In this document: positions 1-64,000 of the stretch, one piece after another
How the letters are laid out: each line of letters opens with the position of its first letter
How positions within the stretch are numbered: the stretch's first letter is position 1
Assembly (NCBI GenBank): GCA_020161575.1
Contig: JAIUNR010000006.1
Location: 62,001 to 126,000 of the forward strand
Direction: 5' to 3'
Source of the DNA: Pseudomonadota bacterium
GTDB taxonomy: Bacteria; Pseudomonadota; Alphaproteobacteria; Rhizobiales; Beijerinckiaceae
Length of the DNA stretch: 64,000 nucleotides
Notes under the pieces: model-generated
The model's database searches: none
Told to the model about the DNA's origin: nothing
The model's input: only the letters and a program-made list of their open reading frames with translations
Position numbers and translations under genes: made by a program

Positions 1-180
1 CTCGGCGCGCTGGCGATCCTCTCCGAGTATCCGGTCTTGCTCGGCTATGCGCTGCTGGGTGCGCGGGCGCTCGCCTTCGCCAGAACGCCGACGGCACGCC
101 GTATCACCGATGCCTTGTCCGGCCTCGCGCTGATCGGCGCCGCGACGATGGTCGCGCGCACGGCGCTGGAGCGGCGGTGA
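1..180 (+). CDS. LysE/RhtB-family amino-acid exporter, C-terminal fragment
   Basis: This is the last 59 codons of a reading frame that enters from the left edge and stops at TGA 178-180. The peptide has two hydrophobic stretches separated by a basic segment (LLGARALAFARTPTARR), then GLALIGAATMVARTALERR. That matches the end of LysE/RhtB transporters, where an Arg-rich loop is followed by a last helix of the type 'GalLiglGl.la..rr'. Family members export amino acids such as threonine or homoserine lactone through the inner membrane. The substrate cannot be told from this tail. The assignment rests on the C-terminal pattern only. Confidence 0.6.
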   Translation, partial: LGALAILSEYPVLLGYALLGARALAFARTPTARRITDALSGLALIGAATMVARTALERR

Positions 181-342
181 ACATGCTAGCCTCACGGGCT
201 GCAAACCAAATCGTGACTTGAGATGGCGCGGCGCGCGGCTAGTCTCACGGCGTTTTTCGCTGGAGACTTTCCGTGGCCCCTGCCATCGCCATCGCAACCT
301 TGCCAGCTCCTCCCGGTTTGCGCAGGATCTGTCCGGTGATTG

Positions 343-1188
343 ATGGCGACTGACATGGCCTTCTGGCGTGACCGCCAGGGACGGTTCTCGGTGATGAAAG
401 CCGCGTGTTTCGTGCTGATCTCGCTGCCGGGCCTGTGGATCGGCGTGGCGCTCGGCATGGGATGGATGGGTGCCAAACCCGTTACCGCCGCGATCCACGA
501 GAGCGGTCTCTGGGCGCTGCGCCTGCTGCTGCTGACGCTGACCATCACGCCCCTGCGCCTTCTGACCGGGTGGAACCGCCTCATCCTCATCCGCCGCATG
601 CTCGGGCTGGGCGCCCTGGCCTACGGGCTGGGCCATCTCGCGCTCTATGCCTTCGAGCAGAAATTCGACCTCGCGCGGATCGCGGGAGAGATCGCGCTGC
701 GCTTTTATCTGACGATCGGCTTCGTGAGCCTTGCCGCGATGATCGCGCTGGGCGTCACCTCGACCGACGCCATGATCCGCCGTCTCGGCGCGGCGCGCTG
801 GAACCGCCTGCACAGGCTTGTCTATCCGCTGACGGCGCTGGCGCTGTTCCATGCCTTCCTGCAGGCTCGGATCGATGTCAGCGAGGCGCTGGTGATGAGC
901 GGGGTCTTTCTCGCGCTGATGGGCATACGTGCGATGCGCGGGCGGATCATGATCGAACCGGCGCGGCTTACCGCGCTTGCGATCGGCGTCTTCGCGGCCA
1001 CGCTTGCGCTCGAATGGTGCTGGTATCGTTTCGCGACCGGCCTGCCGGCCGATCGCATTTTCCTCGCGAGTTTCGATCCCGCGCTTCAGCCGCGCCCGGC
1101 CTGGATTGCCCTTGGCCTGGCCCTGCTGCTGCCGGGAGCGATGCTGCTTGCGGGGCGCTTCAGGCCGGCTCGACCAGCGCCACCGTGA
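343..1188 (+). CDS. msrQ: MsrQ-like heme-binding membrane subunit (YedZ family)
   Basis: A roughly 281-residue inner-membrane protein with at least six hydrophobic helices. It fits the ferric-reductase-like (YedZ/MsrQ) fold. Histidines in GHLALY and in HRLVYPLTALALFHAF sit where the family ligates b-type heme. MsrQ passes quinol electrons to the periplasmic methionine-sulfoxide reductase MsrP. It is longer than the roughly 210-residue E. coli protein because of a C-terminal extension with two more hydrophobic segments. No msrP lies next to it here, so the electron acceptor is uncertain. ATG 343 is chosen over an in-frame TTG at 340; neither has a strong ribosome-binding site. The gene ends overlapping the convergent gene on the other strand by 29 bp. 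Confidence 0.8.
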   Translation: MATDMAFWRDRQGRFSVMKAACFVLISLPGLWIGVALGMGWMGAKPVTAAIHESGLWALRLLLLTLTITPLRLLTGWNRLILIRRMLGLGALAYGLGHLALYAFEQKFDLARIAGEIALRFYLTIGFVSLAAMIALGVTSTDAMIRRLGAARWNRLHRLVYPLTALALFHAFLQARIDVSEALVMSGVFLALMGIRAMRGRIMIEPARLTALAIGVFAATLALEWCWYRFATGLPADRIFLASFDPALQPRPAWIALGLALLLPGAMLLAGRFRPARPAPP

Positions 1189-1540
1189 AGGTGTGCATCA
1201 CGTCATCGTCGTCGCGGATGGAGACGTAATCGCCGATATTGAAGCTATGCGCGCCGAACCGATAGCCGGCCTCGTCATCCTCGTCGCCAGCGATATCGTA
1301 GGTGAAGGCCCAGCTTCCGCCCTTCTGGCTGCCGCCACGATGCACGAGATGGCCAAGATCCGCTTCTTCGGCCCCCCAGAAGCGGCGGACGCGGCAGGCA
1401 TCGCGATGGGCAGCCCAGCTCGCGGCGTCGAGATGCCCTTCCACATCGAGCGGCGCGACGAATTCGTAGCCGTGTTGCTGTGAACCGCCGGGAAATTCCT
1501 TCGAGCGGGCAAGATGAAGCGTGATGCGATTGAGAGCCAT
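1160..1540 (-). CDS. conserved alphaproteobacterial protein of unknown function
   Basis: A 126-residue soluble acidic protein with no signal peptide or membrane segment. It contains a CRVRRFW stretch, a long Gly/Asp/Glu-rich middle (GDEDDEAGYRFG) and a C-terminal YVSIRDDDDVMHTF segment. The pattern resembles a protein widespread in Alphaproteobacteria that has no assigned function. The start ATG (complement of 1538-1540) is preceded five bases upstream by GGAGA, which favours it over an earlier in-frame start. It converges with msrQ, the last codons overlapping. An FNR-like dyad lies about 55-65 bp upstream of its start. I do not assign a function. Confidence 0.75.
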   Translation of the reverse strand: MALNRITLHLARSKEFPGGSQQHGYEFVAPLDVEGHLDAASWAAHRDACRVRRFWGAEEADLGHLVHRGGSQKGGSWAFTYDIAGDEDDEAGYRFGAHSFNIGDYVSIRDDDDVMHTFTVALVEPA

Positions 1541-1592
1541 CGATTTCTCCAGATGTGATGCGTAAAGCATCGCAGGAATGCCGATGCGGACC

Positions 1593-1606
1593 TTGATCAG
1601 CGTCAA
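1593..1606. promoter_or_regulatory. candidate FNR/FixK-type box
   Basis: The dyad TTGATCAGCGTCAA lies in the divergent region between the minus-strand gene starting at 1540 and the exopolyphosphatase gene starting at 1710. It matches the TTGAT-N4-ATCAA anaerobox consensus with one base change, which is within the range seen for alphaproteobacterial FnrL/FixK sites. Which of the two genes it would control is unclear. A small inverted repeat (GATGC-N5-GCATC) lies nearby at 1557-1571. This is a sequence match only. Confidence 0.4.
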
Positions 1607-1709
1607 GTTCGCGGGGACGGATTACACCCGCTGCTCGGCTCCGGTGTCTTAACGGCTTTCAATACGCCACGTGCGCAGCTACATTGCAATCAAAGTGAGT
1701 AGGATTTGA

Positions 1710-2843
1710 ATGATCGAAACCGCACCAGAACCGCGCGACGAGGGATTGCCTTCGACGTCCGAACCGCGCCCCGCGCGTCCGGCGAGCGTTGCCTCGTTCG
1801 GGATTCCGGGGGGCGGATTCGCGCCATGCCTGCGTTCGGTCGAGACACGGCCCGTTCATCAGCGCCGCTATGCCGCGCTTGATCTGGGCACGAATAATTG
1901 CCGGCTTCTGGTGGCGCGTCCCGAGGGTGGCGCTTTCCGCGTGGTCGATGCCTTTTCGCGCATCGTGCGGCTGGGCGAGGGGGTTTCGCGTTCCGGTGCG
2001 CTGAGCGCTGCCGCGATGGAACGCACGATGGAGGCGCTCCATATCTGCCGGCGCAAGATGGATGACCGCAACGTGACGCGGGCCCGCCTTGTCGCGACGG
2101 AAGCCTGCCGCGCGGCCGCGAACGGGCCGGAATTCCTCGCCCGCGTGCAGAAGGAAACCGGGCTGGTGCTCGAATTGCTCGATCGCTCGGGCGAGGCGCT
2201 GTTCGCGGCGGCGGGCTGCGCGGTGCTGGCGGACAGCCAGGCCTCGAGCATCATGCTGTTCGATATCGGCGGCGGCTCGACGGAGCTGGTCTGGCTTTCG
2301 GTGCGCAATTGCGACGATCTCGATATCCGCTCGCGTATCCGGGCCTGGACCTCGCTGCCGCTCGGCGTGGTGACGCTGGCGGAGCGCTATGGCGGGGTGG
2401 AGGTAAATGCCGCGACATTCGAGGCCATGGTCGAGGAAACATCCGCGATGCTCGCGCCCTTCGCGCGCGAGGCGGGCGAGGCCAGCGCCGAGCCCGGCTT
2501 TCACCTGCTCGGAACCTCCGGCACGGTGACGACGCTCGGGGGTATCTTCCTCAATCTCGAGCGCTATGACAGGCGCCGCGTCGACGGTCTCTGGATGCGC
2601 AAGGGCGATGTGGACCGCGTGCTCGAACAGATCGCGGCCATGGATTTCGAGACCCGCGCTGGAAACGGCTGCATCGGCCGCGAGCGGGCTGATCTCGTGC
2701 TGGCGGGCTGCGCGATTTTCGAGGCGATCCGCAGGGCGTTCCCGGCGCCGCGCGTGCGTATCGGCGATCGCGGGCTGCGTGAGGGAATGCTGATGGAAAT
2801 GATGCGCGAGGACGGGGTTCTCAGGCGCCTTCCGCCACGCTAG
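1710..2843 (+). CDS. ppx: Ppx/GppA phosphatase (exopolyphosphatase family)
   Basis: A 377-residue cytoplasmic enzyme of the actin-like ASKHA fold. Phosphate-binding loops are visible at YAALDLGTNNCRLLVA (near residue 55) and MLFDIGGGSTELVW (near residue 190), with LLGTSGTVTTLGG near residue 270. The family removes terminal phosphate from polyphosphate (Ppx) or from pppGpp (GppA), and sequence alone does not separate the two. A roughly 50-residue low-complexity N-terminal extension rich in Pro, Arg and Ser precedes the catalytic part, as is common in rhizobial versions. The rlmE gene follows after 9 bp, so the two are probably co-transcribed with the downstream phosphatase. Confidence 0.85.
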   Translation: MIETAPEPRDEGLPSTSEPRPARPASVASFGIPGGGFAPCLRSVETRPVHQRRYAALDLGTNNCRLLVARPEGGAFRVVDAFSRIVRLGEGVSRSGALSAAAMERTMEALHICRRKMDDRNVTRARLVATEACRAAANGPEFLARVQKETGLVLELLDRSGEALFAAAGCAVLADSQASSIMLFDIGGGSTELVWLSVRNCDDLDIRSRIRAWTSLPLGVVTLAERYGGVEVNAATFEAMVEETSAMLAPFAREAGEASAEPGFHLLGTSGTVTTLGGIFLNLERYDRRRVDGLWMRKGDVDRVLEQIAAMDFETRAGNGCIGRERADLVLAGCAIFEAIRRAFPAPRVRIGDRGLREGMLMEMMREDGVLRRLPPR

Positions 2844-2852
2844 AGCGAAACC

Positions 2853-3704
2853 ATGTCCGACAAAGATAAAGCCAAAGGCAAGCGCGACTTCGCGGTGCGG
2901 CTCAAGACCGCGCGCAAGCGCACCACCAGCCAGCAGGCCTGGCTGCGCCGCCAGCTCAACGACCCTTACGTCGCCAAGGCGAAGGAGGCGGGATACCGCA
3001 GCCGCGCGGCGTTCAAGCTCGTTGAAATCGATGACAAATACCACCTTCTCAAGCCGGGTATGCGGATCGTCGATCTTGGCGCGGCACCGGGTGGATGGTG
3101 CCAGGTCGCCGCGGAGCGGATCGGGATCACCGATGCGGGCGGAAAAGTGGGCGCCGGTTTTCCGCGCAAAGCATCGGAAGAGGGGGATGCGGGCGGAAAA
3201 GTGGGCGCCGGTTTTCCGCGCAAAGCATCGGAAGAGGGGGATGCGGGCGGAAAAGCGGTTGCCGGTTTTGCGCAGAATGCATCGGCGAAGATCGTTGCGA
3301 TCGACCTTCTCGAGATCGATCCGCTGCCGGGTGTCGATTTCATGGTGATGGATTTCACGCTTCCCGAGGCCGACGACATCCTGAAGGAGAAGCTCGGCGG
3401 GCTCGCCGATGGCGTGATCTCCGACATGGCTGCGAACACGACGGGGCACAAGAAGACCGATCACCTCAAGATCGTGGGTCTTGCCGAAATGGCGCTGGCC
3501 TTCGCGCGCGAGGTGCTGGCGCCGGGCGGGTTCTTCCTGTGCAAGCTCTTCCAGGGCGGCGAGACGGGCGAACTCGTTACCGATCTCAAACGCGATTTTA
3601 CAATTGTGCGCCACGTGAAGCCGGCTTCAAGCCGCGCCGATTCCTCGGAGCTATACGTGCTCGCGACCGGGTTTCGCGGAAGCCGGGAGGATGTTCAGAC
3701 TTGA
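2853..3704 (+). CDS. rlmE: 23S rRNA 2'-O-methyltransferase RlmE with repeat-encoded insert
   Basis: An FtsJ/RrmJ-family enzyme that methylates the 2'-OH of U2552 of 23S rRNA in the large-subunit A-loop. It shows the SAM motif VDLGAAPGGWCQVA (near residue 75) and the catalytic-type segments DFMVMDFT, DGVISDMAANTTGH and FFLCKLFQGGE. The protein has 283 residues, about 48 more than usual. The excess is an in-frame insert between the motif-I helix (ERIGITDAGGK) and the next strand (IVAIDLLEIDP). It consists of GAGFPRKASEEGDAGGK-type repeats encoded by a tandem palindromic DNA element. All conserved motifs remain, so the enzyme is probably functional. Its stop overlaps the TTG start of the next gene. 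Confidence 0.9.
   Translation: MSDKDKAKGKRDFAVRLKTARKRTTSQQAWLRRQLNDPYVAKAKEAGYRSRAAFKLVEIDDKYHLLKPGMRIVDLGAAPGGWCQVAAERIGITDAGGKVGAGFPRKASEEGDAGGKVGAGFPRKASEEGDAGGKAVAGFAQNASAKIVAIDLLEIDPLPGVDFMVMDFTLPEADDILKEKLGGLADGVISDMAANTTGHKKTDHLKIVGLAEMALAFAREVLAPGGFFLCKLFQGGETGELVTDLKRDFTIVRHVKPASSRADSSELYVLATGFRGSREDVQT
3132..3290 (+). repeat. tandem 54-bp palindromic repeat inside rlmE
   Basis: Two identical 54-bp units start at 3132 and 3186, and a third, diverged 51-bp copy runs from 3240 to 3290. Each unit can fold: an outer arm GATGC pairs with GCATC, and an inner arm GCGGAAAA pairs with TTTTCCGC around GTGGGCGCCGG. This resembles the GGAAAA...CCGGTTTTCC palindromes scattered between genes in rhizobia. 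Here the length is a multiple of three and the insert has no stop, so it is read as 18-residue peptide repeats within RlmE. Confidence 0.85.
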
Positions 3705-4369
3705 TTGGAACCGCGCTTGTCGATCTCGATGGCACGATCATCGACCCCAAATCCGGCATTTTCGCTTCCTTCCGCCATGCCCTGGGCGGAATGGGGATGG
3801 CCCAGCCCGATGGCGATCTCAACTGGATCATCGGCCCGCCTCTCAGGGTTTCTTTCGCCGAAGCGGGTGTTCCCGCCGAGGCTATCGAGCGCGCGCTCAA
3901 CCTTTACCGGGCGTATTACAGCGCGGGAGCGATATTCGATGCCCTTGTCTATCCCGACATGCGCGAAGCGCTCGCGCAGATCAGGGAGGATGGCGTTCGG
4001 CTGATCCTTGCGACATCAAAGCTGCGCGATTTCGCGGTCCAGATCCTTGAGCACTTCAAGCTCTCCGATCTCTTTGACGCTATTCATGGCGCGTCCGCGG
4101 GGGGAAGCCTTGACGACAAGGGCAACCTCCTTGCCCATATCAAGGTGGTGGAGGGCGTTGATTTCGCGCATGCCGTCATGATCGGCGACCGAATGTACGA
4201 TATCAACGCCGCGAAGCGGCATGATGCTCAGAGCATCGGCGTGCTTTGGGGGTATGGCGAGCGCAAGGAGCTGGAAGAGGCGGGGGCAGGAGCCTTGTGC
4301 ACGCTCCCCTCGGAGCTTCCCGCCCTGCTTCGCTCTCTGGGAAGCAGCCCGGAGCCGAACAGGCGGTAA
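3701..4369 (+). CDS. HAD-superfamily phosphatase, phosphoglycolate-phosphatase-like
   Basis: A 222-residue soluble hydrolase. HAD motif I is VDLDGTIIDP (nucleophile Asp), motif II is LILATSK, and motif IV is MIGDRMYDINAAKRH, with the cap domain inserted after motif I. Family members near this pattern dephosphorylate phosphoglycolate or related small phosphates (Gph/PpaX-like), but substrate specificity cannot be read from the sequence. The start is the TTG at 3701, overlapping the rlmE stop (TTGA). It has GGGAGGA about ten bases upstream and leads directly into motif I, so translation is probably coupled to rlmE. Confidence 0.8.
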   Translation: MIGTALVDLDGTIIDPKSGIFASFRHALGGMGMAQPDGDLNWIIGPPLRVSFAEAGVPAEAIERALNLYRAYYSAGAIFDALVYPDMREALAQIREDGVRLILATSKLRDFAVQILEHFKLSDLFDAIHGASAGGSLDDKGNLLAHIKVVEGVDFAHAVMIGDRMYDINAAKRHDAQSIGVLWGYGERKELEEAGAGALCTLPSELPALLRSLGSSPEPNRR

Positions 4370-4448
4370 AATGTACTAGTATCCTTCTCTTTCCTCTGGT
4401 TGCGGGTATGCCTCCCGGCTGTTCCCCCCCTCAGAAGAGAGAAATCCC

Positions 4449-4868
4449 ATGCTTTCCCGCCATATTCTTCTGGCTGCCGCTTTCTCCGCCGCGTTGGGCG
4501 CCGGAGCGCAGGCCCAGACCTGCGAGGACAACTTCCATCAGGAAGGCGTGCCGCTCCTCACCGGCATCATCTACCGCACGCATCAGATTTTCCCGAGAGT
4601 TCCGCCGAAAGTCGCGGTCGAGCGCATGGCGCGCGCGGTACAGGCCGAAGGCTTCGTCGGCATGCGCGTGGATCAGCGTTATGGCTCGATCACCGCGTTC
4701 CAGGAGACTTCGGGCTCGGGCCGCGAGCAGAGGTTGCGGGTGGTGACGCGCCCGGCCGGCAAGGGCACGCGCGTCGACATCAATTTCGAGATCCAGCAGG
4801 GTCAGATCGCGGGCGAAGGCTCCGTGCGCAACGGCATGTGCCGCCTCATGGACGGCATGAGCGGCTGA
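4449..4868 (+). CDS. small secreted protein of unknown function
   Basis: A 139-residue protein with a clear Sec signal peptide: MLSRHILLAAAFSAALG, then cleavage near GAQAQ-TCED. The mature part has two cysteines, one at its start (TCED) and one near the end (GMCRLM), which could form a disulfide in the periplasm. No recognised enzymatic motif is seen. GAGAG lies just upstream of the start. It stands alone between the HAD phosphatase and a strong terminator-like hairpin, so it probably has its own promoter in the short gap after 4369. Function unknown. Confidence 0.7.
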   Translation: MLSRHILLAAAFSAALGAGAQAQTCEDNFHQEGVPLLTGIIYRTHQIFPRVPPKVAVERMARAVQAEGFVGMRVDQRYGSITAFQETSGSGREQRLRVVTRPAGKGTRVDINFEIQQGQIAGEGSVRNGMCRLMDGMSG

Positions 4869-4919
4869 CACCTTGCATCGACCCGCCTGGCGGGGTGCTG
4901 ATCCTTGCGGCGGCACCCT

Positions 4920-4940
4920 GGCCGGTTTGACAAACCGGCC
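4920..4940. terminator. 9-bp perfect hairpin after the secreted-protein gene
   Basis: GGCCGGTTT (4920-4928) pairs perfectly with AAACCGGCC (4932-4940) around a 3-base loop. There is no following T tract, so termination would be weak or Rho-assisted. The right arm and loop overlap the -35 hexamer of the next promoter, so it may instead act as an operator. Confidence 0.45.
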
Positions 4941-4956
4941 TTGCGCTCGATAATAT
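4927..4956 (+). promoter_or_regulatory. near-consensus sigma-70 promoter for the 54-residue membrane protein
   Basis: The -35 hexamer TTGACA (4927-4932) and the -10 hexamer TAATAT (4951-4956) are separated by 18 bp. The start codon it would serve is at 4986. An inverted repeat ATATGC-N9-GCATAT (4953-4958 and 4968-4973) overlaps the -10 and the probable transcription start. Confidence 0.6.
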
Positions 4957-4985
4957 GCATCAACAAAGCATATTTAGGTGCGCGC

Positions 4986-5150
4986 ATGTCGATTGTCAGA
5001 GGTCTTGTTCATCTTTTCCTGGCGCCCGGCGATCTCGTCCGGCGCCAGCTCGGAATCACGGTCGAGCAGGATGGCGGGCTGATCCGCTCCTTCATCAATA
5101 TGTGCTTCTGGGGGCTGATCGTGGTCGTCCTGATGCTGCGCTATCTTTGA
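4986..5150 (+). CDS. 54-residue single-pass membrane protein
   Basis: A small protein starting MSIVRGLVHLFLAPGDLVRRQLG and ending in a strong transmembrane segment (FINMCFWGLIVVVLMLRYL). The first half looks amphipathic, and the C-terminal helix probably anchors it in the inner membrane. AGGTG lies seven bases before the ATG, and a near-consensus promoter lies just upstream, which supports it as a real gene despite its size. No family is recognised. Its strong promoter and isolated setting suggest an abundant small envelope protein, but that is inference. Confidence 0.6.
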   Translation: MSIVRGLVHLFLAPGDLVRRQLGITVEQDGGLIRSFINMCFWGLIVVVLMLRYL

Positions 5151-5156
5151 GCGTGG

Positions 5157-5408
5157 CTAGGCGGGCACTTCCCCGCGCCGGGCATCCAGTTCCTCGAGCC
5201 ATTCGGTGACCTCGTCGAGGCTCGCGGAGAACGGATATTCCGCATCCCCGTAGAGAATCTTCATCGTCTCGCCGTCGCGCAGCATGTAGCCGCCATGCGC
5301 GAGCACGCGCTTGTCCGGCTTCTGGCAGGTCATGAGATGCAGGCCATACCGCGTCGCGATGCGGCGCGCGCGGCGCTCGATTGAGTTCTTGCTGTTCTTG
5401 TAGCTCAT
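5157..5408 (-). CDS. small conserved hypothetical protein
   Basis: An 83-residue soluble protein: a basic N-terminus (MSYKNSKNSIERRARRIATRYG), then LHLMTCQKPDKRVLAHGGYMLRDGETMKILYG, and an acidic C-terminal helix (SLDEVTEWLEELDARRGE). The central part looks like a small beta-rich fold. It follows the fatty-acid-hydroxylase-like gene on the same strand after about 36 bp, so they may share a transcript. No function is assigned. Confidence 0.6.
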   Translation of the reverse strand: MSYKNSKNSIERRARRIATRYGLHLMTCQKPDKRVLAHGGYMLRDGETMKILYGDAEYPFSASLDEVTEWLEELDARRGEVPA

Positions 5409-5444
5409 GATCGGCCTTCGGTTGCGGAGCGCGACAGCCTTCCC

Positions 5445-6320
5445 TCAGGATTGACGCCGAAGCAAGCGCAAGCGTGCGGCATGCATTCCCTTGCGAAGTC
5501 CCTCCGCCCAGAGACGGAACGGGAGCAGCATCAGCTTCACGGGGTCGTTTGCCGGGATTCCGTCGCGCTCGGCGCCCATTCGCTCGCCGCAGGTGCCGGC
5601 CTTGTAATAGGTGCCGAAGAGCATGTCGAAAAGCGGGATCATGTTGGCGAGGTTCTTGCCGTAGGCGGGGGGGAAATCCGCGTGATGCCAGCGATGGAAG
5701 CGCGGCGAGGCCAGCAGCCAGTTGAACGGGCCGTGATCGATATCGATTTCGAGATGCACATAGGCGTTGTGGATCGCCGCGACGATATAGGCGCTGGCGA
5801 CCAGCTCGGCCGGAATGGCGAGCCAGGTAAGCAGCAGGATGTAGAAGGCCATCATCAGCAGCACTTCGAGCGCATGAACCCGGAATGTCGTGAGGCCGTT
5901 GACGTGGGAATCGGAATGATGGACCGCGTGAACTGGCCATGCGAGCCGGGTATGCATCGCGCGGTGGCTCCAGTAATCGCAGAAATCCTTGGTGATCACC
6001 GCGATCAGCATCGTCAGCGGCCAGGGCACCTGCTGCCAGAACCCGTCCGGGATGCGCGCGATGCCAAGGCTCTGGTAGAGCGCGAGCATCTTGCCCGCGG
6101 CAAAGCCGACCGCCGGGGCCAGCAGCAGGTTCAGCAGGACCAGCGCAAGGGTTGTCAGCGAATTCGTGATGGCGGATCGTGACAGGACACGCCCGCGCAG
6201 GCCAAGCAGCGAGGCGATCACGACGAAACCGCCCACGAAGGCGAGCACGGCGATGGTTTTTCCCGATGAGAAAAACCCCCAGTAGATGTCCCAGATGCGC
6301 CCGGCGGCCTCGGCCAGCAT
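5445..6320 (-). CDS. fatty acid hydroxylase / sterol desaturase superfamily membrane protein
   Basis: A 291-residue polytopic membrane protein. The di-iron histidine clusters of the superfamily are present in order: HRAMH (HxxxH), HAVHH (HxxHH) and HRWHH (HxxHH), plus an HNAYVH segment. Members use O2 and two irons to hydroxylate or desaturate lipids (sterols, carotenoids, fatty acids) at the membrane. The actual lipid is unknown. The start is the ATG complementary to 6318-6320, with AGGA just upstream and a hydrophobic N-terminus directly after. Longer upstream readings are not supported. Confidence 0.8.
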   Translation of the reverse strand: MLAEAAGRIWDIYWGFFSSGKTIAVLAFVGGFVVIASLLGLRGRVLSRSAITNSLTTLALVLLNLLLAPAVGFAAGKMLALYQSLGIARIPDGFWQQVPWPLTMLIAVITKDFCDYWSHRAMHTRLAWPVHAVHHSDSHVNGLTTFRVHALEVLLMMAFYILLLTWLAIPAELVASAYIVAAIHNAYVHLEIDIDHGPFNWLLASPRFHRWHHADFPPAYGKNLANMIPLFDMLFGTYYKAGTCGERMGAERDGIPANDPVKLMLLPFRLWAEGLRKGMHAARLRLLRRQS

Positions 6321-6446
6321 GTTCCTGTCTCGCTTTCTGCGGCAAACCCTACCCGGCCCTTCTTGCCAATTGCTTGCGCCGATGCCCGGCGAGGATGCAT
6401 TGACCCCTGCGCCGGAAACCGCCCAAATGCGGCGCGGGGAGGCGCC

Positions 6447-7379
6447 ATGATCATCAAGCAGCTCGTTTATCTCGATGCGCTTGCGCGCGAGCGGCATTTC
6501 CGCCGCGCGGCGGAAGCCTGCAACATCTCGCAGCCCACGCTGTCGGCGGCGATCGCCCAGCTTGAAGCCGAACTCGGCGTCCTGATCGTGGAGCGGGGGC
6601 GGCGGTTTCTCGGCCTGACCCGCGAGGGCGAGGTGGTGCTGGCCTATGCCCGCCGCATCCTCGCGGAGGCGCAGATCCTGCGCGAGACGATCGCCGAAAT
6701 GCGGCAGGGGCTGAGCGGGCGGCTGCGTCTGGGTGCGATTCCCACCGCCCTGCCCATGATCACGCATCTCACCGCGCCGTTCTCCGCGCGCTATCCGGCG
6801 GTGTCGCTCACCGTCCTGTCGCTGAATTCGCAGGAGATCCAGTCGCGGATCGACCATTACGAGATCGATGTCGGGCTGACCTATCTCGATAACGAGCCGC
6901 TCGAACGGGTGATTTCCAAGCCGATCTATCAGGAGGCCTATTCGCTGCTGGTGCGCGAGGATTGCGAACTCGCCGCTCGCGAAAGCGTCGGATGGGCCGA
7001 GGCTGCGCGACTCAACCTATGTCTTCTGACTTCGGATATGCAGAATCGCCGCATCATCGACGGTATTTTCCGCTCCGTCGGTCAGGTGCCGGTGCCGGTG
7101 ATCGAGACCAATTCGATCTTCAACCTCTGCTCCCATGCCGGAATTCCCGGCATTGCCAGCGTGGTGTCACGGCAATTGATCGAGTTCTTCGGGCTTCCCG
7201 AGGGGATTCGCGCCCTCCCGCTGGTCGAGCCCGTGGCGCAGCGCACGATCGGGCTGATTGTCGCGGATCGTCAGCCGGTCTCACCGCTCGCGCGGGCGCT
7301 GCTGAGCATGACCGGGCCGATCGGCGCCGGCGATGGCGTATCTTTCGCTGCCTCGGGGGCGCCGGATGCGAAGAATTGA
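6447..7379 (+). CDS. LysR-type regulator, OxyR/FdsR-like, upstream of formate dehydrogenase
   Basis: A 310-residue LysR-type transcription factor. The N-terminal winged helix-turn-helix (residues about 5-60) reads FRRAAEACNISQPTLSAAIAQLEAELGV. The effector-binding periplasmic-protein-like domain follows from about residue 90. It lies 114 bp upstream of, and in the same direction as, the formate dehydrogenase genes. That is the place of FdsR, the LysR regulator of fds in Cupriavidus, so control of that operon is a reasonable inference. GGGGAGG sits just before the ATG. The 114-bp gap contains an ATAG-N7-CTAT dyad of the type bound by OxyR-class proteins. Confidence 0.8.
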   Translation: MIIKQLVYLDALARERHFRRAAEACNISQPTLSAAIAQLEAELGVLIVERGRRFLGLTREGEVVLAYARRILAEAQILRETIAEMRQGLSGRLRLGAIPTALPMITHLTAPFSARYPAVSLTVLSLNSQEIQSRIDHYEIDVGLTYLDNEPLERVISKPIYQEAYSLLVREDCELAARESVGWAEAARLNLCLLTSDMQNRRIIDGIFRSVGQVPVPVIETNSIFNLCSHAGIPGIASVVSRQLIEFFGLPEGIRALPLVEPVAQRTIGLIVADRQPVSPLARALLSMTGPIGAGDGVSFAASGAPDAKN

Positions 7380-7393
7380 TAGTTTTTATCTAT
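7379..7393. promoter_or_regulatory. candidate LysR-type (OxyR-like) binding dyad before fdsG
   Basis: ATAG (7379-7382), seven bases, CTAT (7390-7393). The spacer has T and A where the OxyR half-element consensus ATAGnTnnnAnCTAT expects them. It begins on the stop codon of the LysR gene and lies about 100 bp upstream of fdsG, within the AT-rich gap that probably holds the operon promoter. Confidence 0.45.
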
Positions 7394-7493
7394 TATATGG
7401 TCGAAACAAACGATTTGAATTTTTCCAGATCGCGCCGCCATTCTCGCTGCAAAAGGGGAATTCAATCCCCGGCATGAGGGATGGAGCGGCAGG

Positions 7494-7991
7494 ATGGAGA
7501 GCCCCGTTCGCTGGAATGACGCCGAAGCGCAGGCGATTATCGACCGGCACAAGGGCCGCGACGGCGCGACCCTGCCGATTCTCCACGCGCTTCAGGCGCG
7601 TTTCGGTTTTGTCGACCGCGCCGTGATTCCGGTTCTTGCGGAGGCGCTGAACCTTTCCAAGGCCGAAATCCACGGCGTTCTGACCTTTTATCACGATTTT
7701 CGGGACACGCCGCCGCAGGGCAGGGTGATCCGGCTGTGCCGCGCGGAGGCGTGCCAGTCGCTCGGCGTCGAGGCTATGCTGGCCGAGTTCTGCGCGAGTA
7801 CGGGCATGAGCCCGGATCAGCCCTCGGCGGAAGGGGTGGTGATCGAAACCGTCTATTGTCTTGGCAATTGCGCGCTCGGCCCTGCCGCCCTGGTGGAGGG
7901 GGAGCTGGTCGGCCGGGTCGATTGCGCCCGGCTCGAAGCCTTGGTCGCGGGGGCGGAACCGGCCGCGATCGCCGCCGGGGAGGCCGTATGA
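7494..7991 (+). CDS. fdsG: NAD-dependent formate dehydrogenase gamma subunit
   Basis: A 165-residue soluble subunit with a thioredoxin-like [2Fe-2S] fold, homologous to NuoE of complex I. The four cluster cysteines are visible at C82 and C87 (CRAEAC) and C122 and C126 (CLGNC). In FdsABG-type formate dehydrogenases this subunit forms part of the diaphorase module with FdsB and carries electrons between formate oxidation in FdsA and NAD+. It is first in fdsG-fdsB-fdsA-fdhD-fdsD, with AGGATG at its start, and its stop overlaps the fdsB start (ATGA). Confidence 0.92.
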   Translation: MESPVRWNDAEAQAIIDRHKGRDGATLPILHALQARFGFVDRAVIPVLAEALNLSKAEIHGVLTFYHDFRDTPPQGRVIRLCRAEACQSLGVEAMLAEFCASTGMSPDQPSAEGVVIETVYCLGNCALGPAALVEGELVGRVDCARLEALVAGAEPAAIAAGEAV

Positions 7992-9565
7992 GCGCCCCTT
8001 CACGCATTTTCGTGCCGCGCGACGCAGCCGCGCTCTCGGTGGGGGCGGAAAGCGTCGCCACGGCAATCGGTCGCGAAGCCGATAAACGGGGAATCGCCGT
8101 TGAAATCGTGCGGACGGGCTCGCGCGGCATGCTCTGGCTCGAACCGCTGGTCGAGGTGGAGAGTGCGCGGGGGCGCTTCGCCTTCGGTCCCGTCCGGCCC
8201 GGCGATGTCGGCAGCCTGTTCGAGGCCGGTTTCGCCGTGCCGGATTCTCCCGCCGCGCGGGCGCATCCCCTGGCGCTGGGGGAGACGGAGAAGCTCGATT
8301 GGCTCTCGCGCCAGCAAAGGCTGAGTTTCGCGCGGGTTGGGGTGAGCGATCCGCTCTCGCTTGCCGATTACCGCAAGGCGGGCGGGCTCAAGGGGCTGGA
8401 ACGGGCCGTGGCGCTGTCCGGCGCCGAGATCGTCGAGGCCGTGCGCGCCTCGGGCCTACGCGGACGGGGCGGGGCCGGGTTTCCGACGGGGATCAAGTGG
8501 AAAACCGTGCTCGATGCCAAGGTCGGGCAGAAATACGTCGTCTGCAATGCCGATGAGGGCGATAGCGGCACCTTCGCGGACCGGATGCTGATGGAGGGCG
8601 ATCCTTTCCTCATCATCGAGGGCATGGCGATCGCGGGGCTCGCCGTGGGCGCGACGAAGGGCTTCATCTATATCCGCTCCGAATATCCCCATGCCTTCCG
8701 CGCGATGGAAGAGGCGATCGCGATCGCGACCGAGGCGGGGGTGATCGGCGCCGACATGCTCTCCACCGGGCGCGCTTTCCATCTCGAGGCGCGGCTCGGC
8801 GCCGGTGCCTATATCTGCGGCGAGGAAACCGCGCTGCTCGAAAGCCTCGAAGGCCGCCGCGGGGTTGTGCGGGCGAAGCCGCCTCTGCCCGCGCTACAGG
8901 GGCTGTTCGGCAAGCCCACCATCGTCAACAACGTGCTGAGCTTTGCCGCCGTGCCCTTCATCCTTTCCGAAGGCGCCGAGGCCTATGCGCATTACGGCAT
9001 GGGCCGCTCGCGCGGGACCCTTCCGGTCCAGCTCGGCGGCAATGTGAAGCGCGGCGGGCTGATCGAGCTTGCCTTCGGCGCCAGCCTGCGCAGCCTCATC
9101 GAGGATTTCGGCGGCGGCACGCTTTCCGGCCGCCCGGTGCGCGCGGTACAGGTCGGCGGGCCGCTCGGCGCCTATCTCCCCGAGAGCCAGCTCGATACGC
9201 CGCTCGATTACGAGGCCCTTGCCGCGATCGACGCGATGCTCGGGCATGGCGGCATCGTCGTCTTCGACGACAGGGTGGATATGGCGCGGCAGGCCAAATT
9301 CGCCTTCGATTTCTGCGCGAAGGAGAGCTGCGGCAAATGCACGCCGTGCCGGATCGGCGCGGTGCGCGGCAGCGAGAGCGTCCAGCGGGTCATCGCGGGG
9401 ATCGAGCGCGAGAAGAACCTTGCCCTGCTCGATGATCTCAATCGTCTCATGACCGACGCTTCGCTCTGCGCGATGGGCGGGCTGACGCCGATGCCGGTGA
9501 TGAGCGCGATGAAGCATTTTCCCGAGGATTTCCGCCGGCCTGTCATGGCGGCGGCAGCGGAATGA
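7988..9565 (+). CDS. fdsB: NAD-dependent formate dehydrogenase beta subunit (NuoF-like)
   Basis: A 525-residue flavoprotein of the 51-kDa complex-I family. After a roughly 100-residue thioredoxin-like N-terminal part come the FMN/NAD(H) motifs GRGGAGFPTGIKW and CNADEGDSGTF, the segment GAGAYICGEETALLES, and the [4Fe-4S] motif ESCGKCTPCR (cysteines near residues 447-453). It binds FMN and reduces NAD+ with electrons from FdsA and FdsG in the cytoplasm. The start ATG at 7988 overlaps the fdsG stop, which is why the longer upstream reading is not used. Confidence 0.92.
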   Translation: MSAPSRIFVPRDAAALSVGAESVATAIGREADKRGIAVEIVRTGSRGMLWLEPLVEVESARGRFAFGPVRPGDVGSLFEAGFAVPDSPAARAHPLALGETEKLDWLSRQQRLSFARVGVSDPLSLADYRKAGGLKGLERAVALSGAEIVEAVRASGLRGRGGAGFPTGIKWKTVLDAKVGQKYVVCNADEGDSGTFADRMLMEGDPFLIIEGMAIAGLAVGATKGFIYIRSEYPHAFRAMEEAIAIATEAGVIGADMLSTGRAFHLEARLGAGAYICGEETALLESLEGRRGVVRAKPPLPALQGLFGKPTIVNNVLSFAAVPFILSEGAEAYAHYGMGRSRGTLPVQLGGNVKRGGLIELAFGASLRSLIEDFGGGTLSGRPVRAVQVGGPLGAYLPESQLDTPLDYEALAAIDAMLGHGGIVVFDDRVDMARQAKFAFDFCAKESCGKCTPCRIGAVRGSESVQRVIAGIEREKNLALLDDLNRLMTDASLCAMGGLTPMPVMSAMKHFPEDFRRPVMAAAAE

Positions 9566-9575
9566 GGTGCCTTCC

Positions 9576-12437
9576 ATGAGCCTCGTACAGGAACTCGATT
9601 ACGGAACCCCGGCGCGGATCTCGGAGAAGACCGTCACCCTCACCATCGACGGCATGCCTGTGCGCGTGCCGGCCGGCACGTCGGTGATGGCGGCGGCGAT
9701 GCATCTGGGCACGAAAATCCCCAAGCTCTGCGCGACCGACAGCCTCGAACCCTTCGGCTCCTGCCGGCTCTGCCTCGTCGAGATCGAGGGAAGGCGCGGC
9801 ACGCCGGCCTCCTGCACCACGCTTGCGGAAGAGGGAATGGTGGTGCGCACGCAGACACCGGCGCTCGCCAAGCTGCGCAAGGGCGTGATGGAACTCTACA
9901 TTTCCGATCACCCGCTCGATTGCCTTACCTGCTCGGCCAATGGTGATTGCGAGTTGCAGGACATGGCCGGGGCGGTGGGGCTGCGCGAAGTGCGCTACGC
10001 GCCGGGCGCCAACCATTTCGAAGCCGCATCGCCGCTCGCGCTGCCGAAGGACGAGAGCAACCCCTATTTCACCTATGATCCCGCCAAATGCATCGTATGC
10101 AATCGTTGCGTACGCGCCTGCGAGGAGGTTCAGGGCACCTTTGCGCTCACGATTTCCGGCAGGGGCTTCGACAGCCGCGTCTCGGCGGGGGGGATGGATT
10201 TCCTCGGCTCCGAATGCGTTTCCTGCGGCGCCTGCGTGCAGGCCTGCCCCACGGCGACGCTGAACGAGAAAAGCGTGATCGAGCATGGCACGCCCGAGCA
10301 TTCCAAGGTGACGACCTGCGCCTATTGCGGGGTCGGCTGCTCTTTCAAGGCCGAGATGCAGGGCGACAAGCTCATCCGCATGGTGCCTTACAAGGAAGGC
10401 AAGGCGAATGAGGGGCATTCCTGCGTCAAGGGCCGCTTCGCCTGGGGCTATGCGACACATCAGGACCGCATCACGAAACCCATGATCCGCGCGAAGATCA
10501 CCGATCCCTGGCGCGAGGTGAGCTGGGAGGAGGCAATCGGCCATGCCGCCGCCGAGTTCCGGCGTATCCAGGCGGCCTATGGTCGGGAATCGCTGGGCGC
10601 GGTGACTTCCTCGCGCTGCACGAACGAGGAGGTCTTCCTCGTCCAGAAGCTGGTGCGCGCGGCCTTCGGCAACAACAATGTCGATACCTGCGCGCGGGTA
10701 TGCCATTCGCCGACCGGCTACGGGCTCTCGACCGCCTTCGGCACCTCGGCGGGGACGCAGGATTTCAGATCGGTGGCGAAGGCGGATGTCATCCTGCTGA
10801 TCGGCGCCAACCCGACGGACGGGCATCCCGTTTTCGCCTCGCGCCTCAAGAAGCGCCTGCGCGAGGGCGCAAGGCTGATCGTGATCGACCCGCGGCGGAT
10901 CGATCTCGTGAAGTCGCCGCATATCGCGGCGGCCCACCATCTCCAGCTTCGCCCTGGCACCAATGTCGCGCTGGTCAACGCGCTTGCGCATGTCATCGTC
11001 ACTGAAGGGTTGGCGAAGGAGGATTTCGTCCGCGCCCGCTGCGATTCCGCCGATTTCGAGAGCTGGGCCCGCTTCATCGCGGAGGATCGCAATTCGCCCG
11101 AGGCGAGCGAGGTCCATACCGGCGTGCCGGCGCTCGATGTGCGTGCGGCGGCCCGGCTTTTCGCGGCCGGTGGCAACGGCGCGATCTATTACGGTCTCGG
11201 CGTCACCGAGCATAGCCAGGGCTCGACCATGGTGATGGGCATGGCCAACCTTGCCATGGCGACCGGCAATATCGGGCGCGAGGGCGTCGGTGTGAACCCT
11301 TTGCGCGGCCAGAACAACGTGCAAGGCTCGTGCGATATGGGCTCGTTCCCGCATGAATTCTCGGGCTACCGGCACGTTTCGGACGAGGCGACGCGCCAGA
11401 GCTTCGAGGCGCTCTGGGGCGTTTCCCTCGATACCGAGCCGGGCCTGCGCATCCCCAACATGTTCGACGAAGCTGTCGGCGGGCGCTTCAAGGGCCTGTA
11501 TGTGCAGGGCGAGGATCTCGCGCAATCCGACCCCAATACCCAGCACGTGACGGATGGCCTTTCCGCCATGGAATGCGTCGTCGTGCAGGATCTCTTCCTC
11601 AACGAGACCGCGAAATACGCGCATGTCTTCCTGCCCGGCGCTTCCTTCCTGGAAAAGGACGGCACCTTCACCAATGCCGAGCGGCGGATAAACCGCGTGC
11701 GCCAGGTCATGCCGCCGCTCTCCGGCAAGGCCGAATGGCAGGTGACGGCGGAACTCTCCGCCGCGCTGGGCTATCCGATGGATTATGCGCATCCTTCCGA
11801 GATCATGGACGAGATCGCGCGGCTGACGCCGAGCTTCGCCGGTGTCTCCTATGCGAAGCTCGAAGCGATGGGCTCGCTCCAATGGCCGTGCAACGACAAG
11901 GCGCCACAGGGCACGCCCCTGATGCATGTCGATCATTTCGTGCGTGGCAAGGGGCGTTTCATGCTCACCGAATACGTGCCGACCGAGGAGCGTTCGGGGC
12001 CGCGTTTCCCGCTGCTGCTCACAACCGGGCGCATCCTGTCGCAATACAATGTCGGCGCGCAGACCCGGCGTACCGCGAACAATGCCTGGCATGACGAGGA
12101 TCTGCTGGAAATTCACCCGTTCGATGCGCAGAATCGCGGGTTGAAGGATGGCGATCTCGTGCTGGTGGTGAGCCGCTCCGGTGAGATCGCGCTGCGGGCG
12201 CAGATCACGGATCGCGTCCAGCCGGGGATCGTCTACACCACCTTCCACCACGCCGAGACCGGCGCCAATGTCATCACCACGGATTATTCGGATTGGGCGA
12301 CCAATTGCCCGGAATACAAGGTGACGGCGGTCGAGGTTCGGCGGACCAATTACTATTCGAAATGGCAGGTCGCCAATCGCGAGGAAAGCCCGCGCCATCG
12401 CGCCATCGCTGGCCATGTCCCCAACGCGGCCGAGTGA
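9576..12437 (+). CDS. fdsA: NAD-dependent formate dehydrogenase alpha subunit (molybdenum catalytic subunit)
   Basis: A 953-residue catalytic subunit that oxidises formate to CO2. In order it shows an N-terminal [2Fe-2S] ferredoxin domain (CATDSLEPFGSCRLC), a NuoG-type His/Cys cluster (HPLDCLTCSANGDC), two ferredoxin-type [4Fe-4S] motifs (CIVCNRCVRAC and CVSCGACVQAC), the CAYCGVGC cluster of the molybdopterin domain, and the bis-MGD domain. The active-site region DTCARVCHSPT places the molybdenum-ligating cysteine at about residue 376, so this is a cysteine and not a selenocysteine enzyme. ATG 9576 has GAGG upstream; a GTG three codons earlier is an alternative. The length is normal for the family. 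Confidence 0.94.
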   Translation: MSLVQELDYGTPARISEKTVTLTIDGMPVRVPAGTSVMAAAMHLGTKIPKLCATDSLEPFGSCRLCLVEIEGRRGTPASCTTLAEEGMVVRTQTPALAKLRKGVMELYISDHPLDCLTCSANGDCELQDMAGAVGLREVRYAPGANHFEAASPLALPKDESNPYFTYDPAKCIVCNRCVRACEEVQGTFALTISGRGFDSRVSAGGMDFLGSECVSCGACVQACPTATLNEKSVIEHGTPEHSKVTTCAYCGVGCSFKAEMQGDKLIRMVPYKEGKANEGHSCVKGRFAWGYATHQDRITKPMIRAKITDPWREVSWEEAIGHAAAEFRRIQAAYGRESLGAVTSSRCTNEEVFLVQKLVRAAFGNNNVDTCARVCHSPTGYGLSTAFGTSAGTQDFRSVAKADVILLIGANPTDGHPVFASRLKKRLREGARLIVIDPRRIDLVKSPHIAAAHHLQLRPGTNVALVNALAHVIVTEGLAKEDFVRARCDSADFESWARFIAEDRNSPEASEVHTGVPALDVRAAARLFAAGGNGAIYYGLGVTEHSQGSTMVMGMANLAMATGNIGREGVGVNPLRGQNNVQGSCDMGSFPHEFSGYRHVSDEATRQSFEALWGVSLDTEPGLRIPNMFDEAVGGRFKGLYVQGEDLAQSDPNTQHVTDGLSAMECVVVQDLFLNETAKYAHVFLPGASFLEKDGTFTNAERRINRVRQVMPPLSGKAEWQVTAELSAALGYPMDYAHPSEIMDEIARLTPSFAGVSYAKLEAMGSLQWPCNDKAPQGTPLMHVDHFVRGKGRFMLTEYVPTEERSGPRFPLLLTTGRILSQYNVGAQTRRTANNAWHDEDLLEIHPFDAQNRGLKDGDLVLVVSRSGEIALRAQITDRVQPGIVYTTFHHAETGANVITTDYSDWATNCPEYKVTAVEVRRTNYYSKWQVANREESPRHRAIAGHVPNAAE

Positions 12438-12441
12438 CGCG

Positions 12442-13278
12442 ATGATGCACCCCGGCGCGCGGGCGGTCGAGGCGCGAAGACTCACCTATGGCGCAAACCT
12501 CGAGGCCGCGCATGAGATCGCGGTTCCGATCGAGGCGCCGGTCAATATCGTCTATGGCGGCATTCCGCATGTCGTGCTGATGGCGACGCCGGACAGGCTG
12601 GATGACCTCGCCGTCGGGTTCAGCCTCACCGAAGGGATCGCGACGCATCCGGGCGATCTTCGCGCGATGGAGATCGAGACCGCGCCGGAGGGGATCAGCG
12701 TGCGGATCGATCTCGCCCCCGAGGCGATGAAGCGCTTCCTCGCGCGGCGGCGCAACATGGCCGGGCGCACGAGCTGCGGTCTGTGCGGGCTGGAGGATCT
12801 GGCGCAGCTGCGCCTCGCGCGGCCGGGGAGGGGCAAGGCGAACACGCCAGTCGCACCGGCCGCCATCGCGCGCGCGCTGGCAGCGCTGCCGTGCCTTCAG
12901 CCGCTCAACGAGGCAACACGGGGTGTTCATGGCGCGGCCTGGTTCGCGCGCGATGGTACGCCGGTTCTCGCGCGCGAGGATGTCGGGCGTCACAATGCAC
13001 TCGACAAGATGATCGGTGCCTGCCTTGCCGGCAAGATTGCGGCGCAGGCCGGTTTCGCGGTGATCACCTCGCGCTGTTCGTTCGAGATGATCGAGAAGGC
13101 GGCCTTGTTCGGCGCCGATACGCTTGTCGCCATTTCCGCCCCGACCTCGCTCGCGATCGAGCGGGCGCTGGCGCTGGGAATCACGCTGATCGGCGTGGCG
13201 CGCGCGGATGGCGCGCTGGTTTTCACTGAGGCAGCCGGGGATCACGCGGCAAGGATTGTGCAGGAGCAGGAAGCATGA
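12442..13278 (+). CDS. fdhD: formate dehydrogenase accessory sulfurtransferase
   Basis: A 278-residue FdhD/FdsC-family protein. FdhD takes sulfur from a cysteine desulfurase and transfers it to the molybdenum cofactor, making formate dehydrogenase active. The CxxC motif (SCGLCGLEDL, near residue 112) and the conserved segments REDVGRHNALDK and VITSRCSFEMIEKAA are present. Two adjacent ATGs at 12442 and 12445 follow the fdsA stop by 4 bp. An in-frame ATG at 12415 would overlap fdsA and is possible. Its position between fdsA and fdsD is typical for fds operons. Confidence 0.9.
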   Translation: MMHPGARAVEARRLTYGANLEAAHEIAVPIEAPVNIVYGGIPHVVLMATPDRLDDLAVGFSLTEGIATHPGDLRAMEIETAPEGISVRIDLAPEAMKRFLARRRNMAGRTSCGLCGLEDLAQLRLARPGRGKANTPVAPAAIARALAALPCLQPLNEATRGVHGAAWFARDGTPVLAREDVGRHNALDKMIGACLAGKIAAQAGFAVITSRCSFEMIEKAALFGADTLVAISAPTSLAIERALALGITLIGVARADGALVFTEAAGDHAARIVQEQEA

Positions 13279-13529
13279 GCGAGACCAGCCAGGCCGAAGC
13301 CGAGCATCTGGCGAAACTTGCGCGCATGGCGGGGCAGATCGCCGATTTCTTCGAGGCCTATTCCGATGAGGAGGCGAAGGCCGCCATCGCCGCGCATATC
13401 AACAAGTTCTGGCCTCGCCGGATGCGCGACGATCTTCTCAACCATTTCGCGCAAGACGATGCGCGACTTCATCCCCTGGTGCTTGCCGCGCTGCCGGGCG
13501 TTCGGCCTGGCAGCGCGGTGCGGCGCTGA
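13275..13529 (+). CDS. fdsD: formate dehydrogenase delta subunit
   Basis: An 84-residue protein matching FdsD: LAKLARMAGQIADFFEAY, then INKFWPRRMRDDLL and HPLVLAALPGVR. FdsD is needed for activity of the FdsABG complex, although its exact part in assembly or cofactor handling is not settled. It is the last gene of the operon and its ATG overlaps the fdhD stop (ATGA). The M48-type peptidase gene converges on it, with only 24 bp between the two stops. Confidence 0.9.
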   Translation: MSETSQAEAEHLAKLARMAGQIADFFEAYSDEEAKAAIAAHINKFWPRRMRDDLLNHFAQDDARLHPLVLAALPGVRPGSAVRR

Positions 13530-13553
13530 CGTCCTTCCCTTGGGGGCTTTCGC

Positions 13554-15332
13554 TCAGGGGGCGAGCACGTAGCTCAGGGTGGAGAAGAACTGCATGTCCT
13601 TGAGATTGTGCGAGAGGCTTTGCTCACGCGCGACGAAGGCGTAGCGCTTGCCGGTTTCCAGCTTGCCGGAAGGCTGGATCTGCATCGTCTCGGCGCGGGT
13701 GCGCAGCACCAGCATCTCGCCATTCGGTCCGCGCACGAGCACCGGAATCTCGCCTGCGACTTCCGGGATCTTGCGCGCGAGCTCGGGGTCGGTGGGGCGG
13801 CCGACGGAGACAACCGTGCCATGCAGCCGCGCGATCTTGCCGTTATACAGGCTGGGCTTGGGGAAGTTCGCCTTGAGTTCCTGAAGCATCTGCCCATGGA
13901 TCGCGCCGAAATCGGCGAAGGTGATGTTCCAGTCCGGCCAGCGCGTATCACGGCGGACATGATCGGCCGAGTTGAGCATCAATTCGCTCCAAGCGGCGTT
14001 GCACTGGCCCTTGCTCTGGCAATGCTTGAGGCCACCTTCGTTGAAGAACCTTTCCGCCGATGCCTGATAGCGCGCGGTATGGTTGTGGATCTCATGCGCG
14101 ATGCCCGGCCCGAAGGCCGCGCCGAACTTCTTCTCGCCCGGCGCATAGACCATCACCGCGCCATTGCCGACATCGAGCTTGCCCACGCGGAGCTGGCGCA
14201 ACATGGCCCAGGCGTAATCATCCGCGGACATCCCGTGCAGGTTTTTGACGATCAGTGTGACGATCTCGACATTGTTCTTTTCGGCATGTTCGAAAAACTG
14301 CTTCTCGAACGCCGCCAGGGTCGTGGGATCGAGGAGACCGGCTTCGTCATAGATGAAGCGCGAGAATTTCGAGGGGATGGCCTGCGCATCGGGACGGGGC
14401 AGGATCGCCGGCTGTCCGGCGGCGGCCTGCGGCGGGGGTTCCGCCGGAGCCGCGGCAACGGGCGGCGTCGTGGTCTTCGGAATGGCTACGATCGGGGCCG
14501 AGGGGGCTGGCGAAGGGGCTGGCTGCTGTTGCGCGACGGCGGGCGTGTCCGCTTCGCATCGGCCTGTGCGCTGCTCGCAAGCCTCGTGCCAGCCCGCTTC
14601 GATGGCGGCAACACGGCGGGCGCGACCGGGATGGGTCGGCCCGTCGGCTTCCGGCACGAGGGTTTCGATGGCGCGGCGCGCATCGGCAAGCGAGGCGCCC
14701 ATCTTCTGGAGCACGAAGCCGGAGAACTTGTCCGCCTCCAGCTCGATCGGCGGCTGGCTGCCGCCGGCAAGCAGCGTATGCCCGGAGAGGTGATGGCCGA
14801 CCTCATGCGCCATGATCGAGATCGGCGCCCAGTCGCTGTTGCGCGTGGCTTCGCGCACGAGCTGCATGAAGCGCGTGTTGTAGGCGATCACGCGGCGCGG
14901 TATCTTCTTGTCGTCCAGCACGATCAGCGCGGCGGCATTGGGCACCGGCCCTTCGACGACCTCGAAATTCTGCGGCAGGCCGGTAAAGCGCATGATTTCG
15001 CGCACCACATCCCGTGCGCCGCCCTGCGAGGCGAAGTTGAGCGCCTTGGCGTTCACCTTGATGGGGGAGCCGTCATAGGAACATGCTTCGAGCAGGCTCG
15101 CGACCTCCGCCACCAGTTCCGCCTGGCTCGGTGACTTGGCCGGCGAAGCCTGCGCGAGCCGGATGGGCGCCGCCGTTTCCGGCGCGCATTGCTGCGCATG
15201 GACAGGCTGGATCGTGACCATGCCGCGGGGCCAGAGCTTCAAGGATTCCCCGGCCAGTGCCGAGCCGGTAAGGGCGAAGCTCGAGAAGAGCGCGGTGGTC
15301 AGCGCGAGGCTGGAACGGTTGAAGGCAACCAT
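13554..15332 (-). CDS. secreted M48-type metallopeptidase fused to a TPM domain
   Basis: A 592-residue exported protein. A signal peptide covers about residues 1-27 (ALTGSALAG). A zinc-peptidase domain follows, with HEVGH at 176-180 and the third ligand probably in PIELEAD (E199). A Pro/Ala/Gln-rich linker (about 265-330) leads to a TPM-like domain (FIYDEAGLLDPTTLAAFEKQF, then EIVTLIVKN and RQLRVGKLDVGNGAVMVYAP), where TPM denotes the YgcG/Psb32 fold. A beta-rich C-terminal part ends it. It is probably periplasmic, with a role in envelope protein turnover. The peptidase-TPM combination is unusual, and the activity of the TPM part is unknown. It converges with the fds operon. Confidence 0.8.
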   Translation of the reverse strand: MVAFNRSSLALTTALFSSFALTGSALAGESLKLWPRGMVTIQPVHAQQCAPETAAPIRLAQASPAKSPSQAELVAEVASLLEACSYDGSPIKVNAKALNFASQGGARDVVREIMRFTGLPQNFEVVEGPVPNAAALIVLDDKKIPRRVIAYNTRFMQLVREATRNSDWAPISIMAHEVGHHLSGHTLLAGGSQPPIELEADKFSGFVLQKMGASLADARRAIETLVPEADGPTHPGRARRVAAIEAGWHEACEQRTGRCEADTPAVAQQQPAPSPAPSAPIVAIPKTTTPPVAAAPAEPPPQAAAGQPAILPRPDAQAIPSKFSRFIYDEAGLLDPTTLAAFEKQFFEHAEKNNVEIVTLIVKNLHGMSADDYAWAMLRQLRVGKLDVGNGAVMVYAPGEKKFGAAFGPGIAHEIHNHTARYQASAERFFNEGGLKHCQSKGQCNAAWSELMLNSADHVRRDTRWPDWNITFADFGAIHGQMLQELKANFPKPSLYNGKIARLHGTVVSVGRPTDPELARKIPEVAGEIPVLVRGPNGEMLVLRTRAETMQIQPSGKLETGKRYAFVAREQSLSHNLKDMQFFSTLSYVLAP

Positions 15333-15361
15333 ACGGACTTCCTTTCAGGCAGCGTGAAAAG

Positions 15362-16150
15362 CTAGATTATTTTCGCGATGATGAGTTTCACGAGGAGCAG
15401 GGCATAAAGGTAGATCAGCCCCTTCTTGGCGAGGACAAAGACCAGCGCCGCCAGCGCCGGCCACCAGAATTGCCGCCGCCAATCGATACGGAAGAACTGG
15501 CCGAAGGCAAGAAATACGATCGTCGCCTCGATCGCATCCATGTAATAGCTGGAATAAAAGCGGTGCAGCTTGGCGAATGCTGGCGAATAGAACGCCATCA
15601 GCACCAACTGGTTCGCGATACTCGCCACGAGGATCACGAAATGCGTATAGACCGCGAGCACGCCATGCTCGATCACCCGGTAATTCAGCCGCCGCCAGAA
15701 GACGAGGTTCGAGGCGATCAGCAACGCGACGATGCCGAGCGAAAAGCTCCATTGGCTGTAGGAACGGATGATCTCCATCGCGCGGCTGACAACCGCGTTG
15801 GAACTGTCGAGATAGCGCGTGCGCGCCAGGATCAACAGCAGCACGACAATCGCGCTCAACAGCAGCTTGAGCGGATGCACATGCTTCTTGCGCGCGCCAA
15901 GCACGTAATCGCGTGCGACAAGCCCCGGCGCGCGGATGACGGCGAAGGCGGATTTGACGAGATCCCCCTCGAAATAGCGCATCTTCTCCCAGACTTCCGA
16001 GCGGATCTCGCCGAAGCCCAGCCTGTTGACTCGTTTCTGCCCGCAACGGCCGCAAAACGGCGTTTCCAGCGGCGCCCCGCAATTGCGGCATGACGGGGCG
16101 GAAAAATCCTCCTCGTCCATCGAGCGGGCGGCGGGTGTTTCCGGGCGCAT
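15362..16150 (-). CDS. DUF3667-like zinc-ribbon membrane protein
   Basis: A 262-residue protein with an N-terminal zinc ribbon (CRNCGAPLETPFCGRCGQK, two CxxC pairs near residues 16-33). A soluble stretch of about 60 residues follows, then four or five transmembrane helices to the C-terminus. This layout matches DUF3667 proteins, whose function is unknown. The ATG at the complement of 16148-16150 is preceded by AAGGA and is preferred over an upstream TTG. It lies 29 bp downstream of the peptidase start on the same strand but is separated from the pilus operon by about 170 bp. Confidence 0.7.
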   Translation of the reverse strand: MRPETPAARSMDEEDFSAPSCRNCGAPLETPFCGRCGQKRVNRLGFGEIRSEVWEKMRYFEGDLVKSAFAVIRAPGLVARDYVLGARKKHVHPLKLLLSAIVVLLLILARTRYLDSSNAVVSRAMEIIRSYSQWSFSLGIVALLIASNLVFWRRLNYRVIEHGVLAVYTHFVILVASIANQLVLMAFYSPAFAKLHRFYSSYYMDAIEATIVFLAFGQFFRIDWRRQFWWPALAALVFVLAKKGLIYLYALLLVKLIIAKII

Positions 16151-16321
16151 CGGGCGTTCCTTCTGGAGCAATCCCGTTCTTCATAGGGAGATTTGGAACC
16201 GTGTCAGCCAGGAGTGCCTCGTTCGTAAGCAAATATCCGCATTTGCAACGCTCTTAGCCGGGGCATCATGCGCGCAATGTGCGCTAGCGCACATCAAGCG
16301 GCGCGGCTTCGTGCCTGTCCC

Positions 16322-17281
16322 TCAATAGGTGACGGTAATCGTCACGGTGTCGGTATAGGTACCCGGCGTTGGCGTTACCTGCGCGGGCACACGCCCGTAA
16401 ACCGGCACTGCGACCGTATTGCCAGTCCCCGTTCCGCCCAGTGTATTCGTGCCGTTCGTCCAGCCCCAGGGCAGGCTGCGGGCCGTGTCGCGATAGAGGC
16501 CGTAGGTGATGGTTTCGGCGGCCTTGGTCATCTTGCGGGCTGCGGGATTGGTGACGCCCGAGCCAAGCCCTTGGCCCAGCGCGATCTGATAGGGAAGCGT
16601 CGGCGTGCAGGTGACGCCGATCGTCGTCGAGGCGTCGACGAGGGAGGTCAGAGCCGCGTTGTTTCCGAAATCAAGGCTCGCATTGCTCACGGCGCATTTC
16701 GAGGGCACCGTCGCGGACATGGAAAGTCCGGTGATGCGGCGCGTTCCGGCCGTCAGGGTGGCACAGGAAGCCGCGCCGGCGGTCTGTACGGAATAATGGG
16801 TGCTGGTCGTGGGAAAGGTGCGGGTATAGGTGCCAGCCGGTTTCGTGGTTTGCCCGGCAGGAATGCGGGCATAGAGCGTGCGCGTCACCGTTCCGGTGGC
16901 GCCCGAGGCGTTGGTCGGCAGGTCGGCCTGAACACCGGCGCCGCCGCCCGCGACCTTCCAGCTGCCCCAGATGACGGAGCGCGCGGCATCGGAATAGAGC
17001 TGGAAACTGAGCTGGTTGGCGCCGCTGGCCGCGATCCGGTTGCCGCCTGCCGTTGCGGGCGCGGGGTAGCCGATATTGAGGCACAGGCGCAAGGTGCCGT
17101 TCGCCGGGCCGCCCGTGCAGGACATGGTGATCGTCGCGCTCGTGTCGATCGCGGTGTTGAGCAGCACGTCGGCGGTCCCGAAAGCCGGCCCGCTGGCTGT
17201 CACGGTGCAGGTCTGCGCCCGGGCGATGCTGCCGGCGCCGAGAAGGCAGAGAAGGGCGAGAATCCAGGCACGCATCGTCAT
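16322..17281 (-). CDS. spore-coat-U-domain pilus tip protein (CsuE-like)
   Basis: A 319-residue exported protein: signal peptide MRAWILALLCLLGAGSIARA-QT, then two spore-coat-U/SCPU domains. Each domain carries the beta-strand and cysteine pattern of archaic chaperone-usher pilins and the terminal 'GRVPA..TPGTYTDTVTITVTY' motif, seen fully at the C-terminus. Two-domain SCPU proteins form the adhesive tip of Csu pili, which mediate attachment to abiotic surfaces. It is the last gene of the minus-strand pilus operon, and its ATGA start overlaps the usher stop, so expression should be coupled. Confidence 0.82.
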   Translation of the reverse strand: MTMRAWILALLCLLGAGSIARAQTCTVTASGPAFGTADVLLNTAIDTSATITMSCTGGPANGTLRLCLNIGYPAPATAGGNRIAASGANQLSFQLYSDAARSVIWGSWKVAGGGAGVQADLPTNASGATGTVTRTLYARIPAGQTTKPAGTYTRTFPTTSTHYSVQTAGAASCATLTAGTRRITGLSMSATVPSKCAVSNASLDFGNNAALTSLVDASTTIGVTCTPTLPYQIALGQGLGSGVTNPAARKMTKAAETITYGLYRDTARSLPWGWTNGTNTLGGTGTGNTVAVPVYGRVPAQVTPTPGTYTDTVTITVTY

Positions 17282-19710
17282 TCCGCCTTGCAGGTCAGCG
17301 GGCCGATACGCCCGCGGGTGAGTTCGCTTTTCGCGAAACGAACCGCGCAATCACCGCCATTGCGCCGCACGACCAGCGTATTCGTCTCGCCGGCCCGCGC
17401 GAGGAAAGTCGTCCCGCCATAACCGATGGTGAGCATAGCGCCGCTTTCTGCATGGGTGACGCGGGTGCCTGCCGGGAAGTGTGCACCGCCGGAATCGCGG
17501 ATCTCGACCCGCGCGCTCTCGCTCAGGGTCATGGTCTGCGCGCCGACGACAGCCGAGCCACGAAAACCGGGCATGACTTCCGTATCGTTGACGCTCGAGA
17601 AGCGATCGCCCGATAGGCTTTCGGGATTGATCGCGATGCGCGTGCGCTGGAAGGACTGAAGGTCGGGGACGACAAGCTTGCCGCGGAAATCGGTCTTGCC
17701 GACCACGCGGTTCTCACGCAGGACCTCGACACCCGGCGCGCCGGCATCGACGATCGCGAAGGCATCGTTGACCCGGTTCGTCGCGAAGAGACCGGAAGGC
17801 GAGGCGATCAGCGCGCCTTCGACGCCTGCATAACCGCCAACCGCATTCGGGTTCTGGCGCAGGCCGAGTTCGATGCGCGACCATGGGTTGCGATAAGCGC
17901 CGCTCGCGCCGCGTTCGGACTTCCTGCCCTCGCGATCATAGGCATGCCAGGCATAATCATGCGGCTTGGCGCCCATCATGCGCTGCGCCTCGATCCCGAC
18001 CGACGACCCCGAGCGGGTGCCCTCGTAGCTCGCGCCGATCTGGTAATCCGGCCCGATTGTCCAGCTCAGCCCGACGAAAACACCGGCTTGGTTGCGATCC
18101 TTGAGATCGGCGAAGGCGGTCGCGAAAGCGTTGACATCCTCGAGCACGGATTGGGAATAGGACAGCGCGACAAGACGCGATTTCTCGCCGCCATCGCGTT
18201 CAAGATTGACAAAGCTGGCCGAAAAGGACGCTTTCAGCTTCTCGAGCGGTACGCCCAGGCTCACGCGGTCCATCGCCTTGGGCACCGATGGTGAGCGCGC
18301 GACCGGCGCGAAACCGGCCGCGATCAGGGTCGGGCTCAGCCCGGTCGGCACCGCGCGCGCGGTGACCGAGGCGACATCCTCGAAGCGCCCGAAACGGCGT
18401 TGCGTGTTCAGGCCGAGAAAGAAGAAGCCGAAATTCTTTTCCCAGCCCAGCTGCGCCAGAGCCCCGGTGCGATTGGCATGGCGGCTGCCGGCCAGCGCCG
18501 CGTTGAACGTGCCGAAGGCGCCGAGCGACCAGACGGCGCCGACACCGCCATTGACCAGCCCGCGCGTGCCCTCCGCATGGGCTTCGAGCGTGAGGTTCTC
18601 GCTGTAGCCGTAGCGCAGGCTCCCCATGCCGAAGGGACGACGACCGTAATCAAAGGAATTCACGGCGTAATTGTAGCGCGGCACGCCGGCATCGAGCGAG
18701 AAATCCCACAAGCCGGGGGCAAGCAGCTTCGCGCCGGCGAAAAAGGGGAGTGTGGTCACGCTCTCGCGCCCGGTCACGTCCCGCACGACCACGCGCGCCA
18801 TCCCGCTTTCACCGGAAACCGGCAGGTTGGTGAGGCGGAACGGGCCAGTGCCGACCTGCTGGGTCGCGATCCGCACATTGTCGACATAGACATCGACCGT
18901 TGATGGAACCGCCGCGCTGCCCGAGACGCTCGGCAACGCTGCGGTGACGAGATCCGGCCGGAAACCGAATTGCCGGCTGATCTGAAGCCCGCCATGCCGG
19001 ACGGGCCGGGTCCAGTTTAGACCGCCCGAGATGGAATCGCCGAGCGTCGTGGTGGTCATGCTCTCCTGATGGGCGAAGACGAAGCTGGTTTCGAGCCGCA
19101 GGATGCCTTGCTTGGTTAGGGTCGTGCCGGCGATGGCGCTGTTCTGGAGTACGCCGTATGGGCTGAAGGCGCGCGTATCGAGCGAGAGCGAGCCGGTTCG
19201 CGTGAATTTTCCGCCGCCGCTGATCGGTCGGGCGCCGGTCGTGAAGGCGTTGTAATTCACCACCAGCCCGAATTCCTTCGCCGGAGTGACATCAAGCCGC
19301 TTGACGAGCGGCGAATGGCCATCCGCCGCGTAATCCCTGCGGTGCTGGGCTTCCGGCGCGAGATGGAGATAGAGCCGTTGCGCGGGTTCGTCGAACCGCA
19401 TGGCAAGACCGGGGATGCTTTCGATCGGAACGAGGGTGTCATCGCCGTTGCCGGGCGCGGCGATTCCCAGTTCCTTGAGCTCCGCCCGTGTCGCGATCAG
19501 ACGCCCCTGCGCGTCGCGGAAGATCTTGGCGATCAGGTTGCTCGGGTGATCGTTGACGAAGATTTCGAGGTGCAGGGTTTCATGCCCGCTCCCGCGCGTG
19601 GCGGGCAGGGAGGGGGAGGCAAATACTGACGTCAGGATGAAGCAGCAGGCCGCGAGACGTCTGGTCCGCCAGGCGTGCCGAGGCTTACCTTTCGACCCGC
19701 GCATTGGCAT
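17278..19710 (-). CDS. outer-membrane fimbrial usher (CsuD-like, archaic class)
   Basis: An 810-residue outer-membrane usher. A signal peptide (about residues 15-37) is followed by the N-terminal chaperone-binding domain, the large beta-barrel with a plug-like segment (VPSTVDVYVDNVRIATQQVGTG), and C-terminal domains ending in GDCAVRFAKSELTRGRIGPLTC. Ushers receive chaperone-bound pilins in the periplasm and thread the growing pilus outward. The gene overlaps the end of the chaperone gene by 26 bp. Two in-frame starts six bases apart (19710, 19704) cannot be told apart. Length and order are typical for Csu systems. Confidence 0.87.
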   Translation of the reverse strand: MPMRGSKGKPRHAWRTRRLAACCFILTSVFASPSLPATRGSGHETLHLEIFVNDHPSNLIAKIFRDAQGRLIATRAELKELGIAAPGNGDDTLVPIESIPGLAMRFDEPAQRLYLHLAPEAQHRRDYAADGHSPLVKRLDVTPAKEFGLVVNYNAFTTGARPISGGGKFTRTGSLSLDTRAFSPYGVLQNSAIAGTTLTKQGILRLETSFVFAHQESMTTTTLGDSISGGLNWTRPVRHGGLQISRQFGFRPDLVTAALPSVSGSAAVPSTVDVYVDNVRIATQQVGTGPFRLTNLPVSGESGMARVVVRDVTGRESVTTLPFFAGAKLLAPGLWDFSLDAGVPRYNYAVNSFDYGRRPFGMGSLRYGYSENLTLEAHAEGTRGLVNGGVGAVWSLGAFGTFNAALAGSRHANRTGALAQLGWEKNFGFFFLGLNTQRRFGRFEDVASVTARAVPTGLSPTLIAAGFAPVARSPSVPKAMDRVSLGVPLEKLKASFSASFVNLERDGGEKSRLVALSYSQSVLEDVNAFATAFADLKDRNQAGVFVGLSWTIGPDYQIGASYEGTRSGSSVGIEAQRMMGAKPHDYAWHAYDREGRKSERGASGAYRNPWSRIELGLRQNPNAVGGYAGVEGALIASPSGLFATNRVNDAFAIVDAGAPGVEVLRENRVVGKTDFRGKLVVPDLQSFQRTRIAINPESLSGDRFSSVNDTEVMPGFRGSAVVGAQTMTLSESARVEIRDSGGAHFPAGTRVTHAESGAMLTIGYGGTTFLARAGETNTLVVRRNGGDCAVRFAKSELTRGRIGPLTCKAE

Positions 19711-20422
19711 TGACGGGGCCCTGATCCGAGGTGGCGATCACGGAATGGCTCTGTCCCGGCGCGAAGGCGGCCGCTCCGCCGGGAATGCGCCAGCGCATGG
19801 TCGAGCCTGCGAGCACATAGCCGAGAAGTCCGCTGCCGAGGCTGATGCTCTTGCCGCCGGCAGTCTTGAGGGAGGCTGCGGAAAGCCGCGCCCGGCGCCC
19901 TCCGCTGTTTTGCGCGACCAGAAACGCCTGATTGCCCGAGCGCTCGATCGAAAAGGTGAGCTGCGCGGCTGACGCAGCTTCGGGCGTGAGGAAAACGGGG
20001 ATGGAATGGCGCATGACCAGCGCGACGGTGCCGGAACGCTGGCGCTCCTCATCCGGCAATTGATCGACCAGCAAGCGATACGCCCTCTCCGGGCCGCCCG
20101 CGCGCGCTTGCCTTACGATACGGACCGAATAGGTCGCGCCCGGTTGCAGGGTTGTCATCGGCGGGGAAGCGGCAACCTCGTCGGTTTCCTCGAAGCTTTC
20201 CGTGCCATTCTCCTGCACCCAGCGGAAAACGCGGATCTGGACATCGAAAGGGGTTGCGCCGGTATTGCGGATCGTGACCGCCGAGGCATTGGTGCCGACC
20301 GGCATCTCCACGAGCACGGGCGCGGCCTGCAAGGAGGTCGCGCGCGCCATGCCGCTTCCCATCACGACGGTTCCGAGGGCGAGAGTTGCCGCCAGAGCGA
20401 GACGGGAGGTGAAAGGCAGCAT
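19685..20422 (-). CDS. periplasmic pilus chaperone (CsuC-like)
   Basis: A 245-residue PapD-like chaperone with a signal peptide (about 1-28, GMARA-TS), two Ig-like domains and the conserved segment VRIVRQARAGGPERAYRLLVDQLP. That segment carries the Arg and Lys/Arg used to hold pilin C-termini. It binds SCPU-domain subunits in the periplasm by donor-strand complementation and delivers them to the usher. It is second in the operon, 19 bp after the major pilin gene. Confidence 0.87.
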   Translation of the reverse strand: MLPFTSRLALAATLALGTVVMGSGMARATSLQAAPVLVEMPVGTNASAVTIRNTGATPFDVQIRVFRWVQENGTESFEETDEVAASPPMTTLQPGATYSVRIVRQARAGGPERAYRLLVDQLPDEERQRSGTVALVMRHSIPVFLTPEAASAAQLTFSIERSGNQAFLVAQNSGGRRARLSAASLKTAGGKSISLGSGLLGYVLAGSTMRWRIPGGAAAFAPGQSHSVIATSDQGPVNANARVER

Positions 20423-20441
20423 GGCGCGTCTTTCTTTGTGA

Positions 20442-20930
20442 TCAGTAGGTGATCGTGACCGTGACCGTATCGGTGTAGGCGCCGGGAACAGGGGAAGCCT
20501 GCGACGGCACGCGACCGTAGATCGTCATGGTCTGGTTCGCGCCCGTGCCGGTGCCGGCCGCCGTATCGGTGCCGGTCGTCACGCCCCAGAGCTGGGTGCG
20601 GGCAGCATCGCGATAGAGCGAATAATTGAGCGTGTTGCCGCCCGATGTCAGCTTGCGGCTCGCAACCGTGGCGCCGGCGCCCCCGCCCGCGCTCAGCGCG
20701 ACGGTGTAAGGGGTGGAATTGGTGCAGTTCACCGTCAGGGTGCTCGTCTGGTCGATATTGGCGCCGATCGTGGAGGTGCTGCCGAAATCGAGGTTGGTTG
20801 CGGAAACAACCGAGCAGGACGCGGTGATGGTGATGGAAACGTTCAGGTTGCCGGTTGCGGTGGCTGCGTGGGCGTTACCCGCGATTGCCAACCCCGCGAC
20901 GGCCCCCAGCAAAGTGGTGACGCGCTTCAT
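20442..20930 (-). CDS. spore-coat-U-domain major pilin (CsuA/B-like)
   Basis: A 162-residue exported subunit: signal peptide MKRVTTLLGAVAGLAIAGNAHA, then one SCPU domain. Cysteines are seen in TASCSVVSATNLDFGS and VNCTNSTPY, and the typical ending is GRVPSQASPVPGAYTDTVTVTITY. It should be the main stalk subunit of the pilus. The ATG at the complement of 20928-20930 has AGGAGAAG upstream; an earlier start would put a long hydrophilic stretch before the signal peptide. First gene of the operon, so the promoter should lie in 20931-21244. Confidence 0.87.
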   Translation of the reverse strand: MKRVTTLLGAVAGLAIAGNAHAATATGNLNVSITITASCSVVSATNLDFGSTSTIGANIDQTSTLTVNCTNSTPYTVALSAGGGAGATVASRKLTSGGNTLNYSLYRDAARTQLWGVTTGTDTAAGTGTGANQTMTIYGRVPSQASPVPGAYTDTVTVTITY

Positions 20931-21244
20931 GGTGATTCTTCTCCTGTTGGCCTCTTCTGAGATCCATTTTTGTCCAACCATGACCGCGGTTGCGAAAGGA
21001 TTAACCCCCATTTCCGGGGGCGCACGAGGGCATTTGCGAAAATGACGTGCTGGCGCAACGCAGGGCGGTTATCCGCCTTGAACCAGCGGGTTCGAGGCTG
21101 CGCCGGGTTCCGGTTTCGGTTGTGATCGATTAACCTCGATTGCAGATTGAGCATCGCCTGCGCGTTGCGGGCTCATGCCGGGACAGGGTGCGCGGCGTTC
21201 CGTCCGCTCCCGGCACGGCTGCATAACGAAATGGGAGACAGGCG
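20931..21244. other. divergent intergenic region between pilus operon and methyltransferase-like gene
   Basis: 314 bp without a gene. It must hold the promoters of the pilus operon (left) and the gene at 21245 (right). A CCCC...GGGG hairpin lies near 21005-21021, and the short word TTGCGAAA occurs twice (near 20990 and 21034). No clear sigma-70 pair was found. Confidence 0.4.
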
Positions 21245-21859
21245 ATGATCGCGATGGAAGCCGTGAGCTACCTGCTCTTTGCGGTTTATCTGGCGAGTTT
21301 TCTTGGCCTCAGCGCTTTGGCGGCGCGAAGGGCGGGCCGCTCCGTCTGGTTGTTCGGGCGCGGCGCCGAGCGTCAATGGCTTCCGGCTATGTTGTTCCGT
21401 CTAGCCTTTGCGGGAAGCGCGCTCTGGCCGCTGGCGCGCTGGCTGTTCGATGCCCGGCTGATCGCGCGCGATCCGGTGCATCTCGCGCTCGAGGGGATGG
21501 CCGGCGATGTTGTCGGGCATATCCTGATCGCCGTCGGCGCGCTCGTGGCGATGATGTCGCAGATGCATATGGGCGCAAGCTGGCGGATAGGCGCGGCGAC
21601 AGGCGAATTAGGGGCGATGGTCGAGGATGGACCTTTCGCCTTTTCGAGAAACCCGGTCTTTCTCGGCCAGATGATCCTGTTCTCGGGGCTTTTTCTTGTC
21701 TTCCCGGATCTTGTCCAGGGCGCGCTCGTCGTCGCGCTCTTCATCGCCATCCTGGTGCAGGTGCGGATTGAAGAGCGGGTGCTCGCCCGCACGATGGGCA
21801 CCCCCTATCTCGACTATTGCAAGCGTGTTCCGCGCTGGCTCGGCAGGACCGGGAAATAA
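21245..21859 (+). CDS. isoprenylcysteine methyltransferase-like membrane protein
   Basis: A 204-residue integral membrane protein with four or five helices. The C-terminal part carries the ICMT/PEMT-type signature: the GASWRIG region, then GPFAFSRNPVFLGQMI, and finally RIEERVLARTMGTPYLDYCKRVPRWLG with its E-E and Y.xY..+VPRW elements. Family members bind SAM at the membrane and methylate small or lipid substrates; the bacterial substrate is generally unknown. GGGAGA precedes the start. It is the last chromosomal gene before the inserted element. Confidence 0.75.
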   Translation: MIAMEAVSYLLFAVYLASFLGLSALAARRAGRSVWLFGRGAERQWLPAMLFRLAFAGSALWPLARWLFDARLIARDPVHLALEGMAGDVVGHILIAVGALVAMMSQMHMGASWRIGAATGELGAMVEDGPFAFSRNPVFLGQMILFSGLFLVFPDLVQGALVVALFIAILVQVRIEERVLARTMGTPYLDYCKRVPRWLGRTGK

Positions 21860-21881
21860 CGGACGGGAGTGAGCCCGTCCG
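21860..21881. terminator. 8-bp hairpin between the methyltransferase-like gene and the guaA end
   Basis: CGGACGGG (21860-21867) pairs with CCCGTCCG (21874-21881) around six bases. It would lie between two convergent genes, the ICMT-like gene and the original guaA, which suits a bidirectional terminator. A T tract is lacking. Confidence 0.5.
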
Positions 21882-21903
21882 GGCGTCCATCACTGGCGGG
21901 ATG

Positions 21904-21918
21904 TCATTCCCACTCGAT
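21904..21918 (-). other. attachment site: guaA 3' end (IEWE-stop)
   Basis: Read on the minus strand the 15 bases are ATC GAG TGG GAA TGA, encoding IEWE and stop. This is the highly conserved C-terminus of GMP synthase GuaA, which is a known insertion target of genomic islands. The preceding codon is ATA instead of the usual Thr codon and no further guaA sequence follows, so homology ends exactly there, as expected for an att core left after insertion. The 289 bp from here to the helicase stop (22208) are AT-rich and hold no gene I can support. Confidence 0.75.
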
Positions 21919-22207
21919 TATTGATTGGCAGCATAACGCCTTGAAATATCGTCATTAAAAATATTTTTCGCGGCGATATACCGTCAGCTATTCCGGCAAA
22001 ACCGCTGGCTTTTGAAATTATTGGATCTTTCCGGGATACCCCGAAAAACCGTACTTTCGGGATCTATCGTCAAGCGAGGAACGCAGGAAACAATCCGAGT
22101 CGATCCGTGCATTCCGCCGATTTCACGACGTAGTCCTATCATCAAAGCCGTCGATTGTCACTGGACCGTCGCGCGTAGGACGATGGCTACGATCAAAGCA
22201 AGCAGCG

Positions 22208-25027
22208 TTAGAAGGCTCTTGCCCGATTGACCGTCTCGACAACTCCGGCCTCGCCCGCTTGTTGTCGATGAGGTGCCGCCGGAGGTGACTGCTGAGCGTG
22301 ACGGCACTCAGGAAATTGATTGCAGCCGTAAAAGGTGGTGTCGTTGCGACCTTTGCGCTCAACCAATTCCCCGACCAGGCAACTGGGACACTGGTCGAGT
22401 TCCTTCCCCTCGATGGTTTCAAACCGGACCTCATTGCCGGCGATTTCGCAAAGCTCGCGAATGTAACGTGAGGGCTTGCGCCTATTGCAGAGGATGAACG
22501 TCCCTCTGCTGGCGCGGGTAAGCGCGACATAGAAGAGTCGGCGCTCCTCCGCGTAGGCGAACGTCTCCGGGCGCGGGATAACGAGATTGAGCAGCTCGTC
22601 ATCTTCGATGCGGCTGGGAACGCCGTAGTCGCCCTCGCTGACATCAAGCAGGATCGTGTAATCTGCCTCAAGGCCCTTGGAGCGATGAAACGACATGCCG
22701 GCAACCTCGATCGCCGAAAATTCGGGGGGCTGACCGTGAAATGGATCCAACAGGTTGTAACGCCACAAGACCAGCACCTTCAGCTTTTGCCCGGTCTCAC
22801 GCCGCCACTGGCTCGAAATGCCATCAAGAAAGGTGTTCAGGCGATCGAGCAGTTGGAAACAGGCTTTCGGGAAGCTTGGCTTTCGCCACTCCACGCTGAC
22901 CGGAATGACCCGGATTGATCGCGGTATGGCGGCGCGCGTCGACCGCACTGTCTTCCTGATCTGGTCTGGATTGCGCTGAACGAAGCCCGCAGCAGTGTCG
23001 GCAAGCAGCTGGTTGCAGCGGTAGGTCTGTTCGAGCCGACCTTGCCAGCAGGCGCCAAAGTTCGCCTCGAACTGGGTGAAGATCGTAATGTCCGACCCGG
23101 CGAAGCGGTAGATCGACTGCCAATCGTCTCCGACAGCAAAAACCTTGGTGAAGGGCTTCTGGTGTTTGAGCGCCTTGATCAGATTGGCCCTCGGGTCCGA
23201 AATATCCTGAAACTCATCCACCAGGACCAGTGAATACGGGCTCTGATAGCGACCCGTCTCGACGAGGCGCACTGCGTCGCCGATCATCGAATCGAAGTCG
23301 ATACGCTTCGCCTCGTCGAGCTTGCGTGAATAGGCTTCGGTGATCAGCCAGACAGCACGCGCGAAATGCTGCGCGCGGGGTTTGTCATGCAGGGACTTGG
23401 CCCGCTCGAGCAGCATCTCCAGCGTAAGCTGGCTAGCCCGGATATGCTTGATGCACACGCCGATCAGCTTCTGGTAGTGCGTGATCACCACCGGCTCGAC
23501 CGCCTTGAGGATCTCGTCGACACTTTTCTCGGTCAGAGGAATTTCGCGTTTGGTCAGCTGTGCCTCGAGATGCGGCAACAGCGTCCCATCGCGCGCCTGT
23601 GCTGAGGTAGTCTCGAAGAAATCCAACTCTTCGCGCTTGTATCCGGCGCGTTTACCCTTGGTGTGCTCGGCGTAGTTCACAAAAGGCGACGAACCATCCG
23701 CGTTAATCGCAAAATGCTCATGGAACGAGTCGGTCAGCGGGTAATGGAAGTCAGGCTGAACAAAGCGCTCGCTCCCATCCTCCTCTTTGAATGAGATCTG
23801 CTTTTCATACTCGAACTCGACAGAGTGGACCCACAACCAGTTCGCGATCCGTTGCTCCTGAAGGGATTTCACATACACGTCTGCAAGTGTGCCGATGGTG
23901 CTACCGCCCTTGTCGTTGCGATCGGCGATGTAGCGATTGTAGTCCGCCTCCGAGTCAAAGACCTCCGCCGGAATGTCGGCCTTGGGCAAAATGGAGAGAA
24001 GGTCGATCCACAGGCGGCGAAACTCTTCATCAACCTCCATCAGCTCGAGTATGATCTTGTCAATCACACGGGCTTCGCCGGCGGGATGCTCGACCCAGTT
24101 GGCCAGTTGCGGTGGGCGGCCTTCCGTCTCTTCGATGATCCCTCGGCCGAGCGCGTGAAAAGTCGTCACCCGGCATTCCAACGCCTCCTCATCTACGTTC
24201 AGTTGCCTGGCGATCCGTTCCTTCAGCTCATCGGCTGCGCTCTTGTTGAATGCCAGAACAAGAATTTCGCTCGGATGGTAGAGCTCCTTTTCGAGGACAT
24301 AGGCGACTTTCCCGACCATGGTTGCGGACTTGCCTGAGCCGGCCGATGCGACGAGCAGGTTGTTGTCTTCGAGACGGATGCAGGCCTCCCGCTGCTCTTG
24401 GGAAAGCGAAAATCCGCCAAGGTTGGCGAAGAATTTCCCGAACTTCTGCATCTCGTGAACAACGAAACTTTCGTTGTAGCGACTGCGGACGCCCGGGTCG
24501 GTGAGCATGGCAAAAGAGGTTGGCAGATAGCCTCTTAGGGTGCCGGGGATCAGAGCTGCATCAAACAACGGGTGCGCCAATGCCAGTGACGCCTTTCCCG
24601 GGACGCTCGCGATCGCCCGGCTAACGTCCGCATGAGCAAGATATTGCCTATTGCTGTCGGTGATCGCGCGAATCTTGCTGTCGACCTCGCGCAGGCGTTC
24701 CTTGTCGGAGTCGATAAGGTCCGCAAGGTGCAGATTCACGAAAGCCAGCAAGTCGTCGCGTAAAGTCTGTGCCGCCTTGGCCGTCAGGCCGGACAGAGCA
24801 TCGATACGGCCCTTCGACCGGATCTCGACCGTGTGCCAAAGGAGAGCCTTGGTTGACGAAATAGACGAGATCTCAAGACACTGGATTTCGTCTTCGTGTG
24901 TTGATTTCAGGCTAATCCGGTCCTGAGAAGATGAGCTGAGAACCAGTTTCCATTTCTCTGACAGGAAAAGACGCGCCCAAAGGCCGGGCCGGTATGTGCG
25001 GGATCGACCAAATATTGGCGGTTTCAT
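22208..25027 (-). CDS. HelD-like superfamily 1 helicase with nuclease-like insert and zinc ribbon
   Basis: A 939-residue UvrD/Rep-type helicase close to DNA helicase IV. The N-terminal part (1-200) resembles that of HelD. Walker A is ASAGSGKS (228-235), Walker B is LVLVDEFQDIS (601-611), then GDDWQSIYRF, TYRCN, SFHRSKGLEADY and ALTRAS. Residues about 385-490 form an extra segment with E391, QPDF (D426) and HEHF (E437), which looks like a PD-(D/E)xK nuclease fold as in some phage-defence helicases. It ends with a topoisomerase-type C4 zinc ribbon (CPSC...GCNQFPEC). It is the gene nearest the island junction, in more AT-rich DNA than its neighbours. A DNA-repair or defence role is inference. 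Confidence 0.8.
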   Translation of the reverse strand: MKPPIFGRSRTYRPGLWARLFLSEKWKLVLSSSSQDRISLKSTHEDEIQCLEISSISSTKALLWHTVEIRSKGRIDALSGLTAKAAQTLRDDLLAFVNLHLADLIDSDKERLREVDSKIRAITDSNRQYLAHADVSRAIASVPGKASLALAHPLFDAALIPGTLRGYLPTSFAMLTDPGVRSRYNESFVVHEMQKFGKFFANLGGFSLSQEQREACIRLEDNNLLVASAGSGKSATMVGKVAYVLEKELYHPSEILVLAFNKSAADELKERIARQLNVDEEALECRVTTFHALGRGIIEETEGRPPQLANWVEHPAGEARVIDKIILELMEVDEEFRRLWIDLLSILPKADIPAEVFDSEADYNRYIADRNDKGGSTIGTLADVYVKSLQEQRIANWLWVHSVEFEYEKQISFKEEDGSERFVQPDFHYPLTDSFHEHFAINADGSSPFVNYAEHTKGKRAGYKREELDFFETTSAQARDGTLLPHLEAQLTKREIPLTEKSVDEILKAVEPVVITHYQKLIGVCIKHIRASQLTLEMLLERAKSLHDKPRAQHFARAVWLITEAYSRKLDEAKRIDFDSMIGDAVRLVETGRYQSPYSLVLVDEFQDISDPRANLIKALKHQKPFTKVFAVGDDWQSIYRFAGSDITIFTQFEANFGACWQGRLEQTYRCNQLLADTAAGFVQRNPDQIRKTVRSTRAAIPRSIRVIPVSVEWRKPSFPKACFQLLDRLNTFLDGISSQWRRETGQKLKVLVLWRYNLLDPFHGQPPEFSAIEVAGMSFHRSKGLEADYTILLDVSEGDYGVPSRIEDDELLNLVIPRPETFAYAEERRLFYVALTRASRGTFILCNRRKPSRYIRELCEIAGNEVRFETIEGKELDQCPSCLVGELVERKGRNDTTFYGCNQFPECRHAQQSPPAAPHRQQAGEAGVVETVNRARAF

Positions 25028-25120
25028 CGAGCCGCCCGGCCTGTGGCTGCGGCGTTCCGCAGAAATCGGGGGGTTTCCTCCCCTTCGACGTCGCTCATCT
25101 ACCCCCGATCCCCCAGTTTC

Positions 25121-26137
25121 TTATTTGGCCGTGCTGTTCGCGCGCGCGGCTATATCGGCGCACCGCGCCATGAGCGCCTCGAACGGCTCCGCGTCAGCGA
25201 AGAGCAGCCCATCCTCGACCATCCGGGCATAGTCATCCTCCAGCGCCTTCGCGCCATCGCCAGCCGGAACGAGTTGCAGGCCGCCATTGACGGCTGCCCC
25301 GTAATCGATCGGCGAGCGATCAGCGGCTTTCTCTGCAAAGAACATCGACTTGTGGCGAGCGACCGCGTTCGCCAGCTCGCGATCCGCGAAGGCAGCGTCC
25401 GCAAGACCGGCTTCATCGAGCCGGGCGACATCATGCCAGTGCCGGGCGAAGCGGTCCCCACGCAGCCGGTCCTGGTGGCAGAAGACATGGATGGCGGTCG
25501 CCTTCTCCCAGAACGTCCGCTCGGCGTGCATGACGCGCGGACGTGCTGTCGGGAATATCAGGCCATCGATCAGGCCGGACGCATCGCAGACAACATCGCG
25601 CAAACTGGCCGGCTCGCCCGTCGACCGCGCGCCGAACTCCAGCATGACGCTGGGGGCGACATAGCCCGATCCGGTTGCGGTCGGTTCGTAGTCGATAAAG
25701 AGCCGATCACCTTCGACGCGGATCGCCGCAGCCAAACCTTCCGTTGCCAGGGCGTCGGCGATCACCGGCTGCACGACAGCGCCAACCCATTCCGGTAGCC
25801 GGCGACGAACCTCGCTGGACCAGCGCTTTTCCTCGCTTCGCGTTTTCGGCAGGCCCTCGCCATTGTCCCCGACCAGGTCGGGCGCGATGGCCCGAATGTC
25901 GTAGGTCAGATCCACATCCTCCGAAAACCGATGGATGACCTGATAGGCTTTCGACAGCGATGTGCCGCCCTTGAACACCAGATGCTCACCAAGCGGCGCC
26001 GTGTAGAGCGTGCTCAACGCCCACACCACCCAGACATCCTTTTCGAGCAGATGCGCGGGCCGCCCCGAACGATCCGCCGCGACGCCAAGGGCGTCGCGGC
26101 GATCCTGAGCCGAGAGGAGCAGGAAGGTTTCAGCCAT
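25121..26137 (-). CDS. AbiEii-type nucleotidyltransferase toxin
   Basis: A 338-residue protein of the AbiEii/MenA (DUF1814) family. The polymerase-beta-type signature is FKGGTSLSK (GGTS at 57-60) followed by FSEDVDLTYD (D74 and D76). Members transfer nucleotides to RNA targets such as tRNA acceptor ends, stop growth, and give abortive-infection phenotypes; the target here is unknown. The start is the ATG complementary to 26135-26137 with AGGA upstream. It overlaps the antitoxin gene by 8 bp, which couples the pair. Downstream lies the HelD-like helicase. Confidence 0.85.
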   Translation of the reverse strand: MAETFLLLSAQDRRDALGVAADRSGRPAHLLEKDVWVVWALSTLYTAPLGEHLVFKGGTSLSKAYQVIHRFSEDVDLTYDIRAIAPDLVGDNGEGLPKTRSEEKRWSSEVRRRLPEWVGAVVQPVIADALATEGLAAAIRVEGDRLFIDYEPTATGSGYVAPSVMLEFGARSTGEPASLRDVVCDASGLIDGLIFPTARPRVMHAERTFWEKATAIHVFCHQDRLRGDRFARHWHDVARLDEAGLADAAFADRELANAVARHKSMFFAEKAADRSPIDYGAAVNGGLQLVPAGDGAKALEDDYARMVEDGLLFADAEPFEALMARCADIAARANSTAK

Positions 26138-26723
26138 AGGCCGCCTTCCCGACACTCTGCGCCAACCATGTCGGAAGCTGCGGCGCGGCCGCCACCAATT
26201 CGCCAAAGGCGCTGGGCGGCAGCTTTCGCTTCAATGTCCTGAGCGCAGTTTCGGCTTTCTCCGGGCCGAGCCAGGCCAAGGCCCGGACGGCCTCTCCCGC
26301 CGGCCGGTTGGCCAGAGCCAGTTGCCAGCGCGGGGCATGGCGCAATTCCACGACCTGCTTGCCGAGATTCATCTTCCGGCTGCGCCCGGAAGTCAGATAG
26401 ACCGAGCGAACCGGCACCTGTGTCGTCAGGCCAAGGGCGTTTGCGGCCGCCGCACCGTTCGAGACGATGGTCTCGCCACGCTGGCTGGCAAGGGCCTCCA
26501 CAGCCTGTTCAACCGACGGCGCGCGCGTTCCGAACCGACTGGCGACGGGGCGGAGATAGACACCGCGCCCAGCCCGGATGAGTTGTTCGCGCTCGGCCAG
26601 ACGCGACAAGGCCTGGTCCACCGCGGCGCGATTGCCGAGATGGAGCAGCCCCTTAGCGGACACAGAAGCGCCCTCGGGCAAACCCGTCATATGCGACAGA
26701 ATCTGTTCGGTCAGCCGTGTCAT
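26130..26723 (-). CDS. AbiEi-type antitoxin / autorepressor (DUF6088)
   Basis: A 197-residue partner of the AbiEii toxin. The N-terminal winged helix-turn-helix (MTRLTEQILSHMTGLPEGA to RLAEREQLIRAGRGVYLRP, about 1-60) is followed by the AbiEi C-terminal domain. AbiEi proteins neutralise the toxin and repress their own promoter by binding inverted repeats. AGGAGAAAGACG precedes the ATG at the complement of 26721-26723. The promoter upstream is overlapped by a CTGTCAG inverted repeat, which fits autoregulation. Confidence 0.82.
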   Translation of the reverse strand: MTRLTEQILSHMTGLPEGASVSAKGLLHLGNRAAVDQALSRLAEREQLIRAGRGVYLRPVASRFGTRAPSVEQAVEALASQRGETIVSNGAAAANALGLTTQVPVRSVYLTSGRSRKMNLGKQVVELRHAPRWQLALANRPAGEAVRALAWLGPEKAETALRTLKRKLPPSAFGELVAAAPQLPTWLAQSVGKAAYG

Positions 26724-26733
26724 CGTCTTTCTC

Positions 26734-26770
26734 CTGTCAGGAACATACGCAGTTTTCTGACAGTTTTCAA
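26734..26770 (-). promoter_or_regulatory. promoter and operator of the AbiE pair
   Basis: On the minus strand the -35 is TTGAAA (complement of 26765-26770) and the -10 is TATGTT (complement of 26742-26747), with 17 bp between them. An inverted repeat CTGTCAG (26734-26740) and CTGACAG (26757-26763) brackets the -10 and lies inside the spacer, a good position for AbiEi autorepression. The word CAGTTTTC is also repeated directly (26750-26757 and 26761-26768). Confidence 0.6.
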
Positions 26771-26881
26771 GGAAACACATCCGGGACGGAAAGCTGGGAC
26801 AAGGGGGAAAGCCTTCCCCTGCGGTCGAGCCTTGGGTCTCGCCCGACCCCTTCTGCGGGGAGATCCCCGCAACGCCCCCAT

Positions 26882-26962
26882 AGAGTGAGAGTGCGGAGGG
26901 GTTTCCCGTGACGGGTCGAGGGCTGGAGAAGAGGTCTCCGGCGCCCGTCGCGGAGAACCGCG
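26882..26962 (+). promoter_or_regulatory. structured leader, copy 1 (before ardC)
   Basis: It starts with AGAGTGAGAG and contains GTGACGGGT (26908-26916), which can pair with GCCCGTCGC (26943-26951) to form a 9-bp stem with two G-U pairs. An inner GGAGA...TCTCC hairpin and a purine-rich loop lie between. The ribosome-binding GGAG follows the stem directly and the ATG comes seven bases later. Closely similar leaders precede parB (28682) and the strawberry-notch gene (32053). Confidence 0.6.
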
Positions 26963-27913
26963 ATGTTCAGGAAAAACCACAGCGCCCGTGTCGGCTCAGG
27001 CCGGACGAGCCTCTATGACGACATCACCGACAAGATCATCGCCGAGCTTGAGGCGGGCCGTGCTCCCTGGGTCCAGCCATGGGGATCGGCCACGGCCAAG
27101 GCGCCGCTCGCCATGCCCCGCAACGCTGCGACCGGACGGCACTATTCCGGCATCAACGTGCTGATCCTCTGGGGGGCGGTGATCCAGTACGGCTTCCCCG
27201 GTCAGAGCTGGCTCACCTTCCGCCAGGCGCTGTCGCTGGGCGGCAATGTCCGCAAAGGCGAGCACGGCACGACCGTCGTCTATGCCGACCGCTTCACGCC
27301 GGAGGACGAGAAACGCCGAGCCCGCGAGACCGGCGAGGACGCCGCCGCGATTCCGTTCCTCAAGCGCTTCACCGTCTTCAACGCCGCGCAATGCGACGGC
27401 CTGCCGGACGACATCGCCGCCATCGCTCCGCCGCCGCCGCCCGGCCTCATCGAGCCGCGCGTAGAGACTCTGATCGAAGCGACGGGCATCGATTTCCGCA
27501 TCGGCGGCGATCGCGCCTTCTATGTGCCGGCGCACGACTATGTTCAGGTGCCGCCGCCGCAGGCCTATTTCGAGCCGATCAACTGGCACCGCACGGCCCT
27601 GCACGAACTCGGGCACGCCAGCGGCCATGCCTCCCGGCTCGGCCGCGACCTGACCGGCGGTTTCGGCACGAAAAAATACGCCTTCGAGGAGCTGGTGGCC
27701 GAAATCAACGCCGCCTTCTGCTGCGCGTCCCTCGGCATCGTGCCGACCGTCCGCCATGCCGACTATATCGGCGCCTGGCTCGAGGTGCTGCGCGAGGACA
27801 ATCGCGCCATCGTCCGCGCCGCCTCTCAGGCCAGCAAGGCGGCCGATTGGCTGCTCGGCTTCCTGCCGGACGCCGATGTCGGCATGGCCGGCCACGAACG
27901 GGAAGCAGCGTGA
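26963..27913 (+). CDS. ardC: ArdC-family antirestriction protein
   Basis: A 316-residue protein with an N-terminal ssDNA-binding domain (SLYDDITDKIIAELEAGRAPWVQPW to about residue 140) and a C-terminal zincin-like metallopeptidase domain with HELGH at 214-218 and the likely third ligand in FEELVAEINAAF. ArdC proteins protect incoming conjugative DNA from restriction, at least in IncW plasmid work. It is the first plus-strand gene of the element and is preceded by the conserved structured leader. It would be among the genes useful early in a new host. Confidence 0.88.
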   Translation: MFRKNHSARVGSGRTSLYDDITDKIIAELEAGRAPWVQPWGSATAKAPLAMPRNAATGRHYSGINVLILWGAVIQYGFPGQSWLTFRQALSLGGNVRKGEHGTTVVYADRFTPEDEKRRARETGEDAAAIPFLKRFTVFNAAQCDGLPDDIAAIAPPPPPGLIEPRVETLIEATGIDFRIGGDRAFYVPAHDYVQVPPPQAYFEPINWHRTALHELGHASGHASRLGRDLTGGFGTKKYAFEELVAEINAAFCCASLGIVPTVRHADYIGAWLEVLREDNRAIVRAASQASKAADWLLGFLPDADVGMAGHEREAA

Positions 27914-28027
27914 TGGACGCACATGGCGAAATCGGCCCACGCAAGGCTTAACAGTCCATTACCGACCTTGCCGTAGACTTCCCCCAGCCTTTGCAGGCAA
28001 CAGGACGCAGTGGGATTCAAACTCGTG

Positions 28028-28528
28028 ATGGAAAACACCTTGGGGCCAGACAACGCCATATGGGATGATGGTGAATGGGTGAGCTGGGATGAAATCAACC
28101 AGCAAATTCAATATAAAGAGTGGCGCGCGCGCTATCCCAATGCCGACCTGTCGCTTGTATCGGTCTTTGAGTCGCTGATCGGCACCGCCGAGGAATACTA
28201 CCATCTCACCGGCAGACACCTGCAAGTATATGGCGACATTGGCGAGCTGTATGGCGCGATCACCCATGGCATCAAGCTGCACCGCAATTACGCCAAGGGG
28301 TCCGATGGCCGTCTTGGCAATGACTTCGTTGAGGTGAAAACCATCACGCCATTCAAGAACTGTGATGTTGTCGAGATCAATCTTGAGCGCAATTTCAGCA
28401 AGATCCTGATCGTGAAGATCAACGCGGATTTTGAGGTGCGAGGCAAGTTGATCGACCGCAAAGCCCTCCCCAAAGGCAAGGTAAGGGGGAACCGGCTACG
28501 CATCGACTGGTCGCTTGTGGAAGCGTAG
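28028..28528 (+). CDS. uncharacterised protein with a PD-(D/E)xK-like motif
   Basis: A 166-residue soluble protein. I do not recognise an established family. A short stretch, GELYGAITHGIKLHR, then GNDFVEVKTITPF, gives E73, D99, E102 and K104 in the order and spacing of a PD-(D/E)xK nuclease core (helix Glu, strand Asp, ExK). That makes a restriction-like or Holliday-type nuclease plausible. Its base composition is more AT-rich than the flanking ardC and parB, which suggests separate acquisition. The start is uncertain: ATG 28028 or an in-frame GTG at 28010, neither with a good ribosome-binding site. Confidence 0.55.
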   Translation: MENTLGPDNAIWDDGEWVSWDEINQQIQYKEWRARYPNADLSLVSVFESLIGTAEEYYHLTGRHLQVYGDIGELYGAITHGIKLHRNYAKGSDGRLGNDFVEVKTITPFKNCDVVEINLERNFSKILIVKINADFEVRGKLIDRKALPKGKVRGNRLRIDWSLVEA

Positions 28529-28681
28529 CCGGCGATAGCAAGCCGCACTCCGACATGAATGGATTGTGTGTGACCCGATTAATGGGAGGCCTCGCGCGGC
28601 GTGACGATCCTGAAAACCGGAAAGGCGGGAAAGCGGGTCTCCGGCTTCACGCTTTTCCGCTTCTGCGGCGCTGCCCTTCTT

Positions 28682-28764
28682 AGAGTGAGAGGGCGGCGCT
28701 TCGCTTCGTGACGGGTTGGAGGTCGAGAGAGAGTCTCCCGGCCGCCCGTCGCGGAGTAACGAAC
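28682..28764 (+). promoter_or_regulatory. structured leader, copy 2 (before the ParB-like gene)
   Basis: AGAGTGAGAG (28682-28691), then GTGACGGGT (28708-28716) pairing with GCCCGTCGC (28744-28752). Between them lies GGAG, a loop containing GTCGAGAGAGAG, then CTCC. A competing pairing GGGCGGC (28691-28697) with GCCGCCC (28741-28747) is also possible. GGAG follows, eight bases before the ATG. It is nearly the same as copy 1 in sequence and spacing. Confidence 0.6.
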
Positions 28765-30885
28765 ATGGCGAGTGCCATCCAGAAGATCACCCTGTCGTCG
28801 GCGCGCGACATCCCCTTCAACAAGCTGGTGCTGAGCCAGTCCAACGTCCGCCGCGTCAAGGCCGGCGTCTCGATCGAGGAAATGGCCGAGTCCATCGCCC
28901 GACGCGGCCTCATCCAGAGCCTCCATGTCCGCCCGGTCCTCGACGCCGATGGCGCGGAGACCGGCATGTTCGAGGTGCCGGCCGGCGGTCGCCGCTATCG
29001 CGCACTCGAACTGCTCGTGAAGCAGAAGCGTTTGGCCAAGACGGCGACGGTGCCCTGCGTCATCGGCGACGCCAACAGCGACATCCTCGTCGACGAAGTG
29101 TCGCTGGTCGAGAACATGGAACGCGCACCGCTCCATCCGCTCGACCAGTTCCGAGCCTTTCAGGCCATGCGCGACAAGGGCATGACCGAGGAGGCCATCG
29201 CCGCTGCCTTCTTCGTCAACGTCACCGTGGTGAAGCAGCGCCTGCGCCTCACCTCCGTCTCGCCGACCCTGCTCGAAACCTATGCCGATGACGGCATGAC
29301 GCTCGAACAGCTCATGGCCTTCACCGTCAGCCCCGACCATGCCCGTCAGGAGCAGGTCTGGGACGCGATCAAGGATAGCTGGCAGAAGGAGCCCTATCAG
29401 ATCCGGCGGATGCTGACCGAGACCGCGGTTCGCGCCTCGGACAAGCGGGCCATTTTCGTCGGTGTCGATGCCTATGAGGCCGCAGGCGGCATCGTACTGC
29501 GCGATCTCTTCCAGTCCGACGACGGCGGTTGGCTGCAAGATCCCGTCCTGCTCGACCGTATGGTGGCGGAGAAGCTGAAAGCCACCGCCGATCAGATCGC
29601 CGAAGAAGGCTGGAAGTGGATCGAGGTCGCGGTGAGCTTCCCCTATGGCCACGACCACGGCTTGCGTGAGCTTTCCGGCACCACGGTCGATCTGACCGAC
29701 GAGGAGCGTGCGACCCGCGAAGCGCTGCGCGAGGAATATGACCGGATCGAAGCGGAATATTCCGAGGCCGACGAGCTGCCCGACGCAATCGATCAACGTC
29801 TCGGCGAGATCGAGCAGGCCCTGGAGGCCTTCGAGAACCGTTCGGTCAGCTACGATCAAGCCGACATCGCAATCGCAGGCGCCTTCGTCAGCCTCGACGC
29901 CGACGGCGCGCTGTCGATCGACCGCGGTTATGTCCGCGCCGAGGATGAGCCCCAGGCCAAGCCCGATGGCAAGGCGTCCGAGGGCGACCAGCCCGATACG
30001 CCGGCCGTCCAACGCGCGGTCATCACCATCGGCGGCAAGCCCGCCGAGCCCGAGGACGATGAGGAAGACGGCATCAAGCCGTTGCCCGAGCGTCTCGTGA
30101 TCGAGCTGACCGCCCATCGCACCCTGGCGCTGCGCAACGCGCTGGCGGAACATCCGCACGTCGCCATGACCATGTTGCTGCACAAGCTTCTGAGCGACAC
30201 CTTCATTCACACCAACCCGTCCGGTTGCCTCGAGGCCAATGTCCGCCACATCTTCTTCTCGGCCCAGTCCGAGGAATTGAAGGACAGCCCATCGGCGCAG
30301 GCGGTCAACGATCGCCACGAACGCTGGGGGGATCACATCCCCGCTGACGATCAGGCGCTCTGGGCATGGCTGACCGATCTCGATGACGGCACGCGCCTGG
30401 AGCTTCTGGCGCTTTGCGTCAGCTACGGCGTCAATGCGCTATTCGAACGTCCGAACCCCTATTCCGGCTCGGGCGTCAGCCAGCATGGCCTCGACGTGCG
30501 TCTGGCGCAGGCCGACCGGCTCGCACGGGCTACGGGCATGGACATGGTGGCCGCAGGCTGGAAGCCCACGGTCAGCAACTATCTCGGCCGCGTGACCAAG
30601 CCCCGCATTCTCGAGGCCGTCCGCGAAGGCGCCGGCGAGCGGGCCGCGCAGCTCATCGACCACATGAAGAAGGGCGACATGGCCAAGGAAGCCGAACGCC
30701 TTCTGACCGACAGCGGCTGGCTGCCCGAACCGCTGCGCCTGGCGTCCATCGATGGCGATCAGCTTGAGTCCAGCGATCAGGCCGATACCGGCGAAGACAC
30801 CGCCTTGCCGGACTTCCTCACCGAGGACGGCGAGGACGAAGACACCGACGAGGATGAGGTCCAGCACGCCGTCGCCGCCGAATAG
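28765..30885 (+). CDS. large ParB/Spo0J-like protein of the element
   Basis: A 706-residue protein. The N-terminal ParB/sulfiredoxin-like domain (about 15-130) includes NVRRVKAGVSIEEMAESIARRGLIQSL and the box-II segment VPAGGRRYRALELL. A helix-turn-helix follows (TEEAIAAAFFVNVTVVKQRLRL, about 150-180). The long C-terminal half is acidic, with coiled-coil-like stretches and an Asp/Glu-rich end. Such large ParB-like proteins are common on alphaproteobacterial ICEs; they may act as nucleases or ssDNA-binding proteins and not as true partition proteins. The parA gene lies in another operon (44789), so direct partnership is uncertain. The start ATG follows the structured leader. Confidence 0.8.
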   Translation: MASAIQKITLSSARDIPFNKLVLSQSNVRRVKAGVSIEEMAESIARRGLIQSLHVRPVLDADGAETGMFEVPAGGRRYRALELLVKQKRLAKTATVPCVIGDANSDILVDEVSLVENMERAPLHPLDQFRAFQAMRDKGMTEEAIAAAFFVNVTVVKQRLRLTSVSPTLLETYADDGMTLEQLMAFTVSPDHARQEQVWDAIKDSWQKEPYQIRRMLTETAVRASDKRAIFVGVDAYEAAGGIVLRDLFQSDDGGWLQDPVLLDRMVAEKLKATADQIAEEGWKWIEVAVSFPYGHDHGLRELSGTTVDLTDEERATREALREEYDRIEAEYSEADELPDAIDQRLGEIEQALEAFENRSVSYDQADIAIAGAFVSLDADGALSIDRGYVRAEDEPQAKPDGKASEGDQPDTPAVQRAVITIGGKPAEPEDDEEDGIKPLPERLVIELTAHRTLALRNALAEHPHVAMTMLLHKLLSDTFIHTNPSGCLEANVRHIFFSAQSEELKDSPSAQAVNDRHERWGDHIPADDQALWAWLTDLDDGTRLELLALCVSYGVNALFERPNPYSGSGVSQHGLDVRLAQADRLARATGMDMVAAGWKPTVSNYLGRVTKPRILEAVREGAGERAAQLIDHMKKGDMAKEAERLLTDSGWLPEPLRLASIDGDQLESSDQADTGEDTALPDFLTEDGEDEDTDEDEVQHAVAAE

Positions 30886-31016
30886 CGCGGATCGCGCGGG
30901 GCGGCGCCGTTCGTCCCGCGCATCTCACCCCGATCTTCCACACCGCCCGGTCCCACGGTCGACAGCCTGAACGGCTGTGCCGTGCGGGCCGGGCATTCTC
31001 GTTTCAGGAGCCTGTC

Positions 31017-31433
31017 GTGGCCGACTATTTCACCCATTTCTCGTGCCTGCTCGATGTCGGCGCGCCCGAGAACGCCGCTCGCGCGCTCGACCTCTACAAC
31101 CGCCTATCCGAGGCCGGCGCATCGGAAGAACCGCCTTCCGAGGGCTTCCTCCTCTCGATCCAGCCCGAGCATGGCGGCACGCAGCTCTGGATGCACGACG
31201 ACGTCACTGGCGATCCCGAGCGCCTGATCCAGTTCGTGAAGCGCTGCGCCGCAGAGTTCGGTCTGACCGGTCGCTGGGGTTTCCAATATGCCAACACCTG
31301 CTCGAAGCCCCGGCTCGATGGCTTCGGGGGTGGCGCGCATGTTCTCGATCTCGCCAGCGGGGAGACCGTGGACTGGATCTACACCGATGGCTGGCTCGAC
31401 CAGACCCTCTCCGACGAGGGAGGCCCGCTATGA
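31017..31433 (+). CDS. ICE-associated hypothetical protein
   Basis: A 138-residue soluble acidic protein starting with GTG, which AGGAG precedes by six bases. It has a central QLWMHDDVTGDPERLIQFVKRCAAEFGLTGRWGFQYANTC segment and ends DWIYTDGWLDQTL. No catalytic motif or known domain is recognised. It heads a run of three genes whose start and stop codons overlap (31430 and 31693), so the three proteins are probably made together. Similar genes sit behind parB-like genes on related elements. Function unknown. Confidence 0.65.
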   Translation: MADYFTHFSCLLDVGAPENAARALDLYNRLSEAGASEEPPSEGFLLSIQPEHGGTQLWMHDDVTGDPERLIQFVKRCAAEFGLTGRWGFQYANTCSKPRLDGFGGGAHVLDLASGETVDWIYTDGWLDQTLSDEGGPL

Positions 31434-31696
31434 GCATCCCGTCCCATGCCCAGAGCAATTTTCAGACGCTGCTGCGCGCTGCCGGTGACGGCAACCTTGC
31501 GCTCATGGAATGCCTCGATGCCGTGACCGGCGCTCCGCGTTACGTCATCTGCGCGGTAGGACGAAACGATGGTGATTTCGTCTTCACGCCTTTCGGCCAC
31601 CTCGCCGACGGCAATCCCTATGACGCCTACCTGCCGCCCGACCCCGGCGATCCTGGCGGCTTCATGCATCCGGGCACGCCGGGAGAAGCGCCATGA
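31430..31696 (+). CDS. small ICE-associated protein, DUF6117-like
   Basis: An 88-residue soluble protein: QSNFQTLLRAAGDGNLALMECLDAVTGAPRYVICAV, then FTPFGHLADGNPYDAYLPP. The pattern of an N-terminal helix followed by a short beta-sheet with a VICAV strand fits a family of small proteins found on alphaproteobacterial conjugative elements. It overlaps its upstream and downstream genes by four bases each (ATGA). No activity is known. Confidence 0.65.
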   Translation: MSIPSHAQSNFQTLLRAAGDGNLALMECLDAVTGAPRYVICAVGRNDGDFVFTPFGHLADGNPYDAYLPPDPGDPGGFMHPGTPGEAP

Positions 31697-31989
31697 TGGA
31701 CATCGACGCCATCTTCGCCGCCGATCACGAGCAACCGCCCGCCGAGCGGTCTCTCCCCTGGCTGGAAACCAGAGACGGGATCACGGTCGTCGTGGAGCCC
31801 AAGCCCCATTGGGCCAGCGACATGCGGGCCTTCCGGGCCGAGGCTCGCGAATATTGCGCCTATGCCGATTGGACCGCGAACGGCGCGCGCGCCCGGTTCT
31901 TCGGGCACATCGACACCAGCGGCGATGACCTGATCCGCAAGGCGCGCAGGCTCGTCGCCCGCGAGATCACCGACGGACACTGGGCCTGA
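31693..31989 (+). CDS. small ICE-associated hypothetical protein
   Basis: A 98-residue soluble protein with a mixed N-terminus (MMDIDAIFAADHEQPPAERSLPWLE) and a compact C-terminal part (HWASDMRAFRAEAREYCAYADW, then DLIRKARRLVAREI). No recognised motif. It ends the three-gene run and is followed 7 bp later by a strong terminator, which marks the end of the parB-led operon. Confidence 0.6.
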   Translation: MMDIDAIFAADHEQPPAERSLPWLETRDGITVVVEPKPHWASDMRAFRAEAREYCAYADWTANGARARFFGHIDTSGDDLIRKARRLVAREITDGHWA

Positions 31990-31995
31990 CCCCTC

Positions 31996-32030
31996 AAAGC
32001 GCCTCTGCCGCTCGGCCGAGGCGCTTTTTT
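31996..32030 (+). terminator. Rho-independent terminator of the parB-led operon
   Basis: AAAGCGCCTC (31996-32005) pairs perfectly with GAGGCGCTTT (32018-32027) around a 12-base loop, and the stem runs into six Ts (32025-32030). It is the clearest intrinsic terminator in the window. It separates the parB operon from the leader of the strawberry-notch gene. Confidence 0.9.
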
Positions 32031-32052
32031 CATGTCGGCAGCGACGTGTTCG

Positions 32053-32147
32053 AGAGTGAGAGGGCCGCCGGGACGGGTTTGAGTCCGGGTGGTCGAGAGA
32101 GAGCGCCGTTCGGACTTCCCGTTCCCGCTCTCCCGAGGTTCCAATCC
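32053..32147 (+). promoter_or_regulatory. structured leader, copy 3 (before the strawberry-notch gene)
   Basis: AGAGTGAGAG (32053-32062), then GGGACGGG (32070-32077), which can pair with CCCGTTCCC (32118-32126, one bulged T). Inside it AGTCCG (32082-32087) pairs with CGGACT (32111-32116), and the loop holds GGTCGAGAGAGAG as in copy 2. Relative to copies 1 and 2, a G-U pair in the outer stem has become G-C with both bases of the stem compatible, which supports a conserved fold. GAGG precedes the ATG. Confidence 0.6.
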
Positions 32148-35100
32148 ATGAACATCATGTCACCCGTGGCCATTCCGGCTGCGCCCGTCCTCCGTGTATC
32201 CGCCGTTATCGTCGCCGCCGATCGGCTTCTCGCCTTGCTCGAACGCGGGCAGCGGATCGACAGCGCCGCGCTTCGCGTCGCCATGGAAACCGCCTTCGAG
32301 GCTTCCGATGCGAGCGGCGTCTGGGACTGGAAGACGGCCTATGAAGCCTGCGAATGCGCGACCGTCCTGTTCCTGCGCAAATACGGACGTGCGCTTTTCC
32401 GTAAAGCCGACACTCCGGCTGCACGGCTTTCCGCTTTGTCGAAAATCACCGGCTTGCTGCCGACGCACACCCGTCGCTCCGAGGAGAGCCAGGCGCTTCA
32501 GCAATTCTCGACGCCGGTCCCGCTCGGCCTCGCCGCCGTCGCGGCCGCCGCGATCACGCCGCGCGACATCGTGCTGGAGCCGTCGGCCGGCACGGGCCTT
32601 CTCGCCATCCTCGCCGACATCAGCGGCGGTTCGCTGCTCCTCAACGAACTGGCGGACACCCGCGCCGATCTGCTTGGCCAGCTCTTTCCGGCCCTCACCG
32701 TCACGCGCTTCGACGCCGCCCAGATCGACGATCATCTCCCGGCGAGCGCCGTTCCCTCCGTCATTGTGATGAACCCGCCGTTCTCGGTGATGGCGAACGT
32801 CTCCGGCCGTGTGGCCGACGCCGCCGCGCGCCATGTCGCCTCGGCCCTGGCTCGGCTGGCCGACGGTGGGCGTCTGGTGGCGATCACCGGCGCGAGCTTC
32901 GGTCCCGAGCAACCTACATGGCGTGACACCTTCGTCCGCCTTCAGGGGCGCGGCCGCGTCGTCTTCACCGCGGCGATCGACGGCGCCGTTTACGCCAAAC
33001 ATGGCACGACCATCGAGACGCGGCTCACCGTCATCGACAAGCTGCCGGCCGAAGACGCCAACCTGTTTCCAGCATCCCCCGGTATTGCGCTCGACGTCGC
33101 CGCGTTGCTCGCCTGGATCGATGCGCATGTCCCGCCACGGCTTCCCGTCGATCTGCCGGTCGTCACGCCACCCGTGTCCAACCCGGCGCCCCGCACCGTC
33201 CGCGGCTACCTCGCGCGGGCGGCCACCGTGCGTCCAGCCGCGCCATCGTCCATCGATCCGGTAGGGATCGAGCTCGCCTATGAGGCCGTGGACTGGATGC
33301 CACCCGAGGGCGCGCACCTCACCGAGGCGATCTATGAAGAATACGGGTTGCAGTCGATCCGCATTCCCGGCTCTCAGACGCATCCCACCAAGCTCGTGCA
33401 ATCGGCGGCGATGGCGAGCATCGCACCGCCCAAGCCCGCCTATCGGCCGATGCTACCGACGGGCATCACCGATCTGCTGTCGGACGCCCAGCTCGAGACC
33501 GTCATCTATGCCGGCGAAGCCCATTCGGATTTCCTCGCCGGCTCCTGGACCGTCGATGCGACCTTCGATCTCGTCCAGGCGGCGCCGGCCGACGCCGAGA
33601 ACAGCGTGCGCTTCCGACGCGGCTTCATGCTCGGCGACGGCACCGGGGCCGGCAAAGGCCGTCAGTCTGCCGGCATCATCCTCGACAACTGGCTACGCGG
33701 GCGCCGCAAGGCGGTCTGGATCTCCAAATCCGACAAGCTGATCGAGGACGCGCAACGCGACTGGTCCGCGCTCGGCATGGAACGGCTGCTGGTCACCCCG
33801 CTGTCGCGCTTCCCACAGGGCAAGCCGATCACGCTGTCGGAAGGCGTCCTATTTGCAACCTATGCCACGCTGCGCTCCGACGACCGCGGTGAGAAGGTTT
33901 CCCGCGTCCGTCAGATCGTCGAATGGTTGGGCTCCGATTTCGACGGAGTGATCATTTTCGACGAGAGCCACGCCATGGCCAATGCCGCAGGCGGCAAGGG
34001 CGAACGCGGCGACGTCGCCGCCTCGCAGCAGGGACGCGCGGGCCTCCGGCTCCAGCACGGCCTGCCGAACGCGCGCGTCGTCTATGTCTCCGCCACCGGC
34101 GCGACCACCGTTCACAATCTAGCCTATGCCCAGCGGCTCGGCCTGTGGGGCGGTGAGGATTTCCCCTTCGCCACCCGCGCCGAATTCGTCGAGGCCATTG
34201 AGGATGGCGGCGTTGCGGCCATGGAGGTTCTCGCCCGCGATCTGCGCTCGCTCGGCCTCTATACCGCCCGTTCGCTCTCCTACGATGGCGTCGAATACGA
34301 GCTGGTCGAGCATGCGCTGACCGACGAGCAACGCGGCATCTACGACGCCTATGCCGGCGCCTTCGCCGTGATCCACAATCATCTGGACGCGGCGATGCAG
34401 GCCGCCAACATCACCGGCAGCGACGGCACGCTGAACCGGCAGGCCAAATCCGCCGCCCGCTCGGCCTTCGAGTCCGCCAAGCAGCGTTTCTTCGGCCATC
34501 TGCTCACGTCGATGAAGACACCGACCCTGATCCGTTCCATCGAACGTGACCTCGACGCTGGCCACGCCGCCGTCATCCAGATCGTGTCGACGGGCGAAGC
34601 CCTGATGGAGCGCCGCCTAGCCGAGATCCCGACGGAGGAGTGGAACGACGTTCGCGTCGACATCACCCCGCGCGAATATGTGCTGGATTATCTCGCCCAT
34701 TCCTTTCCGGTCCAGCTCTACGAACCGTTCACGGATGGCGAGGGCAATCTGTCCTCGCGCCCGGTCTATCGCGACGGCCAACCCGTCGAGAGCCGCGAAG
34801 CCGTCGCGCGCCGTGATGAGCTGATCGAACGCCTCGCATCTCTGCCACCCGTTCCGGGCGCACTCGACCAGATCGTTCAGCGCTTCGGCACCGACGTGGT
34901 CGCCGAGGTAACTGGTCGCTCCCGGCGCATCGTCCGCAAGTCGGGCGCCGACTCCATGGGCGAGCGTCTCGCCGTGGAGAATCGTGCGCCGTCCGCGAAC
35001 CTCGCCGAGACCGCCGCCTTCATGGACGACCTGAAGCGCATCCTCGTGTTCAGCGAAGCCGGCGGCACCGGCCGCAGCTATCACGCGGAGCTGTCGGCGA

Positions 35101-36473
35101 AGAACCAGCGCCTGCGTGTCCATTACCTGCTGGAGCCCGGATGGAAGGCCGACGCCGCCATCCAGGGCTTGGGCCGCACCAATCGCACCAACCAGGCGCA
35201 GCCGCCGCTGTTCCGCCCGATCGCCACGAACGTCAAAGCCGAGAAGCGCTTCCTGTCCACGATCGCTCGCCGGCTCGATACGCTGGGCGCGATCACCCGC
35301 GGCCAGCGCCAGACCGGTGGCCAGGGTCTGTTCCGGCCCGAGGACAATCTGGAATCGAGCTACGCCCGCGATGCGCTGCGCCAGCTCTACCTCCTGATCG
35401 TGCGCGGCAAGGTCGAAGGGTGTTCGCTGGGGCGCTTCGAGTCCGCGACCGGCCTGAAGTTGATGGATAACAATGGCATCAAGGACGAATTACCGCCGAT
35501 CACCACCTTCCTGAACCGCCTCTTGGCGCTCACAATCGAGCTTCAGGGCATACTCTTCACCGCCTTCGAACAACTGCTCGACGCCAAGGTGGCCGGGGCC
35601 ATCGCCAGCGGCGTCTATGACGTCGGGCTGGAAACGCTGACGGCGGAGAGCTTTGTCGTCACCGAGCGCTCAACCATCTACACCCATCCGGCCACGGGTG
35701 CGCAGACGCGGCTGCTCACCATCACCGAGCGTCGCCGGAACCGACCGACCACGCTCGATGCGGCGCTCGGCTGGCTCGACGATCCGCATGCCCGACTGCT
35801 CGTCAACGAGCGTTCGGGGCGCGCCGCCGTTCAGGTGCCGGCGCCATCCATCATGCTGGATGATGGCGAGATCGAACGCCGCGTTCGGCTGATCCGGCCG
35901 ATGGAACAGCATCACGCGACCATCGCCATGATGGCGGACAGCCATTGGCAGGAGGCGGATCGCGATACCTTCGCGGCCGTCTGGCAGCGTGAAGTCGCCG
36001 AGGTGCCGGCCTATACCGATGGCACGCTCCACATGGTCAGCGGTTTGCTCCTGCCCGTGTGGAAGCGCCTGCCGAACGAGTCGACGCGGGTTTATCGGCT
36101 CCAGACCGATGATGGCGAACGCATCATCGGGCGGCGGGTTTCGCCCGCCTGGGCCGCGAACGCGGCCTCGACGGGAACGGCCAATCTCAGCGGCGACGAG
36201 GCCTATGCCGCTCTGGTGGACGGCCGCACCATCCTCGACCTTGCAGACGGCCTTCAGCTTCGTCGCGCGCGGGTCATGGGCGCGAACCGGATCGAACTGT
36301 CGGGCTTCACCGAGGCCATGCGGGATCGCCTGCGCGCATATGGCCTGTTCAGCGAGATCATCTCTTGGAAGCTGCGTTTCTTCGTGCCGGTCGACGGCTC
36401 CGGTCCCGCCATCCTCGGCAAGCTGCTCGACACCTGTGCAATCGCACGGATCAGCGAGCGCGAGGCGGCGTGA
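32148..36473 (+). CDS. strawberry-notch helicase with N-terminal methyltransferase (DarB-like)
   Basis: A 1441-residue two-part enzyme. Residues about 115-330 form a SAM-dependent methyltransferase domain with motif I EPSAGTG (144-150) and the adenine-N6-type motif IV NPPF (209-212). From about residue 400 a strawberry-notch superfamily 2 helicase follows, with GDGTGAGKGRQ near 497, FDESHAM near 604 and a C-terminal helicase domain with GLGRTNRTNQAQPP. The layout is that of phage P1 DarB, which protects DNA against type I restriction, so an anti-restriction role on entry to a recipient is likely but not shown. It starts a new transcript after the terminator, and its stop overlaps the next ATG. 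Confidence 0.85.
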   Translation: MNIMSPVAIPAAPVLRVSAVIVAADRLLALLERGQRIDSAALRVAMETAFEASDASGVWDWKTAYEACECATVLFLRKYGRALFRKADTPAARLSALSKITGLLPTHTRRSEESQALQQFSTPVPLGLAAVAAAAITPRDIVLEPSAGTGLLAILADISGGSLLLNELADTRADLLGQLFPALTVTRFDAAQIDDHLPASAVPSVIVMNPPFSVMANVSGRVADAAARHVASALARLADGGRLVAITGASFGPEQPTWRDTFVRLQGRGRVVFTAAIDGAVYAKHGTTIETRLTVIDKLPAEDANLFPASPGIALDVAALLAWIDAHVPPRLPVDLPVVTPPVSNPAPRTVRGYLARAATVRPAAPSSIDPVGIELAYEAVDWMPPEGAHLTEAIYEEYGLQSIRIPGSQTHPTKLVQSAAMASIAPPKPAYRPMLPTGITDLLSDAQLETVIYAGEAHSDFLAGSWTVDATFDLVQAAPADAENSVRFRRGFMLGDGTGAGKGRQSAGIILDNWLRGRRKAVWISKSDKLIEDAQRDWSALGMERLLVTPLSRFPQGKPITLSEGVLFATYATLRSDDRGEKVSRVRQIVEWLGSDFDGVIIFDESHAMANAAGGKGERGDVAASQQGRAGLRLQHGLPNARVVYVSATGATTVHNLAYAQRLGLWGGEDFPFATRAEFVEAIEDGGVAAMEVLARDLRSLGLYTARSLSYDGVEYELVEHALTDEQRGIYDAYAGAFAVIHNHLDAAMQAANITGSDGTLNRQAKSAARSAFESAKQRFFGHLLTSMKTPTLIRSIERDLDAGHAAVIQIVSTGEALMERRLAEIPTEEWNDVRVDITPREYVLDYLAHSFPVQLYEPFTDGEGNLSSRPVYRDGQPVESREAVARRDELIERLASLPPVPGALDQIVQRFGTDVVAEVTGRSRRIVRKSGADSMGERLAVENRAPSANLAETAAFMDDLKRILVFSEAGGTGRSYHAELSAKNQRLRVHYLLEPGWKADAAIQGLGRTNRTNQAQPPLFRPIATNVKAEKRFLSTIARRLDTLGAITRGQRQTGGQGLFRPEDNLESSYARDALRQLYLLIVRGKVEGCSLGRFESATGLKLMDNNGIKDELPPITTFLNRLLALTIELQGILFTAFEQLLDAKVAGAIASGVYDVGLETLTAESFVVTERSTIYTHPATGAQTRLLTITERRRNRPTTLDAALGWLDDPHARLLVNERSGRAAVQVPAPSIMLDDGEIERRVRLIRPMEQHHATIAMMADSHWQEADRDTFAAVWQREVAEVPAYTDGTLHMVSGLLLPVWKRLPNESTRVYRLQTDDGERIIGRRVSPAWAANAASTGTANLSGDEAYAALVDGRTILDLADGLQLRRARVMGANRIELSGFTEAMRDRLRAYGLFSEIISWKLRFFVPVDGSGPAILGKLLDTCAIARISEREAA

Positions 36474-37507
36474 TGGCACTGCAGGACGCTTCCGATCTGG
36501 CTCACCGTCTCGGCCGTCAGGCCGAGGCGGTCTGTCGTCACTATCTCTCGAACGGCCAGCGCCAGGGCAACTATTGGCAAGTCGGCGACGTCCGCAACAC
36601 CAAGGGCCGCTCAATGTTCGTGCGACTCAAGGACAGCCCGAAGGGCCGCGCAGGAAAGTGGACGGACGCCGCGACCGGGGAACATGGCGATCTTCTCGAC
36701 ATCATCCGTGAATCGCTCGGCCTCATTGACTTCATCGACATTGCCGACGAAGCACGCGCCTTCCTCAGCCTGCCACATCCCGAGCCGGAGCCGGCATCAC
36801 GTCGCGGGCTGGCGCCAGCGCCATCGGGGTCGGCCGAAGCGGCAAGACGGCTCATCGCCATGACGCAGCCTATCGCCGGGACCATCGTGCAAACCTATCT
36901 GCGCGGACGCGGTATTGCGCTTCTGCACGGAACCGGAAACCTGCGTTTCCACCCGCGCTGCTACTACAAGCCCGACGATGGTCCGACCGAGACATGGCCC
37001 GCCATGATCGCCGCCGTCACCGACCTCACCGGCAAAATCACGGGCGCGCACCGCACCTGGCTCGCGCCCGACGGCTCGGACAAAGCCCCTATCGACACGC
37101 CGCGCAAGGCGATGGGCGCCCTTCTCGGCAATGCCGTCCACATCGGTGTGCCCGGCAGCGTGATGGCGGCAGGCGAAGGTATCGAAACCATGCTGTCGCT
37201 TCGTCAGGTCCTGCCCGATATGGCGATGGCGCCGGCGCTTTCGGCGGCCCATCTGGCCGCCATCCTGTTCCCTCCGGCTTTGCGGCGGCTCTATATCGTC
37301 CGAGACGACGATCCGGCCGGTGACGGCGCACGGGACATACTGATCGAACGGGCGAACGCTGAAGGAATCGAGGCTATCCCATTGTCGCCGGCATTCGGGG
37401 ACTTCAACGAGGATCTCCGGCAGCTCGGCATCGATGCACTTCGGGCGGGCGTTCGAGTGCAACTCGCTCCAGAGGACGTCGCGCGCTTCATGAACCTGGC
37501 GGCGTAG
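36473..37507 (+). CDS. toprim-domain protein (DUF7146 / primase-like)
   Basis: A 344-residue soluble protein. The N-terminal part (GNYWQVGDVRNTKGRSMFVRL, GKWTDAATGEHGDLLDII) resembles the zinc-less primase-like domain DUF7146. The C-terminal toprim fold has the catalytic Glu in AAGEGIETMLS and the DxD pair in YIVRDDDPAGDGA. Such proteins occur on ICEs and phages, where a DNA-primase or nicking role is presumed. Its ATG overlaps the stop of the strawberry-notch gene (TGATG), so the two are translated together and may cooperate on incoming single-stranded DNA. Confidence 0.8.
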   Translation: MALQDASDLAHRLGRQAEAVCRHYLSNGQRQGNYWQVGDVRNTKGRSMFVRLKDSPKGRAGKWTDAATGEHGDLLDIIRESLGLIDFIDIADEARAFLSLPHPEPEPASRRGLAPAPSGSAEAARRLIAMTQPIAGTIVQTYLRGRGIALLHGTGNLRFHPRCYYKPDDGPTETWPAMIAAVTDLTGKITGAHRTWLAPDGSDKAPIDTPRKAMGALLGNAVHIGVPGSVMAAGEGIETMLSLRQVLPDMAMAPALSAAHLAAILFPPALRRLYIVRDDDPAGDGARDILIERANAEGIEAIPLSPAFGDFNEDLRQLGIDALRAGVRVQLAPEDVARFMNLAA

Positions 37508-37629
37508 CCGGAAAGGGCTGAGGGGCGGTGCGCAGCCGCCAAGCCTCGCAAGGATGCGCCAACCATCGGAAGAGGACCGCGCCTCGGCCTTCGAGAGGGC
37601 GATCGGCCGTCAGCCGGGCCGGATCGGCA

Positions 37630-37819
37630 ATGGCTGCGGCCGACGATTTTCCGACGGCGCGTACCGCGCCTTTCCATCGCGAAACAAAATCGCCGGCCTT
37701 CGCCATCCTCCGCTGGCGCTTCGGCCCTCTCGCTGCGCTCGGGGTGCAGGTCCGTCCCGCCTGACGGCTTCGTCGCCATGAAGGCCGCGACGGTCGCGGT
37801 CCAACCGACGGAGCATCCC
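37630..37819 (+). promoter_or_regulatory. repeated leader region, family 2 copy A (before the DUF2493 gene)
   Basis: A 312-bp gap (37508-37819) without a credible gene. Its right part is similar to the region before the first DUF736 gene (40915-41100). Shared blocks are TCGCGAAACAA, CCATCCTCCGCT and TCGCCAT..AGGCCGC.A.GGT.GCGG, in the same order and at similar spacing. The rest contains GC-rich inverted stretches but no clear promoter. Confidence 0.5.
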
Positions 37820-38746
37820 ATGAGCGTGCATGACGACTACGAACCGCACCACGAATCTTCTCCAACCGACCACCTGATCCAGGATTTGCAGCTCCACGGC
37901 TATCGTCCCTCCGAAGACGAACTCGACCAGCGCCCACCTCCGGAAGATCGTATTATCGAAGGCGCCGTCGCCGACATCTTCGACGCCCTGGTCGCCACGA
38001 TCACCGACACCAGCCTCGACTTCGATCTCCCCGATCTCCTCTGGTCGACCGTCAATATGTTCCATCGCGCCGTGGACCGGATCGAACAGAAACTCGACGA
38101 CAACGAGCAGGGCCAAAAGCAGCTTCAACGCGAACAGGACGGCTCCGAGGTGAAGTCCCTCCAGCTCGAGCGTCTGCTCGACATCGGCATGAACCTGATC
38201 GACCGGCGCGACGGCATGGAAACCTTCCGCGAGGCCGCCGCCGAACGCTACTGCATCGCCACCGGCTCGCCCTGGTCGCAACGAACCGGATCACGGGTCA
38301 ACCATCGCCACCTCACCGCGTCACTGATCGACAGTCGGGATTTCCTCGCCGCCAGGAGGCGCGCGGATACCGAGGTGCTCGTGCCCGCCGGGCCGAAGAT
38401 CGCCTTTTCGGGCGGAGACACCGCCGACCACAAACACATCTGGGCCAAGCTCGATCAGATCCACGCCAAGCACCCCGACATGGTGCTGCTACACGGCGGC
38501 TCGCCGAAGGGCGCGGAAAAGATCGCCTCCCGCTGGGCCGATACCCGCAAGGTGCCACAGGTCGCCTTCAAGCCCGACTGGACGAAGCACGCGAGGGCCG
38601 CCCCCTTCAAGCGCAACGACCAGATGCTGAACGTCGTGCCGATCGGGGTCGTGATCTTTCCGGGCACGGGCATTCAGGACAATCTTGCCGACAAGGCCCG
38701 CAAGATGGGCATCCCGATCTATCGGTTCGGCTCGGGCGGCGCGTAA
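37820..38746 (+). CDS. DUF2493 / SLOG-superfamily protein
   Basis: A 308-residue soluble protein. The N-terminal 150 residues are acidic and helical (VNMFHRAVDRIEQKLDDNEQ). The C-terminal DUF2493 domain, a Rossmann-like SLOG fold, starts near residue 195: KIAFSGGDTADHKHIWAKLDQIHAKHPDMVLLHGGSPKGAEKIASRWAD, with the nucleotide-loop GGSPKGAE. SLOG domains bind nucleotide-derived ligands and are common near mobile elements and defence genes; the ligand here is unknown. ATG 37820 with GGAG seven bases upstream is preferred over an earlier ATG at 37778. Confidence 0.75.
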   Translation: MSVHDDYEPHHESSPTDHLIQDLQLHGYRPSEDELDQRPPPEDRIIEGAVADIFDALVATITDTSLDFDLPDLLWSTVNMFHRAVDRIEQKLDDNEQGQKQLQREQDGSEVKSLQLERLLDIGMNLIDRRDGMETFREAAAERYCIATGSPWSQRTGSRVNHRHLTASLIDSRDFLAARRRADTEVLVPAGPKIAFSGGDTADHKHIWAKLDQIHAKHPDMVLLHGGSPKGAEKIASRWADTRKVPQVAFKPDWTKHARAAPFKRNDQMLNVVPIGVVIFPGTGIQDNLADKARKMGIPIYRFGSGGA

Positions 38747-38768
38747 GCGCCGCCTGGACCCGGCCATC

Positions 38769-38797
38769 TTGAAAAATGATAGCAGATTTGCTATTCT
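38769..38797 (+). promoter_or_regulatory. promoter and operator of the FitAB-like pair
   Basis: -35 TTGAAA (38769-38774), 17-bp spacer, -10 TATTCT (38792-38797). A perfect inverted repeat ATAGCA-N4-TGCTAT (38779-38784 and 38789-38794) fills the spacer and the first part of the -10, a typical place for antitoxin autorepression. Confidence 0.6.
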
Positions 38798-38832
38798 GCC
38801 ATCATCGCCAGCAAGTTCATGGAGGCGCTATC

Positions 38833-39087
38833 ATGCCCGCAGTCACGATCCGGAATCTGTCCGACGCGACGCACCGCGCCCTCAAGGTGCGGGCGGCACA
38901 ACATGGCCGCAGCGCCGAGGCCGAGATGCGCGACATTCTCGAAACGGCTGTTCGTCCCGATACGCGCCTTCGGCTTGGCAGTGCTCTCGCAGAGCGCAGC
39001 CGCCGCCTCGGCTTGACCAATGAGGATGTCGATGCCCTCGACCGCGCGCGCGACAGGACACCCGCAAAGCCGATGAGCTTCGAATGA
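38833..39087 (+). CDS. FitA-like ribbon-helix-helix antitoxin
   Basis: An 84-residue antitoxin. The N-terminal ribbon-helix-helix DNA-binding motif is VTIRNLSDATHRALKVRAAQHGRSAEAEMRDILETAV (about 4-40), typical of FitA/StbC proteins. The C-terminal tail is Arg/Asp-rich and binds the toxin. GGAGG lies nine bases before the ATG. It precedes and overlaps the PIN-domain toxin gene, and an inverted-repeat operator lies in the promoter. On a mobile element such pairs usually stabilise inheritance. Confidence 0.88.
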   Translation: MPAVTIRNLSDATHRALKVRAAQHGRSAEAEMRDILETAVRPDTRLRLGSALAERSRRLGLTNEDVDALDRARDRTPAKPMSFE

Positions 39088-39506
39088 TCCTCCTCGACAC
39101 CAATGTCATATCGGAGGCGATGAAGCCCGCTCCCGACGATGCCGTGCGTGCATGGCTCGACGAGCAGGCGGCGGAAACCCTCTTTCTCTCCAGCGTCACT
39201 ATCGCCGAGCTGATGTTCGGCATCGGCACACTCCCCCACGGCAAGCGCAAAGACCGGCTCACCGAAGCCCTGGATGGGGTGATGGAATTGTTCGCAGAGC
39301 GTGTCCTGCCGTTCGACATCCATGCTGCGCGGCATTACGCGGATCTCGCCGTCAAAGCCCGAGCGGCTGGAAAAGGCTTTCCGACTCCCGACGGCTACAT
39401 CGCCGCGATAGCAGTGGCCAAGGGCTTCGTCGTCGCCACACGCGATACCAGTGCATTCGACGCCGCCAACGTCGAGGTCATCGATCCCTGGAAAGCCGAA
39501 CACTGA
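39084..39506 (+). CDS. FitB-like PIN-domain ribonuclease toxin
   Basis: A 140-residue VapC/FitB-type PIN toxin. The acidic active-site residues are visible: D5 in LLDTNVISEAMKP, E43 in IAELMFGIG, and the C-terminal pair in PDGYIAAIA and TRDTSAF. Such toxins cleave RNA with Mg2+ when freed from the antitoxin. The ATG overlaps the antitoxin stop by four bases, so the two are translated together and the complex should repress the operon. Confidence 0.88.
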   Translation: MILLDTNVISEAMKPAPDDAVRAWLDEQAAETLFLSSVTIAELMFGIGTLPHGKRKDRLTEALDGVMELFAERVLPFDIHAARHYADLAVKARAAGKGFPTPDGYIAAIAVAKGFVVATRDTSAFDAANVEVIDPWKAEH

Positions 39507-39785
39507 CGGCCTGCCACGGTAGCCGGTGGTATTGGGCTGATCAGCAGAACTCGCCCCGGCGGTAAGCAGACAACCCGATCTCCTGATCGGACGACCACCC
39601 CCTCATCAAGACGCTGATCCTTGGTCCAGCCGATGGCCTGACGCCATCAACCCGTAAAGGGTCGGACTACGCATGCGCGTGCCGCCGCTCAGGCTACGCC
39701 TCACGCGGTGATTGCGGCCAACGGCCGAACACATCGGGCGCCTGTCAGCGGGGGATGGACCTCCGCTCAAACAGGAGCCAGGTCG

Positions 39786-39953
39786 ATGTCCTTCCAAACC
39801 GCTCACGCCTTCGCCTTCAGCCTCGCCACAACCTTGATGGCAGCCATTGTCATCTACCGCGCCGGCGACGGCACGCTCTCGGTCACCCCGGCGGCTGAAT
39901 ACGACGGCGATGAAACCGCCATCGTCAACGAAATCGACCCCTTCGCCTCATGA
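39786..39953 (+). CDS. 55-residue protein with N-terminal hydrophobic segment
   Basis: A very short protein. The first about 25 residues (MSFQTAHAFAFSLATTLMAAIVIY) form one hydrophobic segment, a signal anchor or signal peptide; the rest is acidic (EYDGDETAIVNEIDPFAS). There is no close match to a named family. AGGTCG is directly upstream of the ATG, a weak ribosome-binding site. The 278 bp between fitB and this gene contain only a small CCGATC-N4-GATCGG inverted repeat (39575-39590). It could be a small secreted or membrane protein of the element. Confidence 0.45.
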   Translation: MSFQTAHAFAFSLATTLMAAIVIYRAGDGTLSVTPAAEYDGDETAIVNEIDPFAS

Positions 39954-40089
39954 GAGGCGAACAGGATCGCACGAACGGCGGATGCAGCGCGTTTCCGCTC
40001 CCACAACGACACGAATTCTGCTAATCTCGCAGTCGCGCCATGGTGGTGGTGGAGGCGCATCCTCCTGATCTTTTGCGAAAGACACCACC

Positions 40090-40530
40090 ATGATCTTCAT
40101 TGGCATTCTTCTCAGTATCGCCGCCATCGGGTTCCTCTGCTGGCTGCTTTTCACACTTGCAGTGTTCGCGCTGCCGTTCTTCGCGGGTGTGACGGCGGGC
40201 ACCTGGGCCTATGACACCGGCGCCGGATGGCTTGGCGCGATTGTCGTCGCCTTCGTCGCTGCGGGCCTGACCTTTGGCCTGGGCCAACTCCTGCTCGCGA
40301 CCGTCCGCCCGACTTGGGCGCGCCTGCTCATCGCCGTCGCTTTCGTCGCCCCAGCCGTGGTGGCTGGTTTCCATGCCACCCATGGCATCGTGAAACACAC
40401 CATGCCCTCGGAGACATGGCAGACCGTGTTTTCGGTCATCGGAGCGGTGGCGGTCGGCATCGTCGCCTTCGCGCGCATCACCGGAATGGCGGCGGCCGGC
40501 CCATCGGCCGGGCATATCTCTCATGCCTGA
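40090..40530 (+). CDS. small polytopic membrane protein
   Basis: A 146-residue protein with four predicted helices: IFIGILLSIAAIGFLCWLLF, then a Gly/Thr-rich turn (GVTAGTWAYDTGAGWLGAIVVAFVAAGLTFGLGQ), LLIAVAFVAPAVVAG and a last segment near VFSVIGAVAVGIVAF. No catalytic residues or known family. It belongs to the variable block between the toxin-antitoxin pair and the control module. A hairpin (CCGCA.CATCC...GGATGCGG, about 40533-40557) follows the stop and could end its transcript. Confidence 0.6.
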   Translation: MIFIGILLSIAAIGFLCWLLFTLAVFALPFFAGVTAGTWAYDTGAGWLGAIVVAFVAAGLTFGLGQLLLATVRPTWARLLIAVAFVAPAVVAGFHATHGIVKHTMPSETWQTVFSVIGAVAVGIVAFARITGMAAAGPSAGHISHA

Positions 40531-41100
40531 CCCCGCAACATCCATTGGGATGCGGCCAGATGGCGAATAGCAGCATCGCCCGCGTCATCCGGTTGACTCA
40601 GAGGGAGCGGATATACGGAGCATTTGCTTTGCCCGCCTGTCACGGCAGGGTGGAGCGCGTGGAGAAGACGTCAGCAGCGTCGCAGCCGTGGTCCTCCCGG
40701 TGTTGAAACATCTCATCAGGGCTGACGGAGCAGGGAAATGAGCGGCTCGGGCCGGTAGAGGGTATCGGTCGCCTGTGAACGCCAGTCAGGTCCCCGTGCC
40801 GCGCGCAAGGGTCGCCACCATCTCCGTCATCTACCCGCCAGCCCGCTCCAAAACGGCCTCTTCAATGGCCTGATCTGGCCGAAGGACGGCTGCGCCTCGA
40901 ACGCCCATGCCACAACGGCTGGTCTCGACTTTCTTCCCCTGCCGGCTGCGCCGCCATTCCTCGCGAAACAACAAAGCCGCGCCTGCACCATCCTCCGCTT
41001 CGCTGCGGTCGCAAGCGATGTGTCGGCCTTCGCCTCCGGCCGGTCGATCGCCATCGAGGCCGCAATGGTGCGGGCTCGAAACGGAAAGCGGAGACTTAAC
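40531..41100 (+). promoter_or_regulatory. long intergenic region with leader family 2 copy B (before the DUF736 gene)
   Basis: 570 bp without a supported gene. From about 40915 it resembles the region before the DUF2493 gene, with TCGCGAAACAA, CCATCCTCCGCT and TCGCCAT..AGGCCGC blocks in order. The left part contains a hairpin behind the membrane-protein gene and otherwise nothing I can interpret. The DUF736 start follows GGAGA by nine bases. Confidence 0.5.
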
Positions 41101-41427
41101 ATGGCGACCATCGGCACCTTCAAGAAGACCGGCTCGAACGAGTTCACCGGCGAAATCGTCACCCTCAACCTCCAGTCCAAGGGCGTGCGCATCGTCCCCG
41201 ACCTGCGCGCCAGCGGCGAGAACGCCCCCAGCCACCGGATCCTGGTTGGCCGCGCCGAGATCGGCGCCGCCTGGTCCAAGCGCTCCAACGAGGGCCGCGA
41301 CTATCTGGGCCTCAAGCTCGACGATCCGAGCTTCACCGCTCCGATCTATGCCAACCTCTTCGATGACGAAGACGGCGAGGGTTACTCGCTGATCTGGTCC
41401 CGCCCCAACGGCCGCCGCGGCGACTAA
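41101..41427 (+). CDS. DUF736-family protein
   Basis: A 108-residue soluble protein: MATIGTFKKTGSNEFTGEIVTLNLQSKGVRIVPDL, then SHRILVGRAEIGAAWSKRS and a C-terminal YANLFDDEDGEGYSLIWSRP. This is the complete DUF736 pattern, a small beta-rich family found almost only on alphaproteobacterial plasmids and ICEs, with no known activity. A second, diverged member lies at 46815. A strong hairpin terminator follows. Its long leader shares blocks with that of the DUF2493 gene, which suggests common control. Confidence 0.85.
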   Translation: MATIGTFKKTGSNEFTGEIVTLNLQSKGVRIVPDLRASGENAPSHRILVGRAEIGAAWSKRSNEGRDYLGLKLDDPSFTAPIYANLFDDEDGEGYSLIWSRPNGRRGD

Positions 41428-41439
41428 GGCGGGCTCATC

Positions 41440-41467
41440 AAGGCCCCGGCCGAACGGCCGGGGCCTT
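41440..41467 (+). terminator. 12-bp hairpin terminator after DUF736
   Basis: AAGGCCCCGGCC (41440-41451) pairs perfectly with GGCCGGGGCCTT (41456-41467) around GAAC. A short T-rich stretch follows after four bases. It separates the DUF736 transcript from the control module. Confidence 0.75.
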
Positions 41468-41659
41468 AGCCTTTTCCGGCGACCCAAATGGAAGGTGAAA
41501 TGCCGGCCTGTCGGCGATCAATCGCCCCCACGACGACCGAATCAGTCGTTCGGGCCTTGAGCCGACGCGAACACCCAAGGTCGGCAATATTGCTCGCTCC
41601 AGACGCAAACTCCGACTATAATAGCCGTAGTTCTGGCGTGCGTATTTGTGATGGTGGGA

Positions 41660-41679
41660 GGTGATCATGCATGATCACC
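41660..41679. promoter_or_regulatory. perfect 20-bp palindrome across the start of the XRE gene
   Basis: GGTGATCATG is followed directly by its reverse complement CATGATCACC. It covers the end of the ribosome-binding GGGAGG and the start codon at 41671. A TATAAT -10 hexamer lies at 41617-41622 without a good -35. The symmetry and position suggest autoregulation, either as an operator or through an mRNA hairpin that hides the start. Confidence 0.6.
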
Positions 41680-41937
41680 GCCCGACAATCACGGGCCGCA
41701 CGCGCGTTGCTGGGTTGGACGCAGGAGACGCTCGCTGGCAAGGCTCGCATAGCACTGACCGCGCTCAAGCGCCTCGAATCCGCAAACGGTCTCGAGGTGT
41801 ATGAGACGACACGCGATCAGGTGCGAAGGGCTCTTGAAGCCGCTGGCATCGTCTTCCTGTCGACCGACCGAGGGCAAGGAGTGCTGTTGGTCGATGATAG
41901 CGGAAACAACCCCAATCGATCCAATCCCTCGCGCTGA
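41671..41937 (+). CDS. small XRE-type helix-turn-helix regulator (QseC-like position)
   Basis: An 88-residue regulator made almost entirely of one Cro/CI-type helix-turn-helix: QSRAARALLGWTQETLAGKARIALTALKRLESANG, then RDQVRRALEAAGIVFL. It directly precedes the stand-alone DUF2285 gene. In ICEMlSymR7A a small XRE protein, QseC, controls the DUF2285 antiactivator QseM. By gene order this one is a candidate for that role, although here the two genes run in the same direction and are not divergent. A perfect palindrome overlaps its start codon. Confidence 0.72.
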   Translation: MITARQSRAARALLGWTQETLAGKARIALTALKRLESANGLEVYETTRDQVRRALEAAGIVFLSTDRGQGVLLVDDSGNNPNRSNPSR

Positions 41938-42033
41938 CCTGCGGGCGGAAAAGCTTGCTGTCGCACGCGATCGATCCATTTCGGATCAAACTTGGTTAAT
42001 AGACAGACGTCGCCTATCCACCGAGTCTGCATC

Positions 42034-42294
42034 ATGATCGAGCCATTCGCTGACCTCGCCCCGTCCGGACAAGATCTCACCGACTATGACAGGTCGCACG
42101 TCAAGCTCTACATGCGCCTGCTGGATGCGGCCGCCGACGGCGCCCGTTGGGAGGAAGCTGTACAGGTCCTGTTCGGCCTCGATCCTGCCCGCGAACCCGA
42201 ACGCTGCCGACGCATCCACGACAGCCACCTAACACGTGCGCGCTGGATGACCCACACCGGCTATCGACACCTTCTTCGGCAGGCGCACGGCTGA
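42034..42294 (+). CDS. stand-alone DUF2285 protein (QseM-like antiactivator candidate)
   Basis: An 86-residue protein consisting of one DUF2285 extended-turn helix-turn-helix domain: YDRSHVKLYMRLLDAAADGARWEEAVQVLFGLDPAREPERCRRIHDSHLTRARWMTHTGYRHLLRQ. In ICEMlSymR7A the single-domain DUF2285 protein QseM binds the DUF6499 domain of FseA and blocks activation of excision. Here the gene lies directly upstream of an FseA-like gene, so the same role is likely. The N-terminal two thirds are acidic, as reported for QseM. ATG 42034 is chosen. A GATCC-N5-GGATC repeat lies about 55 bp upstream. Confidence 0.72.
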   Translation: MIEPFADLAPSGQDLTDYDRSHVKLYMRLLDAAADGARWEEAVQVLFGLDPAREPERCRRIHDSHLTRARWMTHTGYRHLLRQAHG

Positions 42295-42418
42295 TCGGCG
42301 CCGGCCGGTGTGATGCCCTTTCGACATCACCCGATGCTCTCCCCCAGACTTCCAACATGCGCCCGGTCCAGCGAAGGTTATGCGCTCGACTTGCACGCAC
42401 CATGCGGGAGTTGATGCG

Positions 42419-43181
42419 ATGAGGCCCGATACATCAGACTGGCGAAACGATCACAGCTACGATTTCCTTGACGCGCTGCCGATCGAGGGCCTCGCCTGGG
42501 AATGCCTTCGCAGACACCATCTCTATCAAGACCAATACGCCAGCCTGGTCCGTACCAGCGCTGAAACCCTGCCGCTGCCTCACAAACAGCAGCAGCGTTG
42601 GGGGTTGCGATTTCCCTGCAAGGCCAGGTCTTTCCGCAACACAGCAACAGGTGACATGGTCGCCATCGAGCGATCCAGCCATCGTCCTCTTGTCAAAGCG
42701 GCCAGACTTCCTGCCGGCTGCCCCAAATACGCTCGCCGACAGATTCGCTGCGGAGCGTAACGGCCCTGAAGGGGCATATTCCGCTCTTCCCGAGCACGAG
42801 CTGCAGACACTGTTCCTTCCCGGCACGTCCCCGAGCGATCGGCTTGCGGCGGTCATCCCGATCGATGACGACATCCTCGACCGCATCGACGCGCTCTCAC
42901 GGCTCGCGCGCGCCTGGCTCGGACGTCCGCCGTTGCGCGATACGCGCATGACCGCCGATCAACGCCGTCGCTTTCGTCTGAGACTTCGTGCCGCTGACGG
43001 TCGCATGAATGGCGCCACCTATCGCGAGATCGCCATTGCGATCTATGGCGCGGCGCGCGTCGATACCGAGCCCTGGAAAACATCGCCGCTACGCGACGCC
43101 GCGATCGCCTTCGTCGAAGCCGGACTAGCGCTCATCGACGGCGGCTATCTGCACCTGCTCCGGCATCGCCGCCGCCCTTAG
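42419..43181 (+). CDS. FseA-like transfer activator (DUF6499-DUF2285) made by +1 ribosomal frameshift
   Basis: The gene is in two frames. Frame one starts at ATG 42419 (GGGAG upstream) with a DUF6499 domain: DWRNDHSYDFLDALPIEGLAWECLRRHHLYQDQYAS to WGLRF, codon 65. Read on without a shift it ends at 42760 (113 residues). Slipping +1 at TTT-C (42611-42614) continues as PARPGLSATQQQVTWSPSSDPAIVLL and through a second domain to 43181. That second domain is DUF2285: DQRRRFRLRLRAADGRMNGATYREIAIAIYG to LIDGGYLHLLRHR. The fused product has about 254 residues. In ICEMlSymR7A, FseA is produced by the same tRNA-Phe UUU-to-UUC slip and activates rdfS; here the rdfS-like gene follows directly. Confidence 0.82.
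42611..42614 (+). other. candidate programmed +1 frameshift site (UUU-C)
   Basis: Codons read cga TTT CCC tgc. Moving tRNA-Phe from UUU (42611-42613) to UUC (42612-42614) restores the frame that encodes the rest of the DUF6499-DUF2285 protein, with CCU next. The site follows the WGLR motif. It needs no other change to give a full-length protein. Confidence 0.78.
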
Positions 43182-43193
43182 CCGGCGCAACGG

Positions 43194-43234
43194 CAGGGGT
43201 GGGGATTTCAGCCACCTCAACTTCCCCATCCCTG
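43194..43234. promoter_or_regulatory. inverted repeat between the FseA-like gene and the excisionase gene
   Basis: CAGGGGTGGGGA (43194-43205) and TCCCCATCCCTG (43223-43234) are inverted repeats matching at 11 of 12 positions, separated by 17 bp. A smaller repeat CCGCT-N7-AGCGG follows near 43272-43288. The 135-bp gap is where an FseA-type activator would have to act on the rdfS promoter, so the large repeat is a candidate binding site; a terminator is the alternative. Confidence 0.5.
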
Positions 43235-43316
43235 CAGCCGACAATCCTCCGCCACCGTGGTCGTTGTCAGCCGCTGATCGCCAGCGGCCCCCAGCACCCC
43301 CACGGAGGCCCGCCCC

Positions 43317-43598
43317 ATGCGACCCGATATCGCCGCGATCCCGCCACGCTACCTGCGGACCAAGGAAGCTGCCGAGTTTCTCAGCCTGTCCGCCCGCACC
43401 CTCGAGAAGCACCGCACCTATGGAACCGGCCCCGCATACCGCAAACTCGGTGGGCGTGTCGTCTACTCGGTCGACGACCTCGAAACCTGGGCGGATCGCG
43501 GCGCCGTCACCTCGACCTCCGATCCGCGCGGCTCCGTTCTGCCTGCGAAGCGTCAGACGCTGCCGACCGGCCAGAGCGCCGGCCGATACGCACGCTGA
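43317..43598 (+). CDS. AlpA/RdfS-like excisionase (recombination directionality factor)
   Basis: A 93-residue protein with a MerR/AlpA-type winged helix-turn-helix: PRYLRTKEAAEFLSLSARTLEKHRTYGTGPAYRKLGGRVVYSVDDLETWAD (about 9-60). A basic, unstructured tail follows. Small proteins of this kind bend att DNA and switch a tyrosine recombinase towards excision (RdfS in ICEMlSymR7A). Its place right after the FseA-like activator and at the head of the repA-tra operon matches that system. GGAGG precedes the ATG. Confidence 0.78.
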   Translation: MRPDIAAIPPRYLRTKEAAEFLSLSARTLEKHRTYGTGPAYRKLGGRVVYSVDDLETWADRGAVTSTSDPRGSVLPAKRQTLPTGQSAGRYAR

Positions 43599-43616
43599 TC
43601 GCGGCCGGTTCCCTTC

Positions 43617-44792
43617 ATGGTGGTGCGGCGTCGTGACCTTTCGGAGCGTGGACAGCTCGATCTGTTTCGCGCGCTCCCCGGCGACTTCGCGCCACGAGAC
43701 GCGCAGGATCTCATGGCCTATCCTTTCTTCTCCCTCTCCAAGTCCCATCGCGTCGCCCCGATCGACTTTTCGGCCGGCGACATCACGATCCGCGTCGAGG
43801 CCGTGCCCGATCATGGCATGGCCACGATCTGGGACGCCGACATCCTGATCTGGGCCGCCAGCCAGATCGTCGAAGCCCGCGACAACGGGCTTCGCACGTC
43901 CAGGCTGATGGCAGCGACGCCCTATGAAATCCTCACCTATGTCGGGCGCGGCACGTCGTTGCGCGACTATCAGCGCCTCAAGGCGGCGCTGGACCGGCTG
44001 CAATCGACCACCATCTCGACTTCGATCCGCCAGCCCATTGAGGGCCGCCGCCACCGTTTCTCATGGATCAACGAGTGGCAGGAGCGCACCGACCGCCATG
44101 GGCGGCCGGACGGCATCGAGCTGATCGTCCCCGACTGGTTCTACAAGGCCGTCCTCGACGACGCTCTCATCCTCACCATCGACCCGGCCTATTTCCATCT
44201 CACCGGCGGCCTCGACCGCTGGCTCTACCGCATCGTGCGCAAGCATGGTGGCCGCCAGCGCGACGGCTGGCGGTTCGACCTGCGCCACCTCCACGTCAAA
44301 TCCGGCAGCCTGTCGCCGTTCAAACGCTTCGCGTTCGAGCTGCGCGACATCGTGCGGCGCCAGCCGCTGCCCGGCTACGTCCTGTCGCTGGAGGTGGAAA
44401 TCAGCGGTCGGACGCTGCTCGCTTTCGAGCCGCTCCCGACCTGTGGAAAACCTGTGGACGGGCTCGTGCTATCGGGAACCCGGACTATCGTGCCATCGGG
44501 AACCCGAGGCTCGTGCTATCAGGAACCGAAACCGGCCTTAACGTCTGGAAATCGCAGGCGGATTCACGCCCTTAACTTAGAGTCTAACCAAGAATCTAAC
44601 TTTGAAGAGCGCGCGCGCGATGTGGAAAGCCTCATCCGCGGCACCGCTAGAAGCCTCAGCGTAGCCGCGAAAAAGAGCTTTCCGACCGCACCGTCCGCCC
44701 CCCGAAGGGCCTCCGGCGACATCCGCTCGTCCGAGGTCGGCGATCCCGAAGCGCCCCGGCTTCCCCTCGATCCACCGGGGGGACGCCGATGA
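43617..44792 (+). CDS. repA: RepA-family replication initiator
   Basis: A 391-residue protein of the replication-initiator-A family: LMAYPFFSLSKSHRVAPIDFSAGDITIRVEA, DILIWAASQIVEA, and TPYEILTYVGRGTSLRDYQRLKAALDRLQSTTI. A winged-helix initiator domain then ends near residue 285 with HVKSGSLSPFKRFAFELRDIVRRQPLPGYVLSLE. The tail from about residue 285 is low in conservation, and its DNA contains iteron-like repeats. It begins 18 bp after the excisionase gene and overlaps parA by four bases. It would let the excised circle replicate, as shown for some ICEs. Confidence 0.82.
   Translation: MVVRRRDLSERGQLDLFRALPGDFAPRDAQDLMAYPFFSLSKSHRVAPIDFSAGDITIRVEAVPDHGMATIWDADILIWAASQIVEARDNGLRTSRLMAATPYEILTYVGRGTSLRDYQRLKAALDRLQSTTISTSIRQPIEGRRHRFSWINEWQERTDRHGRPDGIELIVPDWFYKAVLDDALILTIDPAYFHLTGGLDRWLYRIVRKHGGRQRDGWRFDLRHLHVKSGSLSPFKRFAFELRDIVRRQPLPGYVLSLEVEISGRTLLAFEPLPTCGKPVDGLVLSGTRTIVPSGTRGSCYQEPKPALTSGNRRRIHALNLESNQESNFEERARDVESLIRGTARSLSVAAKKSFPTAPSAPRRASGDIRSSEVGDPEAPRLPLDPPGGRR
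44442..44605 (+). other. candidate vegetative origin inside repA: DnaA-like boxes, three iterons, AT-rich stretch
   Basis: Two TGTGGA boxes (44442-44447 and 44453-44458), the first continuing as TGTGGAAAA, one base from a DnaA box. Three direct repeats of TCGTGCYATCRGGAACC follow at 44464-44480, 44488-44504 and 44511-44527, spaced 24 and 23 bp. Next comes an unusually AT-rich run around 44565-44605. This order is that of iteron origins. It lies wholly within the repA coding sequence. Confidence 0.62.
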
Positions 44793-45445
44793 TCGTCGCG
44801 CTCCTCAACCAGAAAGGCGGCGTCGGGAAGACGACGCTCGCGCTCCATCTCGCCGGTGAACTCGCCGGGCGCGGCCGCCGTGTCACGCTGATCGACGCGG
44901 ACCCGCAAGGCTCGGCGCTCGACTGGTCGCAGCAGCGCAGCCGCGAGGGCCTGCCGCGCGCGTTCGGCGTCGTCGGCCTGGCGCGCGATACGCTCCACCG
45001 CGAAGCACCCGAGCTGGCGCGCGATGCCGATCACATCGTCATCGACGGCCCGCCGCGCGTCGCCGGCCTCATGCGCTCGGCCTTGCTCGCCGCCGACCTC
45101 GTGCTGATCCCGGTGCAGCCGTCGCCGCTCGATGGCTGGGCCTCGGCCGAGATGCTGTCGCTCCTCACGGAAGCACGCATCTACCGGCCGCAGCTCGTCG
45201 CCCGTTTCGTTCTCAATCGCTGCGCCGCGCGCACCGTCATCGCCCGCGAGACCGCCGAGACGCTCGCCGATCACGATCCGCCGGTCCTCGCCGCGACCAT
45301 CGGCCAGCGCATCGTCTTCGCCGACGCCGCGCAGTCCGGCCGGCTCGCCTCGGAGATCGATAGTCGATCGCCCGCCGCCCGCGAGATCGCCGCGCTCGCA
45401 TCCGAGATCGGACGGCTGCGCATCGGCGACGGAGGCGTGTCATGA
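44789..45445 (+). CDS. parA: ParA-family partition ATPase
   Basis: A 218-residue Walker-type ATPase with deviant Walker A NQKGGVGKTTLALHLAG at the N-terminus, DADPQGSALDW and VIDGPPRVAGL. It is of the short, single-domain type without an N-terminal DNA-binding domain. It follows repA with a four-base overlap. The small ribbon-helix-helix protein encoded next could be its centromere-binding partner. Together they would help an excised, replicating circle to be inherited. Confidence 0.88.
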   Translation: MIVALLNQKGGVGKTTLALHLAGELAGRGRRVTLIDADPQGSALDWSQQRSREGLPRAFGVVGLARDTLHREAPELARDADHIVIDGPPRVAGLMRSALLAADLVLIPVQPSPLDGWASAEMLSLLTEARIYRPQLVARFVLNRCAARTVIARETAETLADHDPPVLAATIGQRIVFADAAQSGRLASEIDSRSPAAREIAALASEIGRLRIGDGGVS

Positions 45446-45693
45446 CGGCCCGCGTCGAGAAGCGCGGCTTCGCCACGCGCCCCGCCGATCCCGAGCAATG
45501 GATCAGGACAGCCGAGATCCCGCCGCGCGCCTCCGAGGCGAGCGCCTACACGGCGCGCCTCACCATCGACGTGACGCCCGAGCTGCGCGGCCGGATCAAG
45601 ATCGCGGCCTTCGGGCGCGGCGTCACCGTCGCCGACATGCTGCGCGAGTTGCTCGCCCGAGAATTTCCCCCGCCCCCAGGAGACCCCACATGA
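45442..45693 (+). CDS. small ribbon-helix-helix-like protein after parA
   Basis: An 83-residue protein. The C-terminal half, YTARLTIDVTPELRGRIKIAAFGRGVTVADMLRELLAREF, has the strand-helix-helix pattern of a ribbon-helix-helix DNA-binding domain; the N-terminus is basic. Its start overlaps the parA stop and its stop overlaps the next start. Position and fold suggest a ParB-like or ParG-like partner that binds a centromere site. No such site was identified. Confidence 0.65.
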   Translation: MTARVEKRGFATRPADPEQWIRTAEIPPRASEASAYTARLTIDVTPELRGRIKIAAFGRGVTVADMLRELLAREFPPPPGDPT

Positions 45694-46211
45694 CCGGCAC
45701 CGCGGCCCCCCGCGTGCGCGGCGGCCCGATGCCGTCCGCGCTCACCCATGATCGCATGACCCGCGTCGAATTGACGTGGATCGAGAAGAAGATCGAATAT
45801 TGGATCAGGTTCGGCCAGGCAGCGCACGAGCAGATCGTCGACCGCCACCAGCGCATTCTCTCTTTCCGGCCGAACACCGTCTTCGCCTTCGTCCGATGGG
45901 CGGCCAACGACTTCGGCACAATCATCTCGCGCATCGACATCGTGCGCGCGGTCGAACCGGGCGAGGCTTATCAGACGCTGCCCTTCGTGCGGCCGGGCGG
46001 CGAAATCCTGCTGAAGATCGAGGGCTGGCCAAAGGTCGAGGACGTGCTGCGCCACGTCGATGCGATCGAGGCGATCGGCATCGATGCGGACGCCGTTTCG
46101 CCGGACCACTGGCGGCACGTCCACAACCGGATGGCCGCCGCTCAACGCCCACGCGCCTATACGCTCGAACAGCATCGCGCCTTCCTCCTGCGCCGGAAGG
46201 TTCAGCCATGA
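45690..46211 (+). CDS. DUF2840-family conjugation-associated protein
   Basis: A 173-residue soluble protein: TRVELTWIEKKIEYWIRFG, then FVRWAANDFGTIISRIDIVRAV and a C-terminal HNRMAAAQRPRAYTLEQHRAFLLRRKV. It matches DUF2840, which is found between parA and traF in conjugative operons of Alpha- and Gammaproteobacteria. Its biochemical role is unknown. The start at 45690 overlaps the upstream stop (ATGA), and the stop overlaps traF in the same way, so it is part of a tightly coupled string. Confidence 0.8.
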   Translation: MTGTAAPRVRGGPMPSALTHDRMTRVELTWIEKKIEYWIRFGQAAHEQIVDRHQRILSFRPNTVFAFVRWAANDFGTIISRIDIVRAVEPGEAYQTLPFVRPGGEILLKIEGWPKVEDVLRHVDAIEAIGIDADAVSPDHWRHVHNRMAAAQRPRAYTLEQHRAFLLRRKVQP

Positions 46212-46753
46212 CGCGCGCCGGCCTCATCGCCGTCATGGCGCTCGCCACGTTGGGCATCGGCTATCCGGCGCTTACGCCGATGCCGATCAAGCTCATGTGG
46301 AACGCCTCGGCCAGCGCGCCCATCGGCCTTTATTCCATCGACTTCGACGCGCCGTTCGACGTCACCGATCTTGTCGCGGTCGACGCGCCCGAACCGCTCG
46401 CCGCCTTAATGGCCGCGCGCGGCTATCTGCCCAAGGGCGTGCCGCTCATCAAGCGCGTGCTCGGCGTGTCCGGGCAGACCGTATGCCGAACCGGCCGCGC
46501 GATCACCGTGGACGGGATCGCCATGGGCGCGGCGCTGGAGCGCGACCGGATCGGTCGGGAGCTGCCCGTCTGGCATGGCTGCCGCCGCATCCAGACCGGC
46601 GAAGTTTTCCTCATGAACTGGCAGGTCCGCGACAGCCTCGACGGACGCTACTTCGGCCTGACCTCCACCGACCAGATCATCGGCCACGCGGTCCCGCTGT
46701 GGACCGACGAAGACGGCAACGGCCGCTTCGAGTGGCGCGCGCCGACCCACTGA
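46208..46753 (+). CDS. traF: TraF-like S26 signal peptidase
   Basis: A 181-residue membrane-anchored serine protease with an N-terminal hydrophobic segment (AGLIAVMALATLGIGYPAL). The catalytic serine is in NASASAPIGLYSID and the general-base lysine in PLIKRVLGVSGQ. A Cys pair (TVCRTG and HGCRRI) may form a disulfide. TraF of RP4 processes the TrbC pilin and cyclises it by joining its ends. The trbC gene lies 8 kb downstream in the same orientation and is the expected substrate. Confidence 0.85.
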   Translation: MTRAGLIAVMALATLGIGYPALTPMPIKLMWNASASAPIGLYSIDFDAPFDVTDLVAVDAPEPLAALMAARGYLPKGVPLIKRVLGVSGQTVCRTGRAITVDGIAMGAALERDRIGRELPVWHGCRRIQTGEVFLMNWQVRDSLDGRYFGLTSTDQIIGHAVPLWTDEDGNGRFEWRAPTH

Positions 46754-46814
46754 CGGGCGCGCGGCCATCGCCTTTCCCTGACCAACCAGCCCACCAACCA
46801 GAAGGAGACTGACA

Positions 46815-47147
46815 ATGCCCAACCATCTCTTTGAACCGACCGCCAACGGCTATGCCGGCCGCGTCCGGCTGTTCGGCATCGACGAGGCGATCGTGCTCGT
46901 CGGCATCGATCCGGGCGACGCCGAAAACGCGCCGGCCTATCGCATCCACCTCGACGACGAGGACGGCCCCGAGATCGGCGCGGCGTGGAAACGTGTCGGC
47001 GAACGGGTCGGTGACTACATCGCCCTGGAGATCGACAGCCCGCTCTTTCTGACCGTGTTTCGTCCGGCGCTGTTCCAGGCCGACGACGACGGCCGCACCT
47101 TCCGGCTCGCCTGGAAGCGGCCCCGGCAGCGCGAAGACCGGAGCTGA
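46815..47147 (+). CDS. second DUF736-family protein
   Basis: A 110-residue soluble protein: PNHLFEPTANGYAGRVRLFGIDEAIVLVGIDP, then AYRIHLDDEDGPEIGAAWKRVGERVGDYIALEIDSPLF and FRLAWKRPR. It shares the DUF736 layout with the protein at 41101 but is diverged in sequence, so it is not a recent duplicate. AAGGAG precedes the start. It sits between traF and the transglycosylase gene. Function unknown. Confidence 0.78.
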   Translation: MPNHLFEPTANGYAGRVRLFGIDEAIVLVGIDPGDAENAPAYRIHLDDEDGPEIGAAWKRVGERVGDYIALEIDSPLFLTVFRPALFQADDDGRTFRLAWKRPRQREDRS

Positions 47148-47150
47148 CCG

Positions 47151-47930
47151 ATGCCGGCTCCGATCATCTCCATGCTCGCGGCCCGGCGTATTGGCCGGGC
47201 CGGATCGGCATGTCGCCGCGCCGTTCTCGCCACCCTCGGTGTGCTCGCCTTCTGCGCGGGGCCGACCGGGGCGACGGCGCAAACCGCGCCGGTCGCCCGT
47301 CCGTCCGCCGCCGATCCCTACGCCGCCCACATCACCGAGGCGGCGCAGCGGTTCGGCATCCTCGAACGCTGGATTCGCGCCGTGCTGCGCGCCGAAAGCG
47401 CGGGTGATGTGCGCGCGATCTCCTCGGCGGGCGCGTTGGGGCTGATGCAGGTCATGCCCGACACATGGGCCGGCTTGCGCGTCCGCTACCGTCTCGGCCG
47501 CGACCCCTATGACCCGCGCGACAACATCATGGCGGGCGCGGCCTATCTGCGCGAAATGTGGGACCGCTACGGCGATGTCGCCGCGATGCTCGCGGCCTAC
47601 AACGCCGGTCCTGGCCGCTATGACGATCATCGTGCGACGGGCCGCGCCTTGCCGGCCGAAACGCGGGCCTATGTCGCCGCGCTCGTGCCGGTTCTCGGCG
47701 GCGCGGCCGCACCCGAGACGTCCGTCGGGCGAGCCGACCCGCCGCCCGACTGGCGCGAGGCGGCGATCTTCGTCGTGCGTTCCGCCGACGCTCGTTCGGC
47801 CGCTTCACCGCCGGGCAATCCGCGTTCGGACGACAGCCGCTCCTCCGTCACGGCGCGGTCATCCGATCCGGCCGAGACATCGGATTCGCCCCTTGTCGTC
47901 GCACGCTCCAGCCCCGGAGAGCGCCCATGA
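47151..47930 (+). CDS. conjugal lytic transglycosylase (SLT family)
   Basis: A 259-residue exported enzyme. A signal peptide (about 18-42) is followed by the SLT domain with the catalytic Glu in AVLRAESAGDVRAISSAGALGLMQVMPDTW and the conserved NIMAGAAYLREMWDRYG and MLAAYNAGPGRY segments. It opens the peptidoglycan so that the mating channel can pass. The C-terminal 70 residues are Ser/Arg-rich and poorly conserved. It is the last gene before the roughly 255-bp gap that precedes the relaxase gene. Confidence 0.87.
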   Translation: MPAPIISMLAARRIGRAGSACRRAVLATLGVLAFCAGPTGATAQTAPVARPSAADPYAAHITEAAQRFGILERWIRAVLRAESAGDVRAISSAGALGLMQVMPDTWAGLRVRYRLGRDPYDPRDNIMAGAAYLREMWDRYGDVAAMLAAYNAGPGRYDDHRATGRALPAETRAYVAALVPVLGGAAAPETSVGRADPPPDWREAAIFVVRSADARSAASPPGNPRSDDSRSSVTARSSDPAETSDSPLVVARSSPGERP

Positions 47931-48043
47931 GAGCGCCCATGAGCGTGCGGACCGTCCTTCGCATCCCCTCGCATTCCGGCGTGTCATGGAGGGGACAAGG
48001 GGCAGAGGCAGGCAGAACAACCGGACGATGGCGAGATAAAAAG

Positions 48044-48174
48044 GCGCACGGTGCGCTTCGGTCGGTCGGTTGTTTTTGTTCAGATTTTCGGCGCGTTCCG
48101 CACCGTGCCGCGCTTTCGCGCACCGTGCGCTGCGCACCCATCTACTTGAATTTCCTGTTCCTTTCGCACCGTGC
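48044..48174. repeat. four copies of GCACCGTGC before the relaxase gene (oriT candidate region)
   Basis: GCACCGTGC occurs at 48100-48108, 48120-48128 and 48166-48174, and as its reverse complement at 48046-48054. The first and third copies extend to 13-bp near-palindromes (GCGCACGGTGCGC, GCGCACCGTGCGC). They lie in the only long gap of the transfer operon (47931-48185), in locally AT-richer DNA directly before the relaxase start. That is where an origin of transfer would be expected. No nick sequence was recognised with certainty. Confidence 0.5.
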
Positions 48175-48185
48175 GGGGCTGCGCC

Positions 48186-49925
48186 ATGGCCGATGACAGC
48201 GAAATCCGCGTCCGGCCTGGGCGCATCCGCTCGACCCGCGCGCAGCAGGCGCGGCCTTTCATTTCGCAGGCGCTCGCCGCCGCGCAGAAGGCCGGGGGCC
48301 GCGTCTCCCGCTCCGGCAAGATCACGCCCGGCAACCGCTCGCGCTTCGGGCGCGGCCAGCGCGCCAGCATCCAGGCCAACCGGCTGCTCACCGGCCGCTC
48401 ACGCATCGTCGTCATCAAGACCCGCGTGGTCCGCCATAGCGCACGCGCCGCGCCGCTGGCTGCGCACCTCTCTTATCTCCGGCGCGACGGCGTGACCCGA
48501 GACGGGGAAAAGGCGCGGCTGTTCGGGCCGGAAGGCGACAATCTGGATGCCCGCGACTTCGCGGCGCGCTGCGAGGACGACCGGCACCATTTCCGCTTCA
48601 TCGTCTCGCCGGAGGACGCCGTGGATATGGCCGACCTGAAGACCCACGCCCGCGAGCTGATGGGGCAGATGGAAAAGGATCTCGGCACGAAGCTCGATTG
48701 GGTCGGCGTCGATCACTGGAACACCGACAATCCCCACATCCATATCATCGCGCGCGGTCGCACCGACGACGGCCAGGACCTCGTGATCTCCCGCGACTAC
48801 ATCAAGGAGGGAATGCGCGCCCGCGCGCAGGATCTCGTCACGCAGGAACTTGGCCAGCGCACCGATCTGGAGATCAACCGCAATCTGGAGCGGCAGGTCG
48901 AGGCCGAACGCTGGACGCAGCTCGACCGGCAGCTTGTCCGCGACGCCGGCAGGTCCGGCATCATCGACCTCGCGCCGCAGCCCGGACAGCAGCCGGACGA
49001 ATTTCATGCGTTGAAGGTCGGCCGGCTGCGCACCCTCGAAATCCGTGGGCTCGCCGGACAGGTCGGGCACCAGCAATGGTTCATCAAGCCCGAGGCCGAA
49101 GCGACGCTGCGCGAACTCGGCGAGCGCGGCGACATCATCAAGCGGATGCACCGGGCGCTGACGACAAGCGGTATCGAGCGCGGCTCGGCCAGCTACGTCC
49201 TTGCCGGCGAGAGCCTCGACGTTCCCGTCATCGGCCGCCTGGTCGAACGCGGCCTCGACGACGAGCTGAAGGGAACGGCCTACGCCGTGGTCGACGGCGT
49301 GGACGGCCGCACCCACCACATCCGCCTGCCGCATCTCGACGCCACCGGCGACAGCCCGCCGGGATCGATCGTCGAGCTGCGCACCTATGAGGACGCGAAA
49401 GGCGATCGCCGTGTCGCGATCGCCGTCCGCTCCGATCTCGATCTCCAGCATCAGGTGAGCGCGACCGGCGCGACCTGGCTCGACCGCCAATCCATCGCCC
49501 GCGAACCTGTCGCCATGTCGGACGGCGGTTTCGGCGCCGAGGTGCGGGACGCGATGCGGCAACGCGCGGACCATCTGGTCGGCGAAGGTCTCGCCGAGCA
49601 GCAGGGCCGCCGCGTCATCTTCTCCCGCAACCTGATCGAGACGCTGCGCCGCCGCGAAGTCGATGCCGTCGCGGGCCGGCTCGCCAAGGAGACCGGCCAG
49701 CCGTTCAAGCCGGCGGAAAGCGGCGAATATGTCGCCGGCACCTATCGCCAGCGCCTGACGCTCGCCTCCGGCCGCTTCGCCATGATCGACGACGGCCTCG
49801 GCTTCCAGCTCGTGCCCTGGTCGCCATCCCTCGACAAGCAGCTCGGCCGCCACGTCTCCGGCGTCGCCCGCGACGGCGGCGGCGTCGATTGGGACTTCGG
49901 GCGCAAGCGCGGGCTCGGCCTCTAG
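48186..49925 (+). CDS. conjugative relaxase (VirD2/DUF3363 type)
   Basis: A 579-residue relaxase. A basic N-terminal region (about 1-75) precedes the nuclease domain. The metal-binding motif is visible in DWVGVDHWNTDNPHIHIIARG (about 173-193, HxDxxxxHxH type), and an upstream HLSYLRRDGVTRDG segment is conserved. The C-terminal DUF3363 region follows. The enzyme nicks oriT, stays bound to the 5' end and pilots the strand into the recipient. The catalytic tyrosine was not assigned with certainty. The ATG at 48186 is preferred over a GTG five codons upstream. The traG gene follows after 24 bp. Confidence 0.87.
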   Translation: MADDSEIRVRPGRIRSTRAQQARPFISQALAAAQKAGGRVSRSGKITPGNRSRFGRGQRASIQANRLLTGRSRIVVIKTRVVRHSARAAPLAAHLSYLRRDGVTRDGEKARLFGPEGDNLDARDFAARCEDDRHHFRFIVSPEDAVDMADLKTHARELMGQMEKDLGTKLDWVGVDHWNTDNPHIHIIARGRTDDGQDLVISRDYIKEGMRARAQDLVTQELGQRTDLEINRNLERQVEAERWTQLDRQLVRDAGRSGIIDLAPQPGQQPDEFHALKVGRLRTLEIRGLAGQVGHQQWFIKPEAEATLRELGERGDIIKRMHRALTTSGIERGSASYVLAGESLDVPVIGRLVERGLDDELKGTAYAVVDGVDGRTHHIRLPHLDATGDSPPGSIVELRTYEDAKGDRRVAIAVRSDLDLQHQVSATGATWLDRQSIAREPVAMSDGGFGAEVRDAMRQRADHLVGEGLAEQQGRRVIFSRNLIETLRRREVDAVAGRLAKETGQPFKPAESGEYVAGTYRQRLTLASGRFAMIDDGLGFQLVPWSPSLDKQLGRHVSGVARDGGGVDWDFGRKRGLGL

Positions 49926-49949
49926 GCTCAACAGAGAAGGAACATCGCC

Positions 49950-51935
49950 ATGTCCGCGACCAAAATCCTATGGGGACAGATTCTGATCGTCTTCCTCATC
50001 GTCCTCTCCACCACCTGGGGCGCGACTGAATATGTCGCCTGGAGCCTCGGGTTTCAGGCGCAGCTCGGGCCGCCCTGGTTCGTCCTGTTCGGCTGGCCGT
50101 TCTACCATCCGCCCGCCTTCTTCTGGTGGTGGTTCTCCTATGACGCCTATGCGCCGGAGATCTTCACCCAGGGCGCGTTCATCGCCGCATCCGGCGGCTT
50201 CATCGCCATCGCCGTCGCGATCGGCATGTCGGTCTGGCGGGCGCGCGAAGCCAAGGACGTCGCCACCTATGGCTCGGCGCGCTGGGCCGGGAAGGAAGAG
50301 GTGAAGGCCGCCGGGCTGCTCGATCCTGATGGCGTCGTGCTCGGCCGCTATGACCACGAGTATCTGCGCCATGACGGGCCGGAGCATGTGCTGTGCTTCG
50401 CGCCGACGCGCAGCGGCAAGGGCGTCGGGCTTGTCGTGCCGTCATTGCTGACCTGGCCGGGCTCGGCCATCGTTCACGACATCAAGGGCGAGAACTGGAC
50501 GCTGACGGCGGGCTTTCGCGCGCACCACGGTCGCGTGCTCCTCTTCGATCCGACCAACCCGAAATCCTCGGCCTACAATCCCTTGCTCGAGGTGCGCCGC
50601 GGCGAGTGGGAAGTCCGCGACGTGCAGAACATCGCCGACATCCTGGTCGATCCCGAAGGGTCGTTGGACAAGCGCAACCATTGGGAAAAAACCAGCCACT
50701 CGCTGCTGGTCGGCGCGATCCTGCATGTCCTCTATGCCGGCGACGACAAGACGCTCGCCGGTGTCGCCGCCTTCCTCTCCGATCCGAAGCGCCCGATCGA
50801 GTCGACACTCGCGGCGATGATGAAGACCAGCCATCTCGGTGAAGCGGGGCCGCACCCCGTCATCGCCAGCGCCGCGCGCGAACTGCTCAACAAATCCGAT
50901 AATGAACGTTCCGGCGTGCTCTCCACCGCCATGTCGTTTCTCGGCCTCTATCGCGATCCCGTCGTGGCGGAAGTCACGCGGCGCTGCGACTGGCGGATCG
51001 CCGACATGGTGGGCGACAAGCTCCCGACCACGCTTTACCTCGTCGTGCCGCCATCCGACATCAATCGCACCAAGCCGCTGATCCGCCTCATCCTCAACCA
51101 GGTCGGCCGCCGCCTCACCGAGGATCTGCAAGCCAAGGCTGGGCGTCATCGCCTGTTGCTCATGCTCGATGAGTTTCCGGCGCTGGGGCGGCTCGACTTC
51201 TTCGAGAGCGCGCTGGCCTTCATGGCGGGCTACGGCCTCAAAGCCTTCCTGATCGCGCAGTCGCTCAACCAGATCGAAAAGGCTTACGGCCCGAATAACT
51301 CGATCCTCGACAACTGCCATGTGCGCGTTTCCTTTGCGACGAACGACGAAAGGACCGCGAAAAGAGTCAGTGACGCGCTCGGCACCGCGACCGAGATGAA
51401 GGCGATGAAGAACTATGCCGGGCACCGGCTGTCGCCCTGGCTCGGCCATCTGATGGTCTCGCGCTCGGAGACCGCCCGCCAGTTGCTCACCCCCGGCGAG
51501 ATCATGCAGCTCCCGCCGAGCGACGAGATCGTCATGGTCGCCGGCACGCCGCCGATCCGGGCCAAGAAGGCGCGCTACTATGAGGATGCCCGCTTCCGCG
51601 AGCGCCTGTTGTCGCCCCCCGACCTGAAACGCCCCGACACGCCGCGCCCGGACGATTGGAGCAGCCTGCCGATCCCGACGCGGCCCAAGGCAGGCGATGT
51701 CCAACCTGCCGATCCGTCCGACGACGAGGACACCACCGATTCCGAACGCCGGCTGCAACCCGAACTCAGCCGCGCCAAGCCGACGGAAAAGAAGGAACCC
51801 ATCGCCAACGAGTTCGAGATCGAGCTTCCCGACGAGAGCGACGAGGACGCCGCGCGCAACCGGCGCCTGATCCAGCAGGTTCAGGGCGTCGCGCGCCAGG
51901 TGTCCCTCGATCCCAATGACGGCATGGAGCTGTGA
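49950..51935 (+). CDS. traG: type IV coupling protein (TraG/VirD4)
   Basis: A 661-residue membrane ATPase. Two N-terminal transmembrane segments (about 8-28 and 68-95) precede the cytoplasmic motor with Walker A FAPTRSGKGVGLVVP (near 150) and Walker B LLLMLDEFPALGRL (near 403). Further conserved segments are AQSLNQIEKAYG and ATNDERTAKRVSDALG. It links the relaxase-DNA complex to the Trb secretion channel and pumps the DNA. A charged C-terminal tail (DEDTTDSERR..., DESDEDAARN) may contact relaxosome proteins. Confidence 0.92.
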   Translation: MSATKILWGQILIVFLIVLSTTWGATEYVAWSLGFQAQLGPPWFVLFGWPFYHPPAFFWWWFSYDAYAPEIFTQGAFIAASGGFIAIAVAIGMSVWRAREAKDVATYGSARWAGKEEVKAAGLLDPDGVVLGRYDHEYLRHDGPEHVLCFAPTRSGKGVGLVVPSLLTWPGSAIVHDIKGENWTLTAGFRAHHGRVLLFDPTNPKSSAYNPLLEVRRGEWEVRDVQNIADILVDPEGSLDKRNHWEKTSHSLLVGAILHVLYAGDDKTLAGVAAFLSDPKRPIESTLAAMMKTSHLGEAGPHPVIASAARELLNKSDNERSGVLSTAMSFLGLYRDPVVAEVTRRCDWRIADMVGDKLPTTLYLVVPPSDINRTKPLIRLILNQVGRRLTEDLQAKAGRHRLLLMLDEFPALGRLDFFESALAFMAGYGLKAFLIAQSLNQIEKAYGPNNSILDNCHVRVSFATNDERTAKRVSDALGTATEMKAMKNYAGHRLSPWLGHLMVSRSETARQLLTPGEIMQLPPSDEIVMVAGTPPIRAKKARYYEDARFRERLLSPPDLKRPDTPRPDDWSSLPIPTRPKAGDVQPADPSDDEDTTDSERRLQPELSRAKPTEKKEPIANEFEIELPDESDEDAARNRRLIQQVQGVARQVSLDPNDGMEL

Positions 51936-51940
51936 GCACC

Positions 51941-52387
51941 ATGACCGGCCATCGGAAGAAATCGAAGTTCACCGTCTATCTCGACCCCGACGTGACGCAG
52001 GCGCTGGCGGATTTCGCCGCGCGCCGGGACCAGTCGCAATCCATGATCGCGGAAGCCGCCATCGCATCCTTCCTGTCGCCCGACGATGCCCAGCGGCGCG
52101 AGGTCGTCGTCGCCAAGCGCCTCGACCAGATCGACCGCCGCATGACCCGCCTGGAGCGCGACGTCGGCATCGCCGTCGAAACGCTGGCGGTGTTCATCCG
52201 CTTCTGGATCACGACCACGCCGGCCTTGCCGGAGCCTGCCGCGCAGGCGGCGCGCGCCAAGTCGGCCGAGCGGTACGAGGCGTTCATCACCGCGCTCGGC
52301 CGGCGGCTCGTCAAGGGTCCGAAGCTGCGACAGGAGATCCCGGAGGACATTGATTCAGCAAAGGCCGATCAAGGGGCGCAGGATTAG
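51941..52387 (+). CDS. CopG/ribbon-helix-helix protein of the tra operon
   Basis: A 148-residue protein with an N-terminal ribbon-helix-helix: KSKFTVYLDPDVTQALADFAARRDQSQSMIAEAAIASFL. A helical part follows (AKRLDQIDRRMTRLERDVGIAVETLAVFIRFWI). Such genes regularly lie between traG and trbB and may regulate the operon or act in the relaxosome. ATG 51941 is chosen. A GTG at 51932 overlapping the traG stop is an alternative but has a poorly spaced ribosome-binding site. The vapBC genes follow. Confidence 0.75.
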   Translation: MTGHRKKSKFTVYLDPDVTQALADFAARRDQSQSMIAEAAIASFLSPDDAQRREVVVAKRLDQIDRRMTRLERDVGIAVETLAVFIRFWITTTPALPEPAAQAARAKSAERYEAFITALGRRLVKGPKLRQEIPEDIDSAKADQGAQD

Positions 52388-52392
52388 CCGTC

Positions 52393-52421
52393 TTGTATGG
52401 GGCGACCGGGAGGCGTATATA
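52393..52421 (+). promoter_or_regulatory. promoter of the VapBC pair
   Basis: -35 TTGTAT (52393-52398), 17-bp spacer, -10 TATATA (52416-52421); the antitoxin ATG is at 52448. The palindromic GTATATAC across the -10 (52415-52422) could be the antitoxin binding site. The pair thus has its own promoter inside the transfer operon. Confidence 0.55.
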
Positions 52422-52447
52422 CATCTACGTATGCACAGGAGATTCCC

Positions 52448-52708
52448 ATGCCCCATATCGCCAAGGTCTTCCAGTCCGGCAATTCCCAAGCCGTTCGGCT
52501 GCCGAAGGATTTTCGCTTCGCAGTCGATGAAGTCGAAGTTTTGCGTGAGGGCGACTCCGTGATCCTGCGCCCGAGGCCGGACGCCTCCAAACGCTGGACG
52601 TCGCTGCGGGCGGCTATCGAGCGCGGCTTCAGTGCGGACTTCATGGCCGAAGGCAGGGAGCAGCCTGAAGAGCAGAACCGTCCCGATCTCGATCAGGCAT
52701 TTCAATGA
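52448..52708 (+). CDS. vapB: VapB-like AbrB-fold antitoxin
   Basis: An 86-residue antitoxin with an N-terminal swapped-hairpin AbrB domain: HIAKVFQSGNSQAVRLPKDFRFAVDEVEVLREGDSVILRPRP. An acidic, flexible tail neutralises the toxin (EGREQPEEQNRPDLDQAF). AGGAG lies seven bases before the ATG. It overlaps the toxin start by four bases. The pair sits between the RHH gene and trbB, so it interrupts an otherwise continuous conjugation operon and would penalise loss of the transfer genes. Confidence 0.88.
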   Translation: MPHIAKVFQSGNSQAVRLPKDFRFAVDEVEVLREGDSVILRPRPDASKRWTSLRAAIERGFSADFMAEGREQPEEQNRPDLDQAFQ

Positions 52709-53112
52709 CGAAATGGCTTCTCGACACCAACGCTGTCATCGCGTTGGTCACACGTCGCTCGGAACCTCTCCTGCGCCGGGTCGAAGCGACCGAACCCGGC
52801 GCGCTCGCGGTCTGCTCCATTGTCGCCCATGAACTCTATTTCGGCGCCTATCGCAGCCAGAAGGTGGAGTTCAATCTGGAGACGCTTCGCCTTCTCTTTA
52901 CCGATCTCGAAATCCTCGATCTTGATCGCGAGGACGCGCGAGCGGCCGGAGAAATCCGGGCAACGCTTGCACGGCGCGGCACACCGATCGGTCCCTATGA
53001 TCTCCTGATCGCCGGTCAGGCGCTGGCGCGCGGCCTGCCGCTCGTCACCAACAATACCGCGGAGTTCGAGCGCGTTGCCGGATTGCGGCTGGAAGACTGG
53101 ACCAGGGATTGA
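52705..53112 (+). CDS. vapC: VapC-like PIN-domain ribonuclease toxin
   Basis: A 135-residue PIN-domain toxin. The acidic active-site residues are seen in WLLDTNAVIALV (D7), VAHELYFGAYRS (E43), GPYDLLIAGQAL and LVTNNTAEFERVAGL. Enteric-type VapC proteins cleave initiator tRNA; the target here is unknown. ATGA overlap with the antitoxin gene gives coupled translation. A 326-bp gap separates it from trbB. Confidence 0.88.
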   Translation: MTKWLLDTNAVIALVTRRSEPLLRRVEATEPGALAVCSIVAHELYFGAYRSQKVEFNLETLRLLFTDLEILDLDREDARAAGEIRATLARRGTPIGPYDLLIAGQALARGLPLVTNNTAEFERVAGLRLEDWTRD

Positions 53113-53438
53113 CGCTGGCGGCAACAGCGCCGCGCTCTCGCCCGTAGAGCAATTCGAGCAAGCACAGGCCGCTGCTTCGTGATCGGCCGCCTCCCAAGAG
53201 GGGCCGAAGCTGCGACAGCCCCCGAAGACGTCTCCGAGTCGGAGCCGTGACGATCGCGCGCGTCATCTGGTGAGCCTCGCGGCGGCATCAAGATCAGAGC
53301 CTCACCGCCGTTCTCCTGTATTTGCACGCCACGCTACTACTACGACCGATACTTGTTGAACCGGCCCGATTTCGGGCTCTTTTAATCGACCCCATTCCGG
53401 GGACTGTCTGTGGCGCCTCGTGAGGAAACGGGGCCGAC
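53113..53438. other. gap between vapC and trbB with a terminator-like hairpin
   Basis: 326 bp without a supported gene. GCCCG (53364-53368) and CGGGC (53373-53377) form a short hairpin followed by TCTTTT, a plausible end for the vapBC transcript. Another small CCCC-N4-GGGG hairpin lies at about 53391-53403. A separate promoter for trbB could lie here, but no convincing hexamers were found. Confidence 0.45.
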
Positions 53439-54422
53439 ATGACCACTTCACATCAGAAACCGGAGGCGATCCAGCGCGGCGCGCGGATGCTGCGCACCGC
53501 GCTCGGTCCCGCCATTTCGCGGTTTCTCGAAGACGCAGGCATTGTCGAAGTGATGTTGAACCCGGATGGCCGCATCTGGGTGGACCGGCTTTCCGAGGGT
53601 CTGGCCGATACCGGCGAGAGGCTGTCGGCCGCGGACGGCGAGCGCATCGTGCGCCTGGTCGCCCACCATGTCGGCGCGGAGGTTCACGCCCGGTCCCCGC
53701 GTGTCTCGGCCGAGCTACCCGAAACGGGAGAGCGGTTCGAGGGGCTTCTTCCGCCCGTCGTCGCCGCACCGGCCTTCGCCATCCGCAAGCCCGCCGTCGC
53801 CGTCTTCACCCTCGAAGATTACGTCAATGCCCGGATCATGACCGCCGACCAGGCCGCGACACTGCGGGCGGCCGTCGCATCGCGCGCCAACATCCTCGTC
53901 GCGGGCGGCACCTCCACCGGCAAGACCACGCTGACCAATGCGCTGCTCGCCGAAGTGGCGAAGACGCAGGATCGCGTCGTCATGATCGAGGACACGCGCG
54001 AGCTGCAATGCGCCGCGCCCAACCTCGTCTCCATGCGCACCAAGGAAGGCGTCGCCACGCTTTCCGATCTCGTCCGCTCGTCGCTGCGCCTGCGCCCCGA
54101 TCGCATTCCCATCGGCGAGGTGCGCGGGAGCGAGGCCCTCGACCTCCTCAAAGCCTGGGGCACCGGCCACCCGGGCGGCGTCGGCACCATCCACGCCGGC
54201 ACCGGCATCGGCGCGCTGCGCCGCCTCGAACAGCTCATCCAGGAAGCCGTCGTCACCGTCCCGCGCGCGCTGATTGCCGAGACCATCGACCTCGTTGCCG
54301 TCCTCTCTGGCCGCGGCTCCGCGCGCCGGCTCACCGAACTCGCCCGCGTCGAAGGGCTCGGCCCGGACGGGGACTACCGCATCACCCAAGCCACCCCCAC
54401 CAACACAGGAGAATCCGCATGA
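53439..54422 (+). CDS. trbB: TrbB secretion ATPase (VirB11 type)
   Basis: A 327-residue hexameric ATPase of the VirB11 family. It shows Walker [18 protein letters not shown] (near 155), the Asp box [10 protein letters not shown], Walker B-like [25 protein letters not shown] and the His box TIHAGTG. It sits on the cytoplasmic side of the mating channel and drives pilus assembly and substrate transfer. First of the trb genes, with the typical order trbBCDEJKLFGI following. Its stop overlaps trbC (ATGA). Confidence 0.93.
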
Positions 54423-54751
54423 TTCATACCGCTATGCGCGCTCGCCGTTTCGTCGCGACCGCCGCAGCCTTCACCTACATCAATCTCGTCCTCGTTCCGG
54501 CCGCCCATGCCTCTGGCTCGTCCATGCCGTGGGAAGCGCCGCTCCAGAAAATCCTTCAGTCGATCGAAGGGCCGGTCGCCAAGATCGTCGCCGTCATCAT
54601 CATCATCGCGACGGGCCTGGCGCTGGCTTTCGGCGACACGTCGGGCGGCTTCCGCAAGCTGATCCAGATCGTGTTCGGCCTGTCGATCGCCTTCGCCGCC
54701 AGCTCCTTCTTCCTCAGCTTCTTCAGCTTCGGCGGCGGGGCGCTGGTCTGA
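54419..54751 (+). CDS. trbC: TrbC conjugative pilin
   Basis: A 110-residue VirB2-type pilin precursor. The N-terminal leader [31 protein letters not shown] ends with an AHA cleavage site. Two hydrophobic helices follow (VAKIVAVIIIIATGLALAFGD and IQIVFGLSIAFAASSFFLSFF) with a short basic loop between. In RP4 the mature subunit is cyclised by TraF, which is encoded upstream here. Overlaps trbB and trbD by a few bases. Confidence 0.9.
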   Translation: MIHTAMRARRFVATAAAFTYINLVLVPAAHASGSSMPWEAPLQKILQSIEGPVAKIVAVIIIIATGLALAFGDTSGGFRKLIQIVFGLSIAFAASSFFLSFFSFGGGALV

Positions 54752-55029
54752 TGGCCGTCGCCTTCGAGCAACTGGATGTGCCGGGATTCACCGTCCCGGT
54801 TCACCGCGCACTGACCGAGCACATCCTGCTCGGCGGTGCGCCGCGCTCCATCGCGATCCTCAACGGGACGCTGGCCGGGGCCGTGGGCCTCGGCCTGCGC
54901 CTCTGGCTGGTCGGCATCGCGATCTGGGCCATCGGCCATGTCGCGGCGGTCTGGGCGGCCAAGCGCGATCCGCAATTCGTGGAAGTCGGCCGGCGCCATC
55001 TGCGCGTCCCGGCTTTTCTCGCGGTCTGA
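54751..55029 (+). CDS. trbD: TrbD (VirB3-like) inner-membrane protein
   Basis: A 92-residue protein matching TrbD: FTVPVHRALTEHILLGGAPRSIAILNGTLAGAVGLGLRLWLVGIAIWAIGHVAAVWAAKRDPQFVEV. It has a short hydrophilic start, one or two membrane helices and a conserved AAKRDPQF ending. VirB3-class proteins anchor the VirB4 ATPase to the membrane. Here the trbE (VirB4) gene follows 14 bp later. The ATG shares bases with the trbC stop (TGATG). Confidence 0.9.
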   Translation: MAVAFEQLDVPGFTVPVHRALTEHILLGGAPRSIAILNGTLAGAVGLGLRLWLVGIAIWAIGHVAAVWAAKRDPQFVEVGRRHLRVPAFLAV

Positions 55030-55043
55030 GGGAGGCGACGCCC

Positions 55044-57488
55044 ATGATGAATCTCAGAGAATATCGCCGCAGCGCCGCTCGCCTTGCCGATTTCCTGCCC
55101 TGGGCCGCTCTGGTCGGCCCCGGCGTCGTCGTGAACAAGGACGGCTCATTCCAGCGCACCGCTCGCTTTCGTGGCCCCGATCTCGATAGCGCGGTCGCCG
55201 CCGAGCTGGTCGCCGTCGCCGGCCGCATCAACAACGCCTTCCGCCGTCTCGGCTCTGGCTGGAGCATCTTTGTCGAGGCGCAGCGCAGCGAAGCCGCGAC
55301 CTATCCCGCGAGCCAATTCCCCGATCCAGCATCCGGCCTGGTGGAAGAGGAACGCAAGGCCGACTTCGAGGAAGCCGGCATCCATTTCGTGTCGGACTAT
55401 TTCCTGACCATCCTCTATCTGCCCCCGGCCGAGGACGCCGCCCGGGCCGAGACATGGCTCTACGAGGGCCGCGAGCAATCCGGCGTCGATCCCCATGAGG
55501 TGATGCGCGGGTTCATCGACCGGACCGACCGCGTGCTCGCGCTGCTCGACGGCTTCATGCCCGAATCTGGCTGGCTCGATGATACCGAGACGCTGACCTA
55601 TCTCCATTCGACCGTTTCGACGAAACGCCACCGTGTCCGCGTTCCCGAAACCCCGGTCTATCTCGATGCGCTGCTCGCCGACCAGCCGCTGACCGGCGGG
55701 CTGGAGCCGCGCCTCGGCGAACAGCATCTACGCGTGCTGACCGTCATCGGTTTTCCGACCGCAACGACGCCGGGCCTCCTCGACGATCTCAACCGGCTCG
55801 CCTTTCCCTATCGCTGGTCGACCCGCGCCATCCTGCTCGACAAGACCGACGCGACCAAGCTGCTGACCAAGATCCGGCGGCAATGGTTCGCCAAGCGCAA
55901 GTCGATCGCAGCCATTCTCAAGGAAGTTCTCACCAACGAAGCCTCGGCCTTGGTCGACACCGATGCGTCCAACAAGGCCGCTGACGCCGACATGGCCTTG
56001 CAGGAGCTGGGCGCCGATGTTGCCGGCATGGCCTATGTCACCGCGACGATCGTGGTGTGGGACGCCGATCCGCGTCTTGCCGACGAGAAGCTGCGCCTGG
56101 TCGAGAAGGTCATCCAGGGCCGCGATTTCACGGCCATGGTCGAAGGCGTCAACGCGGTCGATGCCTGGCTCGGCAGTCTGCCCGGACACGCCTACGCCAA
56201 CGTCCGCCAGCCTCCCATCAGCACTTTGAATCTCGCCCACATGATCCCGCTTTCGGCGGTGTGGGCGGGGCCGGAACGGGACGAGCATTTAGGTAGCCCC
56301 CCCTTGCTTTACGGCAAGACCGAAGGCTCGACCCCGTTCCGGTTATCCCTTCACGTCGGCGATGTCGGCCACACCCTCGTCGTCGGCCCGACCGGCGCGG
56401 GCAAGTCTGTGCTGCTCGCGCTCATGGCCTTGCAGTTCCGGCGCTATGCCAACGCCCAGGTGTTCGCCTTCGATTTCGGGGGCAGCATCCGCGCCGCCGC
56501 GCTCGCCATGGGCGGCGATTGGCACGATCTCGGCGGCGGGCTGACCGAAGGCGACGAGTTCTCGGTCTCGCTTCAGCCGCTCGCCCGCATCGACGATACC
56601 TATGAGCGTGCCTGGGCGGCCGACTGGCTGGTGGCGATCCTGACGCGCGAAGCGATCCAGATCACGCCCGAGGTGAAGGAGCATATCTGGACTGCGCTGA
56701 CCTCGCTCGCTTCTGCGCCGGTCGGGGAACGCACCATCACCGGCCTGTCGGTTCTGCTCCAATCCAACGATCTGAAACAAGCACTCCGCCCGTTCTGCGT
56801 CGGCGGCGCTTATGGCCGGCTGCTCGACGCCGAGGCCGAACATCTCGGCTCCGCCGCCGTACAGGCGTTCGAGATCGAGGGGCTGGTCGGCACTGGGGCG
56901 GCTCCGGCCGTCCTGTCCTACCTGTTCCACCGCATCGGCGACCGGCTCGACGGACGGCCGACCCTGCTCATCATCGACGAGGGCTGGCTTGCGCTCGATG
57001 ATGAAGGCTTCGCCGGCCAGCTCCGCGAATGGCTGAAGACGCTCAGAAAAAAGAACGCCTCCGTCATCTTCGCCACGCAAAGCCTGTCCGACATCGACAA
57101 CAGCGACATCGCGCCAGCCATCATCGAAAGCTGCCCGACGCGCCTGTTGCTGCCGAATGAGCGCGCGATCGAGCCGCAGATCACAGCCATCTATCGCCGC
57201 TTCGGCCTCAATGACCGGCAGATCGAGATCCTCGCGCGGGCCGTCCCCAAGCGCGACTATTACTGCCAGTCCCGGCGCGGCAACCGCCTGTTCGAGCTGG
57301 GCCTCAGCGAAGTCGGCCTCGCGCTCTGCGCCGCATCCTCCAAATCCGACCAGACCCTGATCGCCAACCTCGTCGCCGAGCACGGCCGCGAAGGCTTCCT
57401 CGCCGCGTGGCTGCGCGCCCGCGACGTCGGCTGGGCGGCGGATCTCATCCCGACCTTCTCAATCCCCCAAGCAGCAAAGGAGTCCTGA
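55044..57488 (+). CDS. trbE: TrbE secretion ATPase (VirB4 type)
   Basis: An 814-residue VirB4-family ATPase. The N-terminal CagE/TrbE/VirB domain spans roughly 1-400. The C-terminal motor has Walker A VVGPTGAGKSVLLALMA (near 449), Walker B LLIIDEGWLALDDEGF (near 641) and ATQSLSDIDNSDIA. It energises pilus biogenesis and transport at the inner membrane. The length is normal. A Met-Met start with GGAGG upstream leaves the exact start within one codon. Confidence 0.94.
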   Translation: MMNLREYRRSAARLADFLPWAALVGPGVVVNKDGSFQRTARFRGPDLDSAVAAELVAVAGRINNAFRRLGSGWSIFVEAQRSEAATYPASQFPDPASGLVEEERKADFEEAGIHFVSDYFLTILYLPPAEDAARAETWLYEGREQSGVDPHEVMRGFIDRTDRVLALLDGFMPESGWLDDTETLTYLHSTVSTKRHRVRVPETPVYLDALLADQPLTGGLEPRLGEQHLRVLTVIGFPTATTPGLLDDLNRLAFPYRWSTRAILLDKTDATKLLTKIRRQWFAKRKSIAAILKEVLTNEASALVDTDASNKAADADMALQELGADVAGMAYVTATIVVWDADPRLADEKLRLVEKVIQGRDFTAMVEGVNAVDAWLGSLPGHAYANVRQPPISTLNLAHMIPLSAVWAGPERDEHLGSPPLLYGKTEGSTPFRLSLHVGDVGHTLVVGPTGAGKSVLLALMALQFRRYANAQVFAFDFGGSIRAAALAMGGDWHDLGGGLTEGDEFSVSLQPLARIDDTYERAWAADWLVAILTREAIQITPEVKEHIWTALTSLASAPVGERTITGLSVLLQSNDLKQALRPFCVGGAYGRLLDAEAEHLGSAAVQAFEIEGLVGTGAAPAVLSYLFHRIGDRLDGRPTLLIIDEGWLALDDEGFAGQLREWLKTLRKKNASVIFATQSLSDIDNSDIAPAIIESCPTRLLLPNERAIEPQITAIYRRFGLNDRQIEILARAVPKRDYYCQSRRGNRLFELGLSEVGLALCAASSKSDQTLIANLVAEHGREGFLAAWLRARDVGWAADLIPTFSIPQAAKES

Positions 57489-57490
57489 CT

Positions 57491-58258
57491 ATGCTTACCC
57501 TTCGTATCCGCTCGCGCGCCATGGCGCTCGCCGCGACCATGCTGGCGGCCGCACCGCTCGCGCTCTCGCCGATGATGGCGACGCCCGCCCACGCCATCAT
57601 CGTCTTCGATCCCTCCAACTATGCGCAAAACGTCCTGACGGCGGCGCGCACACTGGAGCAGATCACCAACCAGATCACCTCGCTCCAGAACGAAGCACAG
57701 ATGCTCATCAACCAGGCGAAGAACCTGGCGAGCCTGCCTTACTCGGCGCTCCAGACCTTGCAGCAGAACGTGCAGCGCACCCAGCAACTTCTCCAGCAGG
57801 CGCAGGGCATCGCCTTCAACGTCCAGCAGATCGACCAGATGTTTGCCCAAAAGTACGGCAACGTCTCGATGTCGGCGAGCAACCAGCAGATGGTCGCCGA
57901 TGCCCGCTCGCGCTGGCAGAACACCGTCGGCGGGCTTCAGGACGCCATGCGCGTGCAGGCCGGCGTCGTCGGCAATATCGACACCAACCGCACACAGATG
58001 TCGGCGCTGGTCAGCCAGAGCCAATCGGCAGGCGGCGCGCTTCAGGCGGCGCAGGCCGGCAATCAGATCCTCGCGCTGCAATCGCAGCAGCTTTCCGATC
58101 TCGTGGCGCTGCTCGCCTCCAACGGCCGCGCCAGCGCGCTCACCGAGGCCGAACGCACCGCCGCCGCCGAACAGGGCCGCGAACAGCGCCGCCGCTTCCT
58201 GACGCCGGGCTCGGGCTACCAGCCCGGCAACGCCCAGATGTTCAACAGCGGCAAATAA
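57491..58258 (+). CDS. trbJ: TrbJ (VirB5-like) periplasmic conjugation protein
   Basis: A 255-residue exported protein with a signal peptide (about 1-34, ATPAHA-II). The mature part is long, helical and very Gln/Asn-rich (EQITNQITSLQNEAQMLINQAKNL and QLLQQAQGIAFNVQQIDQMF), as in VirB5/TrbJ proteins, which are minor pilus components and help in mating-pair contact. The start at ATG 57491 lies two bases after the trbE stop. It is followed by the exclusion-protein gene. Confidence 0.9.
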   Translation: MLTLRIRSRAMALAATMLAAAPLALSPMMATPAHAIIVFDPSNYAQNVLTAARTLEQITNQITSLQNEAQMLINQAKNLASLPYSALQTLQQNVQRTQQLLQQAQGIAFNVQQIDQMFAQKYGNVSMSASNQQMVADARSRWQNTVGGLQDAMRVQAGVVGNIDTNRTQMSALVSQSQSAGGALQAAQAGNQILALQSQQLSDLVALLASNGRASALTEAERTAAAEQGREQRRRFLTPGSGYQPGNAQMFNSGK

Positions 58259-58278
58259 GGCCGGAAAGGAGGAAGCTC

Positions 58279-58575
58279 ATGGACGGCAAGATGCTGGCCC
58301 GGCTGGGCGCTATCGTATTCGTCGCGGTCGCCGTCACGGCAACCGCGATCGAAATGACCCGCAAGCAGGACGCGCCGGCATCGCCGTCGGCGCGTCAGCT
58401 TCAGCCCGAAGGCGATCCGCTGCGCGAGAGCCAGCGCCGGTGCCAGCAGCTTGGCCAACAGGCCGCGAGCGATCCCGAATGCCTGCGCGTCTGGGCCGAG
58501 ACCCGCGACCGCTTCCTCGGCCACGCGCCGGCGCCGGTCGCCCCGGCGGCGCCCGCCACCGCGGAAGGGCGGTGA
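58279..58575 (+). CDS. TrbK-alt entry-exclusion protein candidate
   Basis: A 98-residue protein with an N-terminal membrane anchor (MLARLGAIVFVAVAVTATAIEM) and a periplasmic part carrying two cysteines in SQRRCQQLGQQAASDPECLRVWAETRDRFLG. This is the pattern of the family often called TrbK-alt, found between trbJ and trbL. TrbK of RP4 blocks entry of a second copy of the same plasmid. Exclusion is inferred from position and family only. AAAGGAGG precedes the start. Confidence 0.78.
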   Translation: MDGKMLARLGAIVFVAVAVTATAIEMTRKQDAPASPSARQLQPEGDPLRESQRRCQQLGQQAASDPECLRVWAETRDRFLGHAPAPVAPAAPATAEGR

Positions 58576-58578
58576 GCC

Positions 58579-59937
58579 ATGGGCGGCGCAGGCGTCATCG
58601 ACAATTTCCTCGGCGTATTCACCAAATACATCGACTCCGGCTTCGGCCTTCTCTCCGGCGAAGTGGCGTTCATTGCGACCACGCTGATCGTGATCGACGT
58701 GACGCTCGCCGCCCTATTCTGGAGCTGGGCCGGCGATGACGACATCATCGCGAGGTTGGTGAAGAAGACGCTGTTCGTCGGCGTCTTCGCCTATCTCATC
58801 GGCAACTGGAACAATCTCGCCAAGATCATTTTCGACAGCTTCGCCGGCCTCGGCCTCAAGGCGAGCGGGACCGGGTTTTCGACCGCCGACCTGATGCGCC
58901 CGGGCAAGGTCGCGCAAACCGGTCTCGATGCCGCCCGGCCACTCTTGGAGGCGATCTCGCCGCTGATGGGCTGGATCTCGGTGTTCGAGAACCTGATCCA
59001 GATCGTGTGCCTGCTGTTTGCCTGGGCGCTGGTGATCCTCGCCTTCTTCATCCTGGCGATCCAGCTCTTCGTCACACTGATCGAGTTCAAGCTGTCGACG
59101 CTCGCCGGATTCGTCCTCATTCCCTTCGGTCTCTTCGGCAAGACCGCCTTCATGGCCGAGCGCGTGCTTGGCAACGTCATTTCCAGCGGCATCAAGGTTC
59201 TGGTGCTCGCCGTCATCATCGGCATCGGCTCGACCCTCTTCGGCGAGTTCACCAAGGGCTTCGGCGGCACGACCCCGACCGTCGATGACGCCATGGCGAT
59301 CGTGCTGGCCGCTCTCTCCTTGCTCGGCCTCGGCATCTTCGGCCCCGGCATCGCCAACGGCCTCGTCTCCGGCGGTCCGCAGCTCGGCGCGGGCGCGGCC
59401 GTGGGCACCGGCCTTGCCGTGGGAGGTGCTGCCCTTGCCGCAGGCGGTGCGGCGGGTCTCGCCCTCAAAGGCGGATCGGCGGCGCTCTCCGGCGGAGCTG
59501 CCGTGGCACGCGGCGGCGCCACCGCGGCAGGCGGGGCGTCGGCCGCCTATTCGCTCGGCTCCCTGGGGCAGTCGGGCGCGGCAGGCGTTGCCTCCGGCAT
59601 GGGAGGCGTTGCCCGCGCCGCAGGCTCCGCCGCCGTCTCGCCGCTGAAGCGCGCCGTGGCGCGCGCCTCCGAGAGCATGAAATCCGGCTTCTCCGATGGC
59701 GCCAAGGTCGGTTTCGGGGCGACCGGCGGCTCTTCGACCATGGGAACCGTCGGCGGTGAAGCCGCCGAGGCCGCTTCGACCCCGACCGCCACCGGCAGCG
59801 CCCCGGATTGGGCCAAGCGCATGAGGCGCAGCCAGCACCTTTCTCACGGCGTCAGCGCCGCCGCCCATGCCGTCAAGTCCGGCGACAGCCACGGCTCCGG
59901 CTCTTCCATCAACCTTTCCGAAAGCGACCGCTCATGA
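58579..59937 (+). CDS. trbL: TrbL (VirB6-like) polytopic channel protein
   Basis: A 452-residue inner-membrane protein. Residues about 1-270 hold six or more helices (FIATTLIVIDVTLAALFWSW, LFAWALVILAFFILAIQLFV, VLVLAVIIGIGSTLFGEF and others). The C-terminal third is a Gly/Ala/Ser-rich low-complexity stretch, then a polar tail. This is normal for TrbL, which contributes to the inner-membrane channel. It starts three bases after the trbK-alt stop and overlaps trbF by four bases. Confidence 0.92.
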   Translation: MGGAGVIDNFLGVFTKYIDSGFGLLSGEVAFIATTLIVIDVTLAALFWSWAGDDDIIARLVKKTLFVGVFAYLIGNWNNLAKIIFDSFAGLGLKASGTGFSTADLMRPGKVAQTGLDAARPLLEAISPLMGWISVFENLIQIVCLLFAWALVILAFFILAIQLFVTLIEFKLSTLAGFVLIPFGLFGKTAFMAERVLGNVISSGIKVLVLAVIIGIGSTLFGEFTKGFGGTTPTVDDAMAIVLAALSLLGLGIFGPGIANGLVSGGPQLGAGAAVGTGLAVGGAALAAGGAAGLALKGGSAALSGGAAVARGGATAAGGASAAYSLGSLGQSGAAGVASGMGGVARAAGSAAVSPLKRAVARASESMKSGFSDGAKVGFGATGGSSTMGTVGGEAAEAASTPTATGSAPDWAKRMRRSQHLSHGVSAAAHAVKSGDSHGSGSSINLSESDRS

Positions 59938-60623
59938 GCATCTTCAAGCGACCCGCCGTGCATTACGGCAAGACGCCCGAACCCGAGACCCCTTACCAGA
60001 AGGCCGCGCAGGTCTGGGACGACCGCATCGGTTCGGCCCGCGTGCAGGCGAAGAACTGGCGCTACATGGCCTTCGGCTCGCTGATCCTCTCGGCGGGCTT
60101 CGCCGGCGCACTGGTCATCCAGTCGGCGCGCGGGACCGTCGTGCCGTGGGTGGTCCAGGTCGATAAACTCGGCCAGGCGCAGAGCCTCGCGCCGGCCAGC
60201 GCCGACTATCGCCCGACCGATCCGCAGATCGCATGGCATCTCGCCCGTTTCATCGAGCAGGTCCGCTCGATCCCGGCCGATCCGATCATCGTGCGCCAGA
60301 ACTGGCTTCGCGCCTATGAGTGGACGACCGATCGCGGCGCAGGCGCGCTCAACGACTATGCCCGCACCAACGACCCCTTCACCAAGGTCGGCAAGCAGCA
60401 GATCGCCGTCGACGTCTCCAGCGTCATCCGTGCCTCGCCGGATTCGTTCCGCGTCGCCTGGACGGAGCGGCAGTTCGAGAACGGCGTGCTCGCCTCGACC
60501 CAACGCTGGACCGCGATCCTGACGATCGCGCTTCAGCCGCCGCGCGACGCCGAGCGCCTGAAGGCGAATCCGCTCGGCATCTACGTCAATGCCATCAACT
60601 GGTCGCGGGAGATGGGCCAATGA
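59934..60623 (+). CDS. trbF: TrbF (VirB8-like) conjugation protein
   Basis: A 229-residue bitopic protein: a cytoplasmic N-terminus (about 40 residues), one transmembrane helix (MAFGSLILSAGFAGALVIQSA), and a periplasmic VirB8-type domain. Conserved segments are YRPTDPQIAWHLARFIEQVRSIPADPIIVRQNWLRAY and NPLGIYVNAINWSRE. VirB8 proteins bridge core-complex components. The start at 59934 overlaps trbL (ATGA); earlier in-frame codons belong to shadow reading inside trbL. Confidence 0.92.
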   Translation: MSIFKRPAVHYGKTPEPETPYQKAAQVWDDRIGSARVQAKNWRYMAFGSLILSAGFAGALVIQSARGTVVPWVVQVDKLGQAQSLAPASADYRPTDPQIAWHLARFIEQVRSIPADPIIVRQNWLRAYEWTTDRGAGALNDYARTNDPFTKVGKQQIAVDVSSVIRASPDSFRVAWTERQFENGVLASTQRWTAILTIALQPPRDAERLKANPLGIYVNAINWSREMGQ

Positions 60624-61603
60624 ACCCGGCAATCCGTATCGTCGCCATTCCGGTTTTCCGTAAATCCGCGGCCGTGGCGCTGATGCTGTCCGCGACGGCG
60701 CTGGCGGGCTGCGCCAGCATGACCAAGCCCCCGGCGATCAGCTACGACGCCTCCGTGCCGCCTTTGCCGGCCATTCCCGCCGCCGTCATCGACGAGCGGC
60801 CGAAGCCGGTGCTGATCCCGCCCGCCTGGACGGTCGCGCGCGGCGGCGAGACCGCAGGCACGCCCACGGGCCGCGTCGAGAACGCCAATGCGGCGGCGCG
60901 CGTGCAGCCGCGCCGCGAGGGCTATTACAACGCCATCCAGATCTACCCGTGGTCGGAAGGCGCGCTCTATCAGGTCTATGCGGTTCCCGGTCAGATCACC
61001 GACATCGCACTGGAGCCGGGCGAAAGCCTCACCGGCGCGGGACCGATCGCGGCCGGCGACACAGCGCGCTGGATCATCGGCGATACCGAGAGCGGGTCCG
61101 GCGTCACGCGCCGCGTCCATATTCTCGTCAAGCCGAGCCGGCCCGACATCACCACCAACCTGATCGTGACGACCGACCGGCGCACCTACATGATCGAGCT
61201 GCGCTCCGGCGAGAAGCCCTATATGCCGTCGGTCGCCTGGGCCTATCCGCAGCCGCCGGCCAGCCAGCGTCAGAGCGTTCCGGCCACGCCGGTCATTCCG
61301 GCCGTGGCCGCCCGCAACTATCGCTACGCCCAGACCGACACCGGCAATCCGCCGTGGAAGCCGATCGCCGTCTATGACGATGGCCGGCATGTCTATGTCG
61401 AGTTCCCACGCGGCATCGTCCAGGGCGAAATGCCGCCGCTCTTCGTCATCGGCCCGCAAGGCGAAGCCCAGATCGCCAACAGCCGTATCTATCAACACAT
61501 CCTGATCGTCGATCGCCTGTTCGGCGCGGCTGAGCTGCGCCTTGGCGCGGGCGACAAGCAGCAGACCGTCAGGATCGTCCGCACCGACGGGAGGCCGTCC
61601 TAA
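60620..61603 (+). CDS. trbG: TrbG (VirB9-like) conjugation protein
   Basis: A 327-residue exported protein with a lipoprotein-type signal: LMLSATALAGCASM, the lipobox LAGC. A VirB9/TrbG fold follows with QIYPWSEGALYQVYAVPGQITDIALEPGE, HILVKPSRPDITTNLIVTTDRRTYMIELRS and KPIAVYDDGRHVYVEFP. TrbG is part of the outer-membrane core complex with TrbI. Unlike classical VirB9, it appears to carry its own lipid anchor. Overlaps trbF (ATGA) and trbI (TAATG). Confidence 0.92.
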   Translation: MNPAIRIVAIPVFRKSAAVALMLSATALAGCASMTKPPAISYDASVPPLPAIPAAVIDERPKPVLIPPAWTVARGGETAGTPTGRVENANAAARVQPRREGYYNAIQIYPWSEGALYQVYAVPGQITDIALEPGESLTGAGPIAAGDTARWIIGDTESGSGVTRRVHILVKPSRPDITTNLIVTTDRRTYMIELRSGEKPYMPSVAWAYPQPPASQRQSVPATPVIPAVAARNYRYAQTDTGNPPWKPIAVYDDGRHVYVEFPRGIVQGEMPPLFVIGPQGEAQIANSRIYQHILIVDRLFGAAELRLGAGDKQQTVRIVRTDGRPS

Positions 61604-62763
61604 TGTCCGATACCACCAGCACCGAAACCAGCACTCCTGTCGCGCCGATGCGGCTTCGCGCCGAACCGCCGCGCGTCACACGCCTCTCGCGCAAGATGCT
61701 CGCCAGCGTCGCCGCCGTTGCCCTGGTCGGCATCGGCGGATCGCTGATCTACGCGCTCCAGACGCGCGGGCCGGACGATGGCGGCGCCGAGCTCTATTCG
61801 ACCAACGGCCGCCAGACCGCCGACGGCCTGGCCGGTTTGCCCAAGGACTATACCGGCCCGGTCCTCGGCCCGGCGCTGCCCGGCGATCTCGGCGGCCCAA
61901 TCCTGAGCGCACAGAACAACGGCCAGCCCGTCGTCGCGCCCGTGGTCGCCACGTCCGGCGTCAGTGAGGCCGAGCAGCGCCGCCGCGCCGAGGAAGAGGC
62001 CGCCCGCCTCAGCACCGTCTTCTTCCAGTCGCGGCAGGGTTCGGCGGCCGCCAGCACGGCGGGCGCGATGCCCGGTCTTGCCGGCCTCGATCTCTCCGGC
62101 GCGGGCGGACAGGCCGCCACGGGACAGGACAAGCAGCTCGCCTTCCTCAACGCGGCGGCCGACCGGCGCACCGTCACGCCCGATCGCGTGACACCGCCGG
62201 CGTCGCCCTTCGTGCTACAGGCCGGCGCCGTGATCTCCGCCGCGCTCATCACCGGCATCCGCTCCGATCTTCCCGGCCAGATCATCGCCCAGGTCACGGA
62301 GCCGATCTATGACAGCCCCACGGGGCGCATCCTGCTCGTGCCGCAGGGCACGCGGATCATCGGCCAGTACGACAACAACGTGCAGTACGGGCAGCGGCGC
62401 GTGCTGCTCGTCTGGAACCGCCTCATCATGCCGAACGGCCGCTCGATCGTCCTCGAACGCCAGCCGGGGACCGACACACAGGGCTATGCCGGCCTTGAGG
62501 ATGGCGTCGACTATCACTGGTGGGATCTCGCCAAGGCCGCCGGCCTCTCGACGCTGCTTTCGGTCGGGGCCGAGCTTGCCGTCGACGATCAGGACCGGCT
62601 GCTCCGCGCCATCCGCAACGGCGGTCAGGACACGATCAACGACGCCGGACAGCAGATCGTCCGACGCCAACTCAACGTCGCGCCGACGCTGACCATCCGG
62701 CCGGGCTTCCCGGTGCGGATCGTCGTGACGCGCGATCTTGTCCTCGAACCCTTCAGGAACTGA
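61603..62763 (+). CDS. trbI: TrbI (VirB10-like) conjugation protein
   Basis: A 386-residue protein that spans the envelope. A short cytoplasmic part and one helix (MLASVAAVALVGIGGSLIYAL) are followed by a long Gly/Ala/Pro/Gln-rich periplasmic linker (about 55-195). The VirB10 beta-barrel domain then shows FVLQAGAVISAALITGIRSDLPGQIIAQVTEPIYDS, RILLVPQGTRIIGQYD and VGAELAVD. It senses ATPase activity and gates the channel. Last of the trb genes. Confidence 0.93.
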   Translation: MSDTTSTETSTPVAPMRLRAEPPRVTRLSRKMLASVAAVALVGIGGSLIYALQTRGPDDGGAELYSTNGRQTADGLAGLPKDYTGPVLGPALPGDLGGPILSAQNNGQPVVAPVVATSGVSEAEQRRRAEEEAARLSTVFFQSRQGSAAASTAGAMPGLAGLDLSGAGGQAATGQDKQLAFLNAAADRRTVTPDRVTPPASPFVLQAGAVISAALITGIRSDLPGQIIAQVTEPIYDSPTGRILLVPQGTRIIGQYDNNVQYGQRRVLLVWNRLIMPNGRSIVLERQPGTDTQGYAGLEDGVDYHWWDLAKAAGLSTLLSVGAELAVDDQDRLLRAIRNGGQDTINDAGQQIVRRQLNVAPTLTIRPGFPVRIVVTRDLVLEPFRN

Positions 62764-62765
62764 CC

Positions 62766-62990
62766 ATGACCAAGTTGAAACTCGGTCCCATCGCGGACGA
62801 CAAGCCCGTGAAAGTCGCGGTAGAGCTGCCGGCGTCGCTCCACCGCGACCTGAGCGAATATGGCCGTCTTCTGGCCGGAGACGCCGCCCCGATCGAACCG
62901 TCAAAGCTCATCGTGCCCATGCTGGAGCGGTTCATTGCGACGGATCGCGGGTTCGCGAAGGCGCGGCGCCCCATGCAGAAGCCCGAATGA
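62766..62990 (+). CDS. DUF2274-family protein
   Basis: A 74-residue soluble protein: KLKLGPIADDKPVKVAVELPASLHRDLSEYGRLL, then PSKLIVPMLERFIATDRGFAKAR. This is the DUF2274 pattern, probably a ribbon-helix-helix fold, regularly encoded right after trbI on conjugative elements. A regulatory role is likely but unproven. It starts two bases after the trbI stop and is the last gene of the transfer operon. No terminator is obvious in the 60 bp to the convergent DUF488 gene. Confidence 0.8.
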   Translation: MTKLKLGPIADDKPVKVAVELPASLHRDLSEYGRLLAGDAAPIEPSKLIVPMLERFIATDRGFAKARRPMQKPE

Positions 62991-63050
62991 AGCCGGCAAG
63001 ACAGGCCACGACGCTCGGCCTGAAGAGGAAACCCCAACCACGGCTGACGC

Positions 63051-63614
63051 TCAACCTGGAGGTTGCTCGTGATCGGGCGCGGCGGACGCCGGGTAGATGA
63101 CTCTTTCCTGCGTGTCCTTCTGCACGCCCGGCGTCGGCGTGGCGTGCTCGCTATGCCCCGGCGTCATCAGATGATCGACCGCGTGGCCAGCCAGTAGCAG
63201 ATGGTCGGTGATGATGCGGCGATGACATCGCCACCAAACCGCTTCGGAACACATCAGGGCCAAGCCGTGATCGCGGCCGAGGCTCACCAGATCATGAAAC
63301 GCGCCGGCGAACGCCTCGCCGAGCGCATAGTCAGCATAGTTGTGGAAGCTTTGCACCCGCCACAGCGCATTGAGGCTTTCGTCCACACCGGTCTGCTTTG
63401 GCCGCCTGCCGCTCAGGTCCGGCATATGTTGGTAACCGATCTGCACGCGCGCCAGGTCTTCCGGCAGACGGTCGATATTGTAGGCGTGATTGCTGCGCGA
63501 CCGGGGAAAAGCGCGCACGTCGATCACCATCCCGACCTGAGCGGCGCGCAGCATGTCGAGAAATTCGTCGAGGCTACGATTGGAATGGCCGATGGTGACG
63601 AACTGCGCGGCCAT
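63051..63614 (-). CDS. DUF488-family protein
   Basis: A 187-residue soluble protein: FVTIGHSNRSLDEFLDMLRAAQVGMVIDVRAFPRSRSNHAYN, then YQHMPDLSGRR and LALMCSEAVWWRCHRRIITDHLL, with the CSE..W.CHR motif typical of DUF488. The family is widespread and of unknown activity; its conserved Cys and Arg suggest a small-molecule or nucleotide enzyme. The start is the ATG complementary to 63612-63614, overlapping the stop of the gene before it. It converges with the transfer operon. Confidence 0.82.
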   Translation of the reverse strand: MAAQFVTIGHSNRSLDEFLDMLRAAQVGMVIDVRAFPRSRSNHAYNIDRLPEDLARVQIGYQHMPDLSGRRPKQTGVDESLNALWRVQSFHNYADYALGEAFAGAFHDLVSLGRDHGLALMCSEAVWWRCHRRIITDHLLLAGHAVDHLMTPGHSEHATPTPGVQKDTQERVIYPASAAPDHEQPPG

Positions 63615-63823
63615 CAATCGATCTTCGTCAGCGCGGCTTCCTTGTGAGCGGCGACATGGTCCGTCTTGTCGCTCTTGATCTCGTACTGCGGATCGTCCTT
63701 CGAAGCTCGATGCCTGTGGCCCTTGTAGTCGAAATCCGCATGATGAACCCGAATGATCCTGCCGGTCACATGACCGACTTCGGAGTTCCAGCTCACATGA
63801 TCGCCAACAGAATATTTGGCCAT
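63614..63823 (-). CDS. DUF2945 / Tudor-like HVA1-family protein
   Basis: A 69-residue protein: MAKYSVGDHVSWNSEVGHVTGRIIRVHHADFDYKGHRHRASKDDPQYEIKSDKTDHVAAHKEAALTKI. This is a complete match to the DUF2945 (hypervirulence-associated TUDOR, HVA1) pattern, a small SH3-like beta barrel of unknown function in bacteria. The ATG complementary to 63821-63823 is chosen because the family starts there; upstream codons show no similarity. It overlaps the DUF488 gene and is probably co-transcribed with it. Confidence 0.8.
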   Translation of the reverse strand: MAKYSVGDHVSWNSEVGHVTGRIIRVHHADFDYKGHRHRASKDDPQYEIKSDKTDHVAAHKEAALTKID

Positions 63824-63870
63824 GACCGTCACCTCTCTTCGCAGTCGGCGCATCGGCCGCGCATGAGTTG

Positions 63871-64000
63871 TTAGTCGCCTCCACCCGGCGCCGTTGCTGC
63901 AATCATCTCCATGAGCGTGTCGATGACGTCGCGGGTCGCATCCCATTTTGCGGCCTCGTCCAACGCCCGATTCTGAAAACCGAGGCATACCGCGCCATGC
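63871..64000 (-). CDS. C-terminal fragment of an unidentified protein
   Basis: A minus-strand reading frame that enters from the right edge and stops with TAA (complement of 63871-63873). The 42 visible residues include NRALDEAAKWDATRDVIDTLMEMIAA, an amphipathic helix with coding-like composition, and a short Gly-rich end. It lies 47 bp upstream of the DUF2945 gene on the same strand, so it may head that small operon. Too little is visible to name it. Confidence 0.45.
   Translation of the reverse strand, partial: HGAVCLGFQNRALDEAAKWDATRDVIDTLMEMIAATAPGGGD

Follow-up and report, generated by a model that had tools for sequence, protein, structure and literature searches.

An FseA-type activator gene with its two domains in different reading frames and a probable +1 programmed frameshift at TTT-C, in a probable guaA-adjacent integrative and conjugative element

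The two domains that make up an FseA-type activator, DUF6499 and DUF2285, are found in different reading frames at 42419-43181 of the window, which is the whole 64-kb stretch of DNA analysed here. The question raised by this locus is whether the two domains are made as one protein, and by what means. An initial annotation had placed the DUF6499 frame from 42419, the slip at 42611-42614 and the end of the DUF2285 frame at 43181, and had proposed that the domains are joined only if the ribosome shifts by +1 at TTT-C. These coordinates are exact. The ATG at 42419 opens the 0 frame, in which a Pfam profile search finds PF20109/DUF6499 (E 5.4e-20, residues 7-66); the same type of search finds PF10074/DUF2285 in the +1 frame (E 2.5e-34). 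The split-frame observation is confirmed: the two domains can be joined only by a +1 shift at TTT-C.

The codons at the slip are W (42599-42601), G (GGG, 42602-42604), L (TTG, 42605-42607), R (CGA, 42608-42610) and F (TTT, 42611-42613), and the next base is C at 42614. The 0 frame ends in ...QQRWGLRF at 42613, and the +1 frame resumes with PARPG after C42614. When TTTC is taken as one step, the translation reads WGLRF-PARPG; it holds to residue 184 only, as a second in-frame TTTC farther on was also joined. The DUF6499 motif appears in translation as AWECLRRH, which is AWEFLRRN-like. The DUF2285 domain of fseA has a net charge of +7 as calculated from the sequence, and a sequence search with this half retrieved no PDB chain at E up to 1. 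The features of the locus are listed in Table 1.

Table 1. Positions of the fseA locus and associated features in the window.
Feature	Position	Strand	Basis or remark
Probable left attachment-site repeat ATTCCCACTCGAT	21906..21918		Exact copy at guaA 3' end
qseC-like small HTH regulator (putative)	41671..41937	+	Name by position and homology to relatives
QseM homologue, lone DUF2285	41992..42294	+	Listed start TTG 41992; ATG 42034 better fits QseM length
fseA first ORF, DUF6499 domain	42419..42760	+	PF20109; fused protein would use only up to 42613
Shine-Dalgarno-like TGGGGG, codes Trp-Gly	42599..42604	+	GGG codon enrichment, anti-SD energy
+1 slip site TTT-C	42611..42614	+	TTTC in 121, TTTT in 7, of 130 splits
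fseA second part, +1 frame: linker and DUF2285	42615..43181	+	PF10074; dN/dS 0.14-0.23 vs ten relatives
Candidate FseA box, inverted repeat GCAGGGGTGGGGAT - 15 nt - TTCCCCATCCCTGC	43193..43235	+	12/14 positions pair (by eye)
rdfS homologue (HTH_17), recombination directionality factor	43317..43598	+	HTH_17 E 1.6e-10; PDB 8dgl

Homologues of DUF6499 were searched in the same family (match in 38/149 genomes), the class (25/385), the phylum (43/398), the order of one distant relative (19/300) and another family (170/391). A further source supplied the best 80 of 362 confirmed loci. Of the matched places, only a portion was carried forward as loci. The main set contained 245 loci, including the window; 28 loci from the other family were added later and kept apart. 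From the main set, 28 loci were dropped (15 without a detectable C-terminal domain, 12 without WG and one without the N-terminal domain). The remaining 217 loci gave 169 distinct ones at ~95% over 180 nt after removal of 48 near-copies. These 169, with the window among them, comprise 130 clean +1 splits, 31 single-frame genes and 8 others, five of which differ by +1 while their 0 frame stays open over a long stretch, and three of which have a disrupted second half. In the first set of 115 unique loci, the frame difference between the two domains was +1 in 93, 0 in 21 and +2 in 1, and this excess of +1 indicates that the split occurs more than by chance. Two genomes, G088 and G082, have 10 and 7 DUF6499 matches, respectively, and either carry many FseA-bearing elements or are mixed bins. 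Among 29 plasmid records with a match, both domains are annotated as separate proteins in 2, DUF2285 without DUF6499 in 11, and nothing under the match in 16; most of these matches span the DUF2285 part only, and the gene table is incomplete. Split fseA genes stay hard to spot in annotation. Scans of viral contigs gave no relatives.

The tetranucleotide at the slip is strongly conserved. Among the 130 clean splits it was TTTC in 121, TTTT in 7 and different in 2; the last two have no aligned TTT, one having TTTC a codon later and the other ATTC. Of the additional 28 loci, one was dropped and 27 are split, all with TTTC (27/27, near-copies not removed). Ten close relatives from other genomes are all arranged +1, nine with TTTC and one (L197) with TTTT. 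Conservation of TTTC in relatives, raised as a check by the initial annotation, is found both in the whole set and among these close relatives. Provided that every locus slips at one shared position, the stops place the slip at about W+10 to W+21, with TTTC not presupposed: the +1 frame opens only at W+10 in three loci, and the 0 frame stops at W+21 in at least 12. This leaves no codons but those around TTT-C. In ICEMlSymR7A, msi172 and msi171 are reportedly joined by a slip of tRNA-Phe from UUU to UUC, according to a PNAS paper of 2015. It had been claimed that the slip in the window reproduces this codon change; the much higher frequency of TTTC than of TTTT is consistent with the change itself, and the slip very probably occurs in this organism too.

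Synonymous codons around the slip are also unusual. For the codon test, the first set contributed 88 split loci, and each codon was set against the synonymous codons at other positions of these genes as the baseline. Gly is GGG at 63/88 split sites (14.5% elsewhere in the same genes), Leu is TTG at 47/80 (baseline 10.2%), Arg is CGA at 47/60 (9.8%) and Phe is TTT at 86/86 (24.7%); the p-values of this test assume independent loci, which these loci are not, and the effect sizes weigh more. None of the four codons rises significantly in the 20 single-frame loci, a small sample (GGG 5/20, TTG 5/18, CGA 1/12, TTT 2/5). In the larger set of 130 splits, GGG is present at 100 and CGA at 87. The synonymous signature is therefore GGG-UUG-CGA-UUU-C, with constraint across 16 nt. 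The mean anti-Shine-Dalgarno duplex energy at W is -8.4 kcal/mol in split and -5.8 kcal/mol in single-frame loci. The spacing of this Shine-Dalgarno-like sequence is unlike that of prfB. Two other stimulators were considered and rejected. A downstream hairpin is not indicated in the 60 nt downstream of the slip against mononucleotide shuffles (n=130; mean z 0.14, 2/130 below -2, window z 0.74), a test of structures other than pseudoknots. An A-site stop codon is not the stimulator either, as the 0-frame codon after TTT is CGC in 37/88 and CCC in 34/88 loci. The ribosome binding site-like UGGGGG was already noted for FseA by Jowsey et al. (PMC10359603). In the accessible part of that paper, neither CGA nor a codon test was seen to be mentioned, and a literature search on FseA, Shine-Dalgarno and frameshift gave a review only; the PNAS paper may have it. 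The codon signature provides concrete synonymous positions for testing how the +1 slip is stimulated.

A split of this kind could come from decay or from a sequencing error, by which one extra base entered a once single-frame activator. One-base length changes do occur at the site, barring assembly error: the single-frame gene L018 and the split gene L096 are near-identical and differ by one nucleotide in length at the slip site. If both assemblies are correct, the two genes can serve as a natural test pair; an assembly error is the alternative. Disruption of the second half, seen in 3/169 loci, also speaks for decay. Against decay or error, the same +1 layout is present in the ten close relatives of other genomes, among which single-frame copies had been named in advance as the sign of decay. 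All 57 rows of the drawn clade of the window in the FastTree tree are split (support 84), and 51 of them belong to a clade with support 99. Random breakage would produce +1 and +2 differences alike, against 93 and 1 among the 115 loci, with 21 at 0. Both halves of fseA are under purifying selection. For the DUF6499 part, dN/dS against the ten close relatives spans 0.14-0.35; for the +1 part the range is 0.14-0.23, and dS is 0.24-0.79. Two of the relatives, L193 and L194, have the same values. Where the frames overlap 3' of the slip, identity to the ten relatives is 63-80% in the +1 frame and 38-64% in the 0 frame; the lower identity indicates that the 0-frame tail is not the conserved product. 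Decay or error is very unlikely as an explanation of the split.

DUF6499 and DUF2285 may instead be separate proteins that act in a complex, the second perhaps made by internal initiation near UGGGGG. This sequence does look like a ribosome binding site (PMC10359603), the +1 frame of the window has a possible TTG start at 42468, 5' of the motif, and the ICEAc study regards each half as an ORF of its own, the two functioning as a unit (PMC9601964, in its accessible part). Initiation, however, leaves the conservation of TTT-C and CGA unexplained, and single-frame fusions of both domains exist (31/169). The open +1 frame of the probable ICEAc locus has no ATG, GTG or TTG until 85 nt past W. Two separate proteins are very unlikely on these grounds. 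The slip could also be real and yet a passive leftover with no useful gating. In favour of this, single-frame homologues are common in other lineages (31/169), and in the order of the distant relative, long open frames prevail among the matches listed, with few exceptions. The strong synonymous constraint that extends across 16 nt in split genes is not readily accounted for unless the slip itself is selected, which makes a passive leftover unlikely. Selection for efficient slipping alone would still not prove gating. Programmed +1 frameshifting is the reading followed below.

The gene order in the window is qseC-like, QseM, FseA and RdfS. An rdfS-like gene had been reported to follow fseA, and 43317-43598 does match RdfS (PDB 8dgl, E 7.1e-10, residues 11-71), by which it is predicted to be a winged-HTH recombination directionality factor with a role in excision. 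An rdf-like ORF lies 3' of fseA in 65/88 split and 13/20 single-frame loci. Past rdfS, the genes are, in order, RepA, a ParA-like ORF (by reading), DUF2840 and a T4SS coupling protein. The QseM homologue (41992-42294) and the qseC-like gene upstream of it had been left out of the initial annotation. The former shows PF10074 (E 1.2e-6) and no DUF6499, and matches PDB 7uqt, "Quorum sensing master protein" (E 8.2e-21). In the 7uqt alignment it retains the equivalents of Arg28 and Asp31, with the numbering inferred by matching the residues named in PMC10359603 to the chain; these residues of QseM are needed for antiactivation and binding, according to the accessible part of the same paper. Its net charge from the sequence is only -1. 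The qseC-like ORF gives HTH_3 at E 0.0026 and 18.2 bits, under the Pfam cut-off of 23, and has a homologue at the same place in 13 of the 56 split loci for which 1 kb or more of upstream sequence was available.

An adjacent qseM is found in 107/130 split versus 1/31 single-frame loci (the single-frame case is L018), and in 19/27 of the further splits. These counts come from a QseM profile built almost wholly from split loci and thus less sensitive in distant groups. Tree pairs gave 5 supported independent comparisons of qseM and frameshift, on average 1.8 in the same direction, 0 opposite and 3.2 without difference (median p 0.5), on a FastTree tree with several long branches. The link between frameshifting and adjacent qseM is weakened: it is confounded by ancestry and fails correction with the present data. 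The 23 splits without adjacent qseM consist of a clade of 12, 8 loci in a distant group, and L022, L072 and L269. The clade of 12 splits lacking an adjacent qseM-like gene contains L003-L008, L010, L016, L017, L061, L107 and L122.

A candidate FseA box sits between fseA and rdfS, ~90 nt before the rdfS ATG. The published FseA-box logo is placed at 62-67 before rdfS (PMC10359603, accessible part). The hexamer score of the window is 5 of 6 with a spacer of 15-16. Perfect box hexamers are found in 18/130 loci (a stretch of N accounts for one) versus 9.6 in mononucleotide shuffles. With flanks, which were picked after the hexamer result and make these scores partly circular, the window scores 12 versus a maximum of 10 among 10 shuffles, and the mean of 129 loci is 10.5 versus 9.4 in shuffled sequences. 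Set-wide, the case for a conserved FseA box is weakened to a modest one, only weakly apart from shuffles.

The element had been described as an ICE integrated at guaA. guaA itself lies outside the window; the 3' end of guaA, at 95783 in extended coordinates, carries a second ATTCCCACTCGAT copy, and an integrase-like ORF (named by reading) at 94206-95468(-), also in extended coordinates, adjoins that end. The repeats taken as ends would give an element of ~73.9 kb. About 0.05 exact 13-base matches are expected in the compared stretches by rough arithmetic, so the 13-base repeat by itself is not decisive. In congeners, sequence like 2.3-6.0 kb of the window adjoins guaA in 5/11 loci; ~16 kb (6 to 21.9 kb) is therefore not accounted for, and the comparison of these 11 loci does not confirm the left end at 21906. 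Between 6000 and 21900, the window contains LysR, formate dehydrogenase and fimbrial-type ORFs, as named by reading. No tRNA was found in the 64-kb window. The element is probably a guaA-adjacent ICE, and the earlier description is fairly well supported by the repeat and the integrase-like ORF. A literature search found no paper on a guaA integrative and conjugative element in Sphingomonas. Apart from these features, a 54-base unit is repeated 2.9 times in tandem (93% match) at 3132-3285, within an rlmE-like ORF at 2853-3704 (name by reading); in frame the copies read as ~50 residues of GDAGGKVGAGFPRKASEE-type repeats.

The lack of visible quorum-sensing genes, claimed earlier for the element, was also seen in whole-genome searches for two families. 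No LuxR autoinducer-binding domain was found in the whole genome, by a search whose control was positive in 1/14. No LuxI was found in the whole genome, by a search whose control was silent and which finds LuxI in 32/60 family genomes.

The gene in the window very likely encodes an FseA-type activator whose domains are joined by a +1 programmed frameshift. The identification as FseA-type stands, with both domains found, the whole clade of the window split and TTTC prevailing at the slip; the following mechanism is proposed from these sequence features. With UUU in the P site and CGA in the E site, tRNA-Phe would re-pair one base forward onto UUC. UGGGGG (Trp-Gly) would be able to pair with the 16S anti-Shine-Dalgarno 5-6 nt upstream of the slip. 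The ribosome would continue into the DUF2285 frame, giving a fused protein of 253 aa. Fused FseA would bind the box before rdfS and activate that gene, by which the guaA ICE would be excised. The DUF6499 part of FseA is probably blocked by QseM, whose gene lies immediately upstream, and expression of qseM may in turn be adjusted by the qseC-like gene. The circuit would work without a quorum-sensing layer. As an example the window is a clear one: a transfer activator of the frameshift type, on an ICE in a host genome where no quorum-sensing families were found.

A wider proposal is tentative, and we put it at somewhat below an even chance. Frameshift and QseM could together act as a two-key lock, sufficient in itself to gate ICE transfer with no quorum sensing involved, as a default design in alphaproteobacterial ICEs including ICEAc. 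The slip would be set by an upstream cassette of an internal Shine-Dalgarno (GGGGG), UUG, a slow CGA in the E site and UUU-C, with no need for a stop or hungry codon or downstream structure, and would be distinct from that of prfB.

The frameshift idea is not new: among 4709 curated homologues of FseA, about 61% have been reported to require the +1 shift (PMC10359603, accessible part). Frameshifted FseA looks like an already known kind, of which the window is a sound new example; the interest is in the codon signature and the reading of ICEAc, not in the existence of the frameshift. The additions made here are the synonymous-codon signature, the single-frame near-identical variant and the split in the probable ICEAc locus.

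The locus is similar to FseA of ICEMlSymR7A (msi172-msi171, Mesorhizobium japonicum R7A) in the combination of DUF6499 and DUF2285, the +1 shift by WGL, the QseM antiactivator and the RdfS target, as described in the accessible part of PMC10359603. In ICEMlSymR7A, fseA belongs to traI2-msi172-msi171 under TraR quorum sensing (PMC5882170, accessible part). Unlike this arrangement, with R7A compared by description, the window has qseC-like, qseM, fseA and rdfS in a row, and LuxI and LuxR-AHL were not found. The guaA-adjacent ICEs of Mesorhizobium carry no symbiosis genes, and all those described in the accessible part of PMC8627217 carry fseA, rdfS, rlxS and trb; they are from a different host family (by grouping) and are likened to the present element at the element level. 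RovC of Yersinia, which gave its name to PF10074, has a DUF2285-type DNA-binding domain with a fold reported to be FseA-like (PMC10359603, accessible part). RovC differs from FseA in that it is not an ICE regulator.

The closest comparison for function is with ICEAc. Locus L300 (G1172:C1:4429000-4433500, 4.43 Mb) is very probably ICEAc of Azorhizobium caulinodans ORS571. It shows a +1 split at TGGGGACTTCGATTTC (TTTC) and a QseM-like ORF upstream, and the same +1 split is present in the sister species A. doebereinerae. Neither the rdfS nor the qseC-like protein of the window has a match in 4.5 kb of this locus. In the accessible part of PMC9601964, rihF1b-rihF1a/rihF2/rihR of ICEAc have the same halves, a lone DUF2285 and an XRE gene, with no traR. 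Its authors state that a frameshift is absent and that the halves are separate ORFs acting as a unit, against the +1 split in the probable ICEAc sequence. According to the same part, deletion of rihF2 (the lone DUF2285) leaves transfer unchanged and the XRE protein RihR regulates intC, not rihF1; both points are against a simple transfer of the R7A model. The same source reports that rihF1b-rihF1a is required for transfer, with a ~1000-fold drop, and that neither half alone complements, which is what a frameshift fusion predicts. The split thus offers a simple reading of the published genetics of ICEAc, in a system with transfer assays.
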